This document shows positions 1 through 64,000 of a stretch of 64,000 nt of DNA, piece after piece. The translations under genes were made by a program, and so were the position numbers. Under the pieces are notes generated by a model. It had not been told where the DNA came from. It ran no database searches and worked only from the letters and a program-made list of their open reading frames with translations. Positions within the stretch are counted from its first letter, which is position 1. The number at the start of each line of letters is the position of its first letter. Source of the stretch: Streptomyces mirabilis (lineage in GTDB: Bacteria; Actinomycetota; Actinomycetes; Streptomycetales; Streptomycetaceae); assembly GCF_039503195.1 (NCBI RefSeq), contig NZ_JBCJKP010000001.1:8928001-8992000 (forward strand), given 5' to 3'.

Positions 1-876
1 CCAGCGCCGCGCGGGCGGCACCTGGGCCGCCGCGAACACCGCGCCGACGGCCGTGACCCCGCCCAGTGCGACCGGCAGCCGTTCGACGGCCGCGTAGTGG
101 CGGTAGCGGAAGTCGGGCCCGTAGCGCTCCAGCACCCGCGCCGAACGCTGCACGATCTGGGCGTCGATGGTGGGCAGCGGCAGCGCCCACGCCCCGACCT
201 CCTTGGCGAACCGCGGTGTGCTCAGGGGCGCGTGTGCCCGCCGTCCGACCAGCCGTGGTTCGTGCCGCCCACGATCCCGCGCCGCGGCTAGGATCTGCCG
301 CCCGCGCGCGAACTGGGTGAGCGCGGAGGCGAACGTGCCGCCCGAGAACATCGCCTGTGCGCGGACGAAGCCGTCGACCCGCAGCGGCACGTCCTCGGGC
401 AGCTGCCGCACCGTGAAATAGGCGCCCAGGTCGTGCGGAATCGAGTCGAAACCGCAGGCGTGCACCAGGCGGGCCCCCGTCTCCCGCGCGCGGGCGTCGT
501 GCCGGACGTACATCAGATCCACGAACTCGGGCTCGCCGGTGAGGTCCACATAGTCGGTGCCCGCGTCGGCGCAGGCTGCGACCAGCTCCTCGCCGTGCAG
601 TATGTAGGGCCCGACGGTCGTCGCCACCACGCGCGCGCCGCGGGCGAGTTCGCGCAGCGACGCCGGATCGGCGACATCCGCCACCAGCACGTCGGGGGCG
701 CCGGACAGCCGCTCCCGCAGCCGTGCCAGCTTCTCCTCGTCGCGGCCCGCGATCGCCCAGCGCAGCCCCTCGGGCGCGTGGGCGGCGAGGTACTCCGCGG
801 TGAGGGCCCCGACGAACCCGGTGGCTCCGAAGAGCACGATGTCGTACGTGCGAGCCGTTCCGTTCAGCCTGCTCAT
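1..876 (-). CDS. Saccharopine-dehydrogenase-like / trans-acting enoyl reductase family protein, 3' end outside window
   Basis: Reads leftward from an ATG at 876 and runs open to the window edge, so the C-terminus is missing. The N-terminus (MSRLNGTARTYDIVLFGATG) is a Rossmann dinucleotide-binding loop with a GATGFVG turn, followed by an AGRDEEKL segment typical of saccharopine dehydrogenase-like reductases. Farther in are the family blocks YVDLTGE and HACGFDSIPHDLG. Members include the mycobacterial trans-acting enoyl reductases, but the substrate cannot be told from sequence. It diverges from the acyl-CoA degradation operon starting at 1173, so the two may share the regulatory region between them. 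Confidence 0.85.
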   Translation of the reverse strand, partial: MSRLNGTARTYDIVLFGATGFVGALTAEYLAAHAPEGLRWAIAGRDEEKLARLRERLSGAPDVLVADVADPASLRELARGARVVATTVGPYILHGEELVAACADAGTDYVDLTGEPEFVDLMYVRHDARARETGARLVHACGFDSIPHDLGAYFTVRQLPEDVPLRVDGFVRAQAMFSGGTFASALTQFARGRQILAAARDRGRHEPRLVGRRAHAPLSTPRFAKEVGAWALPLPTIDAQIVQRSARVLERYGPDFRYRHYAAVERLPVALGGVTAVGAVFAAAQVPPARRW

Positions 877-1078
877 GACACCCCATCTGTCGTGCGCGAA
901 GCGCCGTTGTCGGTGGCTGAGGCTAGCGTGAGGTACGAGCAGCCGAACGATGAGGTCGACACAGAGGTCGGAGGTGGCCGTGGCCGTGCAGGGGAACGCG
1001 CGCCGGCCGTGCGGCGGCATACGCCGCTGACATGCCCTGTTTCATGACCTTTCGGCATGATCCGCCACTAGGGATTTA

Positions 1079-1092
1079 ACTAAGCGCTTGCT
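1079..1092. promoter_or_regulatory. TetR-like operator candidate upstream of acyl-CoA operon
   Basis: The 14-mer ACTAAGCGCTTGCT contains the perfect 8-bp palindrome AAGCGCTT and is nearly symmetric beyond it. It lies 80 bp before the operon start at 1173, in the shared region with the divergent reductase gene. It matches 13 of 14 positions of the KstR2-type consensus AnCAAGnnCTTGnT as I remember it. Binding by a TetR-family acyl-CoA regulator is inference; no such regulator lies next to it. Confidence 0.45.
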
Positions 1093-1133
1093 CGCTGGGG
1101 GCTTGCCCGGCGTGGAACACGTTCTTAACATCT

Positions 1134-1148
1134 CTGATGTCACATCAG
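1134..1148. promoter_or_regulatory. Short dyad CTGATG-TCA-CATCAG before the operon start
   Basis: Perfect 6-3-6 inverted repeat 24 bp upstream of the ATG at 1173. The word TGTCAC also recurs at 1139 and 1152. The position would suit an operator over the promoter or leader. There is no direct evidence of function. Confidence 0.3.
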
Positions 1149-1172
1149 TGGTGTCACAGTGCTGGGGGCTCG

Positions 1173-2339
1173 ATGGCAGTGGCAGGGACGCCGGCGTACG
1201 GCCCGCTGGCGGGAGTGCGCGTGGTGGAGCTGGCGGGCATCGGCCCCGGCCCGTTCGCCGCCATGCTCCTGGCCGACCTCGGCGCGGACGTCGTCCGCGT
1301 GGACCGGCCCGGCGGCACGGGGCTCGCCGTCAACCCGGAGTACGACATCACCAACCGCAACAAGCGGTCGGTCGTGATCGACCTCAAGGCCGAGGACGGC
1401 CCCGTCCGCGTCCTCGATCTGGTCGAACGCGCGGACATCCTCGTCGAGGGCTACCGCCCCGGCGTCGCCGAGCGCCTCGGCGTCGGCCCCGAGACCTGCC
1501 ACGCCCGCAACCCGCGGCTCGTCTACGGCCGGATGACCGGCTGGGGCCAGCAGGGCCCGCTCGCCCCGCGTGCCGGGCACGACATCGCGTACATCGCCCT
1601 CACCGGCACCCTCGGCATGATCGGCAGGCCGGACGAGCCGCCCACGGTCCCCGCGAACCTCGTCGGCGACTACGCGGGCGGCTCGCTCTACCTCGTCGTC
1701 GGCGTCCTCGCCGCGCTCCACCACGCGCGCGCCACCGGCGTCGGGCAGGTCGTGGACACGGCGATCGTCGACGGCGCCGCGCACCTCGCCTCGATGATCC
1801 ACGGCATGCTCGCCGCGGGCGGCTGGCAGGACCGGCGCGGCGCCAACCTCCTGGACGGCGGCTGCCCGTACTACGGCACCTACGAGACGGCCGACGGGAA
1901 GTACATGGCGGTGGGCGCCCTGGAGCAGCAGTTCTACGCCGAGTTCGTGGAACTGCTCGGCATCGAGGAGTACGCCGACGCCCGCAAGGACCTGGCCCGC
2001 TGGGGCGAGCTGCGGGAGGCGGTCGCGGCCCGCTTCAAGACCCGCACCAGGGACGAGTGGACCGCGGTCTTCGAGGGCTCCGACGCCTGCGTGGCCCCCG
2101 TCCTGTCGCTGCGGGAGGCCCCGGCCCATCCCCACCTCGCCGCCCGCGGCACCTTCACCGACCACGGCGGCATCACCCAGCCCGCCCCCGCACCCCGCTT
2201 CTCCCTGACCCGCACCTCCGTCCGCACCGGCCCCGCCCTGCCCGGCGCCGACACCGCGGACGTGGCCCGCGACTGGGACGTACCGCGGCTGACGGGGCAC
2301 GGCCTCGTGAAGGACGACTCGATGAAGGACGGCGACTGA
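1173..2339 (+). CDS. CaiB/BaiF-family alpha-methylacyl-CoA racemase-type protein
   Basis: 388 aa. Family III CoA-transferase fold, closest to alpha-methylacyl-CoA racemases, which invert the 2-methyl centre of branched acyl-CoAs before beta-oxidation. The racemase residues are present: H136 in GHDIAY, D166 in GDYAGG, and the later GTYETADG and VGALEQQF blocks that carry the active-site Glu region. A GTG/ATG-rich stretch allows starts up to 12 codons earlier. The ATG at 1173 was chosen because a G-rich ribosome site (1164-1168) precedes it and the family consensus begins just after. The stop overlaps the next ATG by one base, so the operon is translationally coupled. Confidence 0.88.
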   Translation: MAVAGTPAYGPLAGVRVVELAGIGPGPFAAMLLADLGADVVRVDRPGGTGLAVNPEYDITNRNKRSVVIDLKAEDGPVRVLDLVERADILVEGYRPGVAERLGVGPETCHARNPRLVYGRMTGWGQQGPLAPRAGHDIAYIALTGTLGMIGRPDEPPTVPANLVGDYAGGSLYLVVGVLAALHHARATGVGQVVDTAIVDGAAHLASMIHGMLAAGGWQDRRGANLLDGGCPYYGTYETADGKYMAVGALEQQFYAEFVELLGIEEYADARKDLARWGELREAVAARFKTRTRDEWTAVFEGSDACVAPVLSLREAPAHPHLAARGTFTDHGGITQPAPAPRFSLTRTSVRTGPALPGADTADVARDWDVPRLTGHGLVKDDSMKDGD

Positions 2340-3352
2340 TGGAGCTCTCCCTCCCGCTCGACTACGCCGGCGACCCCCGGCAGGCCGCCGGCGAGGTCGC
2401 CGCCCTGGAGTCCGCGGGTCTGGACGCCGTCTGGGTCGCGGAGGCCTACGGCTTCGACGCGCCCACGATCATGGGCTATCTGGCCGCCCGCACCGAGCGC
2501 ATGAAGATCGGCTCCGGGATCCTCAACGTCTACTCGCGCACCCCGGCGCTCCTCGCGCAGACCGCCGCCGGACTCGACGCGCTCTCGGGCGGCCGCGCCA
2601 TGCTGGGGCTCGGTGCCTCAGGCCCGCAGGTCGTCGAGGGCTGGCACGGGAAGGCGTACGACAAGCCACTGGGCCGCACCCGCGAGGCCATCGAACTGAC
2701 CCGCCGCATCCTGCGCCGCGAGGTCATCGACCACCACGGCATCACCGACATGCCCCGCCCCGGCGGCCCGGGCAAGCCCCTGAAGCTCCTCACCAAGCCG
2801 GTGCGCCCCGACATCCCGCTGTACGTGGCGTCCCTGGGCCCCGCCAACGTCCGGATGACCGCCGAAGTCGCCGACGGCTGGCTGCCCACCCTCTTCATCC
2901 CGGAGAAGGCCCACCAGGTGTGGGGCGGCCCCCTCGCGGAGGGCGCCGCACTGCGGGACCCGGCGCTCGGCCCGCTGCGGACCGTCGCGGGCGGCCTGCT
3001 CGCCATCGGCGAGGACGCGGCGGCCGTACGGGAACTCGCGCGACCCAAAATCGCCCTCTACGTAGGCGGCATGGGCGCCCCCGGCAAGAACTTCTACAAC
3101 GACCTCGCGGTGGCCTACGGCTACGAGAAGGAGGCCCGGCTCATCCAGGAGCTGTATCTCGCCGGCCGGAAGAAGGAGGCCGAGGCCGCCGTACCTGCCG
3201 AGTTCTGCGAGCTGATCTCGCTGTGCGGGCCGGAGAGCTATGTCCGCGAGCGTGTCGAGGCCTTCCGGGAGGCCGGGGTCGACATGCTCAACATCACTCC
3301 CGTGGGGCCGGAGCCGGCCCGCCTGGTCGAGACCGTCAAGAGCTGGCTCTAG
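2339..3352 (+). CDS. LLM-class (luciferase-like, probably F420-dependent) oxidoreductase
   Basis: 337 aa, a typical length for the luciferase-like monooxygenase/F420 oxidoreductase TIM-barrel family. Visible family blocks are the N-terminal AGLDAVWVAEAYGFDA, then TERMKIGSGILNVYSRTP, LGLGASGPQVVEGWHG and IPLYVASLGPANV. The start ATG overlaps the preceding TGA (TGATG). Position between a racemase and an acyl-CoA dehydrogenase suggests a redox step on the same acyl substrate, but F420 versus FMN use and the substrate are inferred only from the family. Confidence 0.85.
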   Translation: MELSLPLDYAGDPRQAAGEVAALESAGLDAVWVAEAYGFDAPTIMGYLAARTERMKIGSGILNVYSRTPALLAQTAAGLDALSGGRAMLGLGASGPQVVEGWHGKAYDKPLGRTREAIELTRRILRREVIDHHGITDMPRPGGPGKPLKLLTKPVRPDIPLYVASLGPANVRMTAEVADGWLPTLFIPEKAHQVWGGPLAEGAALRDPALGPLRTVAGGLLAIGEDAAAVRELARPKIALYVGGMGAPGKNFYNDLAVAYGYEKEARLIQELYLAGRKKEAEAAVPAEFCELISLCGPESYVRERVEAFREAGVDMLNITPVGPEPARLVETVKSWL

Positions 3353-3366
3353 GAGGGCATTCACGC

Positions 3367-4509
3367 ATGAAGCGGCAGATTTTCGGCGCCGAGCACGACG
3401 CGTTCCGGGAGACGGTGCGCACCTTCCTCGCGAAGGAGGTGACGCCGTACTACGAACAGTGGGAGACGGACGGCATCGTCTCGCGCGAGGCCTGGCGCGC
3501 CGCCGGGAGACAGGGGCTGCTCGGCCTCGCCGTACCGGAGGAGTACGGAGGCGGCGGCAACGCCGACTTCCGCTACAGCGCCGTACTCGCCGAGGAGTTC
3601 ACGCGCGCGGGGGCCGCCGGTCTCGCCCTCGGGCTGCACAACGACATCATCGGGCCGTATCTGACGGACCTGGCCACCGAGGAGCAGAAACGGCGCTGGC
3701 TGCCCGGGTTCTGCGACGGTTCGCTCATCACGGCGATCGCGATGACCGAGCCCGGCGCCGGATCCGACCTCCAGGGCATCAGGACGCACGCCGAGGACCG
3801 GGGCGACCACTGGCTGCTCAACGGCTCCAAGACCTTCATCTCGAACGGGATCCTCGCCGACCTGGTGATCGTCGTCGCGAAGACGACCCCGGAGGGCGGC
3901 GCCCACGGTCTGTCTCTGCTCGTCGTCGAGCGCGGCATGGCAGGCTTCGAGCGTGGCCGCAATCTCGACAAGATCGGGCAGAAGGCGCAGGACACGGCCG
4001 AGCTGTTCTTCCACGACGTACGCGTCCCCAAGGAGAACCTGCTCGGGGAGCTCAACGGCGCCTTCGTGCACCTCATGACGAACCTCGCGCAGGAACGCAT
4101 GGGCATCGCCGTCGCCGGGATCGCGGCGGCCGAGCACCTGCTGGAGATCACCACCCAGTACGTCAAGGAGCGCGAGGCCTTCGGACGGCCGCTGTCCAAG
4201 CTCCAGCACATCCGCTTCGAGATAGCCGAGATGGCGACCGAGTGCGCCGTCACCCGTACGTTCCTCGACCGCTGCGTCGTCGACCACACGAACGGCGAAC
4301 TCGACGCCGTGCACGCCTCGATGGCCAAGTGGTGGGCCACCGAACTGCAAAAACGCGTCGCGGACCGCTGCCTCCAGCTGCACGGCGGCTACGGCTACAT
4401 GACGGAGTACCGCGTCGCCAGGGCCTTCACCGACGGCCGCATCCAGACCATCTACGGCGGGACCACAGAGATCATGAAGGAGATCATCGGCCGCTCCCTG
4501 CTCGGCTGA
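3367..4509 (+). CDS. Acyl-CoA dehydrogenase (long-chain/LCAD-like)
   Basis: 380 aa, full length for an FAD acyl-CoA dehydrogenase. It has the FAD-binding [15 protein letters not shown] block, the central [10 protein letters not shown] helix and the C-terminal [11 protein letters not shown] motif. Medium-chain enzymes carry the catalytic Glu in YEGT; here it is YGGT, as in LCAD, where the base sits on the earlier helix ([14 protein letters not shown] region). Strong ribosome site AGGAGGG at 3351, 10 bases before the ATG. Third gene of the operon; introduces the 2,3 double bond into the acyl-CoA. Confidence 0.92.
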
Positions 4510-4539
4510 TCCTCCGCACCCTCCCCGAAAGGCTTATCA

Positions 4540-5754
4540 GTGAGCACCGAAGCGTACGTGTACGACGCGATCCGCACCCCGCGCGGGCGCGGCAAGGCGA
4601 ACGGCGCCCTGCACGGCACCAAGCCCATCGACCTGGTCGTCGGCCTCATCCACGAGATCCAGCACCGCTTGCCGGGCCTGGACCCGGCCGCGATCGACGA
4701 CATCGTGCTCGGTGTCGTGGGCCCGGTCGGCGACCAGGGCTCCGACATCGCGCGGATCGCCGCGATCGCCGCCGGACTGCCCGACACGGTCGCCGGCGTC
4801 CAGGAGAACCGCTTCTGTGCCTCGGGCCTGGAAGCCGTCAACCTGGCCGCGATGAAGGTCCGCTCCGGCTGGGAGGACCTGGTGCTCGCGGGCGGCGTCG
4901 AGTCGATGTCGCGTGTGCCCATGGCCTCGGACGGCGGCGCCTGGTTCGCCGACCCGATGACCAACATCGCCACCAACTTCGTGCCGCAGGGCATCGGCGC
5001 CGACCTCATCGCCACCATCGAGGGCTTCTCACGGCGGGACGTCGACGAGTACGCGGCCCTCTCCCAGGAGCGCGCGGCCGCCGCCTGGAAGGACGGCCGC
5101 TTCGACCGGTCCGTCGTCCCCGTGAAGGACCGCAGCGGGCTCGTCGTCCTCGACCACGACGAGCACATGCGCCCCGGCACCACCGCCGACTCGCTCGGCA
5201 AGCTGAAGCCCTCGTTCGCGGACATCGGCGAGCTGGGCGGTTTCGACGCCGTGGCGCTGCAGAAGTACCACTGGGTCGAGGAGATCGACCACGTCCACCA
5301 CGCGGGCAACTCCTCCGGCATCGTCGACGGAGCCTCCCTGGTCGCCATCGGCTCCAAGGAGGTCGGCGAGCGCCACGGCCTCACCCCCCGCGCGCGGATC
5401 GTCGCCGCCGCCGTCTCCGGCTCCGAGCCCACCATCATGCTCACCGGCCCCGCGCCCGCGACCCGCAAGGCGCTCGCCAAGGCCGGTCTGACCATCGACG
5501 ACATCGACCTCGTGGAGATCAACGAGGCCTTCGCCGCCGTCGTCCTGCGCTTCGTGAAGGACATGGGCCTGTCCCTCGACAAGGTCAACGTCAACGGCGG
5601 CGCGATCGCGCTCGGCCACCCGCTCGGCGCCACCGGCGCGATGATCCTCGGCAGCCTCGTCGACGAACTCGAGCGCCAGGACAAGCGCTACGGCCTGGCC
5701 ACGTTGTGCGTGGGCGGCGGCATGGGCATCGCGACCATCGTCGAGCGCCTGTAA
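4540..5754 (+). CDS. fadA: Acetyl-CoA C-acyltransferase (thiolase)
   Basis: 404 aa from a GTG start. The thiolase catalytic set is intact: nucleophile C93 in [13 protein letters not shown]360 in [14 protein letters not shown] and C390 in [10 protein letters not shown]. It cleaves 3-ketoacyl-CoA to acetyl-CoA and a shortened acyl-CoA. A GAAAGG ribosome site lies 7 bases upstream. Followed 58 bp later by the multifunctional hydratase/dehydrogenase, which makes its substrate, so the two form a classic FadA-FadB pair. Confidence 0.93.
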
Positions 5755-5812
5755 CCCCCGGCGGGACCCCCAGACTTCCACGGCTTAAACGGCTTCTACG
5801 GAGACCCTCCTC

Positions 5813-7987
5813 ATGACCGAGAGCACCACCATCCGCTGGGAACAGGACGAGACCGGTGTCGTCACCCTCGTCCTCGACGACCCCAACCAGTCCGCCAACA
5901 CCATGAACCAGGCCTTCAAGGACTCGATCGCGGCGATCGCCGAACGCGCCGAGGCCGAGAAGGACTCCATCCGGGGCATCATCTACACCTCCGCCAAGAA
6001 AACCTTCTTCGCGGGCGGCGACCTCAAGGACATGATCAAGGCAGGCCCGGAGAACGCCCAGGAGGCCTTCGACACCGGCACGGCCATCAAGTCCTCCCTG
6101 CGCCGCATCGAGACCCTGGGCAAGCCGGTCGTCGCCGCCATCAACGGCGCGGCCCTCGGCGGCGGCTACGAGATCGCCCTCGCCTCCCACCACCGCGTCG
6201 CCCTCGACGCCCCCGGCTCCAAGATCGGCCTGCCCGAGGTGACCCTCGGCCTGCTGCCCGCGGGCGGCGGCGTCACCCGCACCGTCCGCCTCATGGGCAT
6301 CACCGACGCGCTGCTGAAGGTGCTCCTCCAGGGCACCCAGTACTCCCCGCAGCGGGCCCTGGAGAACGGGCTCGTCCACGAAGTGGCGGCCAATCCCGAG
6401 GAGATGCTCGCCAAGGCGCGCGCCTTCATCGACGCCAACCCCGAGTCGCACCAGCCCTGGGACAAGCCCGGCTACAAGATCCCGGGCGGCACGCCGTCGA
6501 ACCCGAAGTTCGCCGCCAACCTGCCCGCCTTCCCGGCCAACCTGAGGAAGCAGCTCAACGGCGCCCCCTACCCGGCACCGCGCAACATCATGGCGGCCGC
6601 CGTCGAGGGCTCCCAGGTCGACTTCGAGACCGCGCTGGTCATCGAGGCCCGCTACTTCACCGAGCTGGTCACCGGGCAGACCTCGAAGAACATGATCCAG
6701 GCGTTCTTCTTCGACCTCCAGGCGGTCAACTCCGGCGCCAACCGTCCCCAGGGCATCGCGCCGCGCCAGGTCCGCAGGGTCGCCGTCCTGGGCGCCGGGA
6801 TGATGGGCGCCGGCATCGCCTACTCGTGCGCCCGCGCGGGCATCGACGTCGTCCTGAAGGACGTGTCGGCGGACGCGGCGGCCAAGGGCAAGGCCTACTC
6901 CGAGAAGCTCTGCGCGAAGGCCGTCTCCCGGGGCCGTACGACCCAGGAGAAGGCCGACGAGCTGCTCGCCCGCATCACGCCCACCGCCGACCCGAACGAC
7001 CTGGCCGGCTGCGACGCCGTCATCGAGGCCGTCTTCGAGGACACGGCTCTCAAGCACAAGGTGTTCCAGGAGATCCAGAACGTCGTCGAGCCCGACGCGC
7101 TGCTGTGCTCCAACACCTCGACCTTGCCGATCACCGTGCTCGCCGAGGGCGTGGATCGGCAGGACGACTTCATCGGACTGCACTTCTTCTCGCCCGTCGA
7201 CAAGATGCCCCTCGTCGAGATCATCAAGGGCGAGCGGACCGGCGACGAGGCACTGGCGCGCGCCTTCGACCTCGTACGGCAGATCAAGAAGACCCCGATC
7301 GTCGTCAACGACTCGCGCGGCTTCTTCACCTCCCGCGTCATCGGCCACTTCATCAACGAGGGCGTCGCGATGGTCGGCGAGGGCATCGAGCCCGCCTCCG
7401 TCGAGCAGGCGGCGGCCCAGGCGGGCTACCCGGCCAAGGTCCTCTCCCTGATGGACGAGCTGACGCTCACCCTGCCGCGCAAGATCCGCAAGGAGTCCAG
7501 GCAGGCCGTCGAGGAGGCGGGCGGCACCTGGCGGACGCACCCGGCGGAGGCGGTCATCGACCGCATGGTCGACGAGTTCGGCCGCACCGGGCGCAGCGGC
7601 GGCGCGGGCTTCTACGAGTACGGCGCGGACGGCAAGCGCGGCAAGCTCTGGCCCGGCCTGCGGGAGCACTACACCAAGCCCGGTCACGAGATCCCGTTCA
7701 AGGACATGCAGGAGCGCATGCTCTTCTCCGAGGCGCTGGACACCGTCCGGCTCCTGGAGGAGGGCGTGCTCACGTCCGTCGCGGACGCCAACATCGGGTC
7801 CATCTTCGGGATCGGCTTCCCGGGCTGGACCGGCGGCGTGCTCCAGTACATCAACGGCTACGACGGAGGTCCGGCCGGATTCGTGGCCCGCGCGCGTGAA
7901 CTCGCCGAGCGCTACGGGGAGCGGTTCACGCCGCCCGCGCTGCTCGTCGAGAAGGCGGAGACGGGCGAGAGGTTCAGCGACAGCTGA
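5813..7987 (+). CDS. fadB: Fused enoyl-CoA hydratase / 3-hydroxyacyl-CoA dehydrogenase (FadB/FadJ type)
   Basis: 724 aa, the usual length. Residues 1-300 are a crotonase domain with FAGGDLKDM and LGGGYEIALASHHR forming the oxyanion hole. From about 323 begins the NAD Rossmann domain (VAVLGAGMMGAGIA), followed by the dehydrogenase blocks SNTSTLPI, IGLHFFSPVDKMPLVEII and NDSRGFFTSR. It hydrates the enoyl-CoA and oxidises the hydroxyacyl-CoA. Last gene of the operon; it ends 52 bp before the stop of the converging MerR gene. Confidence 0.95.
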   Translation: MTESTTIRWEQDETGVVTLVLDDPNQSANTMNQAFKDSIAAIAERAEAEKDSIRGIIYTSAKKTFFAGGDLKDMIKAGPENAQEAFDTGTAIKSSLRRIETLGKPVVAAINGAALGGGYEIALASHHRVALDAPGSKIGLPEVTLGLLPAGGGVTRTVRLMGITDALLKVLLQGTQYSPQRALENGLVHEVAANPEEMLAKARAFIDANPESHQPWDKPGYKIPGGTPSNPKFAANLPAFPANLRKQLNGAPYPAPRNIMAAAVEGSQVDFETALVIEARYFTELVTGQTSKNMIQAFFFDLQAVNSGANRPQGIAPRQVRRVAVLGAGMMGAGIAYSCARAGIDVVLKDVSADAAAKGKAYSEKLCAKAVSRGRTTQEKADELLARITPTADPNDLAGCDAVIEAVFEDTALKHKVFQEIQNVVEPDALLCSNTSTLPITVLAEGVDRQDDFIGLHFFSPVDKMPLVEIIKGERTGDEALARAFDLVRQIKKTPIVVNDSRGFFTSRVIGHFINEGVAMVGEGIEPASVEQAAAQAGYPAKVLSLMDELTLTLPRKIRKESRQAVEEAGGTWRTHPAEAVIDRMVDEFGRTGRSGGAGFYEYGADGKRGKLWPGLREHYTKPGHEIPFKDMQERMLFSEALDTVRLLEEGVLTSVADANIGSIFGIGFPGWTGGVLQYINGYDGGPAGFVARARELAERYGERFTPPALLVEKAETGERFSDS

Positions 7988-8022
7988 CGGATCGCCGAGC
8001 AGGAGGCGCGCGGGTGTGGGTC

Positions 8023-8057
8023 AGGAGTCCTCAGTGGCTCAGGACTCCTTGAGCCAC
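8023..8057. terminator. Bidirectional terminator with two alternative hairpins
   Basis: AGGAGTCCT at 8023-8031 pairs perfectly with AGGACTCCT at 8041-8049 (9-nt loop). GTGGCTCA at 8034-8041 pairs perfectly with TGAGCCAC at 8050-8057. The two stems overlap and exclude each other. They sit between converging genes and include the MerR stop codon, so each strand may use a different fold. Confidence 0.6.
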
Positions 8058-8782
8058 TCCCGCAGCTCCGCCTTCAGGGAGCGCTGGAACGTGGTCAGCA
8101 GCGCCTGCACCACCAGCGGCTGCATGTGGGCCGACAGGGACTTCACCGCCGCCACCGACTCGTGCTCGCCCACCGCCTCGCGCAGCAACGCGGACAGCTC
8201 GCGTGCCGCGGCGCGGGAGTGCTCCAGCAGGACGCCGCGCGCGGCGAGGATCGACTCGTGCGCGAGCGGTACGTCGAGGAGCTGGACGCCGAGCGCCAGC
8301 AGCGCCGGGTCCACGCGGAAGGAGTCCGGGGCGGCCGGGGAGCCCGAGGAGTGCGCGGTGCCGGTGGTGCCCTCGGCCCGCTCGATGATGTTCATCGCGA
8401 CCAGCCGCTCCAGGTCCTCCTCGCCCAGGGGGCGGCCGGCCCGCCGTTCCAGTTCCTCGCGCGTCACGTCCTCCGCCGCGTCCGGCGCCCAGGAGGCGAC
8501 CACGGCACGGTGAAGGGCGAGATCCTGGGCGCTCAGGTCGGCCGGCAGCTGCTGAAGATGGCGCTCGATCGCGGCGAGCGTCATGCCCTGGCGCTGCAGC
8601 TCCTCGATGAGCGCGAGCCGGGCCAGGTGCTCCTGGCTGTAGTGCCCCACCCGCCGGGGTCCGATCACGGGCGGCGGGAGCAGTCCCTTGGAGCTGTAGA
8701 AGCGGATCGTACGGACCGTGACGCCCGCGCGTGCGGCCAGCTCGTCGACCGTGAGCGTCGGCTCCTCGGTGTCCGTCGTCAT
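8039..8782 (-). CDS. MerR-family transcriptional regulator
   Basis: 247 aa. The N-terminal winged-helix reads TVDELAARAGVTVRTIRFYS then a GHYSQEHLARL block, the MerR DNA-binding signature. The C-terminal 150 residues are helical and do not match a metal-site MerR. The frame is open farther upstream, but the chosen ATG (8782) directly precedes the conserved domain and has GAGGCGAGGA as ribosome site. It faces the beta-oxidation operon tail to tail and shares its terminator. Effector unknown; lipid or acyl-CoA sensing is only a guess from context. Confidence 0.85.
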   Translation of the reverse strand: MTTDTEEPTLTVDELAARAGVTVRTIRFYSSKGLLPPPVIGPRRVGHYSQEHLARLALIEELQRQGMTLAAIERHLQQLPADLSAQDLALHRAVVASWAPDAAEDVTREELERRAGRPLGEEDLERLVAMNIIERAEGTTGTAHSSGSPAAPDSFRVDPALLALGVQLLDVPLAHESILAARGVLLEHSRAAARELSALLREAVGEHESVAAVKSLSAHMQPLVVQALLTTFQRSLKAELREWLKES

Positions 8783-9049
8783 GGCAGGTCCTCGCCTCTT
8801 CGATGGTGCAGCGATCAGGTGCAACAGTATTGCTGTCTCACCGGTCCTGTGAAAGCGCTGTCGACGAGTTCTGCACCCCTTGATCACCATGTGAGATGTT
8901 CCGCGGTGTGAGCTGTGCCATCGCATCCGGGGGGATGCCTCGGGGAAGGTTGCTCCTTGGTCTGCGCCGCGTCAGGGGTGGTGCGGGCCGAGGCACATCC
9001 GGAAACCCGCGTACTCGGTGCGTGGGCGCACCAGAGAGTAGATCCACGC

Positions 9050-10516
9050 GTGAGCAAGGACGCCGTAGACACGGCCAAGGCCGCACCCCGCACCGACGCG
9101 GCCCGCACGCCCGCGGACGCGGGCGACGCCGGTTACAGCAAGGACCTCAAGGCCCGCCACGTCAACATGATCGCCATCGGGGGCGCGATCGGCACCGGAC
9201 TCTTCCTCGGCGCCGGCGGCCGACTCCACACCGCGGGACCCGCGCTGGCGATCGCCTACCTCGTCTGCGGAGTCTTCGCCTTCTTCGTCGTGCGCGCGCT
9301 CGGCGAGCTGGTCCTCTACCGGCCGTCCTCCGGGTCCTTCGTGTCGTACGCGCGCGAGTTCCTCGGCGAGAAGGGCGCGTACGTCGCCGGGTGGATGTAC
9401 TTCCTCAACTGGTCGACGACCGGCATCGCCGACATCACCGCGATCGCGCTCTACACGCACTACTGGAGCTTCTTCACCGACATCCCGCAGTGGGTGCTGG
9501 CGCTGATCGCCCTCGCGGTGGTCCTGGCCGTCAACCTGATCTCGGTGAAGATCTTCGGCGAGATGGAGTTCTGGTTCGCGATCGTCAAGGTCGCCACCCT
9601 CGTCTCCTTCATGCTGGTCGGCATCTTCCTGCTGGCCACGCACCACGACGTGGGCGGTCAGAAGCCCGGCCTGGGCGTCATCACGGACCACGGCGGTCTG
9701 CTCCCGCACGGGATCATGCCGGTCGTCCTGGTGATGCAGGGCGTGATCTTCGCTTACGCGGCCCTGGAGCTGGTCGGTGTCGCCGCGGGCGAGACCGCCG
9801 AGCCGGAGAAGGTCGTCCCGCGCGCGGTGAACTCGATCATGTGGCGCGTGGGCCTGTTCTACGTGGGCTCGGTCGTGCTGCTCGCGCTGCTGCTGCCCGG
9901 TTCGGTCTACTCGGCCGACGAGAGCCCCTTCGTCACCGTCCTGTCGAAGATCGGCGTCCAGGGTGCCGGTGACGTCATGAACCTGGTCGTCCTCACCGCG
10001 GCCATGTCGTCCCTGAACTCCGGCCTGTACTCCACCGGCCGCATCCTGCGCTCCATGGCGATGGCGGGCTCCGCGCCCCGGTTCACCGCGAAGATGAACC
10101 GCAGCCAGGTCCCGTACGGCGGCATCCTGCTCACCTGCGCGGTGTGCGTGCTCGGCGTCGGCCTGAACTACCTCATGCCCAGCCAGGCCTTCGAGATCGT
10201 CCTGAACGTGGCGTCCCTGGGCATCATCAGCACCTGGGTGATCATCATGGTCTGTCACCTGGTGTTCGTCCGCCGCGCCAAGGACGGTCTGGTCACCCGC
10301 CCGTCCTTCCGGCTCCCCGGCAGCCCCGTGACCGAGATCGTCACCATCGCCTTCCTGCTGGCCGTGCTCGGCCTGATGGGGAACGACCCCGAGGTCGGAC
10401 GCAAGACCCTGCTCCTCATCCCGGTGATCGCGGCCCTGCTGGTCGGCGGCTGGTTCGCGATCCGCCACCGGGTCTCGAAGACCACGGACCAGGAACTGAG
10501 CGAGCTGACGAAGTAG
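9050..10516 (+). CDS. ansP: Amino-acid permease, AnsP-like (L-asparagine) APC family
   Basis: 488 aa with about 12 hydrophobic segments. After a soluble N-terminus it reads LKARHVNMIAIGGAIGTGLF, the APC entry motif. RPSSGSFVSYAREFLGEK and AGWMYFLNWS closely follow E. coli AnsP as I remember it. The helix 8 region (AMSSLNSGLYSTGRILRSMA) is also typical. The frame is open upstream, but the GTG at 9050 starts the first residues that look like a permease tail. Substrate could also be another polar or D-amino acid. A hairpin follows the stop. Confidence 0.82.
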   Translation: MSKDAVDTAKAAPRTDAARTPADAGDAGYSKDLKARHVNMIAIGGAIGTGLFLGAGGRLHTAGPALAIAYLVCGVFAFFVVRALGELVLYRPSSGSFVSYAREFLGEKGAYVAGWMYFLNWSTTGIADITAIALYTHYWSFFTDIPQWVLALIALAVVLAVNLISVKIFGEMEFWFAIVKVATLVSFMLVGIFLLATHHDVGGQKPGLGVITDHGGLLPHGIMPVVLVMQGVIFAYAALELVGVAAGETAEPEKVVPRAVNSIMWRVGLFYVGSVVLLALLLPGSVYSADESPFVTVLSKIGVQGAGDVMNLVVLTAAMSSLNSGLYSTGRILRSMAMAGSAPRFTAKMNRSQVPYGGILLTCAVCVLGVGLNYLMPSQAFEIVLNVASLGIISTWVIIMVCHLVFVRRAKDGLVTRPSFRLPGSPVTEIVTIAFLLAVLGLMGNDPEVGRKTLLLIPVIAALLVGGWFAIRHRVSKTTDQELSELTK

Positions 10517-10524
10517 CAGGTCGT

Positions 10525-10546
10525 GCGCCGCTGTCAGTGGCGGCGC
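10525..10546 (+). terminator. Hairpin after the permease gene
   Basis: GCGCCGC (10525-10531) and GCGGCGC (10540-10546) form a perfect 7-bp stem that G-U pairs extend inward. It starts 8 bases after the permease stop and ends 13 bases before the macro-domain gene. Confidence 0.5.
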
Positions 10547-10559
10547 CTACGGTGGCGTC

Positions 10560-11039
10560 ATGTCGGAGATCGCATATGTCCGGGGTGACGCCACCACTCC
10601 ATCGGTCAAGGGCGTCAAGCTGATCGCCCATGTCTGCAATGACATCGGGGGCTGGGGGAAGGGCTTCGTCCTGGCCCTGTCGCGCCGCTGGCCCGAGCCG
10701 GAGGCGGCGTACCGGGCGTGGCACCGGGACCGGGCGCACAACGACTTCGGGCTGGGTGCGACCCAGTTCGTCCAGGTCGAGAAGTACGTGTGGGTGGCGA
10801 ACCTGATAGGCCAGCGGGGCATTCGGACCGGCAGCAAGGGCGTCCCCGTTCGCTACGAGGCGATCGACACAGGCCTCGCCCACGTGGCGATCAAGGCCGC
10901 CGAACTCGACGCGTCCGTCCACATGCCCCGTATCGGCTGCGGTCTGGCCGGCGGCGACTGGTCCCGGGTGGAACCGCTCATCTTGCGACGGCTGGTGGAG
11001 CGGGGGGTGGCGGTGACGGTGTACGACCACGGGGAGTGA
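10560..11039 (+). CDS. Macro-domain protein (ADP-ribose binding/hydrolase)
   Basis: 159 aa, a single macro domain. The early HVCNDIGGWGKGF loop and the late HMPRIGCGLAGGDW loop are the two ADP-ribose binding segments. The form resembles the ALC1/TARG1/Poa1p branch rather than MacroD. Likely activities are removal of ADP-ribose from macromolecules or ADP-ribose-1''-phosphate hydrolysis. No toxin or ADP-ribosyltransferase gene is next to it, so its partner is unknown. Confidence 0.9.
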   Translation: MSEIAYVRGDATTPSVKGVKLIAHVCNDIGGWGKGFVLALSRRWPEPEAAYRAWHRDRAHNDFGLGATQFVQVEKYVWVANLIGQRGIRTGSKGVPVRYEAIDTGLAHVAIKAAELDASVHMPRIGCGLAGGDWSRVEPLILRRLVERGVAVTVYDHGE

Positions 11040-11173
11040 GCGGGGTCCGAAGGCTGGGCGCGTGGTTGCTCGCGCCGACGACGGGCCACCGGGGTCGGCC
11101 GGAAGGGCTGTTTTCGGTCAACTCTGGCGCAGATGCGCGTTGGTTCGCACGCATGAGCGGGTAAGTCACGGCC

Positions 11174-11650
11174 ATGGAACTCATCCCCTACCCGATAGGT
11201 CCACTCAACCCGAAGGTTCAGGACCTGGGCTACGCCCTGGCGCTGTTCGCCTTCATCTACGTGTTCGTCGCCCGCGTGCTCCCGCGGATGAACCGGGCGC
11301 TCGAACTGCGGGACGACGCGATCAACGGCGCCAAGGAGCGCGCCGAAGCCGTGCGCGCCCGCGCCGAGAGTGAGCGTCTGGGAACCGAGGCCCTGTTGGC
11401 CGAGGCCCGCCACGAAGCCGCCCGCATCCGCCAGCAGGCCCTCGAACAGGGCTACGCCCTGATCGCCGAAGCCCGCGCGGACGGGCAGCGCGAACGTGAC
11501 GCCGTGGTGGCCGACGGTCGCGCCCGCATCGAGTCCGAGTGCGCGGCGGCCGACGCCGAACTCCGCATGTCCGTATCGGAGTTGGCCTCGGAGCTGGCGA
11601 GCCGCATCGTGGGCGAGCGGATCGCGGCCCCGGTGGAGCAGGGCAACTGA
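11174..11650 (+). CDS. Orphan F-type ATP synthase subunit b-like protein
   Basis: 158 aa. One hydrophobic helix at about residues 16-37 (start of GYALALFAFIYVFVARVLP) is followed by a long charged, alanine-rich helix with no proline, as in the b-subunit stalk. No other ATP synthase gene lies in the window, so this is not the main atpF. Ribosome site is weak. It may pair with other F0/F1 parts, replace AtpF under some condition, or have a separate scaffold role. It is followed by a 15-bp stem terminator. Confidence 0.78.
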   Translation: MELIPYPIGPLNPKVQDLGYALALFAFIYVFVARVLPRMNRALELRDDAINGAKERAEAVRARAESERLGTEALLAEARHEAARIRQQALEQGYALIAEARADGQRERDAVVADGRARIESECAAADAELRMSVSELASELASRIVGERIAAPVEQGN

Positions 11651-11670
11651 CGCCCGTACGTGAACGGCCC

Positions 11671-11710
11671 CCACTCGCCCGCCCTGAGAGACGGAAGGGC
11701 GGGCGAGTGG
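11671..11710. terminator. Strong bidirectional terminator, 15-bp perfect stem
   Basis: Arms 11671-11685 and 11696-11710 are perfect reverse complements around a 10-base loop (GAGAGACGGA). The stem can gain one further pair. It separates the b-like gene (+) from the converging M1 peptidase (-) and can serve both. Confidence 0.85.
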
Positions 11711-11743
11711 GCGAAGCCCCGCTGACGGGACGGCGGTGCCGGT

Positions 11744-13243
11744 TCAGCCGGAGTGGACGGAGTCGGTCGCCGCGATCTTCTTCCACGACCTGGGTTGCGC
11801 CGGGGCCCCCGCCGTGGCCGGGGCCACCGCGATCGACGCACCCCTCGCCGCGGGCGCCGCCGGCTTCGACGGCTCGAACAGCCAGGTGTCGAAGAGCGTG
11901 GCGAGCGACTTGCCCGACACCTTCTCCGCGTACTTCCGGAAGTCCCCGACGGACGCGTTCCCGTACGCGTGCTCCCGCGGCCACCCCTTCAGGATGGCGA
12001 AGAACGTGTCGTCCCCGACCTCGTTGCGCAGCGCCTGCACCGCCACCGCCCCCCGGTCGTAGACCGCGGTGTCGAACTGGTTGTCCGGACCGGGGTCACC
12101 CGGCGCGACCTTCCAGAAGGCGTCGTCCGCCGGATGCGAGGCGTACACGTAGTCCGCGAGCTCCTGCGCCGTCCCCTCCCCCTCGTGCTCGGACCACAGC
12201 CACTGCGCGTACCGCGCGAAGCCCTCGTTGATCCAGATGTCCTTCCAGCCCTTCAGGGACACGTCGTCGCCGTACCACTGGTGCGCCAGCTCATGGACGA
12301 CCACGGAGGTGTTGGAGCCGTTCGCGAACTGCCGGGGGCTGTAGTAGACGCGGGTCTGGGTCTCCAGCGCGTACCCGGTGGTGGTGTTCGGCACGTATCC
12401 GCCCACCGAGCTGAAGGGGTACGGGCCGAAGTAGCCGGTCAGCCAGTCGACGATCTCCCCGGTCCGCTCGACGCTCGCCCGCGCGGCCCCGTCGTTGTCG
12501 CCGAGGTCCTTGCTGTACGCGTTGACGACCGGGACGCCGGCGGCCGTCGTGCCCGTCGTGATGTCGAATTTTCCGATGGCGAGCGTCGCGAGATAGGTCG
12601 CCTGCGGCTTGTTGGACCGCCAGCTGTAGCGGGTCCAGCCGAGCCGTGAACTCGTCGACTGGAGCGTGCCGTTGGAAATCGCCTGCGTACCGTCCGGCAC
12701 CGCCACCGAGACGTCGTACGTGGCCTTGTCGCTCGGATGGTCGTTGCTGGGGAACCACCACCAGGCCGACTCGGGCTCGTCCGCCGCGACGGCCCCGTCC
12801 GGAGTGCGGTGCCAGGTCGAGAAGCCGTACGCGCTCTTCGTCGAGGGCACCCCGCTGTAACGGACGACGACCGTGACGGGCGTGCCCTTCGGCAGCGGAG
12901 TCGCCGGGGTGATCTCCAGCTCGTGCTGGCCCGAGGTGGTGAACGAGGCCTTCGCCCCGTTGACCCGCACCTCGCTCACGTCGAGCAGGAAGTCGAGGTC
13001 GAAGCGTGAGAGGTCCTGCGTGGTGGTGGCCAGGAGGGTCGCCGTTCCCTGCAACTCGTCGGTGGCCGGCTGGTACTGGAGCCGCAGGTCGTAGTGCGAG
13101 ACGTCGTATCCGCCGTTGCCGTAGGCCGGGTAGTAGGGGTCGCCGATACCGGGCGCCCCGGGGGTGTAGTCCGCCGCCGATGCCGGGATCGCCAGCAGCA
13201 GGGAGGCGGCGAGCGCGCCCGGGGCGATGAGTCTGCGGTGCAC
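11744..13243 (-). CDS. Secreted M1-family zinc metallopeptidase
   Basis: 499 aa from a GTG at 13243, preceded by GGAG six bases upstream; a TTG four codons earlier is the alternative. The signal peptide is clear (VHRRLIAPGALAASLLLAIP then ASA before AADY). After a beta-rich N-terminal domain comes the thermolysin-like catalytic site HELAHQWYG (H317, E318, H321) with the third zinc ligand in WINEGFARYA (E340). The proline/alanine-rich C-tail is short and lacks the long C-terminal domain of PepN. An exported aminopeptidase acting on peptides outside the cell. It diverges from another secreted peptidase gene. Confidence 0.92.
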   Translation of the reverse strand: MHRRLIAPGALAASLLLAIPASAADYTPGAPGIGDPYYPAYGNGGYDVSHYDLRLQYQPATDELQGTATLLATTTQDLSRFDLDFLLDVSEVRVNGAKASFTTSGQHELEITPATPLPKGTPVTVVVRYSGVPSTKSAYGFSTWHRTPDGAVAADEPESAWWWFPSNDHPSDKATYDVSVAVPDGTQAISNGTLQSTSSRLGWTRYSWRSNKPQATYLATLAIGKFDITTGTTAAGVPVVNAYSKDLGDNDGAARASVERTGEIVDWLTGYFGPYPFSSVGGYVPNTTTGYALETQTRVYYSPRQFANGSNTSVVVHELAHQWYGDDVSLKGWKDIWINEGFARYAQWLWSEHEGEGTAQELADYVYASHPADDAFWKVAPGDPGPDNQFDTAVYDRGAVAVQALRNEVGDDTFFAILKGWPREHAYGNASVGDFRKYAEKVSGKSLATLFDTWLFEPSKPAAPAARGASIAVAPATAGAPAQPRSWKKIAATDSVHSG

Positions 13244-13423
13244 GGAGAGCTCCAAGTCATGGGGGAACGAGGACGGTTCGGAGCCTATTGACTCCCTGTC
13301 CCGTCACCCTGTCCATCGCCCCTCCTGTCACACGATCGCCATTCGGCCGTCATGACCGATTCGGGCCCTGCTGCCTCCAGGGACCCTCTTTTGTACCGGA
13401 GTTGACCGGGGTACCTTCCGCGC

Positions 13424-15388
13424 ATGCCGAAACCAGCGCGCCGTATGCGCTTCACGACCTGGAGATCGCTCGCGACGGCGGCCACCGCCGCCCTGATGGC
13501 CGTCTTCCTCGCCCCCGCCGCCGCACACGGCGCGCCCCGGGAGAGCACCCCGGTCTACTCGTACGAGAACGCGATCCGCGAATCCGTCTGGGTGGACACC
13601 GGCCTCGACGGCGACGGGGACGGGAAGACCGACCGCGTCGCCGTCGACATCGTCCGGCCCCGTGAACTCGCCCAGCAGGGCCGCAAGGTTCCCGTGATCA
13701 TGGACGCCAGCCCGTACTACGCCTGCTGCGGGCGCGGAAACGAGAGCCAGCTCAAGACGTACGACGCGAACGGCGACGTCGTCCAGATGCCGCTGTTCTA
13801 CGACAACTACTTCGTACCGCGCGGCTACGCCTTCGTCGGCGTCGACCTGGCCGGAACCAATCGCTCCGACGGCTGTGTGGACGTCGGCGGCCGCTCCGAC
13901 ATCCAGTCCGCGAAAGCCGTGGTCGACTGGCTCAACGGTCGGGCCAAGGGCTACACGACGCGTACCGGCGCCGACCGGGCCAAGGCGACCTGGACCAACG
14001 GCAGAACCGGCATGATCGGCAAGAGCTGGGACGGCACCATCGCCAACGGTGTCGCCGCGACCGGCGTCAAGGGCCTGAAGACCATCGTGCCGATCAGCGC
14101 CATCTCCTCCTGGTACGACTACTACTTCGCCAAGGGCGCCCCGCTGTACGACTCGGGCCCGGACTGGCTCTCCGGCTACGTCGACAGCCCCGAGGCCACC
14201 GCCAAGTGCGCCGCCGTGCAGCAGAAGCTCGTCGACGGGGCGCCGCGCACCGGTGACTGGACCAAGTTCTGGTCCGAGCGCGACTACGTGAAGGACGCCG
14301 GCAAGGTCAGGGCGAGCGTCTTCCTGGTGCACGGCATGCAGGACCTCAACGTCCGTACCAAGAACTTCGGCCAGTGGTGGAGCGCCCTCGCCAAGAACGG
14401 CGTCGAGCGCAAGATCTGGCTCTCGCAGACCGGCCATGTCGACCCCTTCGACTTCCGCCGCGGCGCCTGGGTCGACACCCTGCACCGCTGGTTCGACCAC
14501 GAACTCCTCGGCTACGACAACGGCATCGACCACGAGCCCATGGCAGACATCGAGCGCCACCCCGACCAGTGGGCCACCTCCAGCGTCTGGCCGCCCCGCG
14601 GGACGCAGACGACGACACTCCGCCCCGGCACGGGCACCCAGGCGGGCGTCGGCACCCTCGGTCTGCGTACGGGCTCCGGGAGCGAGACCTTCACCGACGA
14701 CCCGAAGCTCGGCGAGACCGACTGGGCCGCCCACATCGACCGGTCCAGCCCCGAGAAGGCCGGATTCGTCACCAAGCCGCTGACCCGGGACCTGCGGCTG
14801 TCCGGCTCCTCCACGGTGACCGTCACCGCCACGCCGACCACCTCGACCGCTCACCTCTCCGCGGTCCTGGTCGACCTGGGCCCGGACACCATCCGTGACT
14901 ACGCCGACGGCGGCGAGGGCATCACCACCGTCACCGACCGCACCTGCTGGGGTCCGAGCACGACCGGCGACAGCTCCTGCTACAAGGTCACCCAGGCGAA
15001 GAAGACCGATGTGGCCGCCACGGTCTTCAGCCGCGGCTGGGCCGACCTCGGCAACTACGCCTCCGACCTCAAGGGCGTCCCGCTCACCCCGGGCAAGGCG
15101 TACACGATCACGCTCGACCTGGCCGCCACCGACCACGTCGTCCCGGCGGGCCACCGGCTCGCTCTGATCGTCGCGGGCACCGACAAGGACCTCATCGACC
15201 CGCCGTCGACCACTCCGACCCTCACGCTGGACCTGTCCCGTACGTCGGCCCGCGTGCCGTTCGTCGGCGGCGCCGAGGCCTTCGCCAAGGCGACGTCGGG
15301 ATCCACCGCCGCCGCGACGAGCACGGCCGGCCTCGACGGCGTACGCCATCCGAGCAGTGCCCTCCGGGTCCCGGGGGAGACCCGCTGA
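13424..15388 (+). CDS. Secreted Xaa-Pro dipeptidyl-peptidase (S15/CocE family)
   Basis: 654 aa with an export signal (basic start, hydrophobic stretch LATAATAALMAVFLAPAAA, then HGAP). Alpha/beta-hydrolase domain with nucleophile S201 in IGKSWDGT, acid D307 in VHGMQDLN and H338 in QTGHVDPF. From about 370 on is the C-terminal jelly-roll typical of S15 enzymes (ending with GKAYTITLDL and VPAGHRLALIVAG). It releases Xaa-Pro dipeptides. Divergent from the M1 peptidase across 180 bp, which suggests joint control of secreted proteolysis. Confidence 0.92.
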   Translation: MPKPARRMRFTTWRSLATAATAALMAVFLAPAAAHGAPRESTPVYSYENAIRESVWVDTGLDGDGDGKTDRVAVDIVRPRELAQQGRKVPVIMDASPYYACCGRGNESQLKTYDANGDVVQMPLFYDNYFVPRGYAFVGVDLAGTNRSDGCVDVGGRSDIQSAKAVVDWLNGRAKGYTTRTGADRAKATWTNGRTGMIGKSWDGTIANGVAATGVKGLKTIVPISAISSWYDYYFAKGAPLYDSGPDWLSGYVDSPEATAKCAAVQQKLVDGAPRTGDWTKFWSERDYVKDAGKVRASVFLVHGMQDLNVRTKNFGQWWSALAKNGVERKIWLSQTGHVDPFDFRRGAWVDTLHRWFDHELLGYDNGIDHEPMADIERHPDQWATSSVWPPRGTQTTTLRPGTGTQAGVGTLGLRTGSGSETFTDDPKLGETDWAAHIDRSSPEKAGFVTKPLTRDLRLSGSSTVTVTATPTTSTAHLSAVLVDLGPDTIRDYADGGEGITTVTDRTCWGPSTTGDSSCYKVTQAKKTDVAATVFSRGWADLGNYASDLKGVPLTPGKAYTITLDLAATDHVVPAGHRLALIVAGTDKDLIDPPSTTPTLTLDLSRTSARVPFVGGAEAFAKATSGSTAAATSTAGLDGVRHPSSALRVPGETR

Positions 15389-15401
15389 TCCGCTGACCCC
15401 C

Positions 15402-16376
15402 TCAAGGGCGCACGGCGGCCGGTTCCTCGCCCAGCGCGAGCCCGGCCGCCTCCCGCGCACAGCCCCAGGCCACCGTGACGCCCGCGCCGCCGTGACCGTA
15501 GTGGTGCACCAACACCCGTCCGTCGGGCAGTACTTCACGCTCCAGCCGGACCGTGTCACGCACCGGCCGCAGCCCCACCCGATGGCCCAGCATGCGAGCC
15601 CCGGCGATCTCCGGCCGCAGCGCCACACACCGTTCGACGATCGCTTCGGCCGCCGCCGGATCCGGCACGAGCGACCAGTCATCGTCGTCGGTCGTGCCCC
15701 CCAGCACGAGGCGGTCCGGGTGCGGGAAGACATAGGTGGTCGTCCCGGCGTCCCTGTCCGTCGACACGAGCCAGGTACGGACCCCGGGGTTCTCCACGAT
15801 CACGAGCTGCCCGCGCACGGGCCGTACGGCCGGATCCGGTACGAGCGTGTGGGCGCCAAGCCCCGTGCAGTTGACGACGACCGGCGCCTCGACCTCCGCG
15901 AGATCGGTCACCGTCCGTGTCTCGATCATCCCGCCCGCCCGCAGGAACCGCTCGCGCAGCCACCGCAGATGCACCGGCATGTCGATCAGCGGCAGCCGCG
16001 CCCACAGCCCCGTACCCGGGTACTCCTCGGCCGTCGTCGCCCGCAGCCCCGGCACCCGGGCAGCCCACGGCTCCAGCTCGTCCAGTCGCGTCTCGCCCTG
16101 TACACCCTCGACCACGCGTACGCCCGTCTCATCCGGCAGGGCCGCCAACTCCTCGTACACGGAGAGTGATCGCAGGGCCCATTCACCCGCGAGCGCCTTC
16201 GGCCGGATGCGATACGGCCACCACAGCGCGCCGGCAACGGCCGAGGTGGTCAGCTCGCCGGACTCCCGCGCCCACACCCGTACCCGCCGGCCGCGCTCGG
16301 CCAGGACGATCGCCGTCGTCAACCCGACCACACCACTTCCGACCACGATCACGTCACCGCTGGGTGCGTTGTCCAT
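15402..16376 (-). CDS. FAD-dependent D-amino-acid oxidase
   Basis: 324 aa. N-terminal FAD loop VIVVGSGVVGLTTAIVLAERG, then AGALWWPYR. The DAAO substrate/C-terminal signature RVGLRPVRDTVRLE and HHYGHGGAGVTVAWG is intact. It oxidises D-amino acids to keto acids with H2O2. There is no signal peptide, so it acts in the cytoplasm. Only 13 bases separate its stop from the converging S15 peptidase, with no hairpin visible between them. Confidence 0.93.
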   Translation of the reverse strand: MDNAPSGDVIVVGSGVVGLTTAIVLAERGRRVRVWARESGELTTSAVAGALWWPYRIRPKALAGEWALRSLSVYEELAALPDETGVRVVEGVQGETRLDELEPWAARVPGLRATTAEEYPGTGLWARLPLIDMPVHLRWLRERFLRAGGMIETRTVTDLAEVEAPVVVNCTGLGAHTLVPDPAVRPVRGQLVIVENPGVRTWLVSTDRDAGTTTYVFPHPDRLVLGGTTDDDDWSLVPDPAAAEAIVERCVALRPEIAGARMLGHRVGLRPVRDTVRLEREVLPDGRVLVHHYGHGGAGVTVAWGCAREAAGLALGEEPAAVRP

Positions 16377-16442
16377 GGCGGGACGTTAGCGGAATATGTC
16401 ATGCCGTGCTCACATCACTCCCAGTCTGGGGATACTCACAGC

Positions 16443-17468
16443 ATGTCTGCCGAGTACGCGACCTTCGGCCTGGCACCGGCGATGCGTGCCGGTGGAGTCC
16501 TCGCCAACGGTGACTACCAAGTGCACCGGGACTTCGTCGACTTCATCGTCGACGGCCGCCCGCTGCTGTACCAGCTCTCCGACCTCGACGCGGTGTCCCC
16601 GCTCGCCTCCGACGTACCACCCGCCATCTTCACCGCACAGGTCCGAAGCCTCCTCCTGGAGGCCGAGGCCCCGCTCGAAGACGGCCGTTACGTGATCTAC
16701 GGCTGTCCCGAGTGCGAGGGCATCGAATGCGGTGCCGTGACCGCCGTCATCGAGAAGGACGACTCCCGCGACGACTACGTGTGGCGCGACTTCGCCTGGC
16801 AGACCGGCGAACACGCCGATCTGGAGCTCAACGGCTACCACGGGATAGGGCCGTTCCGCTTCCAGGGCGCCGAGTACCGCAGCGCCCTGAACTCGCTGCT
16901 CCTCGGCGACCCCGGGGCGCGCCGCAGGGTCCTGCTCATCGGCGCCCGGGTCGCCGTGCTCGCCAAGCTCGCCGCCGCCCTGCGCACCATCGGCATCGGC
17001 GCCGACATCACCCGCGACGCCACCGACGTCCCGGCCGAGGAACTCCGCGAGTACGGCGCGGTGGCCTTCGGGCGCGCCATCGGCGAACAGGAGCGCGCGG
17101 CCGTACGGGGGTCCTTCGAGCGGGCCGGGGTCGAGGTCGCCTATGTCGACGGCCTGGCCCCCGTCGTCCCGCTCCTCGTCGCTCAGATCGAGCACGCCCT
17201 GGACCGCAGTCCCCACGAGCTGCGCCGCCTCACCCGCCTGGTCGCCGCCGACGGCGAGGCGGGCATCGAGGTCACCTCCACCTGCCGGGTCCAGATCACC
17301 GCGTACCGCCTCGACCGGCTGTACCGCACGCACACGCAGGAGGTCTTCGACGGGATTCTGGAGGCGGGCAGACACCGGATCGCCCTGGACGCCAAGGCCG
17401 TGAAGGGGGAGTCCTTCCTCGTGGCGCGGACCTCGGGGAGCGTGCTGGTGGAGGCGATGGCCCACTGA
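16443..17468 (+). CDS. Conserved hypothetical protein with Rossmann-like middle region
   Basis: 341 aa, family not recognised. The ATG at 16443 was chosen over an open frame upstream because GGGGAT lies 9 bases before it. Visible features: a cysteine cluster CPECEGIEC at about residues 85-93, and a nucleotide-binding-like stretch RRVLLIGARVAVLAKLAAAL with alternating strand and helix at about 160-245. The 66-bp gap to the D-amino-acid oxidase gene must hold both divergent promoters, so the two may be co-regulated. No function is proposed. Confidence 0.7.
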   Translation: MSAEYATFGLAPAMRAGGVLANGDYQVHRDFVDFIVDGRPLLYQLSDLDAVSPLASDVPPAIFTAQVRSLLLEAEAPLEDGRYVIYGCPECEGIECGAVTAVIEKDDSRDDYVWRDFAWQTGEHADLELNGYHGIGPFRFQGAEYRSALNSLLLGDPGARRRVLLIGARVAVLAKLAAALRTIGIGADITRDATDVPAEELREYGAVAFGRAIGEQERAAVRGSFERAGVEVAYVDGLAPVVPLLVAQIEHALDRSPHELRRLTRLVAADGEAGIEVTSTCRVQITAYRLDRLYRTHTQEVFDGILEAGRHRIALDAKAVKGESFLVARTSGSVLVEAMAH

Positions 17469-17577
17469 GCGGGCCGTACGGACACGGGGGTGCGGCCCCG
17501 CGCGGAAACCGGGACGTGGCCCCCCACGGAAACGGAGACGCAGCCGGGGCGGCCGGGCCGTTAGGATCGGCCCCCTG

Positions 17578-19218
17578 ATGACTGCCACTCTCGTCGCCAA
17601 GAACCTCGCCGCCGGGCACGGCGACCGCTCGCTCTTCTCCGGGCTCGACCTCGTGGTCGCGCCCGGCGATGTGATCGGACTCGTCGGTGCCAACGGCGCG
17701 GGCAAGTCCACCCTGCTGCGGATGCTCGCCGGACTGCTCACGCCCGAGGAGGGGGAGCTGCGGCTGTCCCCGCCGTCGGCGAGCGTCGGCCATCTGCCGC
17801 AGGAGCCGGAGCGGCGGGAGGGCGAGAGCGTCCGGGAGTTCCTGGCCCGGCGCACCGGCGTGGCCGAGGCCCAGCGCGTGATGGACGAGGCGACGCAGGC
17901 ACTCGTCGACGGCGCGCCGGGCGCGGACGACGCGTACGCGGAGAGCCTGGAGCGCTGGCTCGACCTGGGCGGCGCCGACCTCGACGAGCGCGCCGAGGAG
18001 GTCGCCGACACCCTCGGGCTCGGCGTCGACCTCGACCAGCCGATGACGTCCCTGTCCGGCGGCCAGGCGGCCCGCGCCGGACTCGCCTCCCTGCTCCTGT
18101 CCCGCTACGACGTCTTCCTCCTCGACGAGCCCACCAACGACCTGGACCTGGAGGGCCTGGAGCGGCTCGAACGCTTCGTCTCCGGGCTGCGCGCGGGCAC
18201 CGTCGTCGTCAGCCACGACCGCGAGTTCCTGACCCGCACGGTCACCAAGGTGCTCGAACTCGACCTCGCCCAGCAGCAGATCACGCTCTACGGCGGCGGC
18301 TACGAGGCCTACCTGGAGGAGCGCGACACCGCCCGCCGGCACGCCCGCGACGACTACGAGGAGTACGCCGACAAGCGCTCCGCCCTCGAAGGCCGCGCCC
18401 AGATGCAGCGCTCCTGGATGGACAAGGGCGTGAAGAACGCCCGGCGCAAGGCGAACAACGACAACGACAAGATCGGCCGCAAGTTCCGGAGCGAGGCCAG
18501 CGAGAAGCAGGCGTCCAAGGCCCGGCAGACCCAGCGCATGATCGAGCGCCTGGACGTCGTCGACGAGCCGCGCAAGGAGTGGGAGCTGCGGATGGAGATC
18601 GCGGCCGCACCGCGCTCCGGCGCCGTCGTCGCCACCCTGCGCGACGCCGAGGTGCGACGCGGCGACTTCACCTTCGGCCCCGCGACCCTCCAGATCGACT
18701 GGGCGGACCGGGTCGCCGTCACGGGCGCCAACGGCGCGGGCAAGTCGACCCTGCTCGGCGCCCTGCTCGGGCGGGTCCCGCTGGACGCCGGTCACGCGAC
18801 CCTCGGCTCCGGCGTCGTCGTCGGCGAGGTCGACCAGGCCCGCAAACTCTTCCACGGCTCCGAGTCCCTGCTCGACGCGTTCAGCGCCGCCGTCCCCGAC
18901 ACCGAACCGGCCGAGGTCCGCACCCTGCTGGCCAAGTTCGGCCTCAAGGCGGAACACGTCCTGCGCCCGGCGGCCACCCTCTCTCCCGGCGAGCGCACCC
19001 GCTCGGCCCTCGCCCTCCTCCAGGGCCGTGGCGTCAACCTCCTCGTCCTCGACGAGCCGACCAACCACCTCGACCTCCCCGCGATCGAACAGCTGGAGGC
19101 GGCGCTCGACACGTACGAGGGCACGCTGCTGCTCGTGACCCACGACCGCCGCATGCTCGACGCGGTCCACACCACGCGCCGGCTGGAAGTGGCGGCGGGC
19201 AAGGTGACGGAGCGCTGA
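17578..19218 (+). CDS. ABC-F family ATPase
   Basis: 546 aa with two fused ATPase domains and no membrane segment. First Walker A is at residues 37-45 (GANGAGKST), signature SLSGGQAAR, Walker B VFLLDEPTNDLDL. Then a charged linker (residues about 240-345, many Arg/Lys/Glu). The second Walker A is at about 383-391, signature TLSPGERTR, Walker B LLVLDEPTNHLDL. ABC-F proteins act on the ribosome (translation factor or antibiotic protection). The long linker with an aromatic/basic tip fits a P-site tRNA interaction motif. Whether it gives resistance cannot be judged here. Confidence 0.92.
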   Translation: MTATLVAKNLAAGHGDRSLFSGLDLVVAPGDVIGLVGANGAGKSTLLRMLAGLLTPEEGELRLSPPSASVGHLPQEPERREGESVREFLARRTGVAEAQRVMDEATQALVDGAPGADDAYAESLERWLDLGGADLDERAEEVADTLGLGVDLDQPMTSLSGGQAARAGLASLLLSRYDVFLLDEPTNDLDLEGLERLERFVSGLRAGTVVVSHDREFLTRTVTKVLELDLAQQQITLYGGGYEAYLEERDTARRHARDDYEEYADKRSALEGRAQMQRSWMDKGVKNARRKANNDNDKIGRKFRSEASEKQASKARQTQRMIERLDVVDEPRKEWELRMEIAAAPRSGAVVATLRDAEVRRGDFTFGPATLQIDWADRVAVTGANGAGKSTLLGALLGRVPLDAGHATLGSGVVVGEVDQARKLFHGSESLLDAFSAAVPDTEPAEVRTLLAKFGLKAEHVLRPAATLSPGERTRSALALLQGRGVNLLVLDEPTNHLDLPAIEQLEAALDTYEGTLLLVTHDRRMLDAVHTTRRLEVAAGKVTER

Positions 19219-19219
19219 T

Positions 19220-19789
19220 CTAGGCCGTGGCCAGCCGCCGCGCCATCGTGGGGTAGTCCACGACGTACCCCTCCGCGTCGAACTCCAGATCGCTGCGGTA
19301 GTCACCGGACGAGAAACGCGCGCGCCCGCCGTCCCCGGCGCGCCCGAGATGCGTGTACGTCTGCTGCGACGCCCGCACGGCCAGGTCCGGCACCGACACC
19401 CAGGCCATCAGGAACTCCCGCTCACCGGGCCGGAGATGCAGCCCGTGGCGCAGCACCGGCATCGTGTTGGTGAGCGGGCACAGGCCCAGGTCGCAGTCGA
19501 GGGCGCCACCGAGGTCGGGCAGCCAGTCCCCGTCGGCCGTCCAGTGCCCCTCACCGTCGTGCCGCAGGTCCAGCGAGCGGGTACCCCAGGCCGTCTCGGC
19601 GCTCACACACAGCCGCCGGGTCACGAACCCGTCGACGGTGTCGAGCTCGTAAGAGATCCAGTACGGCTCGGGAACCGTCCCGACAGCACGCCCGCGCGCC
19701 CGCAGAGAGCGGGCACCGGACATGATCCAAGAGGTCTCGAACCCTTTGCTCTCCGTGACTTCCCAGGTAATGACACGCGAGTCGGCCAT
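19220..19789 (-). CDS. Putative glycolipid-binding domain protein (PF06475-like)
   Basis: 189 aa. The pattern matches the putative glycolipid-binding family: VTRRLCVSAETAWGTRSLDL, GEGHWTADGDWLPDL, CDLGLCPLTNTMPVLR, and the terminal YVVDYPTMARRL. It likely has a beta-barrel fold with no catalytic residues I can identify. Its stop is one base from the ABC-F stop (convergent). It lies downstream of tex on the same strand, but a 109-bp gap with a repeat separates them. Confidence 0.8.
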   Translation of the reverse strand: MADSRVITWEVTESKGFETSWIMSGARSLRARGRAVGTVPEPYWISYELDTVDGFVTRRLCVSAETAWGTRSLDLRHDGEGHWTADGDWLPDLGGALDCDLGLCPLTNTMPVLRHGLHLRPGEREFLMAWVSVPDLAVRASQQTYTHLGRAGDGGRARFSSGDYRSDLEFDAEGYVVDYPTMARRLATA

Positions 19790-19820
19790 ACGGTCACTGT
19801 AAGGAGCGGGGCTCGTGCAA

Positions 19821-19880
19821 GCGCCGCCCCGTCAGGGGCGCGGGGAACGGCGCGCTCAGCCACTGATCACCCGCAGTCAC
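19821..19880. repeat. Streptomyces-type intergenic repeat (CGCCCC-GTCA-GGGGCG element)
   Basis: CGCCCC (19825-19830) pairs with GGGGCG (19835-19840), followed by CGGGGAACGGCGCGCTCAGCC and CCCGCAGTC. From memory this is the very common dispersed Streptomyces element (GGGGCGCGGGGAACTGCGCG and so on). Only one copy is in this window. Here it may double as a terminator for tex. Confidence 0.6.
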
Positions 19881-19898
19881 CCCTGCACCCTCAGTGGC

Positions 19899-22292
19899 TC
19901 AGCGCCTGCCCTTCTTGGGATCGACAAGCCCCGCGCGCCGCAACGCGTCGGCCATCGCACTGTTGGCCGGCGGCGGAGCGGCCTGCCGCGAACCGCCACC
20001 GCCTCCGCCCGCCCCGCCCCGCGGCTGACGCTGCTGCTGGCGCTGCTGCGGAGGCCGCCCGCCGCGCTGCGGACGGCCACCCCCACCCTGCTGATCCGAC
20101 GGAGTCGCCTCGTCGTCGAGCCGCAGCGTGAGAGAGATCCGCTTGCGCGGGATGTCGATCTCGAGCACCTTCACCTTGACGATGTCACCCGGCTTCACCA
20201 CATCGCGCGGGTCCTTCACGAACGTCTTCGACATCGCCGAGACATGCACCAGACCGTCCTGGTGGACGCCGATGTCCACGAAGGCCCCGAACGCGGCCAC
20301 GTTGGTGACGACCCCTTCGAGCACCATCCCGGAGGCCAGGTCGGAGATCTTCTCGACACCCTCCTTGAAGGTGGCCGTTTTGAAGGCGGGCCGCGGGTCG
20401 CGCCCGGGCTTCTCCAGCTCCTTCAGGATGTCCGTGACGGTCGGCAGACCGAACGTCTCGTCCACGAAGTCGGTCGGCCTGAGCGAGCGCAGCACACCGG
20501 TGTTGCCGATCAGGGAGGCGACCTCGCTGCCCGCCGTCTTCACCATCCGCCGCACCACGGGGTACGCCTCCGGGTGCACGCTGGACGCGTCCAGCGGGTC
20601 GTCCCCGCCCCGGATGCGCAGGAAGCCCGCGCACTGCTCGTACGCCTTCGGGCCGAGTCTGGCCACGTTCTTGAGGGTGGTACGGGACGTGAAGGGGCCG
20701 TTGGCGTCGCGGTGCGCCACGATGTTCTCCGCGAGCCCGGAGGTGATGCCGGAGACGCGGGCGAGCAGCGGCGCGGAAGCCGTGTTCACGTCCACGCCCA
20801 CGCCGTTCACACAGTCCTCGACCACCGCGTCCAGGGACCGGGAGAGCTTCACCTCGGACAGGTCGTGCTGGTACTGCCCGACGCCGATGGACTTCGGGTC
20901 GATCTTCACCAGCTCGGCCAGCGGGTCCTGGAGGCGGCGCGCGATGGAGACGGCGCCGCGCAGCGACACGTCCATGTCGGGCAGCTCCTGCGAGGCGAAC
21001 GCGGACGCCGAGTACACCGAAGCCCCCGCCTCGGACACCATCACCTTGGTGAGGTCCAACTCCGGGTGCTTGGTGATGAGTTCACCGGCGAGCTTGTCGG
21101 TCTCGCGGGACGCCGTGCCGTTGCCGATCGCGATCAGCTCGACCGCGTGCTCCTTGGCGAGGCGGGCGAGCTTGGCGATGGCCTCGTCCCACTTGTTGGC
21201 CGGGACGTGCGGGTAGATGACGTCCGTCGCCACGACCTTGCCGGTCGCGTCGACCACGGCGACCTTGACACCCGTACGGAAACCGGGGTCGAGACCCAGC
21301 GTCGCGCGGGTGCCCGCCGGGGCGGCGAGCAGCAGGTCCCGCAGGTTCGCCGCGAAGACGTTCACCGCCTCGTCCTCGGCGGCCGTGCGCAGGCGAAGGC
21401 GCAGGTCGATGCCGAGGTGCACGAGGATGCGGGTGCGCCAGGCCCAGCGGACGGTGTCCGTGAGCCACTTGTCGCCGGGGCGGCCGCGGTCGGCGATCTG
21501 GAAGTGGTGGGCGACGATTCCCTCGTACGAGGAGGGACCGGGCTGCTCGGAGGGCTCCTCGGGCTCCAGGACGAGGTCGAGGACCTCCTCCTTCTCACCG
21601 CGCAGCATGGCGAGGACGCGGTGCGAGGGCAGGTCTTTGAAGGGCTCGGCGAAGTCGAAGTAGTCGGCGAACTTGGCGCCCGCCTCCTCCTTGCCCTCCC
21701 GCACCTTGGCGGCCAGACGCCCGCGCACCCACATGCGTTCGCGCAGCTCGCCGATCAGGTCGGCGTCCTCCGAGAACCGCTCCGTGAGGATCGACCGGGC
21801 GCCGTCCAGCGCGGCCTGCGGGTCGGCGACGCCCTTGTCCGCGTCGACGAACGCCGTCGCCGCGGCGAGCGGGTCGACCGACGGGTCGCCGAGCAGGCCC
21901 TCGGCCAGCGGCTCCAGGCCCGCCTCGCGCGCGATCTGCGCCTTCGTGCGCCGCTTCGGCTTGAACGGCAGATAGATGTCCTCGAGCCGCGCCTTCGTCT
22001 CGGCGCCCCGGATCTGCGCCTCGACCTCCTCGGTGAGCTTGCCCTGCTCGCGCACCGATTCGAGGATCGCCGTGCGCCGCTCCTCCAGCTCCCGCAGATA
22101 GCGCAGCCGCTCCTCGAGGGTGCGCAGCTGCGCATCGTCGAGCATCTCGGTCGCTTCCTTGCGGTAGCGGGCGATGAAGGGCACCGTCGACCCGCCGTCG
22201 AGCAAGTCGACGGCGGCCTTGACCTGCCGCTCCCGTACGCCGAGCTCCTCGGCGATCCTGCCTTCGATGGACCCTACGAGGGGTGTCGTCAC
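19899..22292 (-). CDS. tex: Tex: S1-domain RNA-binding transcription accessory protein
   Basis: 797 aa from a GTG at 22292; an open extension of 20 codons has no family similarity. N-terminal Tex helical domain ([21 protein letters not shown]), the [11 protein letters not shown] block, a YqgF-like nuclease fold around [17 protein letters not shown], helix-hairpin-helix region ([14 protein letters not shown]), and an S1 domain at about residues 653-724 ([21 protein letters not shown]). After S1 comes a Gly/Arg/Gln-rich tail that looks disordered and nucleic-acid binding. A housekeeping protein acting on transcription elongation and RNA. Confidence 0.95.
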
Positions 22293-22380
22293 GATCCCGT
22301 ACCGCCTTCTCCACTGAGGTTGCGCGGCAATTGTGGCAGGTGACACCGACAACGGGGGATCAGGGCGCCGATCGGCGCTG

Positions 22381-23247
22381 TCAGCCCTTGCCGGTCATAC
22401 CTTCGGGGAACGCGCCGGCCGCCAGCGCCCGCATCAGGATGCCCCGTGCCAGCTCGGTGAGGCGCTCCACGCCCGCGGCGCCCAGATGCTCGTACGGGGC
22501 ACGGTCCAGCCGGTCCGTGCGGTCCTCGATCTCCTTGCGCAGGGCCACCCCCGCCTCGGTCAACTCGCCCCCCGAGTCGAGCAGTCCGCGCTCGCGCAGC
22601 CGTTCGACCGCCGCGTCCCAGTGCGCCCGCGACCAGCCGCGCGTGCCCAGTGCCCACTTCGGAGCCATGCCCTTGCCGGTGGCGGTGTGGCTCACCAGGG
22701 CCTCGACCGGGTCGAGTTCCGCGTCGAGCAGCGCCGCGAGGTGACCGTCGCCCCGGTGCTCGCGCAGGAGCGTGGCGCCGTGCCAGAGGGCGAGGTGCGG
22801 CGCGTCGGGCACGGGCAGGTCGGCGTGCGCCGCGTACAGCGGACGCGCGGTCCTGGTGCAGCCCTCCGCGGCCCGCAGGGCGAGCTCCGCCGCCTCGGCG
22901 ACCTCCTTGGAGGTGAGGACGTCCTCGCCGAGGAGCCGGCGCCAGGTCGCGTCGACGGCACGCGCGCGTGCCGCGAGGACGGTCTGTGGGGAGGCCTTCT
23001 CCCACACCGCGGGCACATGCCGGGCCACCAGCTCGTGGCGGAAGTTGTAGAACGTCGCCGTCACCGTGCCGGGACCCACCGCCCCCATGGCGGCGGCACG
23101 CACGGCGAAGTACGCGCCGTTGCTGTCCTCGATCCCGACGTCGGCAAGCTCCCGTCCCAGATCCGGCGAGAAGTAGTGCGTCGAGTGCAGCGGGTTGAGG
23201 ACGTTGTGGCAGCGCCGCCCGGCGCGCTCCGGCAGAGGTGTGGTCAT
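22381..23247 (-). CDS. SCO6745-family winged-helix protein
   Basis: 288 aa. It matches what I remember of the actinobacterial SCO6745 family: the opening [18 protein letters not shown] and a C-terminal winged-helix/MarR-like region ([19 protein letters not shown] then [20 protein letters not shown]). It has no known enzyme residues. Its promoter region faces glxA-like 23359 and contains two strong inverted repeats (23258-23273 and 23283-23345), so both genes may be controlled together. Confidence 0.8.
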
Positions 23248-23257
23248 GCCCGAAGGT

Positions 23258-23273
23258 TACCGACTGGTCGGTA
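23258..23273. promoter_or_regulatory. TetR-type palindromic operator candidate
   Basis: TACCGAC-TG-GTCGGTA is a perfect 7-2-7 palindrome whose edge is 11 bases from the SCO6745-family start codon. The form is common for TetR-family sites. At this distance it would overlap the promoter or the ribosome site of the leftward gene. The regulator is not identified. Confidence 0.5.
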
Positions 23274-23282
23274 CGCGGGGAA

Positions 23283-23345
23283 GGCGGGAGGGGCGATGGC
23301 AGGAAAGGTGGGGTACTCGTCCTTGCGGCCATCGCCCCGCCCGCC
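23283..23345. promoter_or_regulatory. Long inverted repeat before the GlxA-type regulator gene
   Basis: Arms 23283-23300 and 23328-23345 match at 17 of 18 positions around a 27-base spacer. The 3' arm ends 13 bases before the ATG at 23359. As DNA it could be a paired operator; as RNA it would form a stable hairpin close to the ribosome site and could dampen translation. Confidence 0.5.
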
Positions 23346-23358
23346 AAGAATCGAGACC

Positions 23359-24312
23359 ATGCGAACAGTCCTGGTGGTCCTCTTCGACGATGTGCAGAGC
23401 CTCGACGTCACGGGCCCCGTGGAGGTCTTCGCGGGCGCCGAGGCCTTCCGCGCCGGCTCGTACCGCATCCACACCGCCTCCCTGGACGGCGCACCCGTGC
23501 GGACCACCAGCGGCCTCACCCTCGTCCCGGACCACACCCTCGCCGACGCGCCCGCCCCGCACACCCTGCTGGTCCCGGGCGGCCGGGGCACCCGGCGCCC
23601 CGACCCCCGGCTGACCGACTGGCTGCGCGCGCACGGGCCGCGCGCCGAGCGCCTGGTCTCCGTCTGCACCGGGGCCATCCCGCTCGCCGAGGCGGGCCTC
23701 CTGGACGGTCGGCGCGCGACGACCCACTGGGCGTACTGCGACAAGCTCGCCCGTGACCACCCGGCCGTCGAGGTCGACCCCGACCCCATCTACGTGCGGG
23801 ACGGACAGGTGTCCACCTCGGCCGGCGTCACCTCCGGCATCGACCTCGCCCTCGCGCTCGTGGAGGAGGACCTCGGCAGGGAGGCCGCCCTGACGGTCGC
23901 CCGTCACCTCGTCGTCTTCCTGCGGCGCCCGGGCAATCAGGCCCAGTTCAGCGCCCAGCTGGCCGCGCAGACGGCGCGGCGCGAACCGCTCCGCGAGGTC
24001 CAGCAGTGGATCACCGAGCACCCGGGCGACGACCTGTCCGTCGAGTCGCTCGCCCTCCGCGCCCGGCTCTCGCCCCGGCACTTCGCCCGCGCCTTCCAGA
24101 CCGAGACGGGCATGACCCCGGGGCGGTACGTCGACCGCGTGCGCCTCGAACACGCCCGGCGCCTCCTGGAGGACACCGCCGACGGAGTCGAGGGGATCTC
24201 CCGCGCCTGCGGCTACGGCACCCCCGAGGCGATGCGCCGTGCCTTCGTGAAGACGCTCGGCACGGCACCGGCGGAGTACCGGCGCCGCTTCCGCCCCGCC
24301 CCCACCCGTTGA
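23359..24312 (+). CDS. GlxA-family transcriptional regulator (DJ-1/PfpI + AraC HTH)
   Basis: 317 aa. Residues 1-165 form a DJ-1/PfpI domain with C103 at the nucleophile elbow (SVCTGAIPLA). From about 215 is an AraC-type DNA-binding domain with two HTH motifs (SVESLALRARLSPRHFARAF and the GYGTPEAMRRAF block). The frame is open more than 1 kb upstream, but ATG 23359 fits the family start. The next gene, 50 bp on, encodes a stand-alone DJ-1 domain enzyme, so the regulator likely senses a related small molecule and controls that gene. Confidence 0.92.
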   Translation: MRTVLVVLFDDVQSLDVTGPVEVFAGAEAFRAGSYRIHTASLDGAPVRTTSGLTLVPDHTLADAPAPHTLLVPGGRGTRRPDPRLTDWLRAHGPRAERLVSVCTGAIPLAEAGLLDGRRATTHWAYCDKLARDHPAVEVDPDPIYVRDGQVSTSAGVTSGIDLALALVEEDLGREAALTVARHLVVFLRRPGNQAQFSAQLAAQTARREPLREVQQWITEHPGDDLSVESLALRARLSPRHFARAFQTETGMTPGRYVDRVRLEHARRLLEDTADGVEGISRACGYGTPEAMRRAFVKTLGTAPAEYRRRFRPAPTR

Positions 24313-24362
24313 CCGGCCCTCACCTGACGACCCCGGCCCACTCACCCGTGGAAAGGAACCCG

Positions 24363-24998
24363 ATGCAGATCGCCATCGTCCTCTTCGACCGCTTCACCGC
24401 CCTGGACGCGGTGGGACCCTACGAGACCCTCGGCCGCCTGCCCGACGCGGAGACCGTCTTCGTCGCCGAGCACACCGGCGCCGTCCGCAACGAGAGCGGC
24501 AACCTGGCCCTGACCGCCGACAGGACCCTGGCCGAGGTGCCGCGCCCGGACATCGTCGTGGTCCCCGGCGGACCGGGCCAGACCCCGCAGATGGACAACC
24601 GGGTCCTGCTGGACTGGCTGCGCGCCGCCGACGCCACGAGCACCTGGACGACCTCCGTGTGCACCGGCTCCCTGCTGCTGGCCGCCGCGGGGCTGCTCGA
24701 GGGCCGCCGGGCCACCTCGCACTGGCTGGCCCTCGACCACCTCAAGCGGTTCGGTGCCGAGCCGACCGGAGAGCGGGTGGTGTTCGACGGGAAGTACGTC
24801 ACCGCGGCCGGCGTGTCGTCCGGCATCGACATGGGGCTCGCCCTGCTCGGACGGATCGCGGGCGACGAACACGCACAGGCCGTACAGCTGCTGACGGAGT
24901 ACGACCCGCAGCCGCCCTACGACGCCGGGTCGCCCCGGAAGGCTCCCGCACATCTGGTGGCGGAGTTCCGGGCGAAGAGCCGCTTCATCCTGGAGTAG
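24363..24998 (+). CDS. DJ-1/PfpI family protein, isonitrile hydratase-like
   Basis: 211 aa. Nucleophile C100 in TSVCTGSLLLAAAGLL and an acidic residue D15 in FTALDAVGPY fit isocyanide hydratase (InhA type), which turns isonitriles into N-formamides. SGIDMGLALLGRI closes the domain. Good ribosome site (GGAAAGGA). The pair with the upstream GlxA-type regulator is common. Many Streptomyces make isonitrile metal-binding compounds, but a link here is inference. Its last 14 bases overlap the converging enoyl-CoA hydratase gene. Confidence 0.85.
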   Translation: MQIAIVLFDRFTALDAVGPYETLGRLPDAETVFVAEHTGAVRNESGNLALTADRTLAEVPRPDIVVVPGGPGQTPQMDNRVLLDWLRAADATSTWTTSVCTGSLLLAAAGLLEGRRATSHWLALDHLKRFGAEPTGERVVFDGKYVTAAGVSSGIDMGLALLGRIAGDEHAQAVQLLTEYDPQPPYDAGSPRKAPAHLVAEFRAKSRFILE

Positions 24999-25800
24999 TC
25001 GCGGTGGACGGCGGAGCGGTCGCGGTGGACGCCTCAGTGGTCGCGGTGGTGAACACCGGCGTGGTCCAGGTGAAGCGCGGCGGCCGGCGCTCCAGGAACG
25101 CGGCGACGCCCTCCGCGGTCTCGTCGCTCCCGCGCGCCTGCTCGGCCCAGTACGCGTCCCGGTCGGTCCGCCCCTGGGCGAATTCCTTGGCGGACGCCTG
25201 CGTCAGCAGCGACCGCGCGGCCAGGACGCGGGTGAACTCCCCGACCCGCTTGTCGAGTTCGCCCTCGGGCAGCACCTCGTCCACCAGACCCGTGCGCAGC
25301 GCCCGTTCGGTGTCGATCAGCTCGCCCGAGAACAGCAGGTACTTGGCGGTCGCCGGACCCACCAGCGACACCAGCCGCCGGGTGGCCGAGGCCGCGTAGA
25401 CGATCCCCAGCTTCGCCGGCGTCACTCCGAACCGCGCGCCCTCCTCCGCGAACCGCAGATCGCAGGCCGCCGCGAGCTGGGACCCGCCGCCGACGCAGTA
25501 CCCGCGGATCGCCGCGAGCGTCGGTTTGGGGAACACGGCGAGCGCCTCCTCGGCGTGCACGGCGAGCCCCTGCGCCTCGTCCGAGGAGCCCCGCAGCGTG
25601 GAGATGTCGGCCCCCGCGCAGAAGGTGCCGCCCTCGCCGGTGAGCACGAGGACGCGGACGTCCGGGTCGGCGGCGAGCCCGTCGAGCAGGGGCGGCAGCG
25701 CCCTCCACATGTCGGCCGTCATGGCGTTGCGCTTGGCCGGGTGGTGAATGACGACGGTGGCGACCCCGTCGCCCACGCTGTGCAGCAGCTGCGGCTCCAT
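24985..25800 (-). CDS. Enoyl-CoA hydratase/isomerase family protein
   Basis: 271 aa. Crotonase fold with oxyanion-hole loops FCAGADISTL and CVGGGSQLAAACDLRFA. In the second loop the usual catalytic Glu pattern is altered (GVTPAKLGIVYAAS), so isomerase or other chemistry is possible. The C-terminal 25 residues are a Thr/Ala/Ser/Pro-rich tail encoded by 21-base repeats. The start at 25800 was chosen for the conserved beginning MEPQLLHSVGDGV; the frame is open upstream. No other beta-oxidation gene is adjacent. Confidence 0.85.
   Translation of the reverse strand: MEPQLLHSVGDGVATVVIHHPAKRNAMTADMWRALPPLLDGLAADPDVRVLVLTGEGGTFCAGADISTLRGSSDEAQGLAVHAEEALAVFPKPTLAAIRGYCVGGGSQLAAACDLRFAEEGARFGVTPAKLGIVYAASATRRLVSLVGPATAKYLLFSGELIDTERALRTGLVDEVLPEGELDKRVGEFTRVLAARSLLTQASAKEFAQGRTDRDAYWAEQARGSDETAEGVAAFLERRPPRFTWTTPVFTTATTEASTATAPPSTATTPG
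24998..25049. repeat. 21-base direct repeats at the 3' end of the enoyl-CoA hydratase gene
   Basis: GTCGCGGTGG recurs at 24998, 25019 and 25040, a spacing of exactly 21 bases (seven codons). On the minus strand it encodes the low-complexity tail (TTEAST, ATAPPSTATTPG). Likely slippage-grown tail sequence. Confidence 0.7.
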
Positions 25801-25866
25801 ACGCCGGATGCTATCCGCAACCCTCGAACGTACGATCAAGAAGGGGCCGGGCGCGAGGAGGCGTTG

Positions 25867-26451
25867 ATGGTCAGGACCAAGGACAGGGCGCCGAGCGACG
25901 CGACCACGAAACTGACCCGCGGCTTCAGCTGGACCGCCGCGTTCGGCGTGATCCTGGTGATCGCGGGGCTCGTCGGGCTCGTCTACACCGGCGTGGCGAC
26001 CCTGACCTCGATGATCCTGTTCGGCTGGCTGCTGCTGATCGGCGGCGCGGTCGGACTGCTGCACGCCGTCCAGGCCCGTGGCACCAACTTCTTCTGGCTC
26101 GGGGTGGTGGTCGCGGCCCTGAACATCGCGGCCGGAGTGGTGGTGATCCGCCGCCCGGACGCGGCGGCCGAGGCGCTCACCATGTTCGCGGCCCTGCTGT
26201 TCCTGACCGGCGGGGTGTTCCGGGTGGTCGGCAGCCTCGTGGTGCGCGGTGCGCAGTTCGGCTGGACGCTCCTGCAGGGCGTCTTCGACCTGCTCCTCGG
26301 CATCCTGGTGCTGGACAACTGGCCGAGCAGCAGCAAGTACGTCATCGGCTGCTTCTTCTCGCTCGCGCTGCTCTTCGACGGGCTGGGCCTGATCGCCACC
26401 GGCTTCGGCGGGCGGCGCATCGTACATCTGGTCTCGGGGCGCGACCGGTGA
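25867..26451 (+). CDS. HdeD-family (DUF308) integral membrane protein
   Basis: 194 aa. Six hydrophobic helices in pairs, with glycine-rich turns such as FGWLLLIGGAVGLLHAVQ and LLFLTGGVFRVVGSL, the DUF308/HdeD pattern. Start ATG 25867 follows GAGGAGG (25855-25861). E. coli HdeD is linked to acid resistance; the actinobacterial role is not established. Confidence 0.88.
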   Translation: MVRTKDRAPSDATTKLTRGFSWTAAFGVILVIAGLVGLVYTGVATLTSMILFGWLLLIGGAVGLLHAVQARGTNFFWLGVVVAALNIAAGVVVIRRPDAAAEALTMFAALLFLTGGVFRVVGSLVVRGAQFGWTLLQGVFDLLLGILVLDNWPSSSKYVIGCFFSLALLFDGLGLIATGFGGRRIVHLVSGRDR

Positions 26452-26672
26452 CGGACGAAACGGGCGAGCCCGGCGCCCAACCCGTACAACCCGAATAGTT
26501 CTCGAAGCAGACACCACACGGACAGGAGTGGTCGCACGGCCGACGGTGCCGTGCATCAACGGTCGGAAGCCGTCGATAGTCGCTGACTTCTGTTCAGGGA
26601 TGCGGTCCGGACCAGCGCGTTACCAACACTCGACGTGTGGTGACAATCGAGCGCAAGGGTGGCGACCGGACG

Positions 26673-27179
26673 ATGGAGAACCACGGGCGGGGGTTCGACT
26701 CCCGCCCTGAAGGCGCCGGGGATGTGCCTCCTGATCGGAGACCGCCGGGTCCGCTGCCGTACGAGGGGGTGTGGCGGTTCACCGCTCCCGCCATCGACGC
26801 CTCGGTTCCGCAGGCACGACACGCCGTTCGTGACCTGCTCTTCCGTCAACAAGTGCCCGTCTCGGACGACCTCGTCCACGGGCTTTTGCTGATCGTCTCC
26901 GAACTGGTCACGAACGCGGTGCGGCACGCGGCACTGCTGTCCCCGATGCTCGCCGTGGAGGTGGCCGTGGGAGCCGAGTGGGTGCGGGTGTCGGTGGAGG
27001 ACAACCACCCCTACCGCCCCACCGCCCTGGAGGCCGACCACGGCCAGACCGGTGGCCGTGGGCTGCTGCTGGTGCGGGAGGTCGCCCGGGAGTCGGGCGG
27101 GGTGTGCGACGTCGAGCACACGACGAGTGGCGGCAAGGTGATCTGGGCCGCCCTGCCGCTCACTCCGAGCATCGTCTAG
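26673..27179 (+). CDS. Anti-sigma-like histidine kinase-type ATPase (RsbW/HATPase_c_2)
   Basis: 168 aa. The GHKL ATPase N-box ELVTNAVRHA and the G-box GGRGLLLVREVA are clear; there is no sensor or transmembrane part. Such small proteins bind and inhibit sigma factors or phosphorylate anti-anti-sigma factors. The ATG at 26673 has AAGGGTGG 11 bases upstream; a GTG 12 codons earlier has no ribosome site. No sigma factor or antagonist gene is adjacent. Confidence 0.88.
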   Translation: MENHGRGFDSRPEGAGDVPPDRRPPGPLPYEGVWRFTAPAIDASVPQARHAVRDLLFRQQVPVSDDLVHGLLLIVSELVTNAVRHAALLSPMLAVEVAVGAEWVRVSVEDNHPYRPTALEADHGQTGGRGLLLVREVARESGGVCDVEHTTSGGKVIWAALPLTPSIV

Positions 27180-27219
27180 GGCCTGGCGCTCTCGGGGCGT
27201 TTTCGCGAGGACGGGTCCG

Positions 27220-27813
27220 TCACCAGCCGGCGGACGGGCCCGTCAGCTCTCTGATCGCCGGACGGGCCGCGTCCAGGACCGTCAGGAACCACGCCGAGAA
27301 GGGGTCCTTCGCATGCCGCTCCATGAGCTCGGCGGCGGTCACGAACGCGGTGTCCCCGACCTCCTCCGGATCGGGGTGCAGCGACGACTGCACCATGCCG
27401 ACGAAGAGGTGGTTGTACTCCTGCTCCACCAGGCCCGACTCCGGGTCCGGGTGGTTGTAGCGGACCGTGCCCGCCTCCGCGAGCAGCGAGGGCGAGACGC
27501 CTAGCTCCTCGTACGTCCGCCGGGCCGCCGCCGCGAAGGGCGCCTCGGCGGGGTAGGGGTGGCCGCAGCAGGTGTTGGACCAGACACCGGGGGAGTGGTA
27601 CTTGCCCAGGGCGCGCTGCTGGAGGAGCAGCCTGCCGTGCTCGTCGAAGAGGAACACGGAGAAGGCCCGGTGCAGCTGTCCCGGTGGTTGATGGGCGGCG
27701 AGCTTCTCCGCCGTGCCGATCGTGTTGCCGTCCTCGTCGACCAGCTCGAGCAAGATCGCTTCAACGGTGCCGTTCGACGAACTGTGCGTCGCGGTGGCAG
27801 GTGTGATCGGCAT
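27220..27813 (-). CDS. idi: Type 1 isopentenyl-diphosphate delta-isomerase
   Basis: 197 aa. Nudix-like fold with the active-site cysteine in WSNTCCGHP (C82), YEELG in the Nudix helix and QEYNHLF with the second catalytic Glu. It interconverts IPP and DMAPP. Start ATG at 27813 with GAAGGATG as ribosome site; the frame is open upstream. It lies about 11 kb from the hopanoid operon, which contains dxs and ispG but no isomerase, so it likely supplies the same pathway. A long perfect dyad lies 75-114 bp upstream. Confidence 0.95.
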   Translation of the reverse strand: MPITPATATHSSSNGTVEAILLELVDEDGNTIGTAEKLAAHQPPGQLHRAFSVFLFDEHGRLLLQQRALGKYHSPGVWSNTCCGHPYPAEAPFAAAARRTYEELGVSPSLLAEAGTVRYNHPDPESGLVEQEYNHLFVGMVQSSLHPDPEEVGDTAFVTAAELMERHAKDPFSAWFLTVLDAARPAIRELTGPSAGW

Positions 27814-28170
27814 ACCCATCCTTCGCATCGGTCTTCGAGCCCCAAGTCTGCCGTACGAAACCGGCACTCCCGGCACTTCGCGGCTCCCCGCATGTCCCGC
27901 TCCGGGAGCCCGGAGCGGGACATGCGGCCGACGTCCGTCGGTCACCGAAAGCGGCCGGACACTTGATCGTGCCCGGTGCCACGGACGGGGAACCGTCCAG
28001 GACAGGGGCCATCAGATGTTCTCCCGGCCCCCTGGAGTTGGTGCTCGTCCTGCCCGTCGGACCCGGGCCGGATGCCGTAGTCCGCGGCGGGTTCACCCCG
28101 GTGCGCGGCGCACCCTCCGTACGGCGACGGACGCAGGCGCCGGCCCGGGCACCGGGCGGGACGGGACGCG
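27814..28170. other. 357-bp gap between methyltransferase and idi
   Basis: No convincing gene. It holds the 40-bp dyad at 27888-27927 and, presumably, the idi promoter. Short open frames such as a rightward one at 27963-28187 have no ribosome site and an Arg/Pro/Gly-rich product. Confidence 0.6.
27888..27927. terminator. Perfect 19-bp inverted repeat with 2-bp centre
   Basis: Arms 27888-27906 and 27909-27927 are exact reverse complements around AG. In RNA this is a very stable hairpin, though a 2-base loop would force the inner pairs open. It can end transcription from the methyltransferase gene before idi. As DNA it could instead be an operator for idi. Confidence 0.55.
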
Positions 28171-28941
28171 TCAGGCGCCGACGGTGACCGGACGCAGGAC
28201 ATAGCCCACGTAGCCGTACTCGCTCCCGTGCTCGCGGCGCATGGCGATCTCCGCCCGGGCGCCCGCCACCGCCTCGGCCATGCCGGGCCTGGAGACATCG
28301 GCCACGTCGGCGTGGACGCCGAGGGCGTCGTAGTACTCGTCCCAGTCGGACTCCGGCTGGAGGTACACCCCCAGTACGGAGTACCCGGCGTCGCGCGCGA
28401 CCCGGGTGTCCTGGTCGGTCGTGCGCAGCGAGTCGTCCTCCCAGAACGCGCGAGCCTGGTCGGACGGCGTGTCGGTGGTCCACACACAGTGGGTGAGGAC
28501 CAGCGTGCCGCCGGGGGCGAGCAGTCGCCGCCAGTGGCGCAGGGCGGTGTCGAAACCGATCAGATAGGCCGAGCCCTCGGCCCAGACCAGGTCGAACGAG
28601 CCGTCGGGGTGGGTGAGATCTCCCATGTCCCCGTTGACGGTGTCGATCGAGGCGGTGAGCCCTCGGGCCTCGGCGGCCGTCCGCAGTTCGTCGAGGAACG
28701 GTTCGTGCAGGTCGACGGCCGTCACCTCGGCCGCGGCCTCGGCGGCCAGGAGCAGCGCCGAGCGGCCGGGGCCGCAGCCCAGGTCGAGGACGCGGGGACG
28801 GGCGGGCAGCGGGCCCGCGAGGGAGAGGAGGTGACGGGTGGTGGCGTCGGAGCCGGGGCCCTGCCGGGGCAGTCGGTGGCGCAGGGTGAAGAAGGCCTGG
28901 TGGCGGGCGTCGCGGTCGGACGAGTCGTGATGCTCGGACAA
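28171..28941 (-). CDS. Class I SAM-dependent methyltransferase
   Basis: 256 aa. Motif I VLDLGCGPGRSALLLA, acidic motif II (TAVDLHEPF) and a FDLVWAEGSAYLIGF post-motif define a small-molecule methyltransferase. The TTG at 28941 with AAAGG upstream begins LSEHHDSSDRDARHQ. A GTG at 28983 would add 14 residues of GGPGPRN-type sequence and is less likely. Substrate unknown; not visibly in an operon. Confidence 0.82.
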   Translation of the reverse strand: MSEHHDSSDRDARHQAFFTLRHRLPRQGPGSDATTRHLLSLAGPLPARPRVLDLGCGPGRSALLLAAEAAAEVTAVDLHEPFLDELRTAAEARGLTASIDTVNGDMGDLTHPDGSFDLVWAEGSAYLIGFDTALRHWRRLLAPGGTLVLTHCVWTTDTPSDQARAFWEDDSLRTTDQDTRVARDAGYSVLGVYLQPESDWDEYYDALGVHADVADVSRPGMAEAVAGARAEIAMRREHGSEYGYVGYVLRPVTVGA

Positions 28942-29198
28942 CGTGGGAAACCTTTGGTTGCGGGGGCCCGGGCCGCCGCGCACGCCGCTCGGCGTGGGTC
29001 AGCCGTGGACCCGGAGGATGGGGACGCACCTGTCGCCGCGCGCAGCGGCACCGAACGCGACAGTCATCAACCCACCTCTTCCTCGAATCCGCGGCCACGC
29101 TAGCACCGCAGGCGCCGACCGCACCCGCGAATTAAGAGCCCGCTGGATCAGGTGCCTCTTGAGAGCCCGCTGGATCAAGAGCGTCCCGATGGAGCCTC

Positions 29199-30137
29199 TC
29201 AGTGGCAGAGCTTCGCCTCGTGCTCCGCGTGCCCGCTCGGTTCCAGTTGGAAGGTGCAGTGCTCCACGTCGAAGTGGTGGCCCAGACAGCCCTGGAGCTC
29301 GTGGAGCATCTTCTCGTGGCCGATGGCGTTCAGGACGTCGGAGCTGACGACCACGTGGGCGGAGAGGACCGGCATGCCCGACGTGATGGTCCAGGCGTGC
29401 AGGTCGTGCACGTCCTCGACGCCGGGCAGGGCCAGGATGTGGGCGCGCACCTCCGCCATGTCGACGTTCTTGGGCGCGGCCTCCAGGAGCACGTCGAGCG
29501 TCTCGTGGAGCAGCTTCCAGGTGCGCGGGACGATCATGATGCTGATGAGGATCGAGGCGATCGGGTCGGCCGCCTGCCAGCCGGTGGACATGATCACCAC
29601 GGCGGAGATGATCACCGCCACCGAACCCAGTGCGTCCGCGACGACCTCCAGGAAGGCGCCGCGCACGTTCAGGCTGTCCTTCTGGCCGCGCAGCAGCAGC
29701 GTGAGCGAGATCGTGTTCGCGACCAGACCGATCAGACCGAAGACGATGGTCAGACCGCCCTCGGTGTCCGCGGGTGTCACGAAGCGGTGGATCGCCTCGT
29801 ACAGGACGTAGCCGCCGACACCGAGCAGCAGCAGACAGTTGGCGAGCGCGGCGAGGATCTCGGCCCGCGCGTAGCCGAACGTGCGGTTGCCGCTGGGCGG
29901 CCGGTTGGCGAAGTGGATCGCGAGGAGCGCCATGCCCAGCCCCACCGCGTCCGTCGCCATGTGCGCCGCGTCGGCGACGAGCGCGAGGGAATCGGCCATG
30001 AGTCCGCCGACGAACTCGACCACCATCACGGTGAGCGTGATCGACAGCGCGACCCGCAGCCTCCCGCGGTACGCGGCTGCGGCCGTGCCGGTGGTGGGCG
30101 CGCCGTGGGCGTGCCCGTGATCGTGTCCAGCCCCCAT
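29199..30137 (-). CDS. Cation diffusion facilitator (CDF) metal exporter
   Basis: 312 aa. The His-rich start (GHDHGHAHG) is followed by six membrane helices and a cytoplasmic domain from about residue 215 (LLEAAPKNVDMAEVR), then a His/Glu-rich C-tail. The TM2 metal site reads HMATD (His-x3-Asp). In TM5 the usual His-x3-Asp is EVVAD (Glu-x3-Asp). Zn or another divalent metal/proton antiport is likely, with altered selectivity possible. ATG 30137 has a perfect AGGAGG eight bases upstream. Confidence 0.93.
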   Translation of the reverse strand: MGAGHDHGHAHGAPTTGTAAAAYRGRLRVALSITLTVMVVEFVGGLMADSLALVADAAHMATDAVGLGMALLAIHFANRPPSGNRTFGYARAEILAALANCLLLLGVGGYVLYEAIHRFVTPADTEGGLTIVFGLIGLVANTISLTLLLRGQKDSLNVRGAFLEVVADALGSVAVIISAVVIMSTGWQAADPIASILISIMIVPRTWKLLHETLDVLLEAAPKNVDMAEVRAHILALPGVEDVHDLHAWTITSGMPVLSAHVVVSSDVLNAIGHEKMLHELQGCLGHHFDVEHCTFQLEPSGHAEHEAKLCH

Positions 30138-30224
30138 GGAAGCCGCCTCCTGTGCTCTGCCCGGGATCACAGTGAACTACGGGTGGGGGGTATCGGGCAA
30201 CGCGGCACTGAACACCGTTGTCAT

Positions 30225-30263
30225 ATGCTCTGACCTGCGGAAACGATCCGCAGGTCAGAGCAT
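30225..30263 (-). terminator. galE terminator, 17-bp perfect stem
   Basis: Arms 30225-30241 and 30247-30263 pair perfectly around a 5-base loop (AACGA). It begins two bases past the frame-restored galE stop (30266-30268), which supports both the terminator role and the restored reading frame. Confidence 0.88.
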
Positions 30264-30265
30264 GG

Positions 30266-31251
30266 TCAAGATCGTTGATCCAGTGCCCCGGGGTGATGCA
30301 GCACCCACCCCTGCCACGCCGACTCCACCATCTCCCGGACCCCGCGCCGCGCACTCCAGTCGAGTTCCCGCGCGGCCAGGTCGGCCGAGGCGACCGCGCG
30401 CGGCGCGTCCCGGGCCGGCGCGGCTCGACGACCGGTCGCCGGGTGTCCCCGCTGACCTCGCCGATCAGCGTGAGCAGTTCACGTACCGAGACCCCTTCGC
30501 CGCGGCCGATGTTCGCCGTGAGGTCCCCCGTCGCGCCGTCGGCCAGCCGCCGGGCCGCCGCGAGGTGCGCCTCGGCGAGGTCGGCGACGTGGATGTAGTC
30601 GCGGACGCAGGTGCCGTCCGGCGTCGGGTAGTCGTCGCCGAAGATCCGCGGGGCCTCGTCGCGGGTGAGGCGGTCGAAGACCATCGGGATCACGTTGAAC
30701 ACGCCGGTGTCGGCCAGCTCGGGCGTGGCCGCACCCGCCACGTTGAAGTAGCGCAGGCACACGGTCGCGATGCCGTGGGCCCGGCCCGCCGCGCGGACCA
30801 GCCACTCCCCGGCGAGCTTCGTCTCGCCGTACGGGCTCATCGGCGCGCAGGGGGTGTCCTCCGTGATGAGGTCCTCATCCGGGTTGCCGTAGACGGCGGC
30901 GGACGAGGAGAAGACGAAGCGCTCGACGCCGGCCCCGGCGACCGCCTCCAGGAGCGTCGCGAGCCCGCCCACGTTCTCCTGGTAGTAACGCGTCGGCTGG
31001 GCCACGGACTCGCCGACCTGCTTGCGCGCGGCGAGATGCACCACACCCGTGACCGCGTGCTCCGCGAGGACCCGCTTGAGCAGGTCCCCGTCCAGCGACG
31101 AGCCCTGCACCAGAGGAATGCTCTCCGGAAGCCGGTTCGGAACCCCGGCCGAGAGGTCGTCGAGGGCGACGACGCGCTCCCCGGCCTCCGCCATCGCGCG
31201 CGCCACGTGTGCCCCGATGTATCCGGCCCCGCCTGTGATCAGCCATGTCAT
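30266..31251 (-). pseudogene. galE: UDP-glucose 4-epimerase with a single-base frameshift
   Basis: Starts at ATG 31251 (MTWLITGGAGYIGAHVARAM). NAD loop GGAGYIGAH, catalytic SSSAAVYG and YGETK (Tyr-x3-Lys) are intact. At about 30409-30411 one base is missing: the frame RRPG... continues as TRRARSPRP, while the +1-restored frame reads RRPGDAPRAVASADLAARELDW and GWVLHHP, a normal GalE end, stopping at 30266. The uncorrected frame would run on through the terminator into the next gene. Restored length is 328 aa. Supplies UDP-galactose, possibly to the surface-polymer cluster it diverges from. Confidence 0.88.
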
Positions 31252-31600
31252 GGACGACCACCCTATGTCGTCCGCCGCCGGTGGCTCCGGTCCCGGCCAC
31301 CGATCCGACCCTCCTGCCCCTCTACGGAACGGTCCGGAGGGATTCGTGATCAATGACGCGAATAATGCGTTCCGCGAGTGCGGGTTTGTGACACGGCCCC
31401 CGGATCACCGATGATGATCGCGGCGGAGGCGGTACGCAGATGTGGTTGATCGCGCAGTGAACGGGCGATGAACGCCTGCTTCTCATCATCCGATAGCCTC
31501 TGCCGACATGCCGCCCAGCGGCCTGAGCCCCCTCGGGCCTGGGGCCGGGGCCTTCCCACCACGTACACGCCCGGCGCAAGGCCGCGTCGGCACCCAGGGA
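31252..31600. other. Divergent regulatory region galE / surface-polymer cluster
   Basis: About 350 bp with lower GC than its neighbours. It must hold the promoters for galE (left) and for the seven-gene cluster (right). I see no clear -35/-10 pair or strong dyad. An alternative ATG for the DUF5941 gene lies at 31508. Confidence 0.4.
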
Positions 31601-33402
31601 GTGAGTTCGCTGTCGACCGCCATCCTCACCGGCCAGCCGGTCCCCGGATCGTCGCTCGAGAGCGATCTGCGGTCGCTCGGCTTCGACGTGCGGCTCGCCG
31701 GCGAAGCCGGTGACGCCGAGACACTGCTGGCCGCCGTACCGGCGGACCATCGGGTCGCCGTCGTCGACGCCCGCTTCGTGGGGCACCTGCACGCACTGCG
31801 CCTCGGCCTCACGGACCCACGGTTCGCGGCCTCCGCACTGCCCGGCGCCGTATCGGTACAGCCCGAGGCCCGCCGGGCGCTGACCCGTGCCGTGGCCCGT
31901 GAGAGCTCTGCCTCCGGCGGCCTCGCCGTCGCCACCGACAACCTCGCCGAGCGGCTCACCGCGGCCCTCGACGCGGACGGCGTCGCCGTGTTCCGCCCCG
32001 AACTCGGCACGCTCGTCGCCGCGGTCCCCGCCGACCCGCAGGAGCGCAACGAGGCCCGGCAGGCCGTGTCCGCCGTGGACGACGAGGCCGTACGCCTGCG
32101 CAGCGCCGTCAAGGCCCGCGACGGCTTCTTCACCACGTACTGCATCAGCCCGTACTCGCGCTACATCGCCCGCTGGTGCGCCCGTCGCGGCCTGACCCCG
32201 AACCAGGTCACCACCGCCTCCCTGCTCACCGCGCTGATCGCCGCGGGCTGCGCCGCCACCGGCACCCGCGCCGGATTCGTCGCGGCCGGGCTGCTGCTCC
32301 TGTTCTCCTTCGTCCTGGACTGCACGGACGGGCAACTCGCCCGCTACTCGCTCCAGTACTCGACGCTCGGCGCCTGGCTGGACGCGACCTTCGACCGCGC
32401 CAAGGAGTACGCCTACTACGCGGGCCTCGCCCTCGGAGCCGCCCGCGGGGGCGACGACGTATGGGCCCTTGCGCTCGGCGCGATGATCCTCCAGACCTGT
32501 CGGCACGTCGTGGACTTCTCCTTCAACGAGGCGAACCACGACGCCACCGCCAACACCAGCCCCACCGCCGCACTCTCGGACAAGCTCGACAGCGTCGGCT
32601 GGACGGTCTGGGTGCGCCGGATGATAGTCCTGCCCATCGGCGAACGATGGGCGATGATCGCCGTCCTCACGGCGCTGACGACCCCCCGCATCACCTTCTA
32701 CGTGCTGCTCGTCGGCTGCGCGTTCGCCGCGACGTACACCACGGCGGGCCGCGTACTGCGCTCGCTCACCCGCAAGGCCCGGCGCACGGACCGGGCGGCG
32801 CAGGCGCTGGCGGATCTCGCGGACAGCGGACCGCTCGTCGAACTGCTGGCGCGCCTCGCACGCGGCACGGTCCGTGTCGCGGCGCCCGTCAGTGCCGCCG
32901 TCGGCGGCGTCCTCGTGGTGACCTCGGCCCTGCTCTGGGGCGCGGGCTGGCAGACCGTCCTGTGCGCCGTCGGCTACGTGCTCCTGTCCGCCCTCGCCGT
33001 CGTCCGCCCCCTCAAGGGCGCCCTCGACTGGCTGGTGCCCCCCTTCTTCCGCGCCGCCGAATACCTCACCGTTCTGGTCCTGGCGGCCAAAGCCGATGTG
33101 AACGGAGTGCTACCCGCGGCTTTCGGCCTGGTGGCCGCCGTCGCCTACCATCACTACGACACGGTGTACCGCATCCGCGGCAACGCCGGAGCCCCCCGCA
33201 CTGGCTGGTGCGGGCCATCGGCGGGCACGAAGGCAGGACGCTGCTGGTCACCGTCCTGGCCGCGCTGCTCACCGCCGCACAGTTCAAGGTCGCGCTCACG
33301 GCGCTCGCCGTGGCCGTGGCGCTGCTGGTGCTCGTGGAGAGCATCCGCTTCTGGGTGTCCTCCGGGGCCCCCGCCGTACACGATGAAGGAGAACCCGCAT
33401 GA
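31601..33402 (+). pseudogene. DUF5941-type CDP-alcohol phosphotransferase with a single-base frameshift
   Basis: Restored length 600 aa. Residues 1-165 are a soluble domain of unknown role (STAILTGQPVPGSSLESDL; DHRVAVVDARFVGHLHALRLG). Then comes a membrane CDP-alcohol phosphotransferase with the full signature DCTDGQLAR, eight residues, G-x3-D-x3-D (GAWLDATFD), then further membrane helices. At the C6 run near 33191-33196 one C is missing. With seven C the frame reads GAPPHWLVRAIGGHEG and ends at 33402, overlapping the next gene by ATGA, which supports the correction. The start is uncertain: GTG 31601 has no well-spaced ribosome site, and ATG 31508 is possible. Joins a phospho-alcohol from a CDP carrier to an acceptor at the membrane. 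Confidence 0.82.
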
Positions 33403-34151
33403 TCGGCCTCGTGCTGGCGGCCGGCGCCGGACGGCGTCTGCGTCCCTACACCGACAGCCTCCCAAAGGCTCTCGTACCGGTGGGACCCGAGGGCATGGAG
33501 GACAGCATCACGGTCCTGGACCTGACCCTCGGCAACTTCGCCGAGATCGGTCTGACCGAGGTCGGGATCATCGTCGGCTACCGCAAGGAAGCCGTGTACG
33601 ACCGCAAGGACGCCCTGGAGGCCAAGTACGGCCTCAAGATCACCCTCATCGACAACGACAAGGCCGAGGAGTGGAACAACGCCTACTCCCTGTGGTGTGG
33701 CCGTGACGCCCTCAAGGACGGTGTGATCCTCGCCAACGGCGACACCGTGCACCCGGTCTCCGTCGAGAAGACGCTGCTGGCCGCCCGCGGCGACGGCAAG
33801 CGGATCATCCTCGCCCTCGACACGGTGAAGAAGCTCGCCGACGAGGAGATGAAGGTCGTCGTGGACCCCGACAAGGGCGTCCGGAAGATCACCAAGCTGA
33901 TGGAGCCCGCCGAGGCCACCGGCGAGTACATCGGCGTCACCCTCATCGAGGGCGACGCCGCGGCCGACCTGGCCGACGCCCTGAAGACGGTGTGGGAGAC
34001 GGACCCGCAGCAGTTCTACGAGCACGGCTACCAGGAGCTGGTCAACCGCGGCTTCACGATCGACGTGGCGCCGATCGGTGACGTCAAGTGGGTCGAGATC
34101 GACAACCACGACGACCTCGCCAAGGGACGGGAGATCGCGTGCCAGTACTGA
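33399..34151 (+). CDS. LicC-like sugar/alcohol-phosphate cytidylyltransferase
   Basis: 250 aa. Nucleotidyltransferase loop LAAGAGRRLRPYTDSLPKAL (signature Gly-x-Gly-x-Arg plus the catalytic Lys), then NNAYSLWCGRDAL and VILANGDTVHP with the metal-binding Asp. The NN-x-YSL pattern resembles LicC, which makes CDP-choline. Activates a phospho-alcohol as a CDP (less likely UDP or dTDP) derivative, the natural substrate of the flanking CDP-alcohol phosphotransferases. ATGA overlap with the gene before; 13-base overlap with the gene after. Confidence 0.88.
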   Translation: MIGLVLAAGAGRRLRPYTDSLPKALVPVGPEGMEDSITVLDLTLGNFAEIGLTEVGIIVGYRKEAVYDRKDALEAKYGLKITLIDNDKAEEWNNAYSLWCGRDALKDGVILANGDTVHPVSVEKTLLAARGDGKRIILALDTVKKLADEEMKVVVDPDKGVRKITKLMEPAEATGEYIGVTLIEGDAAADLADALKTVWETDPQQFYEHGYQELVNRGFTIDVAPIGDVKWVEIDNHDDLAKGREIACQY

Positions 34152-35200
34152 CAAGGCTCATCCCCTCCCCGGTCGTCGTCGACATCCGCCCGGGTGCCCT
34201 GGACGACCTGGCGAGCGTGCTCTCCGACCAGCGGATCTCGCACTCCGGCAAGCTGGCCGTCGCCGTGAGCAACGGCTCCGGCGCGAAGCTGCGCGAGCGG
34301 ATCGCCCCGGCCCTGCCCGGCGCCACCTGGTACGAGGTCGGCGGCGGCGCCCTCGACGACGCGATCCGGCTGGCCGGTGCCATCAAGGCCGGCCACTACG
34401 ACGCGGTCGTGGGCCTGGGCGGCGGCAAGATCATCGACTGTGCGAAGTTCGCCGCGGCGCGCGTCGGTCTCCCGCTGGTCGCCGTGCCCACCAACCTCGC
34501 GCACGACGGCCTGTGCTCGCCCGTCGCGACCCTCGACAACGACGCGGGCCGCGGCTCCTACGGTGTGCCGAACCCGATCGCGGTCGTCATCGACCTCGAT
34601 GTGATCCGCGAGGCACCGGCGCGCTTCGTGCGAGCCGGCATCGGCGACGCGATCTCCAACATCAACTCGATCGCGGACTGGGAACTCTCCCACCGCGTCA
34701 ACGGCGAGAAGATCGACGGCCTCGCCTCCGCGATGGCCCGTCAGGCCGGCGAGGCGGTGCTGCGGCACCCGGGCGGCATCGGGGACAACGACTTCCTCCA
34801 GGTGTTGGCCGAGGCGCTGGTCCTCACCGGCGTCGCGATGTCGATCTCGGGCGACTCACGGCCCGCCTCGGGCTCCTGCCACGAGATCAACCACGCCTTC
34901 GACCTCCTCTTCCCCAAGCGCGCGGCGAGCCACGGCGAGCAGTGCGGCCTGGGCGCGGCCTTCGCGATGTACCTGCGGGGGGCGCACGAGGAGTCGGCGT
35001 ACACGGCCGAGGTGCTGCGCCGGCACGGGCTGCCGGTACTGCCCGAGGAGATCGGGTTCACCGTGGACGAGTTCGTGCAGGTCGTGGAGTTCGCTCCGCA
35101 GACCCGGCCGGGCCGCTACACGATCCTCGAACACCTCGACCTGAAACCCAACCAGATCAAGGACATCTACTCCGACTATGCCAAGGCCATCAGTAGCTGA
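34139..35200 (+). CDS. Glycerol-1-phosphate dehydrogenase-like (Fe-ADH superfamily) enzyme
   Basis: 353 aa from GTG 34139 (GGGACGGGAG upstream). NAD-binding GLGGGKIIDCAKFAA, then VPTNLAHDGLCSPVA as in archaeal EgsA/AraM. Metal ligands are likely the Asp in GIGDAISN and the His residues in SGSCHEINHAFD and RAASHGEQCGLG. Known relatives reduce dihydroxyacetone phosphate to sn-glycerol-1-phosphate. In this operon the product would feed the cytidylyltransferase. Other polyol phosphates remain possible. Confidence 0.85.
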   Translation: MPVLTRLIPSPVVVDIRPGALDDLASVLSDQRISHSGKLAVAVSNGSGAKLRERIAPALPGATWYEVGGGALDDAIRLAGAIKAGHYDAVVGLGGGKIIDCAKFAAARVGLPLVAVPTNLAHDGLCSPVATLDNDAGRGSYGVPNPIAVVIDLDVIREAPARFVRAGIGDAISNINSIADWELSHRVNGEKIDGLASAMARQAGEAVLRHPGGIGDNDFLQVLAEALVLTGVAMSISGDSRPASGSCHEINHAFDLLFPKRAASHGEQCGLGAAFAMYLRGAHEESAYTAEVLRRHGLPVLPEEIGFTVDEFVQVVEFAPQTRPGRYTILEHLDLKPNQIKDIYSDYAKAISS

Positions 35201-35957
35201 GCTCCGCCCCGTCGTTCATCCCGCAGGGGTGAAGGACCGGCGCAGCGGTGAGCATTGGGCGGGACGCCTGTACATGCGAGAGATCTCGCTGCGCTGCGAC
35301 CGCTACCTGGTGAACACCAGGATCACGCCCAACCAGCTCACGTACCTGATGACTGTCTTCGGCGTGCTCGCCGCCCCGGCCCTGCTGGTGCCGGGGATCC
35401 CGGGCGCCGTGCTCGGCGTGCTCATGGTCCAGCTCTACCTGCTGCTCGACTGTGTCGACGGTGAGATAGCGCGCTGGAAGAAGCAGTTCTCGCTCGGCGG
35501 GGTCTACCTGGACCGGGTCGGTGCCTATCTGACCGACGCCGCGGTGCTCGTGGGCTTCGGCCTGCGCGCCGCCGATCCCTGGGGGTCCGGGCGGATCGAC
35601 TGGCTCTGGGCCTTCCTCGGCACCCTGGCGGCCCTCGGCGCGATCCTGATCAAGGCCGAGACCGACCTCGTCGGCGTCGCCCGCCACCAGGGCGGCCTGC
35701 CGCCGGTCAAGGAGTCGGCGTCCGAGCCGCGCTCGTCCGGCATGGCACTGGCCCGCAGGGCCGCCGCCGCGCTGAAGTTCCACCGGCTGGTGCTCGGCAT
35801 CGAGGCGTCCCTGCTGATCCTGGTGCTGGCCATCGTGGACTCGGTGCGCGGAGACCTGTTCTTCACCCGCCTCGGCGTCGCGGTCCTGGCCGGCATCGCC
35901 CTCCTCCAGACCGTGCTGCACCTCGTGTCCATCCTCGTCTCCAGCAGGCTGAAGTGA
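35178..35957 (+). CDS. CDP-alcohol phosphotransferase family protein, variant active site
   Basis: 259 aa with several membrane helices. The family signature is present up to the seventh residue, DCVDGEIAR, eight residues, G-x3-D (GVYLD), but the last Asp of D-x3-D is Ala (DRVGA). In known members that Asp is the proposed general base. The C-terminal half is hydrophobic. It overlaps the dehydrogenase gene by 23 bases and the glycosyltransferase gene by GTGA. It could be a second transferase with altered chemistry or a non-catalytic partner of the DUF5941 protein. Confidence 0.85.
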   Translation: MPRPSVAELRPVVHPAGVKDRRSGEHWAGRLYMREISLRCDRYLVNTRITPNQLTYLMTVFGVLAAPALLVPGIPGAVLGVLMVQLYLLLDCVDGEIARWKKQFSLGGVYLDRVGAYLTDAAVLVGFGLRAADPWGSGRIDWLWAFLGTLAALGAILIKAETDLVGVARHQGGLPPVKESASEPRSSGMALARRAAAALKFHRLVLGIEASLLILVLAIVDSVRGDLFFTRLGVAVLAGIALLQTVLHLVSILVSSRLK

Positions 35958-36838
35958 GTACGGCGATGAAGGTCGGCGCGGTCGTCATCACCATGGGCAA
36001 CCGCCCCGACGAGCTCCGAGCCCTGCTGGACTCCGTCGCCAAGCAGGACGGCGACCGGGTCGAGGTGGTCGTGGTCGGCAACGGCTCGCCCGTCCCGGAC
36101 GTCCCCGACGGCGTACGCACCGTAGAGCTGCCCGAGAACCTCGGCATTCCCGGCGGCCGCAACGTGGGCATCGAGGCGTTCGGCCCCGGTGGCACGGACG
36201 TCGACATCCTGCTCTTCCTCGACGACGACGGCCTCCTCGCCACCCACGACACCGCCGAGCTGTGCCGCCGGGCCTTCGCCGCCGACCCCGAGCTGGGCAT
36301 CATCAGCTTCCGGATCGCGGATCCCGAGACCAAGGAGACCCAGCGCCGCCACGTACCGCGGCTGCGCGCCTCCGACCCGATGCGCTCCTCGCGCGTCACC
36401 ACCTTCCTCGGTGGCGCCAACGCGGTCCGTACGAAGGTCTTCGCCGAGGTCGGCGGACTACCGGACGAGTTCTTCTACGCCCACGAGGAAACCGACCTGG
36501 CATGGCGGGCCCTCGACGCGGGCTGGATGATCGACTACCGGTCCGACATGGTCCTGTACCACCCCACGACCGCCCCTTCGCGGCACGCGGTGTACCACCG
36601 CATGGTGGCCCGCAACCGTGTCTGGCTCGCGCGCCGAAACCTTCCCGCGCCGCTCGTCCCCGTCTACCTCGGGGTCTGGATGCTCCTGACCCTGGCCCGT
36701 CGCCCCTCGGGACCAGCCCTGAAGGCGTGGTTCGGCGGTTTCAAGGAGGGCTGGACCAGTCCCTGCGGGCCCCGGCGTCCCATGAAGTGGCGTACGGTGT
36801 GGCGGCTGAGCCGCCTAGGTCGTCCTCCTGTCATCTGA
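35954..36838 (+). CDS. GT2-family glycosyltransferase
   Basis: 294 aa, GT-A fold. Nucleotide-binding AVVITMGNRPDELRALLDSV, Asp motif LLFLDDDG (D90-D92), FLGGANAVRTKVF and acceptor motif HEETDLAWR. Near the C-terminus is one hydrophobic stretch (PVYLGVWMLLTLA). It sits directly before a Wzm/Wzt-type transporter, like mycobacterial glfT1 beside rfbD/rfbE as I recall. A priming or early transferase on a lipid carrier is plausible; the sugar is not known. Confidence 0.9.
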   Translation: MSTAMKVGAVVITMGNRPDELRALLDSVAKQDGDRVEVVVVGNGSPVPDVPDGVRTVELPENLGIPGGRNVGIEAFGPGGTDVDILLFLDDDGLLATHDTAELCRRAFAADPELGIISFRIADPETKETQRRHVPRLRASDPMRSSRVTTFLGGANAVRTKVFAEVGGLPDEFFYAHEETDLAWRALDAGWMIDYRSDMVLYHPTTAPSRHAVYHRMVARNRVWLARRNLPAPLVPVYLGVWMLLTLARRPSGPALKAWFGGFKEGWTSPCGPRRPMKWRTVWRLSRLGRPPVI

Positions 36839-36960
36839 CAAGCGGCTACGCCATCTGACAAGCTCGTTCCCGGGAGCACGTTCGCCGTACTCCGGTGTCC
36901 CGTGCCCTCAGCCCCTGCCCGACCAGGCCGTGCGCATCATGAAGACGAAAGTTTCCATTT

Positions 36961-37890
36961 GTGAGTGAGACAACGCATGACGGAGCTGTCGCAGTGAGCG
37001 ACCGGCCGTCCCCCGATGACGGGCTCTCCGCGGCCGACATCGCCGCCAAGTACGGGCTCGCGGTCAGCGGCGCGCGGCCCGGACTCGTCGAGTACGTGCG
37101 TCAGCTGTGGGGGCGTCGGCACTTCATCCTCGCCTTCTCGCAGGCGAAACTCACCGCGCAGTACAGCCAGGCCAAACTCGGCCAGCTGTGGCAGGTGGCG
37201 ACGCCGCTGCTGAACGCGGCCGTGTACTACTTCATCTTCGGCGTGATCCTCAAGGCCAGCCGGGGCATGTCGCACGACACCTACATCCCGTTCCTGGTGA
37301 CCGGTGTGTTCGTCTTCACGTTCACGCAGAGCTCGATCATGGCGGGCGTCCGAGCGATCTCGGGCAACCTGGGGCTGGTGCGCGCGCTGCACTTCCCGCG
37401 CGCCTCGCTGCCCATCTCCTTCGCGCTCCAGCAGCTCCAGCAGCTGCTGTTCTCGATGATCGTGCTCTTCGTCGTGGTGATCGGTTTCGGCAGCGCGCCG
37501 GGTCTGTCCTGGCTGCTGATCGTCCCGGTGCTGGTGCTGCAGTTCCTCTTCAACACCGGCCTCGCGCTGATCGTGGCGCGCATGGGCGCCAAGACGCCGG
37601 ACCTCGCCCAGCTGATGCCGTTCATCCTGCGCACCTGGATGTACACCTCGGGCGTCATGTTCTCCATCAGCAACATGCTCGTCGGACGGCCCGAGTGGTT
37701 CATCCGCGCGCTCCAGGTGAACCCGGCCGCCATCTACATGGACCTGATGCGCTACGCCCTCATCGACGGCTACGGCGCCTCGCACCTGCCGCCCCATGTG
37801 TGGGCCATCGCCACCTTCTGGGCCGTGGTCGTCGCCGCCGGCGGGTTCGTGTACTTCTGGAAGGCGGAAGAGAGGTACGGCCGTGGCTGA
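36961..37890 (+). CDS. ABC-2 polysaccharide/teichoic acid exporter permease (Wzm/TagG type)
   Basis: 309 aa. About 45 soluble residues, then GRRHFILAFSQAKLTAQYSQAKLGQLWQ-type entry with six membrane helices and the ABC-2 pattern (PFLVTGVFVFTFTQSS, QVNPAAIYMDLMRYAL). GTG 36961 taken as start; GTG 36994 has a better spaced GGAG and is a real alternative. It overlaps the ATPase gene by 8 bases. Exports a lipid-linked glycan across the membrane. A 122-bp gap before it contains a 12-bp direct repeat (CATCTGACAAGC at 36832 and 36852). Confidence 0.92.
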   Translation: MSETTHDGAVAVSDRPSPDDGLSAADIAAKYGLAVSGARPGLVEYVRQLWGRRHFILAFSQAKLTAQYSQAKLGQLWQVATPLLNAAVYYFIFGVILKASRGMSHDTYIPFLVTGVFVFTFTQSSIMAGVRAISGNLGLVRALHFPRASLPISFALQQLQQLLFSMIVLFVVVIGFGSAPGLSWLLIVPVLVLQFLFNTGLALIVARMGAKTPDLAQLMPFILRTWMYTSGVMFSISNMLVGRPEWFIRALQVNPAAIYMDLMRYALIDGYGASHLPPHVWAIATFWAVVVAAGGFVYFWKAEERYGRG

Positions 37891-38656
37891 GCAGACATCC
37901 CACATCCCGACCGTGATCGCGGACGAGCTGCACATCGTCTACCGCGTGAACGGCGCCAAGACCGGCAAGGGCAGCGCCACCGCCGCCCTCAGCCGCATCA
38001 TCAAGCGCGGCGAGGAGCGGGGCGTACGCAAGGTGCACGCCGTCAAGGGCGTCTCCTTCACGGCCTACCGCGGCGAGGCCATCGGCCTGATCGGCTCCAA
38101 CGGATCCGGCAAGTCCACGCTCCTGCGTGCCATCGCCGGTCTGCTGCCCGCAGAGAAGGGCAAGGTCTACACCGACGGCCAGCCCTCGCTGCTCGGCGTG
38201 AACGCGGCCCTGATGAACGACCTCACGGGCGAACGCAACGTCATATTGGGCGGGCTCGCGATGGGCATGTCCCGCGAGCAGATCAGGGAGCGCTACCAGG
38301 AGATCGTCGACTTCTCGGGGATCAACGAGAAGGGCGACTTCATCACCCTGCCGATGCGCACCTACTCCTCCGGCATGGCGGCGCGGCTGCGCTTCTCCAT
38401 CGCGGCCGCCAAGGACCACGACGTCCTCATGATCGACGAGGCCCTCGCCACCGGAGACCGCTCCTTCCAGAAGCGCTCCGAGGAGCGGATCCGGGAGCTG
38501 CGCAAGAGCGCGGGCACGGTGTTTCTGGTCAGCCACAACAACAAGTCGATCCGGGACACCTGCGACCGCGTGCTCTGGCTGGAGCGCGGTGAGCTGCGGA
38601 TGGACGGTCCGACCGAAGAGGTCCTCAAGGAGTACGAGAAGTTCACGGGCAAGTAG
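37883..38656 (+). CDS. ABC exporter ATP-binding protein (Wzt/TagH type)
   Basis: 257 aa. Walker A GLIGSNGSGKSTLL, signature RTYSSGMAARLRFS, Walker B DVLMIDEALATGD and H-loop FLVSHNN. The DEALATGD form with an N-terminal extension and YSSGM signature is specific for glycan exporters. It lacks the C-terminal carbohydrate-binding domain of many Wzt proteins, so substrate choice probably does not depend on a terminal sugar cap. Last gene of the cluster, followed at once by a 16-bp stem terminator. Confidence 0.94.
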   Translation: MAEQTSHIPTVIADELHIVYRVNGAKTGKGSATAALSRIIKRGEERGVRKVHAVKGVSFTAYRGEAIGLIGSNGSGKSTLLRAIAGLLPAEKGKVYTDGQPSLLGVNAALMNDLTGERNVILGGLAMGMSREQIRERYQEIVDFSGINEKGDFITLPMRTYSSGMAARLRFSIAAAKDHDVLMIDEALATGDRSFQKRSEERIRELRKSAGTVFLVSHNNKSIRDTCDRVLWLERGELRMDGPTEEVLKEYEKFTGK

Positions 38657-38664
38657 CTCGTAGT

Positions 38665-38704
38665 ACGCAGGGCCCCGCCGCAACGATTCGGCGGGGCCCT
38701 GCGT
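38665..38704 (+). terminator. Very strong terminator, 16-bp perfect stem
   Basis: Arms 38665-38680 and 38689-38704 pair perfectly around CAACGATT. Eight bases after the ATPase stop. It separates the surface-polymer cluster from the hopanoid operon. Confidence 0.92.
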
Positions 38705-38799
38705 CTGCAAAGGAAACGCCAACTCCTGCTGGCCTTAGGAATCTTGACACCAATCGGTGTGTTGTTGTGATGTGCAGGACACCCCGACGAACCTTGCTG

Positions 38800-38811
38800 C
38801 GTTGTACAACG
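38800..38811. promoter_or_regulatory. 12-bp perfect palindrome in the hopanoid operon leader
   Basis: CGTTGTACAACG, with a looser dyad ACACC-AATC-GGTGT at 38747-38760 overlapping a TTGACA hexamer (38744-38749). No convincing -10 follows at 16-18 bp. Together these mark the 250-bp region as the likely promoter and operator area of the hpn operon. Confidence 0.4.
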
Positions 38812-38952
38812 TAAGCTGTACCGGTGCTGAATCGCGGCAAGTGGGGCGATACTGCGCGACACCCGGCACCGGCGCGCCGCGCGGAGTCCCGGGCGGCGTG
38901 TCCGAAAAGGGCACTATTGGGTCGGCAGTGTAGAACGGGAGATGTGACGGCA

Positions 38953-39018
38953 ATGGCTACGGAAACTCTCCAGCTCCGCGACGCGTGTGCCGTCCCCGCG
39001 CCGGGCGGCGAGCGGTGA
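38953..39018 (+). CDS. 21-codon leader peptide coupled to hpnC
   Basis: Product MATETLQLRDACAVPAPGGER, 21 aa, with GGGAG 11 bases upstream of the ATG. Its TGA overlaps the hpnC GTG as GTGA. hpnC itself has only a weak ribosome site, so ribosomes ending the leader may restart on hpnC. No run of rare or identical codons that would point to amino-acid attenuation. Whether it is translated is inference. Confidence 0.5.
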   Translation: MATETLQLRDACAVPAPGGER

Positions 39019-39917
39019 CCCAAGCCGGTACGGCGCGCACTGGTGAGACAGAGCGCGGAACGCTCGACAAGGCCGCGGGCGAGAACTTCCCCGTGGCACC
39101 CTTTTTCCTGCCCCAGGCCTGGCGCGACGACCTGATGGCCGTCTACGGCTTCGCCCGCCTCGTCGACGACATCGGCGACGGCGATCTCGCCCCGGGCGGC
39201 GGGGACGCCAGGCTGCTCGGCGTGTCGCCCGACGAGGCCGAGGACCGTCTCGTACTCCTGGACGCCTTCGAGGCCGACCTGCACCGCGTGTTCGACTCGA
39301 CGCCGCACCACCCGCTGCTGCGCCGCCTGCAGCCCACGGTCCGCCGCACGGACCTCACCCCCGAACCCTTCCTCGGGCTGATCGCGGCCAACCGCCAGGA
39401 CCAGCTGATCAAGCGCTACGAGACCTATGACGACCTCGTGGCCTACTGCGAGCTGTCCGCCAATCCTGTCGGCCGCCTGGTGCTGTCCGTCACCGGCACC
39501 TCCACGCCCGAGCGGATCCGCCGCTCGGATTCGGTGTGCACGGCGCTGCAGATCGTCGAGCACCTCCAGGACGTCGCCGAGGACCTCAGCCGCGACCGCA
39601 TCTACCTGCCGGCCGAGGACATGAAGCGCTTCCATGTCCAGGAGGCGGATCTCGCCACGGCCACAGCGGGCGCATCGGTGCGCGCGCTGGTTGCATACGA
39701 AGCAGAACGCGCGCTCCACCTCCTGAATGAAGGCACCCCCCTCGTGGGTAGCGTCCACGGCAGGTTGAAGCTGCTGCTCGCGGGGTTCGTGGCAGGGGGA
39801 AGGGCGGCGATCCGCGCGATCGCCGCCGCCGAATACGACGTACTTCCCGGCCCGCCCAAGCCCGGCAAGCTCCAGTTGCTGCGCGAGGTGGGAGTGACTC
39901 TGCGAGGAGAGGGGTGA
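39015..39917 (+). CDS. hpnC: HpnC: hydroxysqualene synthase
   Basis: 300 aa, squalene/phytoene synthase fold. First Asp motif FARLVDDIGDGD and second EHLQDVAEDLSRDRIYLP. In the HpnCDE route HpnC turns presqualene diphosphate into hydroxysqualene. GTG start overlaps the leader stop; its own stop overlaps hpnD (GTGA). First biosynthetic gene of the hopanoid operon. Confidence 0.94.
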   Translation: MTQAGTARTGETERGTLDKAAGENFPVAPFFLPQAWRDDLMAVYGFARLVDDIGDGDLAPGGGDARLLGVSPDEAEDRLVLLDAFEADLHRVFDSTPHHPLLRRLQPTVRRTDLTPEPFLGLIAANRQDQLIKRYETYDDLVAYCELSANPVGRLVLSVTGTSTPERIRRSDSVCTALQIVEHLQDVAEDLSRDRIYLPAEDMKRFHVQEADLATATAGASVRALVAYEAERALHLLNEGTPLVGSVHGRLKLLLAGFVAGGRAAIRAIAAAEYDVLPGPPKPGKLQLLREVGVTLRGEG

Positions 39918-40864
39918 TCCGGACCGTGGAGTCGGAACAACACGTGTCCGCACCGGTACTCGCCGCTTACAGCTACTGCGAGGCAGTGACCGGTCAGCAG
40001 GCTCGTAATTTCGCCTATGGCATCAGACTTCTGCCGACGCCCAAGCGTCGTGCGATGTCGGCGCTCTACGCGTTCTCACGGCGTGTCGACGACATCGGCG
40101 ACGGCGCGCTGGCAACGGATGTGAAGGCGGCGCGGCTCGAGGACACCCGGGCTCTGCTCGCCCGGATCCGCGAGGGCCGGGTCGACGAGGACGACACCGA
40201 CCCGGTCGCGGTCGCCCTCAGCCACACCGCCGCGTATTTCCCGGTGCCGCTGGGCGGCCTCGACGAACTCATCGACGGCGTCCTGATGGACGTACGCGGT
40301 GAGACGTACGAGACCTGGGACGACCTGAAGGTGTACTGCCGGTGCGTGGCCGGGGCGATCGGGCGGCTCTCGCTCGGCGTGTTCGGTACGGAACCGGGGG
40401 CGCGCGGCGCCGAGCGCGCGCCGGAGTATGCGGACACGCTCGGGCTCGCGCTCCAGCTCACCAACATCCTTAGGGACGTACGGGAGGACGCCGCGGGCGG
40501 GCGTACCTATCTGCCCGCCGACGACCTCGCGAAGTTCGGCTGCTCGGCCGGATTCAACGGCCCGACCCCGCCCGAGGGCTCCGACTTCGCGGGCCTCGTC
40601 CACTTCGAAGTGCGACGGGCCCGCACCCTTTTCGCCGAGGGCTACCGGCTGCTGCCCATGCTCGACCGGCGCAGCGGCGCCTGTGTCGCGGCCATGGCCG
40701 GCATCTACCGGCGGCTTCTCGACCGCATCGAGCGCGAGCCGGAGGCCGTGCTGCGCGGCCGCGTCTCGCTGCCGGGGCGCGAGAAGGCGTACGTCGCCGT
40801 GCGCGGCCTCTCCGGTCTGGACGCCCGGCATGTCTCCCGGCGTACCGTCAGGAGGCGTACCTGA
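39914..40864 (+). CDS. hpnD: HpnD: presqualene diphosphate synthase
   Basis: 316 aa. SYCEAVTGQQARNFAYGIRLLP start, YAFSRRVDDIGDG and NILRDVREDAAGGRTYLP Asp motifs. Joins two farnesyl diphosphates head to head into presqualene diphosphate. Start GTG overlaps hpnC. The last codons contain a perfect AGGAGG (40850-40855) serving the small gene that starts on the hpnD stop codon. Confidence 0.95.
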   Translation: MIRTVESEQHVSAPVLAAYSYCEAVTGQQARNFAYGIRLLPTPKRRAMSALYAFSRRVDDIGDGALATDVKAARLEDTRALLARIREGRVDEDDTDPVAVALSHTAAYFPVPLGGLDELIDGVLMDVRGETYETWDDLKVYCRCVAGAIGRLSLGVFGTEPGARGAERAPEYADTLGLALQLTNILRDVREDAAGGRTYLPADDLAKFGCSAGFNGPTPPEGSDFAGLVHFEVRRARTLFAEGYRLLPMLDRRSGACVAAMAGIYRRLLDRIEREPEAVLRGRVSLPGREKAYVAVRGLSGLDARHVSRRTVRRRT

Positions 40865-41004
40865 TGGACAATATGGGCCAAGGTGATTCCACCGGCGAAA
40901 AGCGGCACGCAACCCTCCGGCGCCGGGTGGCGTCCCTGACTGCGATGGCCTGCCGTGCACCGTTCAATCACCGCGGCACGGCCGCTGGGGAGGGTGCACG
41001 ATGA
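40864..41004 (+). CDS. DUF6380-like 46-aa basic protein inside the hopanoid operon
   Basis: 46 aa beginning MDNMGQGDSTGEKRHATLRR. ATG overlaps the hpnD TGA (TGATG) with AGGAGG eight bases upstream, and its TGA overlaps the hpnE ATG (ATGA). Arg-rich, one cysteine, no membrane helix. The ATLRR-x-VASLT core resembles DUF6380 as I recall it. The coupling at both ends makes translation very likely. Function unknown; a role with HpnD/HpnE is suggested only by position. Confidence 0.75.
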   Translation: MDNMGQGDSTGEKRHATLRRRVASLTAMACRAPFNHRGTAAGEGAR

Positions 41005-42419
41005 GCGAGGACACGCAGCCCACGGGGGCTTCGGGCCGCCCGGAAGGGGCTGGCGCCGCCGTAGTGGTCGGCGGCGGCCTGGCCGGAATCACCGCCGCGC
41101 TCGCACTGGCCGACGCCGGGGTGCGTGTCACCCTGCTCGAAGGCCGGCCGCGGCTCGGCGGGCTCGCCTTCTCCTTCCAGCGCGGCGAACTCACCGTGGA
41201 CAACGGACAGCATGTGTATCTGCGCTGCTGCACCGCCTACCGGTGGTTCCTCGACCGCATCGAGGGGGCCTCGCTCGCGCCCCTGCAGGATCGTCTCGAC
41301 GTGCCCGTTCTCGACGCCGAGGCGAAACCCGGGCGGCGGCTCGGCAGAATCGGCCGCAGCGCGCTGCCCGTACCACTGCATCTCGCGCGCAGCCTGGCGA
41401 CCTATCAGCATCTGTCTCTCGCAGAGCGCGCCAAGGTCGGCCGCGCCGCACTGGCGCTCAAAGCGCTCGATCTCGACGATCCCGCCCTCGACGACCAGAA
41501 CTTCGGCCAATGGCTCGCCGAGCACGGTCAGTCGGAGCGTGCCGTCGAGGCACTGTGGGACCTGGTGGGGGTCGCCACCCTCAACGCGGTGGCCGGCGAC
41601 TCCTCGCTCGGGCTCGCCGCGATGGTGTTCAAGACCGGTCTGCTGTCCGACCCGGGTGCGGCCGACATCGGCTGGGCACGTGTCCCGCTGGGCGAACTGC
41701 ACGACACCCTGGCCCGCAAGGCGCTCGACTCCGCGGGCGTGCGTACCGAAGTCCGTACACGCGTCACCTCCATCTCCCTTAACGAGAACGGGCGTTGGAG
41801 CGTTCAGGTTCCCGGCGAGACGCTCGACGCCGACACCGTCGTCCTCGCCGTACCCCAGCGCGAGGCCCACGATCTGCTGCCCGCGGGAGCGCTCGACGCC
41901 CCCGAACGGCTGCTGGAGATCGGCACCGCGCCGATCCTCAACGTCCACGTCGTCTACGACCGGAAGGTGCTCGCGCGACCGTTCTTCGCCGCCCTCGGCT
42001 CCCCGGTGCAGTGGGTCTTCGACCGTACCGACGCGTCCGGACTGCGGCAGGGGCAGTACCTCGCCCTGTCGCAGTCGGCCGCCCAGGACGAGATCGACGA
42101 ACCCGTCGCCGTGCTGCGCGAGCGCTATCTGCCGGAGCTGGAGCGGCTGCTGCCCCCCGCGCGCGGCGCGGAGGTGACGGACTTCTTCGTGACCAGGGAG
42201 CGCACCGCGACGTTCGCCCCCACCCCAGGCGTCGGGCGGCTGCGACCCGGCGCTCGCACCAGAGCCCCCGGCCTCTATCTGGCCGGCGCGTGGACCGCCA
42301 CCGGGTGGCCCGCGACCATGGAGAGTGCGGTCCGCAGCGGCGCCGGTGCGGCGCGAGCCGCCCTGGGCGCCCTGGGCCGGCCCCGCGACCACCTCCTCGC
42401 GTTCGAGGAGGCGGCCTGA
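41001..42419 (+). CDS. hpnE: HpnE: hydroxysqualene dehydroxylase (FAD)
   Basis: 472 aa. FAD loop AAVVVGGGLAGITAALALADAG at about residues 19-40, LEGRPRLGGLAFSF, VDNGQHVYLRCC, and the C-terminal APGLYLAGAWTATGWPATMESAVRSG that closes FAD binding. An amine-oxidase-like flavoprotein reducing hydroxysqualene to squalene. Good ribosome site GGGGAGGG. Stop overlaps a possible ATG of the next gene. Confidence 0.94.
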   Translation: MSEDTQPTGASGRPEGAGAAVVVGGGLAGITAALALADAGVRVTLLEGRPRLGGLAFSFQRGELTVDNGQHVYLRCCTAYRWFLDRIEGASLAPLQDRLDVPVLDAEAKPGRRLGRIGRSALPVPLHLARSLATYQHLSLAERAKVGRAALALKALDLDDPALDDQNFGQWLAEHGQSERAVEALWDLVGVATLNAVAGDSSLGLAAMVFKTGLLSDPGAADIGWARVPLGELHDTLARKALDSAGVRTEVRTRVTSISLNENGRWSVQVPGETLDADTVVLAVPQREAHDLLPAGALDAPERLLEIGTAPILNVHVVYDRKVLARPFFAALGSPVQWVFDRTDASGLRQGQYLALSQSAAQDEIDEPVAVLRERYLPELERLLPPARGAEVTDFFVTRERTATFAPTPGVGRLRPGARTRAPGLYLAGAWTATGWPATMESAVRSGAGAARAALGALGRPRDHLLAFEEAA

Positions 42420-42478
42420 TGCTCGACGAGCGCGCGGCAGACCCCCGCACCCCCGGTACCGCAACAAGAGGAGAGACT

Positions 42479-43546
42479 GTGCCCACTGTGCCCCCGGCCG
42501 ACAAGGCTGCCGACGCGGTGGACGTGACCGCGCTCCTGGAGCGCGGCCGGACCCTGGCCACACCGGTGCTGAAGGCGGCCGTCGACCGCCTGGCGTCGCC
42601 CATGGACACCGTCGCCGCCTACCACTTCGGCTGGATCGACGCCCAGGGCAATCCCGCGGACGGCGACGGCGGCAAAGCCGTACGCCCGGCGCTGGCCGTG
42701 CTGTCCGCGCAGGCCGCCGGTGCCGCCCCCGAGGTGGGCGTGCCCGGCGCGGTAGCGGTCGAGCTCGTGCACAACTTCTCCCTGCTCCACGACGACCTGA
42801 TGGACGGCGACGAACAGCGCCGCCACCGCGACACCGTCTGGAAGGTGCACGGCCCCGCCCAGGCGATCCTTGTCGGCGACGCCCTGTTCGCGCTGGCCAA
42901 CGAGATCCTCCTCGAACTCGGCACCGTCGAGGCCGGCCGCGCCACCCGCCGGCTGACCAGCGCCACCCGCGCCCTCATCGACGGCCAGGCCCAGGACATC
43001 TCCTACGAGCACCGCGACCGCGTCAGCGTCGAGGAGTGCCTGGAGATGGAGGGCAACAAGACGGGCGCCCTGCTCGCCTGCGCCTGCTCCATCGGCGCGG
43101 TCCTCGGCGGCGCGGACGACCGCACCGCGGACACGCTGGAGAAGTACGGCTACCACCTCGGCCTGGCCTTCCAGGCCGTCGACGACCTCCTCGGCATCTG
43201 GGGCGACCCGGAGGCCACCGGCAAGCAGACCTGGAGCGATCTGCGCCAACGCAAGAAGTCCCTGCCGGTCGTGGCGGCCCTCGCCGCGGGCGGGCCCGCC
43301 TCCGAGCGGCTCGGCGAACTGCTCGCCGAGGACGCCAAGGCCAGCGACTTCGAGAACTTCTCCGAGGAGGAGTTCGCCGTGCGCGCCGCGCTCATCGAGG
43401 AGGCGGGCGGCCGCGAGTGGACCGCCCAGGAGGCACGCCGCCAGCACACCATCGCCATCGAAGCCCTGGACGCCGTGGAGATGCCCGACCAGGTGCGGGC
43501 CCAGCTCGTGGCGCTCGCCGACTTCGTCGTCGTACGGAAGAGATGA
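42479..43546 (+). CDS. Polyprenyl diphosphate synthase (FPP/GGPP)
   Basis: 355 aa from GTG 42479, which has AAGAGGAGAG just upstream; an ATG at 42419 overlapping the hpnE stop would add 20 residues. First Asp-rich motif LLHDDLMDGD (no two-residue insertion) with Phe at position -5 and Ser at -4; second AFQAVDDLLGIWGD. The -5 aromatic with no insertion is the pattern of archaeal-type GGPP synthases. Yet the operon needs FPP for squalene, so product length should be treated as open. Confidence 0.88.
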   Translation: MPTVPPADKAADAVDVTALLERGRTLATPVLKAAVDRLASPMDTVAAYHFGWIDAQGNPADGDGGKAVRPALAVLSAQAAGAAPEVGVPGAVAVELVHNFSLLHDDLMDGDEQRRHRDTVWKVHGPAQAILVGDALFALANEILLELGTVEAGRATRRLTSATRALIDGQAQDISYEHRDRVSVEECLEMEGNKTGALLACACSIGAVLGGADDRTADTLEKYGYHLGLAFQAVDDLLGIWGDPEATGKQTWSDLRQRKKSLPVVAALAAGGPASERLGELLAEDAKASDFENFSEEEFAVRAALIEEAGGREWTAQEARRQHTIAIEALDAVEMPDQVRAQLVALADFVVVRKR

Positions 43547-43583
43547 TCACTATCGGTCGAATAAACCTCGCGTAGTCGCCGGC

Positions 43584-43634
43584 CGGTGCCTCCCCCAAGC
43601 TCTCAACTCCGTTCGAGCAGGGTGGGACCCCCAT
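43584..43634. repeat. Streptomyces-type CTCCCCC...GGGGGGACCCCC intergenic element
   Basis: The stretch runs from GGTGCCTCCCCCAAGCTCTC to GTTCGAGCAGG and GGGACCCCCAT with weak internal symmetry. From memory it matches a very frequent dispersed Streptomyces intergenic repeat. It fills most of the 150-bp gap between the prenyl synthase and shc, the largest gap in the operon. Confidence 0.6.
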
Positions 43635-43697
43635 GAGACAGACGCACCGGCCGACGGCGGACCCAGCAGAGTCGTACCACTGCACGAAGGGGAAGCC

Positions 43698-45722
43698 ATG
43701 ACAGCGACGACCGACGGAAGCACCGGGGCACTGCCGCCCCGCGCTGCCGCGGCCAGCGAAATCCACCCAGAGACGACTCCCGTGGCGGCCGGGGCAGTCG
43801 AGACCCGAGACGTCGCCACGCACGCCATACAGCGCGCCACCGATTTCCTGCTCTCACGGCAGGACGCGGAGGGCTGGTGGAAGGGCGACCTCGAGACGAA
43901 CGTCACGATGGACGCCGAGGACCTGCTCCTCCGTCAGTTCCTGGGAATCCGCGACGAGACGACCACACGCGCCGCCGGGCTGTTCATCCGCGGCGAGCAG
44001 CGCGAGGACGGCACCTGGGCCACCTTCTACGGCGGCCCCGGAGAACTGTCCGCCACCATCGAGGCGTACGTCGCCCTGCGGCTGGCCGGGGACGCCCCGG
44101 ACGAGCCGCACATGGCGAGGGCGGCCGCCTGGATCCGCGAGCGGGGCGGCATCGCCTCGGCCCGCGTCTTCACCCGGATCTGGCTCGCCCTGTTCGGCTG
44201 GTGGAAGTGGGACGACCTGCCCGAACTCCCGCCGGAGCTCATCTACTTCCCGAAGTGGATGCCGCTCAACATCTACGACTTCGGCTGCTGGGCGCGGCAG
44301 ACGATCGTGCCGCTGACCATCGTCTCGGCGAAGCGCCCGGTGCGGCCCGCGCCGTTCCCGCTCGACGAGCTGCACACCGACGCGGGCGACCCCAACCCGG
44401 TCAAACCGCTCGCCCCCGCTGCGAGTTGGGACGGGGTCTTCCAGCGCCTCGACAAGGCCCTGCACCAGTACCGCAAGGTCGTTCCGCGCAGGCTGCGCCG
44501 GGCCGCGATGAACACGGCGGCGCGCTGGATCATCGAACGGCAGGAGAACGACGGCTGTTGGGGCGGCATCCAGCCACCCGCGGTGTACTCGGTCATCGCG
44601 CTCCACCTGCTCGGCTACGACCTCCGACACCCCGTGATGCGTGAGGGGTTGGCGTCGCTGGACCGGTTCGCCGTCTGGCGCGAGGACGGCGCCCGGATGA
44701 TCGAGGCCTGTCAGTCACCGGTCTGGGACACCTGCCTCGCCACCATCGCGCTCGCCGACGCGGGCCTGCCCGCCGACCATCCACAGCTGGTGAAGGCCGC
44801 GGACTGGATGCTCGGTGAGGAGATCGTGCGGCCCGGGGACTGGGCGGTGAAGCGGCCCCACCTTCCGCCCGGGGGTTGGGCCTTCGAGTTCCACAACGAC
44901 AACTACCCCGACATCGACGACACCGCCGAGGTCGCCCTCGCGCTGCGCCGCGTCCGCCACCACGACCCGGAGCGCGTCGAGCACGCCATCGGGCGCGGCG
45001 TGCGCTGGAACCTCGGTATGCAGTCCAAGGACGGCGGCTGGGGCGCCTTCGACGTCGACAACACCAGCGCCTTCCCCAACCGGCTCCCGTTCTGCGACTT
45101 CGGGGAGGTCATCGACCCGCCGTCCGCCGACGTCACCGCCCATGTGGTGGAGATGCTCGCGGTCGAGGGGCTCTCGCACGACCCGCGCACCCGCCGGGGC
45201 ATCGAGTGGCTGCTCGCCCACCAGGAGCCGGACGGCTCGTGGTTCGGGCGCTGGGGCGTCAACTACGTCTACGGAACGGGGTCGGTGCTCCCGGCGCTCG
45301 TGGCCGCCGGACTGCCCGCCTCGCATCCGGCGATCCGCCGGGCCGTCGCCTGGCTGGAGACCGTCCAGAACGACGACGGCGGCTGGGGCGAGGACCTGCG
45401 CTCCTACCACGAGGTCGCCGAGTGGAGCGGACGCGGCGCCTCGACCGCCTCCCAGACCGGCTGGGCGCTGCTCGCCCTGCTGGCCGCGGGGGAGCGGAGC
45501 TCCAAGGCGGTGGAACGCGGGATCGCCTGGCTCGCGGAGACCCAGCTGGCGGACGGCTCCTGGGACGAGCCGTACTTCACCGGCACCGGGTTCCCGTGGG
45601 ACTTCTCGATCAACTACCACCTCTACCGGCAGGTCTTCCCGCTCACCGCGCTCGGCCGCTATGTCCACGGCGAACCGAGCTTCGTCCACGGCGAGTCGTT
45701 CGCCGAGGTCAAGGGGGGTTGA
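43698..45722 (+). CDS. shc: Squalene-hopene cyclase
   Basis: 674 aa. Catalytic acid motif D405-I-D407-D408-T-A within the YPDIDDTAEVAL block. Repeated QW motifs (RQDAEGWW, QENDGCWGG, QSKDGGWGAF, QEPDGSWFGRWG, QNDDGGWGE) stabilise the barrel. Cyclises squalene to hopene/hopanol at the membrane surface. N-terminal 45 residues are Ala/Thr-rich and variable. Ribosome site AGGGGAAG. TGATG overlap with hpnG. Confidence 0.97.
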   Translation: MTATTDGSTGALPPRAAAASEIHPETTPVAAGAVETRDVATHAIQRATDFLLSRQDAEGWWKGDLETNVTMDAEDLLLRQFLGIRDETTTRAAGLFIRGEQREDGTWATFYGGPGELSATIEAYVALRLAGDAPDEPHMARAAAWIRERGGIASARVFTRIWLALFGWWKWDDLPELPPELIYFPKWMPLNIYDFGCWARQTIVPLTIVSAKRPVRPAPFPLDELHTDAGDPNPVKPLAPAASWDGVFQRLDKALHQYRKVVPRRLRRAAMNTAARWIIERQENDGCWGGIQPPAVYSVIALHLLGYDLRHPVMREGLASLDRFAVWREDGARMIEACQSPVWDTCLATIALADAGLPADHPQLVKAADWMLGEEIVRPGDWAVKRPHLPPGGWAFEFHNDNYPDIDDTAEVALALRRVRHHDPERVEHAIGRGVRWNLGMQSKDGGWGAFDVDNTSAFPNRLPFCDFGEVIDPPSADVTAHVVEMLAVEGLSHDPRTRRGIEWLLAHQEPDGSWFGRWGVNYVYGTGSVLPALVAAGLPASHPAIRRAVAWLETVQNDDGGWGEDLRSYHEVAEWSGRGASTASQTGWALLALLAAGERSSKAVERGIAWLAETQLADGSWDEPYFTGTGFPWDFSINYHLYRQVFPLTALGRYVHGEPSFVHGESFAEVKGG

Positions 45723-46363
45723 TGAGCACAAAGCCCGATCCGGCCCCGCTGCTGATCGCCTGCGCGCTCGGCATCGAGCACCTCGCCCTGCGCAGCGGCG
45801 ACCGTACCGGGGCCGACGGGCCCGTCACCGTGCTGCGCACCGGCATGGGGCCCAAGGCCGCCGAACGCTCGGTCACCCGGATCCTGGCCGACCCGGCGCT
45901 GAGCGAGGCCGCCGTCCTGGCCACGGGCTTCTGCGCGGGGCTCGCCCCGGGCATGCACCCCGGTGACCTGGTGGTCGCCGAGGAGACCCGGGACCCACGC
46001 GGCAGCACCCCGTGCGTGGGCACCGAACTACTCGTCAAGGAACTCGTGCGCACCGTGCCCGGGCGCACCGTCCACACCGGGCCACTCACCGGCTCCGATC
46101 ACGTCGTCCGAGGTCACGAGCGGTCGGAGCTGCTCGCGACCGGCGCGATCGCGGTCGACATGGAATCCGCGGCAACGCTCCACAGCGCCGTGCGTGCGGG
46201 CGTACGCCCGGTTGCGGCCGTACGGGTGGTCGTGGACGCTCCAGAACATGAACTCGTCCGAATCGGCACAGTACGCGGTGGAATATCAGCTTTCCGTGTT
46301 CTTCGTGCCGTCCTTCCCGCTTTCTTTGAATGGCACCGTTCTTTGTTGCTCCCCCGGAGGTGA
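45722..46363 (+). CDS. hpnG: HpnG: adenosylhopane nucleosidase/phosphorylase
   Basis: 213 aa. Nucleoside phosphorylase fold: TGMGPKAAERS, ATGFCAGLAPGMHPGDLVVAEE and IAVDMESAA with the ribose-contacting Met-Glu. It removes adenine from adenosylhopane to give (phospho)ribosylhopane. Often mislabelled as an isoprenoid reductase in databases. The stop lies inside the GGAGGTGA ribosome site of hpnH. Confidence 0.93.
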   Translation: MSTKPDPAPLLIACALGIEHLALRSGDRTGADGPVTVLRTGMGPKAAERSVTRILADPALSEAAVLATGFCAGLAPGMHPGDLVVAEETRDPRGSTPCVGTELLVKELVRTVPGRTVHTGPLTGSDHVVRGHERSELLATGAIAVDMESAATLHSAVRAGVRPVAAVRVVVDAPEHELVRIGTVRGGISAFRVLRAVLPAFFEWHRSLLLPRR

Positions 46364-46368
46364 GCCAG

Positions 46369-47391
46369 ATGGCCATGCCGCTTCGGCAGTCCATGAAGGT
46401 CGCTGCGTACCTGTTTGAACAGAAGCTCAGGAAGCGGGACAAGTTCGCGCTGCTGGTCGAGTTGGAACCCCTCTTCGCCTGCAACCTCAAATGCGAGGGC
46501 TGCGGCAAGATCCAGCACCCGGCGGGGGTGCTCAAGCAGCGCATGCCCGTTGCCCAAGCCGTGGGAGCGGTCCTCGAATCCGGCGCGCCGATGGTCTCCA
46601 TCGCCGGGGGCGAGCCGCTGATGCACCCGCAGATCGACGAGATCGTGCGGCAGCTGGTGGCCAAGAAGAAATTCGTCTTCCTGTGCACGAACGCGCTGTT
46701 GATGCGCAAGAAGATGGACAAGTTCAAGCCCTCGCCGTATTTCGCCTGGGCCGTGCACATCGACGGGCTGCGCGAGCGGCACGACGAGTCGGTGGCCAAG
46801 GAGGGCACCTTCGACGAGGCGGTCGCGGCCATCAAGGAGGCCAAGCGGCGCGGCTTCCGGGTCACCACCAACTCGACCTTCTTCAACACCGACACCCCGC
46901 AGACCGTCATCGAGGTCCTCAACTTCCTCAACGACGACCTGAAGGTGGACGAGATGATGCTCTCGCCCGCCTACGCCTACGAGAAGGCGCCCGACCAGGA
47001 GCACTTCCTGGGCGTCCAGCAGACCCGGGAGCTGTTCAAGAAGGCCTTCGCTGGCGGCAACCGGCGCCGCTGGCGGCTCAACCAGAGCCCGCTCTTCCTG
47101 GACTTCCTGGAAGGCAAGGTCGACTTCCCGTGCACCGCGTGGGCGATCCCCAGCTACTCGCTCTTCGGCTGGCAGCGGCCCTGCTACCTGATGAGCGACG
47201 GGTACGTGCAGACGTACAAGCAGCTCCTGGAGGAAACCGACTGGGACTCCTACGGGCGCGGCAAGGACGAGCGGTGCGCGAACTGCATGGCGCACTGCGG
47301 CTACGAGCCGACCGCCGTCCTCGCCACGATGGGCTCCCTCAAGGAGTCGCTGCGCGCCGCCCGCGAGACCTTCACGGAAAGCCGCGGGTGA
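46369..47391 (+). CDS. hpnH: HpnH: radical SAM adenosylhopane synthase
   Basis: 340 aa. Cluster motif C38-x3-C42-x2-C45 (ACNLKCEGC), SAM-binding SIAGGEPL, and a C-terminal SPASM-like cysteine pair region ([15 protein letters not shown]). Adds a 5'-deoxyadenosyl radical to diploptene. Start at ATG 46369 after a near perfect GGAGGTGA; an upstream ATG in frame (46330) lies within hpnG and is less likely. Confidence 0.96.
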
Positions 47392-47395
47392 CGAC

Positions 47396-48553
<1,158 letters not shown>

Positions 48554-48581
48554 TCAGCACGGACCGAGAGGGGGCCCGAGC

Positions 48582-50510
48582 GTGACGATTCTGGAGAGCA
48601 TCCGGGGACCACGCGACCTGAAGGCGCTGTCCGAGGCGGACGTCGGTGAACTGGCGGAAGAGATCAGGGAGTTCCTGGTGCACGCGGTGGCCAGGACCGG
48701 CGGTCATCTCGGACCCAATCTGGGGGTGGTGGAACTCTCCATCGCGCTCCACCGGGTCTTCGAGTCACCCGTCGACCGCCTCCTGTGGGACACCGGCCAC
48801 CAGAGCTACGTACACAAGCTGCTGACGGGACGCCAGGACTTCTCCAAGCTGCGCGGAAAGGGTGGCCTGTCCGGCTATCCCTCGCGTGAGGAGTCCGAGC
48901 ACGACATCATCGAGAACAGCCACGCCTCCACGGCGCTCGGCTGGGCGGACGGGCTCGCCAAGGCCCGTCAGGTGCAGGGCGAGAAGGGCCATGTCGTCGC
49001 GGTCATCGGCGACGGCGCGCTGACCGGCGGCATGGCGTGGGAGGCGCTGAACAACATCGCCGCCGCCAAGGACCGCCCGCTGATCATCGTCGTCAACGAC
49101 AACGAACGCTCGTACGCGCCGACCATCGGTGGTCTCGCCAACCACCTCGCGACCCTGCGGACGACCGACAGTTACGAGAAGGTCCTCGCCTGGGGCAAGG
49201 ACGTACTGCTGCGCACCCCCGTCGTCGGACACACCCTCTACGAGTCGCTGCACGGCGCGAAGAAGGGGTTCAAGGACGCCTTCGCGCCGCAGGGCATGTT
49301 CGAGGACCTGGGGCTCAAGTACGTCGGGCCGATCGACGGGCACGACGTCGGGGCCGTGGAGTCCGCGCTGCGCCGGGCGAAACGGTTCCACGGGCCGGTG
49401 CTGGTGCACTGCCTGACCGAGAAGGGGCGCGGTTACGAGCCCGCGCTCGCGCACGAGGAGGACCACTTCCACACGGTCGGTGTGATGGATCCGCTGACGT
49501 GCGAGCCGCTCGCGCCCTCGGGCGGGCCGTCCTGGACCTCGGTGTTCGGGGACGAGATCCTCCGGATCGGCGAGGAGCGGGACGACGTCGTGGCGATCAC
49601 GGCGGCCATGCTGCACCCGGTGGGGCTCGGGAAGTTCGCCGAACGGTTCCCCGACCGGGTGTGGGACGTCGGGATCGCCGAACAGCACGCCACGGTGTCG
49701 GCGGCCGGGCTCGCCACCGGCGGTCTCCATCCGGTCGTCGCCGTCTACGCGACCTTCCTCAACCGGGCCTTCGACCAGCTCCTCATGGACGTCGCGCTGC
49801 ACCGCTGCGGAGTGACCTTCGTGCTCGACCGGGCGGGGGTCACCGGCGTCGACGGGGCCTCGCACAACGGCATGTGGGACATGTCGATCCTCCAGGTCGT
49901 GCCGGGCCTGAGGATCGCCGCGCCGCGCGACGCCGACCAGCTGCGGGCCCAGCTGCGGGAGGCGGTCGCCGTCGACGACGCGCCGACGCTGATCCGCTTC
50001 CCGAAGGAGTCGGTGGGCCCCGCGATCCCGGCGGTCGACCATCTGGGCGGGCTCGACGTCCTGCACCGCTCCGACGACACCCCGCAGGTCCTCCTGGTCG
50101 CCGTCGGCGTGATGGCGCCGGTCTGCCTCCAGGCGGCCGAGCTGCTGGAGGCCCGTGGGGTCGGCTGCACGGTCGTCGACCCGCGCTGGGTCAAACCCGT
50201 CGACCCGGCGTTGCCCGGCCTCGCCGCCGAGCACCGGCTCGTCGCGGTCGTCGAGGACAACAGCCGGGCGGCCGGCGTCGGCGCGGCGGTCGCGCTGGCG
50301 CTCGGGGACGCCGAGGTCGACGTGCCCGTGCGGCGCTTCGGCATCCCCGAGCAGTTCCTCGCGCACGCCAAGCGCGGGGAGGTGCTGGCCGACATAGGTC
50401 TCACGCCCGTCGAGATCGCCGGGCGGATCAGCGCCGGTCTGGCCGTCAAGGACGCGCTGTCGAAGGACACGCCGTTCGAGGATGAGTTGTCCAAGGAGAA
50501 ACAGGAATGA
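48582..50510 (+). CDS. dxs: Dxs: 1-deoxyxylulose-5-phosphate synthase, operon-linked copy
   Basis: 642 aa. [15 protein letters not shown], ThDP/Mg motif [16 protein letters not shown] near residue 143, and the catalytic Glu in [15 protein letters not shown] near 367. First step of the MEP pathway from pyruvate and glyceraldehyde-3-phosphate. GTG start. The C-terminal 25 residues are Lys/Glu/Asp-rich. Overlaps hpnO by ATGA. Confidence 0.97.
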
Positions 50511-51907
50511 CCGACCCTGCGGAGAAGGGGGAGTTCGACCTCGGCGCGCTCCTCGCCGAGCGCGGAGCCGAGCGCTACGAGCTGCACACCAAGTACCTGA
50601 ACCACCAGCTCCCGCGCATGCTGCACACCATCGGCTTCGACAAGGTCTACGAGCGGGCCGAGGGCGCGCACTTCTGGGACGCGGACGGCAACGACTACCT
50701 GGACATGCTCGCCGGGTTCGGGGTGATGGGCCTGGGCCGTCACCACCCCGTCGTCCGCAAGGCGCTGCACGACGTCCTGGACGCCTCGCTCGCCGACCTC
50801 ACCCGCTTCGACTGCCAGCCGCTGCCCGGGCTCCTCGGCGAGAGTCTGCTCGCGCACAGTCCCCACCTGGAGCGGGTGTTCTTCGGCAACAGCGGTACGG
50901 AGGCGGTGGAGACCGCGCTCAAGTTCGCCCGGTACGCCACCGGGAGGACGAGGATCCTCTACTGTTCCCACGCCTTCCACGGACTGACCACCGGCTCACT
51001 GTCCGTCAACGGAGAGGACGGCTTCCGCGACGGCTTCGCCCCGCTGCTGCCCGACACCGCCGTTCCGCTCGGTGACCTGGACGCTCTGGCCCGGGAGCTG
51101 AAGAAGGGGGATGTCGCCGGGCTGATCGTCGAGCCCATCCAGGGCAAGGGCGTGCACGAGGCCCCACCCGGATATCTGCGTGCCGCGCAGGAGCTGCTGC
51201 ACCGGCACAAGGCGCTGCTCATCGCGGACGAGGTGCAGACGGGCCTCGGGCGGACCGGGGACTTCTACGCCTACCAGCACGAGGAGGGCGTCGAACCGGA
51301 CCTGGTGTGCGTGGCGAAGGCGCTGTCCGGCGGCTATGTGCCGGTCGGCGCGACGCTCGGCAGGGACTGGATCTTCAAGAAGGTCTACTCGTCCATGGAC
51401 CGGGTCCTCGTGCACTCCGCGAGCTTCGGCTCGAACGCGCAGGCCATGGCGGCGGGCCTCGCCGTGCTCTCCGTGATGGAGAACGAACAGATCGTCGCGA
51501 ACGCCCGGGCCACGGGAGAACAACTCAGGTCCCGGCTCGCGGCGCTCATCGACAAGTACGAGCTGCTGAGCGACGTACGCGGCCGGGGCCTGATGATCGG
51601 CATCGAGTTCGGTCGGCCCAAGTCGCTCAAGCTGCGCAGTCGTTGGACCATGCTGCAGGCCGCGCGCAAGGGCTTGTTCGCGCAGATGGTCGTCGTCCCG
51701 CTGCTCCAGCGGCACCGCATCCTCACCCAGGTCTCCGGCGACCACCTGGAGGTGATCAAGCTGATCCCGCCGCTGATCATCGGCGAACGGGACGTGGACC
51801 GGTTCGTGGAGGCCTTCACCGCGGTGATGGACGACGCGCACAGCGGCGGCGGCCTGATGTGGGACTTCGGAAAAACCCTGGTCAAGCAGGCGGTCGCGAA
51901 CCGCTAG
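50507..51907 (+). CDS. hpnO: HpnO: PLP aminotransferase for aminobacteriohopanetriol
   Basis: 466 aa, class III aminotransferase. [17 protein letters not shown] phosphate-binding block, [13 protein letters not shown] and PLP lysine K271 in [14 protein letters not shown]. Position at the end of the hpn operon fits HpnO, which aminates the hopanoid side chain to aminobacteriohopanetriol. The C-terminal 30 residues extend beyond ornithine aminotransferase-like relatives. Confidence 0.93.
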
Positions 51908-51964
51908 CCCTGCGGCACGAAGAGGCGGCGCGGGCTCGGAGCAGGAGCCCTCCCTGGATCGGGA

Positions 51965-51985
51965 CGGGCTCGGAGGACGAGCCCG
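51965..51985 (+). terminator. Terminator after the hopanoid operon
   Basis: CGGGCTCG (51965-51972) and CGAGCCCG (51978-51985) pair perfectly around GAGGA, 57 bases past the hpnO stop. Confidence 0.6.
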
Positions 51986-52005
51986 CCTCGGCCAGGGCTG
52001 GGGGG

Positions 52006-52042
52006 TTTGCCTCAGAGGCAAGAAATTTGCCCGAGAGGCAAG
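52006..52042. promoter_or_regulatory. Tandem operators (TTTGCC-N3-GAGGCAAG) for the XRE-cupin gene
   Basis: Two 17-bp copies at 52006-52022 and 52026-52042 start exactly 20 bp apart, so they lie on the same face of the helix. The first contains a perfect 15-bp dyad TTGCCTC-A-GAGGCAA; the second differs in the centre and one arm base. They end 11 bp before the regulator start, so autorepression at or over the promoter is likely. Confidence 0.7.
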
Positions 52043-52053
52043 AGTGCGGCTCA

Positions 52054-52716
52054 ATGGAGGACATGAGCCCTGTCGAGTGGGGGGCGGCCGCCACGCCGCC
52101 CGAGTCCGCAGCAGCCGAGACGCTGCCCGCCGTCGCACCGCAGCTGCGTGCGCTGCGCCGCCGGGCCTCGCTGACCCTGGAGGCCGCGGCACGCGCCGCC
52201 GGCCTTTCGGCCGCCCACCTCTCCCGACTGGAGACGGGACAGCGCCAGCCCTCGCTGCCGATGCTGCTCGCACTCGCTCGTATCTACGGTACGACGGTCT
52301 CGGAGCTGCTGGGCGAGACGGTCGCCGAACGGGACGCGATCGTCCGGGCCGCCGACATGGAGCCGACCAAGGCGGGCGGCTGGACCTACTGGCAGGCCGG
52401 TGCCCCGGGCCGCGGAATGCAGGCCCTGCGGGTGCACGTCCCCTTCGGCTCGCAGGGCGACATCGTGCGCGTCCACCCCGGCGAGGAGTGGCTCCACGTC
52501 CTCCAGGGGCGGTTGCGGCTGCGCCTCGGGGACACCGCCCAGGTGCTCGCGCCCGGGGACAGCGCGCACTTCGACTCGCTGACCCCGCACCGCATCGCGG
52601 CCGCCGATCAGTCGGGGGCCGAACTCCTCTTCGTACACACCCTGCTGCAGAGCCCCACCGCCGCGCTGTGCCTCGGCCCGGCGGCAGGACACCCGACCAT
52701 GGGAGAGCTGTCATGA
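52054..52716 (+). CDS. XRE-family regulator with cupin sensor domain
   Basis: 220 aa. HTH at about residues 28-80 (RALRRRASLTLEAAARAAGLS and HLSRLETGQRQPSLPMLLAL), then a double-stranded beta-helix (cupin) with VHPGEEWLHVLQGRLRL and LAPGDSAHFDSLTPHRI. ATG 52054 or 52063 possible; the GGAGG between them suits neither well. Ends with an ATGA overlap to a small membrane protein. The tandem dyads just upstream suggest self-control. Ligand unknown. Confidence 0.9.
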   Translation: MEDMSPVEWGAAATPPESAAAETLPAVAPQLRALRRRASLTLEAAARAAGLSAAHLSRLETGQRQPSLPMLLALARIYGTTVSELLGETVAERDAIVRAADMEPTKAGGWTYWQAGAPGRGMQALRVHVPFGSQGDIVRVHPGEEWLHVLQGRLRLRLGDTAQVLAPGDSAHFDSLTPHRIAAADQSGAELLFVHTLLQSPTAALCLGPAAGHPTMGELS

Positions 52717-52892
52717 CGGAATCCACGCAACCCCCGGAGCCGACGGAATCCGCCGACCCCGCCACTCGGCGGCGCATGGTCGAGAAGTTCCCGCGCGCCC
52801 TGTGGGTACGCCTCTTCATCTACATCGCCGTCGGCCACCTCTTCGCGGCCTTCATCTATCTGCTGTTCGAGCTGGGCGGGCAGAACCAGTAG
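52713..52892 (+). CDS. DUF6126-type 59-aa single-pass membrane protein
   Basis: 59 aa. Pro/Glu-rich start (MTESTQPPEPTESADPATRR), then KFPRALWVRLFIYIAVGH and FAAFIYLLFELGG, one clear membrane helix with a short polar tail. Translationally coupled to the XRE-cupin regulator by ATGA. I recall DUF6126 as a frequent partner of such regulators. Could be the regulated output or a membrane partner of the regulator. Confidence 0.85.
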   Translation: MTESTQPPEPTESADPATRRRMVEKFPRALWVRLFIYIAVGHLFAAFIYLLFELGGQNQ

Positions 52893-52932
52893 CCCACAGG
52901 GTTCAGGAGCCCAGGCTTCGGGCAGCCAGGGT

Positions 52933-53730
52933 TCAGTCCAGCAGGCGCTCGCGCAGCCGCTCCCGATGCTCGGGCGTGACTCCCAGTCCCCGCTCCAAAT
53001 AGGCGTCGATGCCGCCCCAGGTCTCCTCGATCGTCTCGAAGGCCGCGGTCAGATACTCGGCGCGGGCGTCGAACAGAGGGCTGAGCAGCTCCATGACCTC
53101 GGGGGAGCGGGCCGCTTCCGAGGAGCCGTTGCGGCGCACCTTGTAGCGGCGGTGGGTCGCGTTCGACTCCAGGTAGTCGGCCACGATCGCGTCGCGCTCG
53201 ACATCGAGGGCGAGGAGCGTCACGGCTATGGAGAGGCCCGCGCGGTCCTTGCCCGCCGCGCAGTGCATCAGCGCGGGCACGCTGTCCTCGGCCAGGGCGT
53301 GCAGCACGTGCGAGTGCTCGGCGGTGCGGTCCTTGACGATCGTGCGGTAGGAACCGATCATCCGGTTCGCCGCCTTGCCGTCGCCGAGGTGCCCACGCAG
53401 CTGTTCGACGTCGCCGTCGCGGACCATCTGCCAGAACTCGCTGCCGTCGGCGGGGTCGGTGAGCGGAAGGTTCACGTTCCGTACACCCGGGAGCTCGACG
53501 TCCGGCCCCTCCAGCTTCTGGTCCGCGGCATTGCGGAAGTCGAAGATCGTGTGCAGTCCGAGAGAGGAGAGGAACGCGGCGTCCTCCTCAGTGGCGTGCG
53601 CGAGATGGCCACTGCGGAACAGCCGTCCGTAGCGCACTCGCCGGCCGTCCACGGTGGGCAGGCCGCCCACGTCTCGGAAGTTGCGCACTCCGGCCAGCTC
53701 CGGCTCGGTCGACGGGACCTGCTGCGTCAC
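52933..53730 (-). CDS. Tyrosine/serine protein phosphatase (Y_phosphatase3 family)
   Basis: 265 aa from GTG 53730, which has GGGAGGAG five bases upstream; in-frame ATGs farther up lack this. ELAGVRNFRDVGGLPT opening, and active site HCAAGKDRAG with C157 and R163 (C-x5-R). The family acts on phospho-Tyr/Ser or phosphoinositides. No kinase gene is adjacent. It diverges from the alpha-galactosidase gene. Confidence 0.92.
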   Translation of the reverse strand: MTQQVPSTEPELAGVRNFRDVGGLPTVDGRRVRYGRLFRSGHLAHATEEDAAFLSSLGLHTIFDFRNAADQKLEGPDVELPGVRNVNLPLTDPADGSEFWQMVRDGDVEQLRGHLGDGKAANRMIGSYRTIVKDRTAEHSHVLHALAEDSVPALMHCAAGKDRAGLSIAVTLLALDVERDAIVADYLESNATHRRYKVRRNGSSEAARSPEVMELLSPLFDARAEYLTAAFETIEETWGGIDAYLERGLGVTPEHRERLRERLLD

Positions 53731-53912
53731 GGGGGCTCCTCCCATTGGACCGCCGGCGCTGCTCGGCGACGCTCGCCGACGGGAATCGCGCTTTCGACGA
53801 TACGACATGGGTTCCTCAGGCAATGAAGTTGTCCACAGCCGTTGCCTCCCGGGTGAGACGCCGTTGATGATGTTGGCGATTGAGTGCGGATGTTCGAATC
53901 TGTGAGGGTTTG

Positions 53913-55981
53913 ATGATCGAAATCGGCGAAGACGGTCGTACGTGGCTTCTTTCGGGTCCCACGAGCAGCTACGCACTACGGCTGACCGACCTCGACGAAC
54001 TGCTCCATCTCCACTGGGGGCCACGGATCACCCTCGCGGACGCAGAATCGCTGGCCGCCCTGCCCGGGCCGCCGTACCGACCCTTCGAGTCCCGGCTCGA
54101 CGGGCGCGAGGAGTATCCCGTCGAGGGCGGCCCCCGCTTCGTACGCCCGGCGCTGTCCGTGCGGACGCAGGAGCGGCGCGGCACCGAATGGCGTTTCGGG
54201 GCGTACGAGGCCGACGGCGACGAACTGCGGCTGCGCTTCGCGGACGACGGGCTCGGCATCACCCTGCACTACCGGATGCGCGGCGACGTCGTCGAGCGCT
54301 GGGTGACCCTGGCCAACGAAGGACCGTCCCTGGAGCTGCTGCGGGCGGACTCCGCGACCTGGACGCTGCCCGAGCGCGACGGATGGCGCCTCTCCCAGCT
54401 GCACGGGCGGTGGGCGGCCGAGTCCCGGCTCGCGCGCTCCCCCTCACCTACGGTGAGAAGGTCATCGGCAGCCGCCGCGGGCACACCGGTCACCAGCACC
54501 TGCCGTGGGTCGCGCTGGACAGCGGGGCGAGTGAGGAGCGCGGAGAGGTCTACGCGTGCGCGCTCGGCTGGTCGGGCTCGTGGCGCATCTGCGTGGCCCA
54601 ACTCCCCGACGCGCGCGTGCAGATCTCCGGCGGCGCGGGGTACGACGACTCCGGACTGTTGCGTCTGGAGCCGGGGGAGTCGTTCACCACCCCCGTCTTC
54701 GCGGGGCTGTGGAGCGACGGCGGCTTCGGCGCGGCGAGCCGGACCTGGCACGCGTACCAGAGGGCGTTCGTGATCCCGGACGCGGACCAGGACCGGCCGG
54801 TGCTCTTCAACTCCTGGGAGGCCACCCACTTCGACATCTCCGAGGAACGGCAGCGGGAGCTGGCCCGGCGGGCCGCGGAGATGGGCGTCGAGCTCTTCGT
54901 CGTCGACGACGGCTGGTTCGGGGCACGGACGAGCGACCGCGCCGGGCTCGGCGACTGGACGCCCAACCCGGACCGCTTCCCGCAGGGGCTGAAGCCGCTC
55001 GCCGACGACGTGCACGCGCTCGGCATGCAGTTCGGGATCTGGGTCGAGCCGGAGATGGTGAATCCGGACAGTGAGCTGTACCGCGCGCACCCCGACTGGG
55101 TGCAGTTCCAGCCGGGGCGGACCAGGACGGAGTTCCGCAACCAGCTCGTACTCAACCTCGCCCGCCCGGATGTCCAGGAGTACCTGTGGGAGCAGCTCGA
55201 CGGTCTGCTCTCGAGCGCCCCGATCGACTATGTGAAGTGGGACTTCAACCGCTGCTTCACGGACGCCGGTTGGCCCGGTGAGCCGTACCCGCAGAAGCTG
55301 TGGGTCGAGCACGTGGAGGCTCTGTACGGGCTCCTGGGCCGGCTGCGCGCGGAGCATCCCGGGGTCGCCTTCGAGTCCTGCTCGGGCGGTGGCGGCCGGA
55401 TCGACCTCGGCGTCATGGCGCGCACGGACCAGGTGTGGACCTCCGACAACACCGACCCGCTCGACCGGCTCGCCATCCAGCACGGCTTCAGCCAGATCCA
55501 CCCGGCCCGGATCATGGCCGCCTGGGTCACGGACAGTCCGAACGCGCAGCTCAACGGTCGGATCAGCTCGCTGCGCTTCCGGTTCGTGAGCGCCATGGCC
55601 GGGGTACTCGGGGTCGGCGGTGACCTGGCCGACTGGAGCGAGGCGGAGCTCGTCGAGGCGCGGGAGTGGGTGGACCTCTACAAGGAGATCCGGCCGGTCG
55701 TGCAGCGCGGGGACCTCTACCGGCTGCGGCCTCCGGAGGGCGGGCTGAGTGCGGTGCAGTACGTCCACGGCGACGAGACCGTCGTCCTCGCCCTGCTCCA
55801 GGCCCAGCGTCACGGCGAGCCGGTCGCCCCGCTCCGGTTGCGCGGGCTCGATCCGAGCGCCGCGTACGAATGCCGTGAAACGGGTGAAGTGCACCGAGGT
55901 GCGGTGCTGTTGCATCACGGGTTGCGGACGGGGCTGCGCGGGGACTTCGATGCGGCAGTTATCCGACTGCGTCGCATGTGA
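53913..55981 (+). pseudogene. GH36 alpha-galactosidase with a single-base frameshift
   Basis: Restored length 689 aa. The N-terminal beta domain starts at ATG 53913 (MIEIGEDGRTWLLSG). At the C5 run 54439-54443 one C is missing: the frame reads LARSPSPTVRR, but with six C it becomes SPLTYGEKVIGSRRG and continues to 55981. The (beta/alpha)8 domain has WEATHFDISEERQ, nucleophile Asp in DYVKWDFNR and acid/base Asp in TSDNTDPLDRL. There is no signal peptide, so it acts on imported galactosides. Both halves are well conserved, so a sequencing error is more likely than decay. Confidence 0.88.
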
Positions 55982-56280
55982 GCGTTCTGTCCTTTTTTGA
56001 TGCCTTGATTCCAACTGGATCTGGGATAAGGGACCGTGGTGTGGCGCGGGTGAGCAGCGTCATATTCGTGACGATGCGTTGCGGGCCCGCTTTCTCGATC
56101 CGCCTGAATTTCCAGGCGGGTTGAGAGGCGGGGGAGATCATTGTCCACGGAGGGTGACCGGAATTCCGGCATGGATCAAGAAAGGCACCCGCACAGAAAA
56201 GCCACATGGTTGGCGATGCGCCCCCATCTCGCTTACGTTCGCCCTCAATCCGGACGGACGCCCAATCCTGCCGCCGCCCG
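55982..56280. other. Gap upstream of the riboswitch
   Basis: About 300 bp of lower GC, no gene seen. Holds a hairpin at 56100-56119, the palindrome CCGGAATTCCGG at 56158-56169, and probably the promoter of the riboswitch transcript. Confidence 0.5.
56100..56119 (+). terminator. Hairpin after the alpha-galactosidase gene
   Basis: CCGCCTG (56100-56106) and CAGGCGG (56113-56119) around AATTTC. It lies 119 bases past the stop; a plausible terminator. Confidence 0.45.
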
Positions 56281-56437
56281 GTATCCGCACACCCACCGGT
56301 AACCGGCAGGAGCGGGGGACCCACAGGTACCACGCCTGTTCCGGTCTCCGGAACGGCTAGGGGTATAGCCGCGCAGCCGCGTGGCCGGGCATCTCCAGCC
56401 CGCACCCGACAGCTCACCTCGCAGGCGCCGGAGAGGA
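56281..56437 (+). promoter_or_regulatory. ydaO-yuaA (cyclic di-AMP) riboswitch
   Basis: The conserved blocks appear in order: GGAGCGGGGGACCCA at 56309-56323, GGGGTATAGCC at 56370-56380, a GCCGGGCATC segment, and CCGACAGCTCACCTCGCAGGCG-like sequence at 56406-56427. The ribosome site of the M23 gene follows directly. These match the class as I know it from actinobacterial rpfA and cell-wall hydrolase genes, where c-di-AMP lowers expression. End points are approximate. Confidence 0.88.
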
Positions 56438-56444
56438 ATTCGTC

Positions 56445-57425
56445 ATGCCTGCGAAGGGTAAGCACCGCCGACCCAAGTCCCAGCGTTTCTCCCGCTCGAT
56501 CGCCGTGGCCGGAACCGGTGGCGCCGCGCTCGCGCTGCCGCTGATGGGGGCCGCCGGCGCCCATGCCATGACGCCTACGGCCGCGGTTTCGTCCACTCCG
56601 GAAAAGGCCGCGACGATTTCCTCCGCGACGGTTCCTCAAAAGTCCGCGACGGTTTCGGAAAAGTCCGCGACAACCTCCACGGCCTCGGTGAAGACCTATT
56701 CGGTGAAGGTCGGCGACTGGCTCGCCAAGATCGCCGAGCGGCAGCATCTCAGCGGCGGCTGGCAGAAGCTCTACTCCGACAACCGCCAGGCCATCGGCAG
56801 TGACCCCTCGCTGATCCACCCCGGCCTGAAGCTCACGATCGGCGAGAGGGCCGTGTCGACCGACGACGCCAAGCCGTCGACCAAGTCGTTCACGCAGTCG
56901 TCCGCCACGACGTCCACGCGATCGTCGGCGCGGTCGGCCACCGGGTCGTCCGGCGCGGCGGACGCGACCAAGGCCCAGGCCGCCGCACCCCGGGCCACCG
57001 GCGCCGCCACCAACACCGGTTACACCCTGCCGGTAGAGGGCGCCACCATCGGCACCGGCTACAAGGTCGCCGGCAGCATGTGGTCCAGCGGTTACCACAC
57101 CGGTGTGGACTTCGTGGTCCCGACCGGCACCACCGTCAAGGCCATCGCCGCCGGCACCGTCGTATCGGCCGGCTGGGGCGGTGCGTACGGCAACCAGGTC
57201 GTCGTCCAGCACGCCGACGGCCGGTACTCGCAGTACGCCCACCTGTCCGCCCTGTCCGTCTCGACCGGCCAGACCGTGACCGAGAGCCAGCAGATCGGCC
57301 TCTCCGGCGCGACCGGCAACGTCACCGGTCCGCACCTGCACTTCGAGATCCGCACCACCCCGAACTACGGCTCGGACGTGGACCCGGTCGCGTACCTGCG
57401 CGCGCACGGTGTCGCCGTCGGCTGA
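56445..57425 (+). CDS. Secreted LysM / M23 peptidoglycan endopeptidase
   Basis: 326 aa. Export signal at 1-41 (basic KGKHRRPKSQRFSRS, hydrophobic core, cleavage near AHAM). A Ser/Thr/Ala linker with near repeats (KSATV, EKSAT), LysM domain at about 84-133 (YSVKVGDWLAKIAE), second low-complexity linker, then M23 domain with H218-x3-D222 and H297-L-H299. Cuts peptidoglycan cross-links during growth or spore germination. Preceded by a c-di-AMP riboswitch and followed by a strong hairpin. Confidence 0.95.
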   Translation: MPAKGKHRRPKSQRFSRSIAVAGTGGAALALPLMGAAGAHAMTPTAAVSSTPEKAATISSATVPQKSATVSEKSATTSTASVKTYSVKVGDWLAKIAERQHLSGGWQKLYSDNRQAIGSDPSLIHPGLKLTIGERAVSTDDAKPSTKSFTQSSATTSTRSSARSATGSSGAADATKAQAAAPRATGAATNTGYTLPVEGATIGTGYKVAGSMWSSGYHTGVDFVVPTGTTVKAIAAGTVVSAGWGGAYGNQVVVQHADGRYSQYAHLSALSVSTGQTVTESQQIGLSGATGNVTGPHLHFEIRTTPNYGSDVDPVAYLRAHGVAVG

Positions 57426-57449
57426 CGCCCGCCGCGCCTCTCACGTCTT

Positions 57450-57487
57450 CGAGGGCCGGACCCCGCGATCGCGGAGTCCGGCCCTCG
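57450..57487 (+). terminator. Terminator after the M23 peptidase
   Basis: Arms 57450-57461 and 57476-57487 pair perfectly over 12 bp; the interior contains the self-complementary CCGCGATCGCGG, which extends the stem after one mismatch. Confidence 0.85.
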
Positions 57488-57501
57488 GTTCGCCGCGCCA
57501 C

Positions 57502-57911
57502 CGTCGCGGGCGGCTCATCGCTCACGACGGCTTCCGCCGAGGCCTCGGCCAGTGGGTCGCCGAACTGCAGGACGGCGGCACGGTCACCGCCTCGCACGGC
57601 GTCCTGGAGATCGACGTACCGAGCGGTGCGACGGTCTGGTTCAAGCAGCGGCTCGAAGGGCCCTACGCCATCGAGTACACCGCCACACCGGTCTCCGAGG
57701 GCGGCGTCAACGACCGGGTCTCCGACCTCGACAACTTCTGGAACGCCGTCGACGTCCGCTCCCCGGACGACCTCTTCGCCACGCCCCGGGGCGGCGCCCT
57801 GGCCGAATACGACTACCTGAAGACGTACTACGTCGGATACGGCTCCGGACCACATGGAGCCACTTCCGGATCGAGGGCTTCCAGGCGTGGCGGCTGTTCA
57901 ACCACTCCTGA
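57502..57911 (+). pseudogene. Remnant of a DUF6250-type secreted protein gene
   Basis: Reads LIAHDGFRRGLGQWVAELQDGG, VTASHGVLEIDVPSGATVWF, NDRVSDLDNFWNAVDVRSPDDLFA and EYDYLKTYYVGYG, as in DUF6250 proteins. It then shifts frame near 57840-57846 to RTTWSHFRIEGFQAWRLF and stops at 57911. About 70 residues between these blocks are missing. There is no start codon, signal peptide or ribosome site, and the 5' end abuts the M23 terminator. A decayed gene, unlike the three single-base cases. Confidence 0.75.
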
Positions 57912-58021
57912 AAGAGCCTTATTCCGGGTTCGGTCACACTTTACGAGTGGCTTATCTCACCACCCGTCAACCCCTTCCTACGGTCGCGTAGCTCACATCG
58001 AAAGGTGAATCATGGGCCGAT

Positions 58022-58840
58022 GTGGCAGACGATTCGAAGAGTGACAACAGATCAGTGATCGGGTCGTACGTGGCGGTGGGGGACAGCTTCACCGAAGGCG
58101 TCGGCGACCCCGGCCCCGACGGAGCCTTCGTCGGGTGGGCCGACCGGTTCGCGGTGCTCCTCGCCGACCGGCGGCCCGAAGGCTCCTTCACCTACACCAA
58201 TCTCGCCGTACGCGGAAAGCTGCTCGACCAGATCGTCGAGGACCAGCTCCGGGACGCCAAGGAACTCGCCCCCGACCTGGTCTCCTTCTGCGCGGGCGGC
58301 AACGACATCATCCGGCCGGGCACCGACCCCGACGAGGTCGCCGAGCGCTTCGAGCGCGCGGTCGCCGACCTCACCTCCGCCGTCGGCACCGTCATGGTGA
58401 CGACCGGCTTCGACACCCGTACCGTCCCCGTGCTGAAGCATCTGCGCGGCAAGATCGCCACGTACAACGGGCACGTAAGGGCCATCGCGGACCGGTACGG
58501 CTGTCCGGTCCTCGACCTGTGGTCCCTGAAGACGATCCAGGACCGCCGCGCCTGGGACGGTGACCGCCTGCACCTCTCGCCCGAGGGCCACACCCGGGTC
58601 GCGCTGCGTGCCGGTCAGGTCCTCGGCCTCGAAGTGCCCGCGGATCCCGACCAGCCCTGGCCTCCGCTGCCGCCCCGCGGCACGCTCGAGGTCCGGCGCG
58701 ACGACATCCACTGGGCGCGCGAGTACCTCGTCCCGTGGATCGGGCGCCGACTGCGCGGGGAGTCCTCCGGTGACCACGTGGCCGCCAAGGGCAGCCTCTC
58801 GCCGGTCGACATCAAGATGCGGATCGAGTCCGTGGCCTGA
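58022..58840 (+). CDS. SGNH/GDSL hydrolase
   Basis: 272 aa. Block I AVGDSFTEGVGD with nucleophile S22, block III FCAGGNDII, block V DRLHLSPEGH with D181 and H184. No signal peptide. GTG 58022 (MADDSKSD) fits the family start, but the good AAAGGTGA at 58001-58008 points instead to an ATG at 58012 that opens only a 10-codon frame. Esterase/lipase-like activity; substrate unknown. Confidence 0.92.
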   Translation: MADDSKSDNRSVIGSYVAVGDSFTEGVGDPGPDGAFVGWADRFAVLLADRRPEGSFTYTNLAVRGKLLDQIVEDQLRDAKELAPDLVSFCAGGNDIIRPGTDPDEVAERFERAVADLTSAVGTVMVTTGFDTRTVPVLKHLRGKIATYNGHVRAIADRYGCPVLDLWSLKTIQDRRAWDGDRLHLSPEGHTRVALRAGQVLGLEVPADPDQPWPPLPPRGTLEVRRDDIHWAREYLVPWIGRRLRGESSGDHVAAKGSLSPVDIKMRIESVA

Positions 58841-59156
58841 ACGACGGGTCTCCGACGTGCCGGTGGTTTGGACGCCTCCGCCTCGACGGGGTGCCCGTCA
58901 GGCGGGCCCGGGCCGAACTCGCCGCCGCGCCTGCGGCCGTTGCGGCGCGGCGGCTGTCGCCGGGTCGGACGTGCCCCGTACACGCCTCCCCGGTGGTTCG
59001 GCGGTGGGCGGAGCCGACTCGGGTGGCAGTGAGCCGACGGCCGACGAGATGGACGGCCCGGCGGCGGGTCGGCAGCAGCCGCACCGACCCGCTGGGTGGG
59101 CGGTGGGGCGGCGACGGCCGAACCGAGCCGTCCGGGCGTGTGCCCCGGCGCGCCCC
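58841..59156. other. 316-bp gap, no gene recognised
   Basis: Extremely GC-rich. Open frames on both strands give Arg/Pro/Gly/Ala-rich translations with no ribosome site or family similarity. No hairpin of note. Confidence 0.5.
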
Positions 59157-59777
59157 TCAGCGCACCGCGGCCGTCAACGCCTCCCGCGCGAGCCCCAGTT
59201 CCCGGGCGAGCGCTTCGTCCACCCACTCCTGGGCCCGCGCCCGCGACACCGCTCCCGTGTAGGCGGTCATCTGCACCGCGAGCCCGTCGAGCAGCGCCGT
59301 CAGCCGCAGGGCGGAACCCGTGGGATCCGGGCACGCGAACTCGCCGGCCGCCACTCCCTCCGCGATCACCTCGGTAATCGCGGCCTTCCACTGCTTGTCG
59401 AGATCACGCGTGACCTCCTGAAGCGCGGGCTCGCGCAGGGCGGCCGCCCAGCCCTCGATCCACAGTCGCCAGCCCTTGGCCTGGCCGGTCGGCGCGTACC
59501 AGCGCACGGCGGCGCGCAGCCTGCGCAGCGCCGACGTACGACGGCCGAGCAGCTTGCGCAGATGGGCGAGGTCGTCCTCGGCCGCGTAGGTGAACGCGGC
59601 GGCGACCAGCTTCTCCTTGGTGGAGAAGTGGTACAGCACCAACGCGTTGCTCACCCCGAGCACCGAGGCCACGTCGGCGATCCGCACCGCCGCCACGCCC
59701 CGCGCCTCGATCTGCTCGATGGCGGCGCGCAGCAACTCCTCGCGCCGTTCCGCCACGCTCAACCGCACCCTCGCCAC
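59157..59777 (-). CDS. TetR-family transcriptional regulator
   Basis: 206 aa. N-terminal HTH RREELLRAAIEQIEARGVAA, RIADVASVLGVSNALVLYHFSTKEKL; C-terminal ligand domain resembles BetI-type members. GTG start. It lies 25 bp after the NTF2-like gene on the same strand, so they are probably cotranscribed. A candidate to bind the paired dyads at 63270-63337 upstream of the amino-acid catabolic operon. Confidence 0.92.
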   Translation of the reverse strand: MARVRLSVAERREELLRAAIEQIEARGVAAVRIADVASVLGVSNALVLYHFSTKEKLVAAAFTYAAEDDLAHLRKLLGRRTSALRRLRAAVRWYAPTGQAKGWRLWIEGWAAALREPALQEVTRDLDKQWKAAITEVIAEGVAAGEFACPDPTGSALRLTALLDGLAVQMTAYTGAVSRARAQEWVDEALARELGLAREALTAAVR

Positions 59778-59802
59778 GCGGTAACCCTAATGCTCGGCGG
59801 GG

Positions 59803-60222
59803 TCAGTCGACGAACTGGTAGTCAAACCGGATGCGGCCGTCCTCGTCGAGGACCAGGAACTCCCGGCCACCGCCGGTGGCCCGTCCCTCCCCGGTGTGGA
59901 AGGACTCCCAGCGGAACGTGAGGACGTCCCGCAGCTGTTGGGCGGGTTCCTGGATCCGGAAGACGTAGGTCCCCGGGGCGACGAATTCGTCGTGGGCGCG
60001 GGTCACGCGCGTGTGCAGTTCGTCGTGGCCACGGGCCTCCAGGACGGCGGTGGTGAAGCCGAGGCCCACCGCGGTGTCCCGCATCTGCTGGGGTGGCCGG
60101 AGGACGTGCAGACCGTCCTGAGCCCAGAGTTCGTCCACGGTCTTGCGGCGGATCTCGGGATCGGGCTCGTTCCAGACGCCGATGTAGCGCTCGATCAGGT
60201 CCTGCGGGTCGATGCTGGGCAT
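59803..60222 (-). CDS. NTF2-like / SnoaL-like small protein
   Basis: 139 aa. DLIERYIGVWNEPDPEIRRKTV opening, LWAQDGLHVL and the terminal GGREFLVLDEDGRIRFDYQF are typical of the NTF2-like alpha+beta barrel. ATG 60222 preceded by GGGAG. May be a small isomerase/hydrolase or a binding protein; no catalytic residues assigned. In operon with the TetR gene. Confidence 0.85.
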   Translation of the reverse strand: MPSIDPQDLIERYIGVWNEPDPEIRRKTVDELWAQDGLHVLRPPQQMRDTAVGLGFTTAVLEARGHDELHTRVTRAHDEFVAPGTYVFRIQEPAQQLRDVLTFRWESFHTGEGRATGGGREFLVLDEDGRIRFDYQFVD

Positions 60223-60324
60223 GGATACTCCCGTTACGAGTCGGTCTTCGTGTGGGGAGGGGCGGTCACTCGCGCTCGCGCGCCCTCGCTCCACCGACTC
60301 TGCTGTCACCGGCCCCGCGCCTCA

Positions 60325-60359
60325 ATTCCCCAGGGGGAATGACGGCAGGGCCCCCGTCA
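60325..60359 (-). terminator. Terminator region after the dehydrogenase gene
   Basis: Two adjoining stems: TGACGG (60340-60345) with CCGTCA (60354-60359), overlapping the stop codon, and ATTCCCC (60325-60331) with GGGGAAT (60334-60340). Confidence 0.5.
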
Positions 60360-61583
60360 GCGGTACCAGCCGAACCGCTCCGCGATCACCGGCAGCCGGT
60401 CGGCGACGATGGCGTGCGCCGCGGCCCGCGGTGTCGTCCCGTCGGCCTCCGCGCGGGCCAGCATCCGGCCGATGAGGTCGCGCATGGAACGCCGGGTGTA
60501 CGCGAACGCCTCGTCCGCGTCCGCGCCGATGTCGCCGAAGAGCGTCCACCACCACCAGGCGTTCGTCCCGGAGTTGACCACGACGTCCGGCAGCACGACG
60601 ACCCCGCGCGCGGCGAGCAGCTCCTCCGCCTCGGGCAGTACGGGCATGTTGGCCGCCTCGACGATCCAGCGGGCGCCGATCTGCCGCTGGTTCTCGGTGT
60701 CGATGGCGTACGAGACCGCCGCGGGAACGAGTACCTCCGCGTCCATGGACAGCCAGGCGTCGCCGGGGAGTTCCTGGTCGGCCGGGCGCAGCGCGCCACG
60801 GTCGACCGTCCCGTAGGCGTCCCGCGCCGCGAGCAGCGCGTCGATGTCCAGCCCGTGCGGGTTCGCGATCGTGCCCTTGACGTCCGCGACGGCGACGATG
60901 TCGAGGCCCGCGCGGGAGAGGAAGCGGGCCGTGGCTCCGCCCATGGTGCCCAGGCCCTGCACGGCCACACGCGTCCCCGCGTGTGTCACCCCGGCCCGGT
61001 CCAGGGCCGCGAGCACCGACTCGGCGACACCGCAGCCGCCGACCAGTTCGTCGAGCCCGATCCCGTCCACATCGACCGCGAAGGCGTCCGCGAGCCGCCG
61101 ACGGGCCGCCGTCTCGTCGTCGAGCAGCGGGTACACGGCCTGGATGGACGAGACGAGCCCCGCCTCCTCGGCGGCCCGGTCGACCAGGTCCTGGGTGAGC
61201 CCGAGGTCCTCACCCGTGGTCCAGAAGCTCTCGATGTAGGGGCGCATGGCCCGCAGGTAACGCACCAGCAGGCCGTACGCCGCCGGATCCTGGGGATCGC
61301 AGTCGATGCCGCCCTTGGCGCCGCCCAGCGGGATGTAGCGGCCCTCGGGGTTGTAGTGCAGGGCCTCCTTCATCGTCATCCCGCGGGCGAGCCCCGCGAC
61401 CTCGTCCAGGGTGCAGCCCGCGCGCATCCGCAGGCCGCCGCTGGAGACGCCCCGGACGAGCCGGTCGACCACGAGATAGCCCGGTCTGCCCGTGACGTGG
61501 TCGGTCCAGGTGAGCGTGATCAGAGGCGCGGTCGAAGGCGGGGTGAGCGGCGCGGCCGACGGTGCGGTCGGGGGCGTGGTCAT
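60357..61583 (-). CDS. Glu/Leu/Phe/Val dehydrogenase family protein
   Basis: 408 aa. Catalytic lysine K90 in IPLGGAKGGIDCDP, the RYLRAMRPYIESFWTTGEDLG block, and an NAD(P) Rossmann domain starting near 211 (VAVQGLGTMGGATARF). The Pro/Thr/Ala-rich first 20 residues are unusual. Deaminates an amino acid to its 2-oxo acid. The start overlaps the upstream decarboxylase gene by ATGA, so the two form a tight pair. Confidence 0.92.
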   Translation of the reverse strand: MTTPPTAPSAAPLTPPSTAPLITLTWTDHVTGRPGYLVVDRLVRGVSSGGLRMRAGCTLDEVAGLARGMTMKEALHYNPEGRYIPLGGAKGGIDCDPQDPAAYGLLVRYLRAMRPYIESFWTTGEDLGLTQDLVDRAAEEAGLVSSIQAVYPLLDDETAARRRLADAFAVDVDGIGLDELVGGCGVAESVLAALDRAGVTHAGTRVAVQGLGTMGGATARFLSRAGLDIVAVADVKGTIANPHGLDIDALLAARDAYGTVDRGALRPADQELPGDAWLSMDAEVLVPAAVSYAIDTENQRQIGARWIVEAANMPVLPEAEELLAARGVVVLPDVVVNSGTNAWWWWTLFGDIGADADEAFAYTRRSMRDLIGRMLARAEADGTTPRAAAHAIVADRLPVIAERFGWYR

Positions 61584-63217
61584 GGGGTCTCCTCGGGGAC
61601 GGCGATCAGGGTGGGAGCAGGCGTGCGCAGCGCCTCGGTGAGGGCGAGGGCCAGCTCGTCGGGGTGGCACACGCGTGTGCCCTGTCCTCCGTAGGCGCGG
61701 GCCAGGGCGGGCAGATCGACCGGAGCGAGGTCCACCGCGGTCGGGCGGTCGCCACGGGCGGCCATCTCGTCGCGGATCTCTCCGTAGCCACCGTTGTCGA
61801 ACACCACGACGGGCAGCGGGAGTCGCAACTGAGCGGCGGTCGCCAGCTCCTGCACCGTGAACTGGAGGCCGCCGTCCCCGCTCAGCGCCACCACCTGGCG
61901 CTCCGGGCACGCCACCTTGGCGCCGAGCGCCGCGGGCAGCGCGTAGCCGAGCGTGCCGAAGCCGGTCGGGTGAAGATAGCGTCCTGACGGGCCCAGCGGG
62001 AGGTGCGGGAGCGCGCCGTAGTAGCAGCACTGGGCACTGTCCGAGGTGATGACCGCGTCGTCGGCCAGGACGGCGCGGATCGCCCGTAGGTACGGGAGCC
62101 AGCGCGCGTCGCGCGCGGCACTCCCGGAGAACCGCGCGTCCCGCACCACGGCGACCTCGTCGACGTCGATGCCGCCTCGTGGGTCGGGGATGTCGTGTCG
62201 CACGCGCGTGTGGAGGCCCATTTCCGACAACAGCCCCTCCAGGGAGGCCCGCGCGTCGCCGACGAGCGCGATGTCCGTGGGCAGCCCGGAGTGCATCTGG
62301 TCCGGGTCGAGGTCGGCCCGCACGAGCGTGCCCCCGAGGGCGGTCGGCGGCGACCAGAAATCGGACTCGGCCAGCTCCGTGCCCACGGCGAGGACGACAT
62401 CGCGACCCGCCAGCCACTTCTGCACCGACTCAGTGTGCAGCGAGACGCCGAGCGAGAGCGGATGCCGCTCGGGTACGACGCCCTTGCCGTTGGCGGTCGT
62501 CACGACGGGCGCGCCGCACGCCTCCGCGAGAGCGAGACAGACGGTCGCGGCGCCGCGCGCGCCACCGCCGAGCACCAGTGCGGGCCGCCGCGCCTCCCGC
62601 AGGGCGCGTGCGGCGCGTCGTACGGCCTCGGCGTCCGGCAGGGTCGGCGCGGAGGCCGGGGCGAGCCGCACCGGCCCGGCGGCCTCGGCCGCCGTCAGCA
62701 GGTCCAGCGGCACCTCGATGTGCACCGGCCGCGGTCGCCGCGTACGGAAGAGGGTGAACGCGCGTGCCACGGCGGCGCCGATCTCGGTCACCGAGGAGAC
62801 CCGGTGGCTGAACGCGGCGACGCCCCGCAGCGCCTCGGTCTGGCTGCGCATCTCGTGCAGCAGTCCGGTCGACAGCCGGGGGTGGCGCAGCGGCATACCG
62901 GGGGAGACGACCAGCAGGGGCACGCTGTCCGCGTAGGCCTGCCCGACGGCGGCCGTGACGTTGAGGAGCGCGGGACCGGTGGTCGTGATCACGACACCGG
63001 GGCGCCCCGTCACGCGCGCGTACCCGTCGGCGGCGTACCCGGCGCCCTGTTCGTGGCGCGGGGTCGCGTGCCGGACGCCGTACGCCGTCAGGTGCCGGTA
63101 GATCTCCAGGTTGTGCGTGCCGGGAATGCCGAACGCCTGCGTCACGTCATGCGCGGCGAGCGCCCGGACGAGCGCCTCGCCACCGGTGAGCACACCGCTG
63201 CGCGGGTCGGCCTCCAT
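61580..63217 (-). CDS. ThDP-dependent 2-oxo acid decarboxylase (acetolactate synthase-like)
   Basis: 545 aa. N-terminal ThDP glutamate E56 in RHEQGAGYAADGYAR, central DHS-like domain, and C-terminal GDGGLQFTVQEL with FDNGGYGEI binding ThDP/Mg. Resembles 5-guanidino-2-oxopentanoate decarboxylase (AruI-like) more than true acetolactate synthases. With the dehydrogenase next to it, the pair could turn an amino acid (perhaps arginine-derived) into an aldehyde. Ribosome site GGAGG. Two 20-bp dyads upstream. Confidence 0.88.
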   Translation of the reverse strand: MEADPRSGVLTGGEALVRALAAHDVTQAFGIPGTHNLEIYRHLTAYGVRHATPRHEQGAGYAADGYARVTGRPGVVITTTGPALLNVTAAVGQAYADSVPLLVVSPGMPLRHPRLSTGLLHEMRSQTEALRGVAAFSHRVSSVTEIGAAVARAFTLFRTRRPRPVHIEVPLDLLTAAEAAGPVRLAPASAPTLPDAEAVRRAARALREARRPALVLGGGARGAATVCLALAEACGAPVVTTANGKGVVPERHPLSLGVSLHTESVQKWLAGRDVVLAVGTELAESDFWSPPTALGGTLVRADLDPDQMHSGLPTDIALVGDARASLEGLLSEMGLHTRVRHDIPDPRGGIDVDEVAVVRDARFSGSAARDARWLPYLRAIRAVLADDAVITSDSAQCCYYGALPHLPLGPSGRYLHPTGFGTLGYALPAALGAKVACPERQVVALSGDGGLQFTVQELATAAQLRLPLPVVVFDNGGYGEIRDEMAARGDRPTAVDLAPVDLPALARAYGGQGTRVCHPDELALALTEALRTPAPTLIAVPEETP

Positions 63218-63269
63218 GGTGCCTCCAGGTGCGGGACGAGCGGCGCGACCGAAGACCCACCGGTGTCTT

Positions 63270-63337
63270 TACTGAATCGCCATTCAGTATCGGGAGTGAC
63301 TCCGAAATCTGTCAATTTACTGAACGGATCATCAGTA
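63270..63337. promoter_or_regulatory. Two 20-bp operators of identical geometry
   Basis: TACTGAAT-CGCC-ATTCAGTA at 63270-63289 is a perfect 8-4-8 dyad. TACTGAAC-GGAT-CATCAGTA at 63318-63337 keeps six of eight pairs. Start spacing is 48 bp. They lie 53-120 bp upstream of the decarboxylase start, and the form suits a TetR dimer. Confidence 0.7.
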
Positions 63338-63606
63338 GTGGGTCTGAGGCGCACCGCCCGGCGAAGGCCGGACCGGACCGCGGGACGCGTGGCGGAAGAA
63401 GACCGTGCGCCGCGGGGTTGGGGAGACGCGGGCCATCGGGGCCACCTCATGTGATGTCGGGCCCCGGGTGTGTCCCCGGGCGGGTCGCACCAGGGTCCGG
63501 ACCTCGCGGTGTGTACCGGGGACATCGCGCTGTGACACCGTCGACCCGGCGCTGTCAGAGGGGCCGACCATAATGGGAGGCCTGACCGACTCCACTGGGA
63601 GGTACC
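63338..63606. other. Divergent intergenic region before the metallo-hydrolase gene
   Basis: 269 bp with no gene. A CATAAT hexamer (63569-63574) 32 bases before the GTG could be a -10 box, but no matching -35 is seen at 16-18 bp. Confidence 0.4.
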
Positions 63607-64000
63607 GTGACCGGTTTCCGTACGTTGAGCTCCGGGCTCCGCGCGTTGCAGCCCGCCGCCTTCGGCGCGGACCCCGGCGGTGAGCGCATGGAGCGCATCC
63701 GTAGATCGCCGAATTTCGCGGACGGTGTCTTCCAGAACCCGGTGAGTGCCCGGACCCGCCCCGACGGCTCCATGCTCGAGTTCGCGAAGGTCTTCTTCCG
63801 CAAGGAGGAGCGCGCCCACCGCGCCCCGGCGGGCACGGTGCCGGTGTACCCCACCACGCTCGCCGACCTCGCCAAGCCCGCGGCGAGCGGGTTGCGGATC
63901 ACCTGGATGGGGCACTCCAGTGTGCTCGCCGAGATAGACGGGCACCGGGTGCTGTTCGACCCCGTATGGGGCGAGCGCTGTTCCCCCTTCAACTTCGTCG
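63607..64000 (+). CDS. Metallo-beta-lactamase-fold hydrolase (NAPE-PLD/UlaG-like), 3' end outside window
   Basis: 131 residues visible from GTG 63607, preceded by GGGAGG. A variable N-terminal part (RSPNFADGVFQNP) is followed by LRITWMGHSSVLAEIDGHRVLFDPVWGERCSPF, the first strand of the MBL fold with the TWMGHSS and LFDPVW pattern of NAPE-PLD-like proteins. The zinc HxHxDH motif lies beyond the window. Substrate unknown. Confidence 0.85.
   Translation, partial: MTGFRTLSSGLRALQPAAFGADPGGERMERIRRSPNFADGVFQNPVSARTRPDGSMLEFAKVFFRKEERAHRAPAGTVPVYPTTLADLAKPAASGLRITWMGHSSVLAEIDGHRVLFDPVWGERCSPFNFV

Follow-up and report, generated by a model that had tools for sequence, protein, structure and literature searches.

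A seven-gene operon predicted to supply and use CDP-glycerol

We identified seven co-directional genes, A to G, on the + strand at 31601-38656 of the window (the whole stretch of 64,000 nucleotides that was analysed). With a probability that we put at roughly 0.58, this operon forms a module for a teichoic-acid-type glycopolymer, in which CDP-glycerol derived from sn-glycerol-1-phosphate is both supplied and used; we infer the operon's substrates, chirality, acceptor and product. A sequence-only reading of the same DNA had proposed that a polyol phosphate is made, activated with CTP, attached to a lipid or glycan, extended with sugar and exported. Our results support this outline and narrow it, the most likely assignment being sn-glycerol-1-phosphate for the polyol phosphate, CDP-glycerol for the nucleotide and teichoic acid for the context.

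In the proposed pathway, C would reduce dihydroxyacetone phosphate to sn-glycerol-1-phosphate, from which B, using CTP, would form CDP-1-glycerol. A would then transfer glycerol phosphate from CDP-1-glycerol to a lipid hydroxyl, comparable to what choline phosphotransferases do with CDP-choline, and D may carry out a second, chemically altered transfer or act as a partner subunit. E would add sugar, and F and G (TagGH type) would carry the lipid-linked product out of the cell. TagF polymerases encoded elsewhere in the genome probably draw on this CDP-glycerol as well, with the operon taking the role of TagD.

Layout and conservation of the locus

The tight overlap of the seven genes and the divergence of galE, both described in the sequence-only reading, were confirmed (Table 1). 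Neighbouring genes overlap at five of the six junctions (A/B, B/C, C/D, D/E and F/G), and a gap of 122 bases separates E from F. For A, C and G, we chose the start among in-frame GTG codons, and NCBIfam matches under cut-off played no part in gene naming. Conserved synteny across Streptomyces, which had been suggested as a check, was found: the order A-G was the same in all 11 other same-genus genomes, indicating that the grouping is more than chance. The galE gene was upstream in 10 of the 11, the exception being L049.

Table 1. Features of the operon and its surroundings (positions in the window).
Feature	Position	Strand	Basis
galE-like sugar-nucleotide epimerase, divergent	about 30266-31251	-	Pfam Epimerase E 2e-59; frames compared with relatives
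A: CDP-alcohol phosphotransferase + DUF5941	31601-33402	+	translation, families, motif, model of orthologue L044
B: LicC-like cytidylyltransferase (nucleotidyltransferase)	33399-34151	+	translation, families, PDB relatives
C: sn-glycerol-1-phosphate dehydrogenase-like	34139-35200	+	translation, families, alignment
D: second CDP-alcohol phosphotransferase	35178-35957	+	translation, families, motif
E: GT2 glycosyltransferase	35954-36838	+	translation, families
F: ABC-2 permease, Wzm/TagG type	36961-37890	+	translation, families, paralogue
G: ABC ATPase, Wzt/TagH type	37883-38656	+	translation, families, paralogue
Adjoining hopanoid block: two squalene/phytoene synthase-like proteins, outside proposed pathway	38985-40864	+	

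Further loci were sampled via gene B. Of 582 confirmed loci, we compared the best 80, the ranking being by similarity to a sequence from a genus other than that of the window. A was upstream of B in 41 of these 80. F and G were counted where they lay directly downstream; in L088, L091, L111 and L144, F- and G-like genes were found elsewhere in the locus.

In the window, the reading frame of A changes at about 33190-33200, within a run of C, and galE has a frame break near 30.4 kb in the same assembly. We rejected a biological origin of the break in A, as the DUF5941 match is unbroken and in one open frame in all 11 other same-genus genomes (597-639 aa), the change falls in a C-run, and galE is broken as well. 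Since two breaks occur in adjacent conserved genes, both are probably assembly errors. Split or partial DUF5941 matches were also seen in a few other genomes of the family, e.g., G418.

B and C as the proposed source of CDP-1-glycerol

The Pfam matches of B were confined to PF00483 (NTP_transferase, above cut-off) and PF12804. Its best PDB relative was LicC (1jyk, E 2e-21), followed by PntC (6pd1), a phosphonate cytidylyltransferase. With LicC as its nearest relative of solved structure, B is more probably a cytidylyltransferase than a dTTP/sugar-1-phosphate enzyme, in line with the earlier assignment. B does not belong to the TagD type (PF01467/TIGR01518) and gave no TIGR01518 match at E 0.001. 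We propose that B is a CTP:sn-glycerol-1-phosphate cytidylyltransferase.

The previous description of C as glycerol-1-phosphate dehydrogenase-like also held. C aligns with solved glycerol-1-phosphate dehydrogenases and keeps the D/H/H positions, which we take to be metal ligands; it shares with EgsA/AraM the glycine-rich dinucleotide site and the SRPxSG...H and R-[YW]-TIL stretches. Its score of 240.9 bits lies under the NCBIfam equivalog cut-off of 413 (PRK00843). The profile search ranked 3ce9, which carries the label glycerol dehydrogenase, first (E 2e-62); the other leading relatives are glycerol-1-phosphate dehydrogenases. The compound sn-glycerol-1-phosphate is normally typical of archaea.

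C was found directly behind B in 79 of the best 80 of 582 loci. In the one exception, and in one further genome, a CDP-glycerol glycerophosphotransferase (PF04464) with a weak score took C's place; three of the four PF04464 neighbours scored barely above cut-off. A second copy of C in G334 had no B homologue in that stretch.

The adjacency of B and C does not fix the chirality. If the chirality were ordinary, B would make CDP-3-glycerol from sn-glycerol-3-phosphate for a normal wall teichoic acid, and the product of C would be used elsewhere. TagF-like polymerases that use CDP-3-glycerol are known, some related glycerol-phosphate cytidylyltransferases take both enantiomers (PMC8262930), and in L036 and L144 B was present with no C within the stretch examined. 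We nevertheless consider ordinary chirality unlikely, as the near-constant position of C behind B is hard to explain unless C's product is B's substrate.

TagF, TagD and IspD in the genome context

The genome of the window encodes six TagF-like genes and one strong IspD, and a profile search found no TagD in it. No TagF gene lies within the Streptomyces operon. In the phylum searches, for which the best few candidates per genome were scored, B-like matches (E 1e-30 or better) were present in 37 genomes and TagD-like ones (1e-10 or better) in 48; we set the score limits for B and TagD at gaps in the score lists. Among the 33 genomes with TagF, mutual exclusion of B and TagD was weak (TagD in 0/16 with B versus 6/17 without, p 0.018), and 12 of the 16 belong to one genus. 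In 11 of the 33, we detected no B and no TagD-like protein reaching 97 bits, indicating that other sources exist. B was present and TagF absent in G086, G317 and G338.

CDP-ribitol was rejected as the supplied donor, as a second IspD-like protein of >100 bits occurred in only six of the 12 same-genus genomes (G023, G107, G128, G182, G193 and G246). It was absent from the window's genome, G161, G171, G334, G352 and G369. In these, TIGR01518 matches reached 59-65 bits in G171, G352 and G369 and 37 bits in G334, compared to a cut-off of 165 bits; the window's genome and G161 had none.

Two CDP-alcohol phosphotransferases and an exporter

A combines a degenerate cytidylyltransferase-like N-domain, a CDP-alcohol phosphotransferase domain and a C-terminal DUF5941. 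Its motif DxxDGxxARx8GxxxDxxxD is complete, the fourth Asp being present in 38/38 pattern-matched rows of the best 80 of 582 loci (the pattern gave no match in L091, L133 and L137) and in 17/17 of a second sequence set. In CDP-alcohol phosphotransferases, this residue is the catalytic base. D has the fold of the family and lacks the fourth Asp, which is replaced by Ala in the window. The Asp was found in 0/49 pattern-matched D rows of the best 80 of 582 loci (36 His, 13 Ala; no pattern match in L135) and in 0/18 of the second set. A was upstream in all 13 rows with Ala among these best 80 loci; this sampling is clade-bound, and we make no claim from it. The nearest relatives of both A and D are inositol-phosphate-type CDP-alcohol transferases.

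The intact orthologue of A from L044 was modelled, with DUF5941 folded as part of the protein. The model has the membrane fold of choline/ethanolamine phosphotransferases, including the extra C-terminal helices, and choline phosphotransferases ranked weakly in Foldseek (E 0.05 and 0.13).

F and G have paralogues near one of the organism's own TagF genes that are 66% and 76% identical, respectively. G scored 184.2 of the 320 bits of the NCBIfam TagH equivalog and thus fell below its cut-off; TagH was still its best-scoring NCBIfam family.

These genes could also serve a phosphoglycolipid or modified membrane lipid with no polymer, for which A would make a phosphatidylglycerol-like lipid, E would glycosylate it and F/G would flip it, in Streptomycetaceae possibly on a hopanoid. 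Such a product would fit the choline-phosphotransferase-like model of A and the finding that no polymerase family occurs among the Pfam families of the operon genes. Hopanoid genes, moreover, adjoin the operon in all 11 other same-genus genomes and in 15 of the best 80 of 582 loci, and the block next to the operon also contains a polyprenyl synthetase, squalene-hopene cyclase and GcpE. However, among the stretches examined this adjacency was seen only in Streptomycetaceae; we therefore take it for a lineage arrangement and rejected a hopanoid-linked pathway as the main reading. In other lineages, the cluster also includes PF04464 proteins, extra glycosyltransferases, sulfotransferases and methyltransferases, and F/G are close paralogues of the transporter near one of the genome's TagF genes, which makes a lipid without polymer quite improbable.

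Activation of a phosphorylated alcohol other than glycerol phosphate (inositol phosphate, a phosphonate alcohol or a different polyol phosphate), with C as a divergent reductase for it, would agree with the nearest relatives of A and D, with PntC as B's second PDB relative and with the label of 3ce9, but is very unlikely given the remaining leading relatives of C and the PF04464 proteins found in C's place behind B.

Relation to previous work and implications

The cluster had been called undescribed, which is correct only in part. A synteny of CDP-alcohol transferase, GT2, tagG, tagH, araM and crtB is already in print in association with teichoic acid, and the accessible part of that paper gives neither product nor mechanism (PMC13118837). 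A literature search, with most subscription journals outside its coverage, found no published product for the syntenic cluster; the S. coelicolor locus tags for the region led to a single paper, which deals with causal network inference.

If the teichoic acid reading is correct, the gene set, which is conserved in Streptomyces and in many soil bacteria related to it, would fill a gap in the understanding of how these organisms make teichoic acids. In 2021, CDP-1-glycerol was called likely absent from bacteria (PMC8262930); should B and C make it, a large group of bacteria would commonly use it as a precursor. According to PMC3196553, LtaS is absent from Streptomyces. Both that paper and PMC3089915 ascribe the glycerol-phosphate lipoteichoic acid that actinomycetes make without LtaS to an alternative route not yet known, for which the cluster offers concrete, testable enzymes.

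A broader proposal is possible rather than probable. Streptomyces and many other actinobacteria may use CDP-1-glycerol to build mirror-image (sn-glycerol-1-phosphate) teichoic acids, reaching lipoteichoic-acid-type chirality by a nucleotide route without LtaS, with A and D (the latter with an altered or absent catalytic base) founding the lipid-linked chain. In B. subtilis, a stereospecific GlpQ degrades wall teichoic acid completely, and lipoteichoic acid resists the enzyme (PMC7086022). If B and C make CDP-1-glycerol, they would also suggest candidates for the Gro1P-preferring activity of A. fulgidus, described as unidentified (PMC8262930), and could provide an enantiopure donor for glycan synthesis. 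DUF5941, a domain so far without an assigned function, would correspond to the choline phosphotransferases' extra membrane helices.

Comparison with known systems

The system resembles TagD/TagF/TagGH of Bacillus subtilis wall teichoic acid in its proposed CDP-glycerol donor, the TagF-type genes in the genome and the TagGH-type exporter. It differs in that no TagD was found and a LicC-like cytidylyltransferase is paired with a glycerol-1-phosphate-dehydrogenase-like enzyme, and in having two CDP-alcohol phosphotransferases as proposed primers and the opposite predicted chirality. B is a sequence relative of the CTP:phosphocholine cytidylyltransferase LicC (1jyk) and of PntC (6pd1), whereas its proposed substrate is glycerol-1-phosphate. 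Unlike archaeal EgsA and Bacillus AraM, C stands amid surface-polymer genes, not in an ether lipid context.

IPCT-DIPPS (4mnd) and AF2299 (4o6m) show the same order as A, an NTP-transferase-like N-domain followed by a CDP-alcohol domain. In A, however, the N-domain lacks the LAAGxGxR seen in B, DUF5941 is added, and B is a separate gene. In the model, the CDP-alcohol domain and DUF5941 of A align with eukaryotic CHPT1 and CEPT1 over most of their length, although A is bacterial and only 11-12% identical. Archaeal glycerophosphoinositol synthesis also uses CDP-1-glycerol, as we propose here; that pathway yields a solute rather than a surface product for export.

The seven genes form a widely conserved operon

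Genes A to G are a real and widely conserved operon, read in a single direction. The sequence-only reading had described them as tightly overlapping, which holds for five of the six junctions, but E and F are separated by 122 bases. galE is divergent from the operon, as had been claimed, and hopanoid genes follow downstream. The genome itself comprises 11.1 Mb in two contigs, and the nearest named relatives of A and D are from Streptomyces. In the window, both A and galE undergo a frame change, whereas the DUF5941 match is a single unbroken stretch in 11 other genomes of the genus. The breaks, which affect two conserved neighbouring genes, are probably assembly errors; modelling was done on an intact relative (locus L044) instead of the broken A.

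Coordinates and features (window positions unless a locus or genome is named)
Feature	Position	Description
Operon A–G	31601–38656	+ strand
A		CDP-alcohol phosphotransferase + DUF5941
B		nucleotidyltransferase
C		iron-alcohol-dehydrogenase family, nearest to sn-glycerol-1-phosphate (G1P) dehydrogenases
D		second CDP-alcohol phosphotransferase
E		GT2
F		ABC-2 permease
G		ABC ATPase
Frame change in A	about 33190–33200	inside a run of C
Frame change in galE	near 30.4 kb
c-di-AMP (ydaO/yuaA) riboswitch	56284–56440	just upstream of the ORF listed at 56445
D paralogue, own genome	L038:10411–11172 (G000:C1, about 5.1154 Mb)	near TraG-like genes; 53% identical to D; Ala at the fourth motif position
NTP_transferase gene, genome G334	L181:8876–9784	immediately behind a TagF gene, obg-linked locus
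Weaker LicC-like B homologue (116 bits), genome G121	C1:765369–767252	adjoins a TagF-like gene

The conserved synteny for which a search had been proposed was found: the order A-B-C-D-E-F-G, together with the first two hopanoid genes, is kept in all 11 other genomes examined from the genus, and galE lies upstream in 10 of them. DUF5941 scored above its cut-off in 88 of 121 genomes sampled from the family and in 19 of 396 sampled from the phylum. Named genomes were then scanned with B, and the best 80 of 582 confirmed loci were taken; these include Streptomycetaceae, Micromonosporaceae, Streptosporangiaceae, Thermomonosporaceae, Nitriliruptorales and others. Among these 80, C stands behind B in 79, D and E in 49, and A precedes B in 41. 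F is found downstream in at least 17, G in at least 16 and the first hopanoid gene in at least 15, which are lower bounds because some loci stop early and four carry F- and G-like genes elsewhere. Several loci of distant actinobacteria retain A-B-C-D-E; exporter genes lie further along in some, and genes for GT4, sulfotransferase and methyltransferase enzymes have been added.

L089 and other Micromonosporaceae loci show a simpler form of the module: behind B-C stands a CDP-alcohol transferase of a third type, its motif complete, and neither A nor D lies nearby. The 20-kb stretch that holds the D paralogue of the own genome gave no match to A, B or C.

B and C point to CDP-1-glycerol as their probable product

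Together, B and C suggest that a phospho-alcohol is made by reduction and then activated by CTP. The leading solved relatives of C are G1P dehydrogenases and 3ce9, labelled a glycerol dehydrogenase. C retains the D, H and H positions of the metal site, has the R-[YW]-TIL stretch of the aligned G1P dehydrogenases, and scores under the NCBIfam equivalog cut-off. The parsimonious reading is that C and B lead from DHAP via G1P to CDP-1-glycerol. The chirality in this reading is inferential, as such enzymes can be unselective. A G1P-preferring activity of A. fulgidus has been described as unidentified (PMC8262930).

B is associated with TagF genes

In L144, the sole locus among the best 80 of 582 without C behind B, a PF04464 (TagF-type, CDP-glycerol glycerophosphotransferase) protein is found there (30.4 bits). 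The same holds for L036 of genome G108, where the gene overlaps the end of B (24.5 bits); both scores are low against the cut-off of 22.1 bits. G108 has a second, stronger match (85.1 bits) a few kilobases on in the same contig. L033 carries a strong TagF-like gene inside the cluster (408 bits, opposite strand), and in the Streptosporangium locus L097 a weak one lies beside A, adjoining an IspD-SDR fusion, presumably a CDP-ribitol synthase. In G334, of the same genus, a second C copy (72% identical) near obg has two TagF genes within 20 kb, and no second B was found in that stretch.

In the own genome there are six PF04464 genes and one strong IspD. TagD (glycerol-3-phosphate cytidylyltransferase) was not found in it: there is no TIGR01518 candidate, and the two PF01467 proteins are, judging by gene order, presumably NadD and CoaD. 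In the 396-genome phylum sample, 19 genomes have B (at least 393 bits), 33 have TagF (E up to 1e-20) and 16 have both; three B genomes lack TagF, and 11 TagF genomes lack both B and a TagD-like protein. TagD-like proteins (at least 97 bits) occur in 16, eight of them above the curated cut-off; none of these 16 has B and six have TagF. We placed both bit limits at gaps in the score lists, and weaker B-like matches (107–212 bits, 18 more genomes) were left out of the B count. B and TagF are associated when counted by genus (5/6 vs 13/230, p 8e-6), and also when the own genus is set aside (4/7 vs 17/377, p 2e-4). The counts no more than hint that B and TagD exclude each other (p 0.018 by genome, one genus dominating).

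In the own genome, paralogues of F and G (66% and 76% identical) lie close to a TagF gene (locus L169), which would tie F and G to teichoic-acid export.

A probable route to a teichoic-acid-type product

The earlier outline (polyol phosphate, CTP activation, attachment, sugar, export) holds within its limits, and the evidence narrows it: A to G probably lead by way of CDP-1-glycerol to a surface product of the teichoic-acid type. From the observed anatomy, conservation, and family and motif states, we infer all substrates, the chirality, the acceptor and the product. The literature searched, with most subscription journals outside its scope, yielded no product for the cluster. PMC13118837 remarks on the synteny and links it with teichoic acid. 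Actinobacterial lipoteichoic acid made without LtaS is, according to PMC3196553 and PMC3089915, the product of an alternative pathway, suggested in the former to overlap wall teichoic acid synthesis. In B. subtilis, as PMC7086022 reports, the glycerol polymers of wall and lipoteichoic acid are enantiomers.
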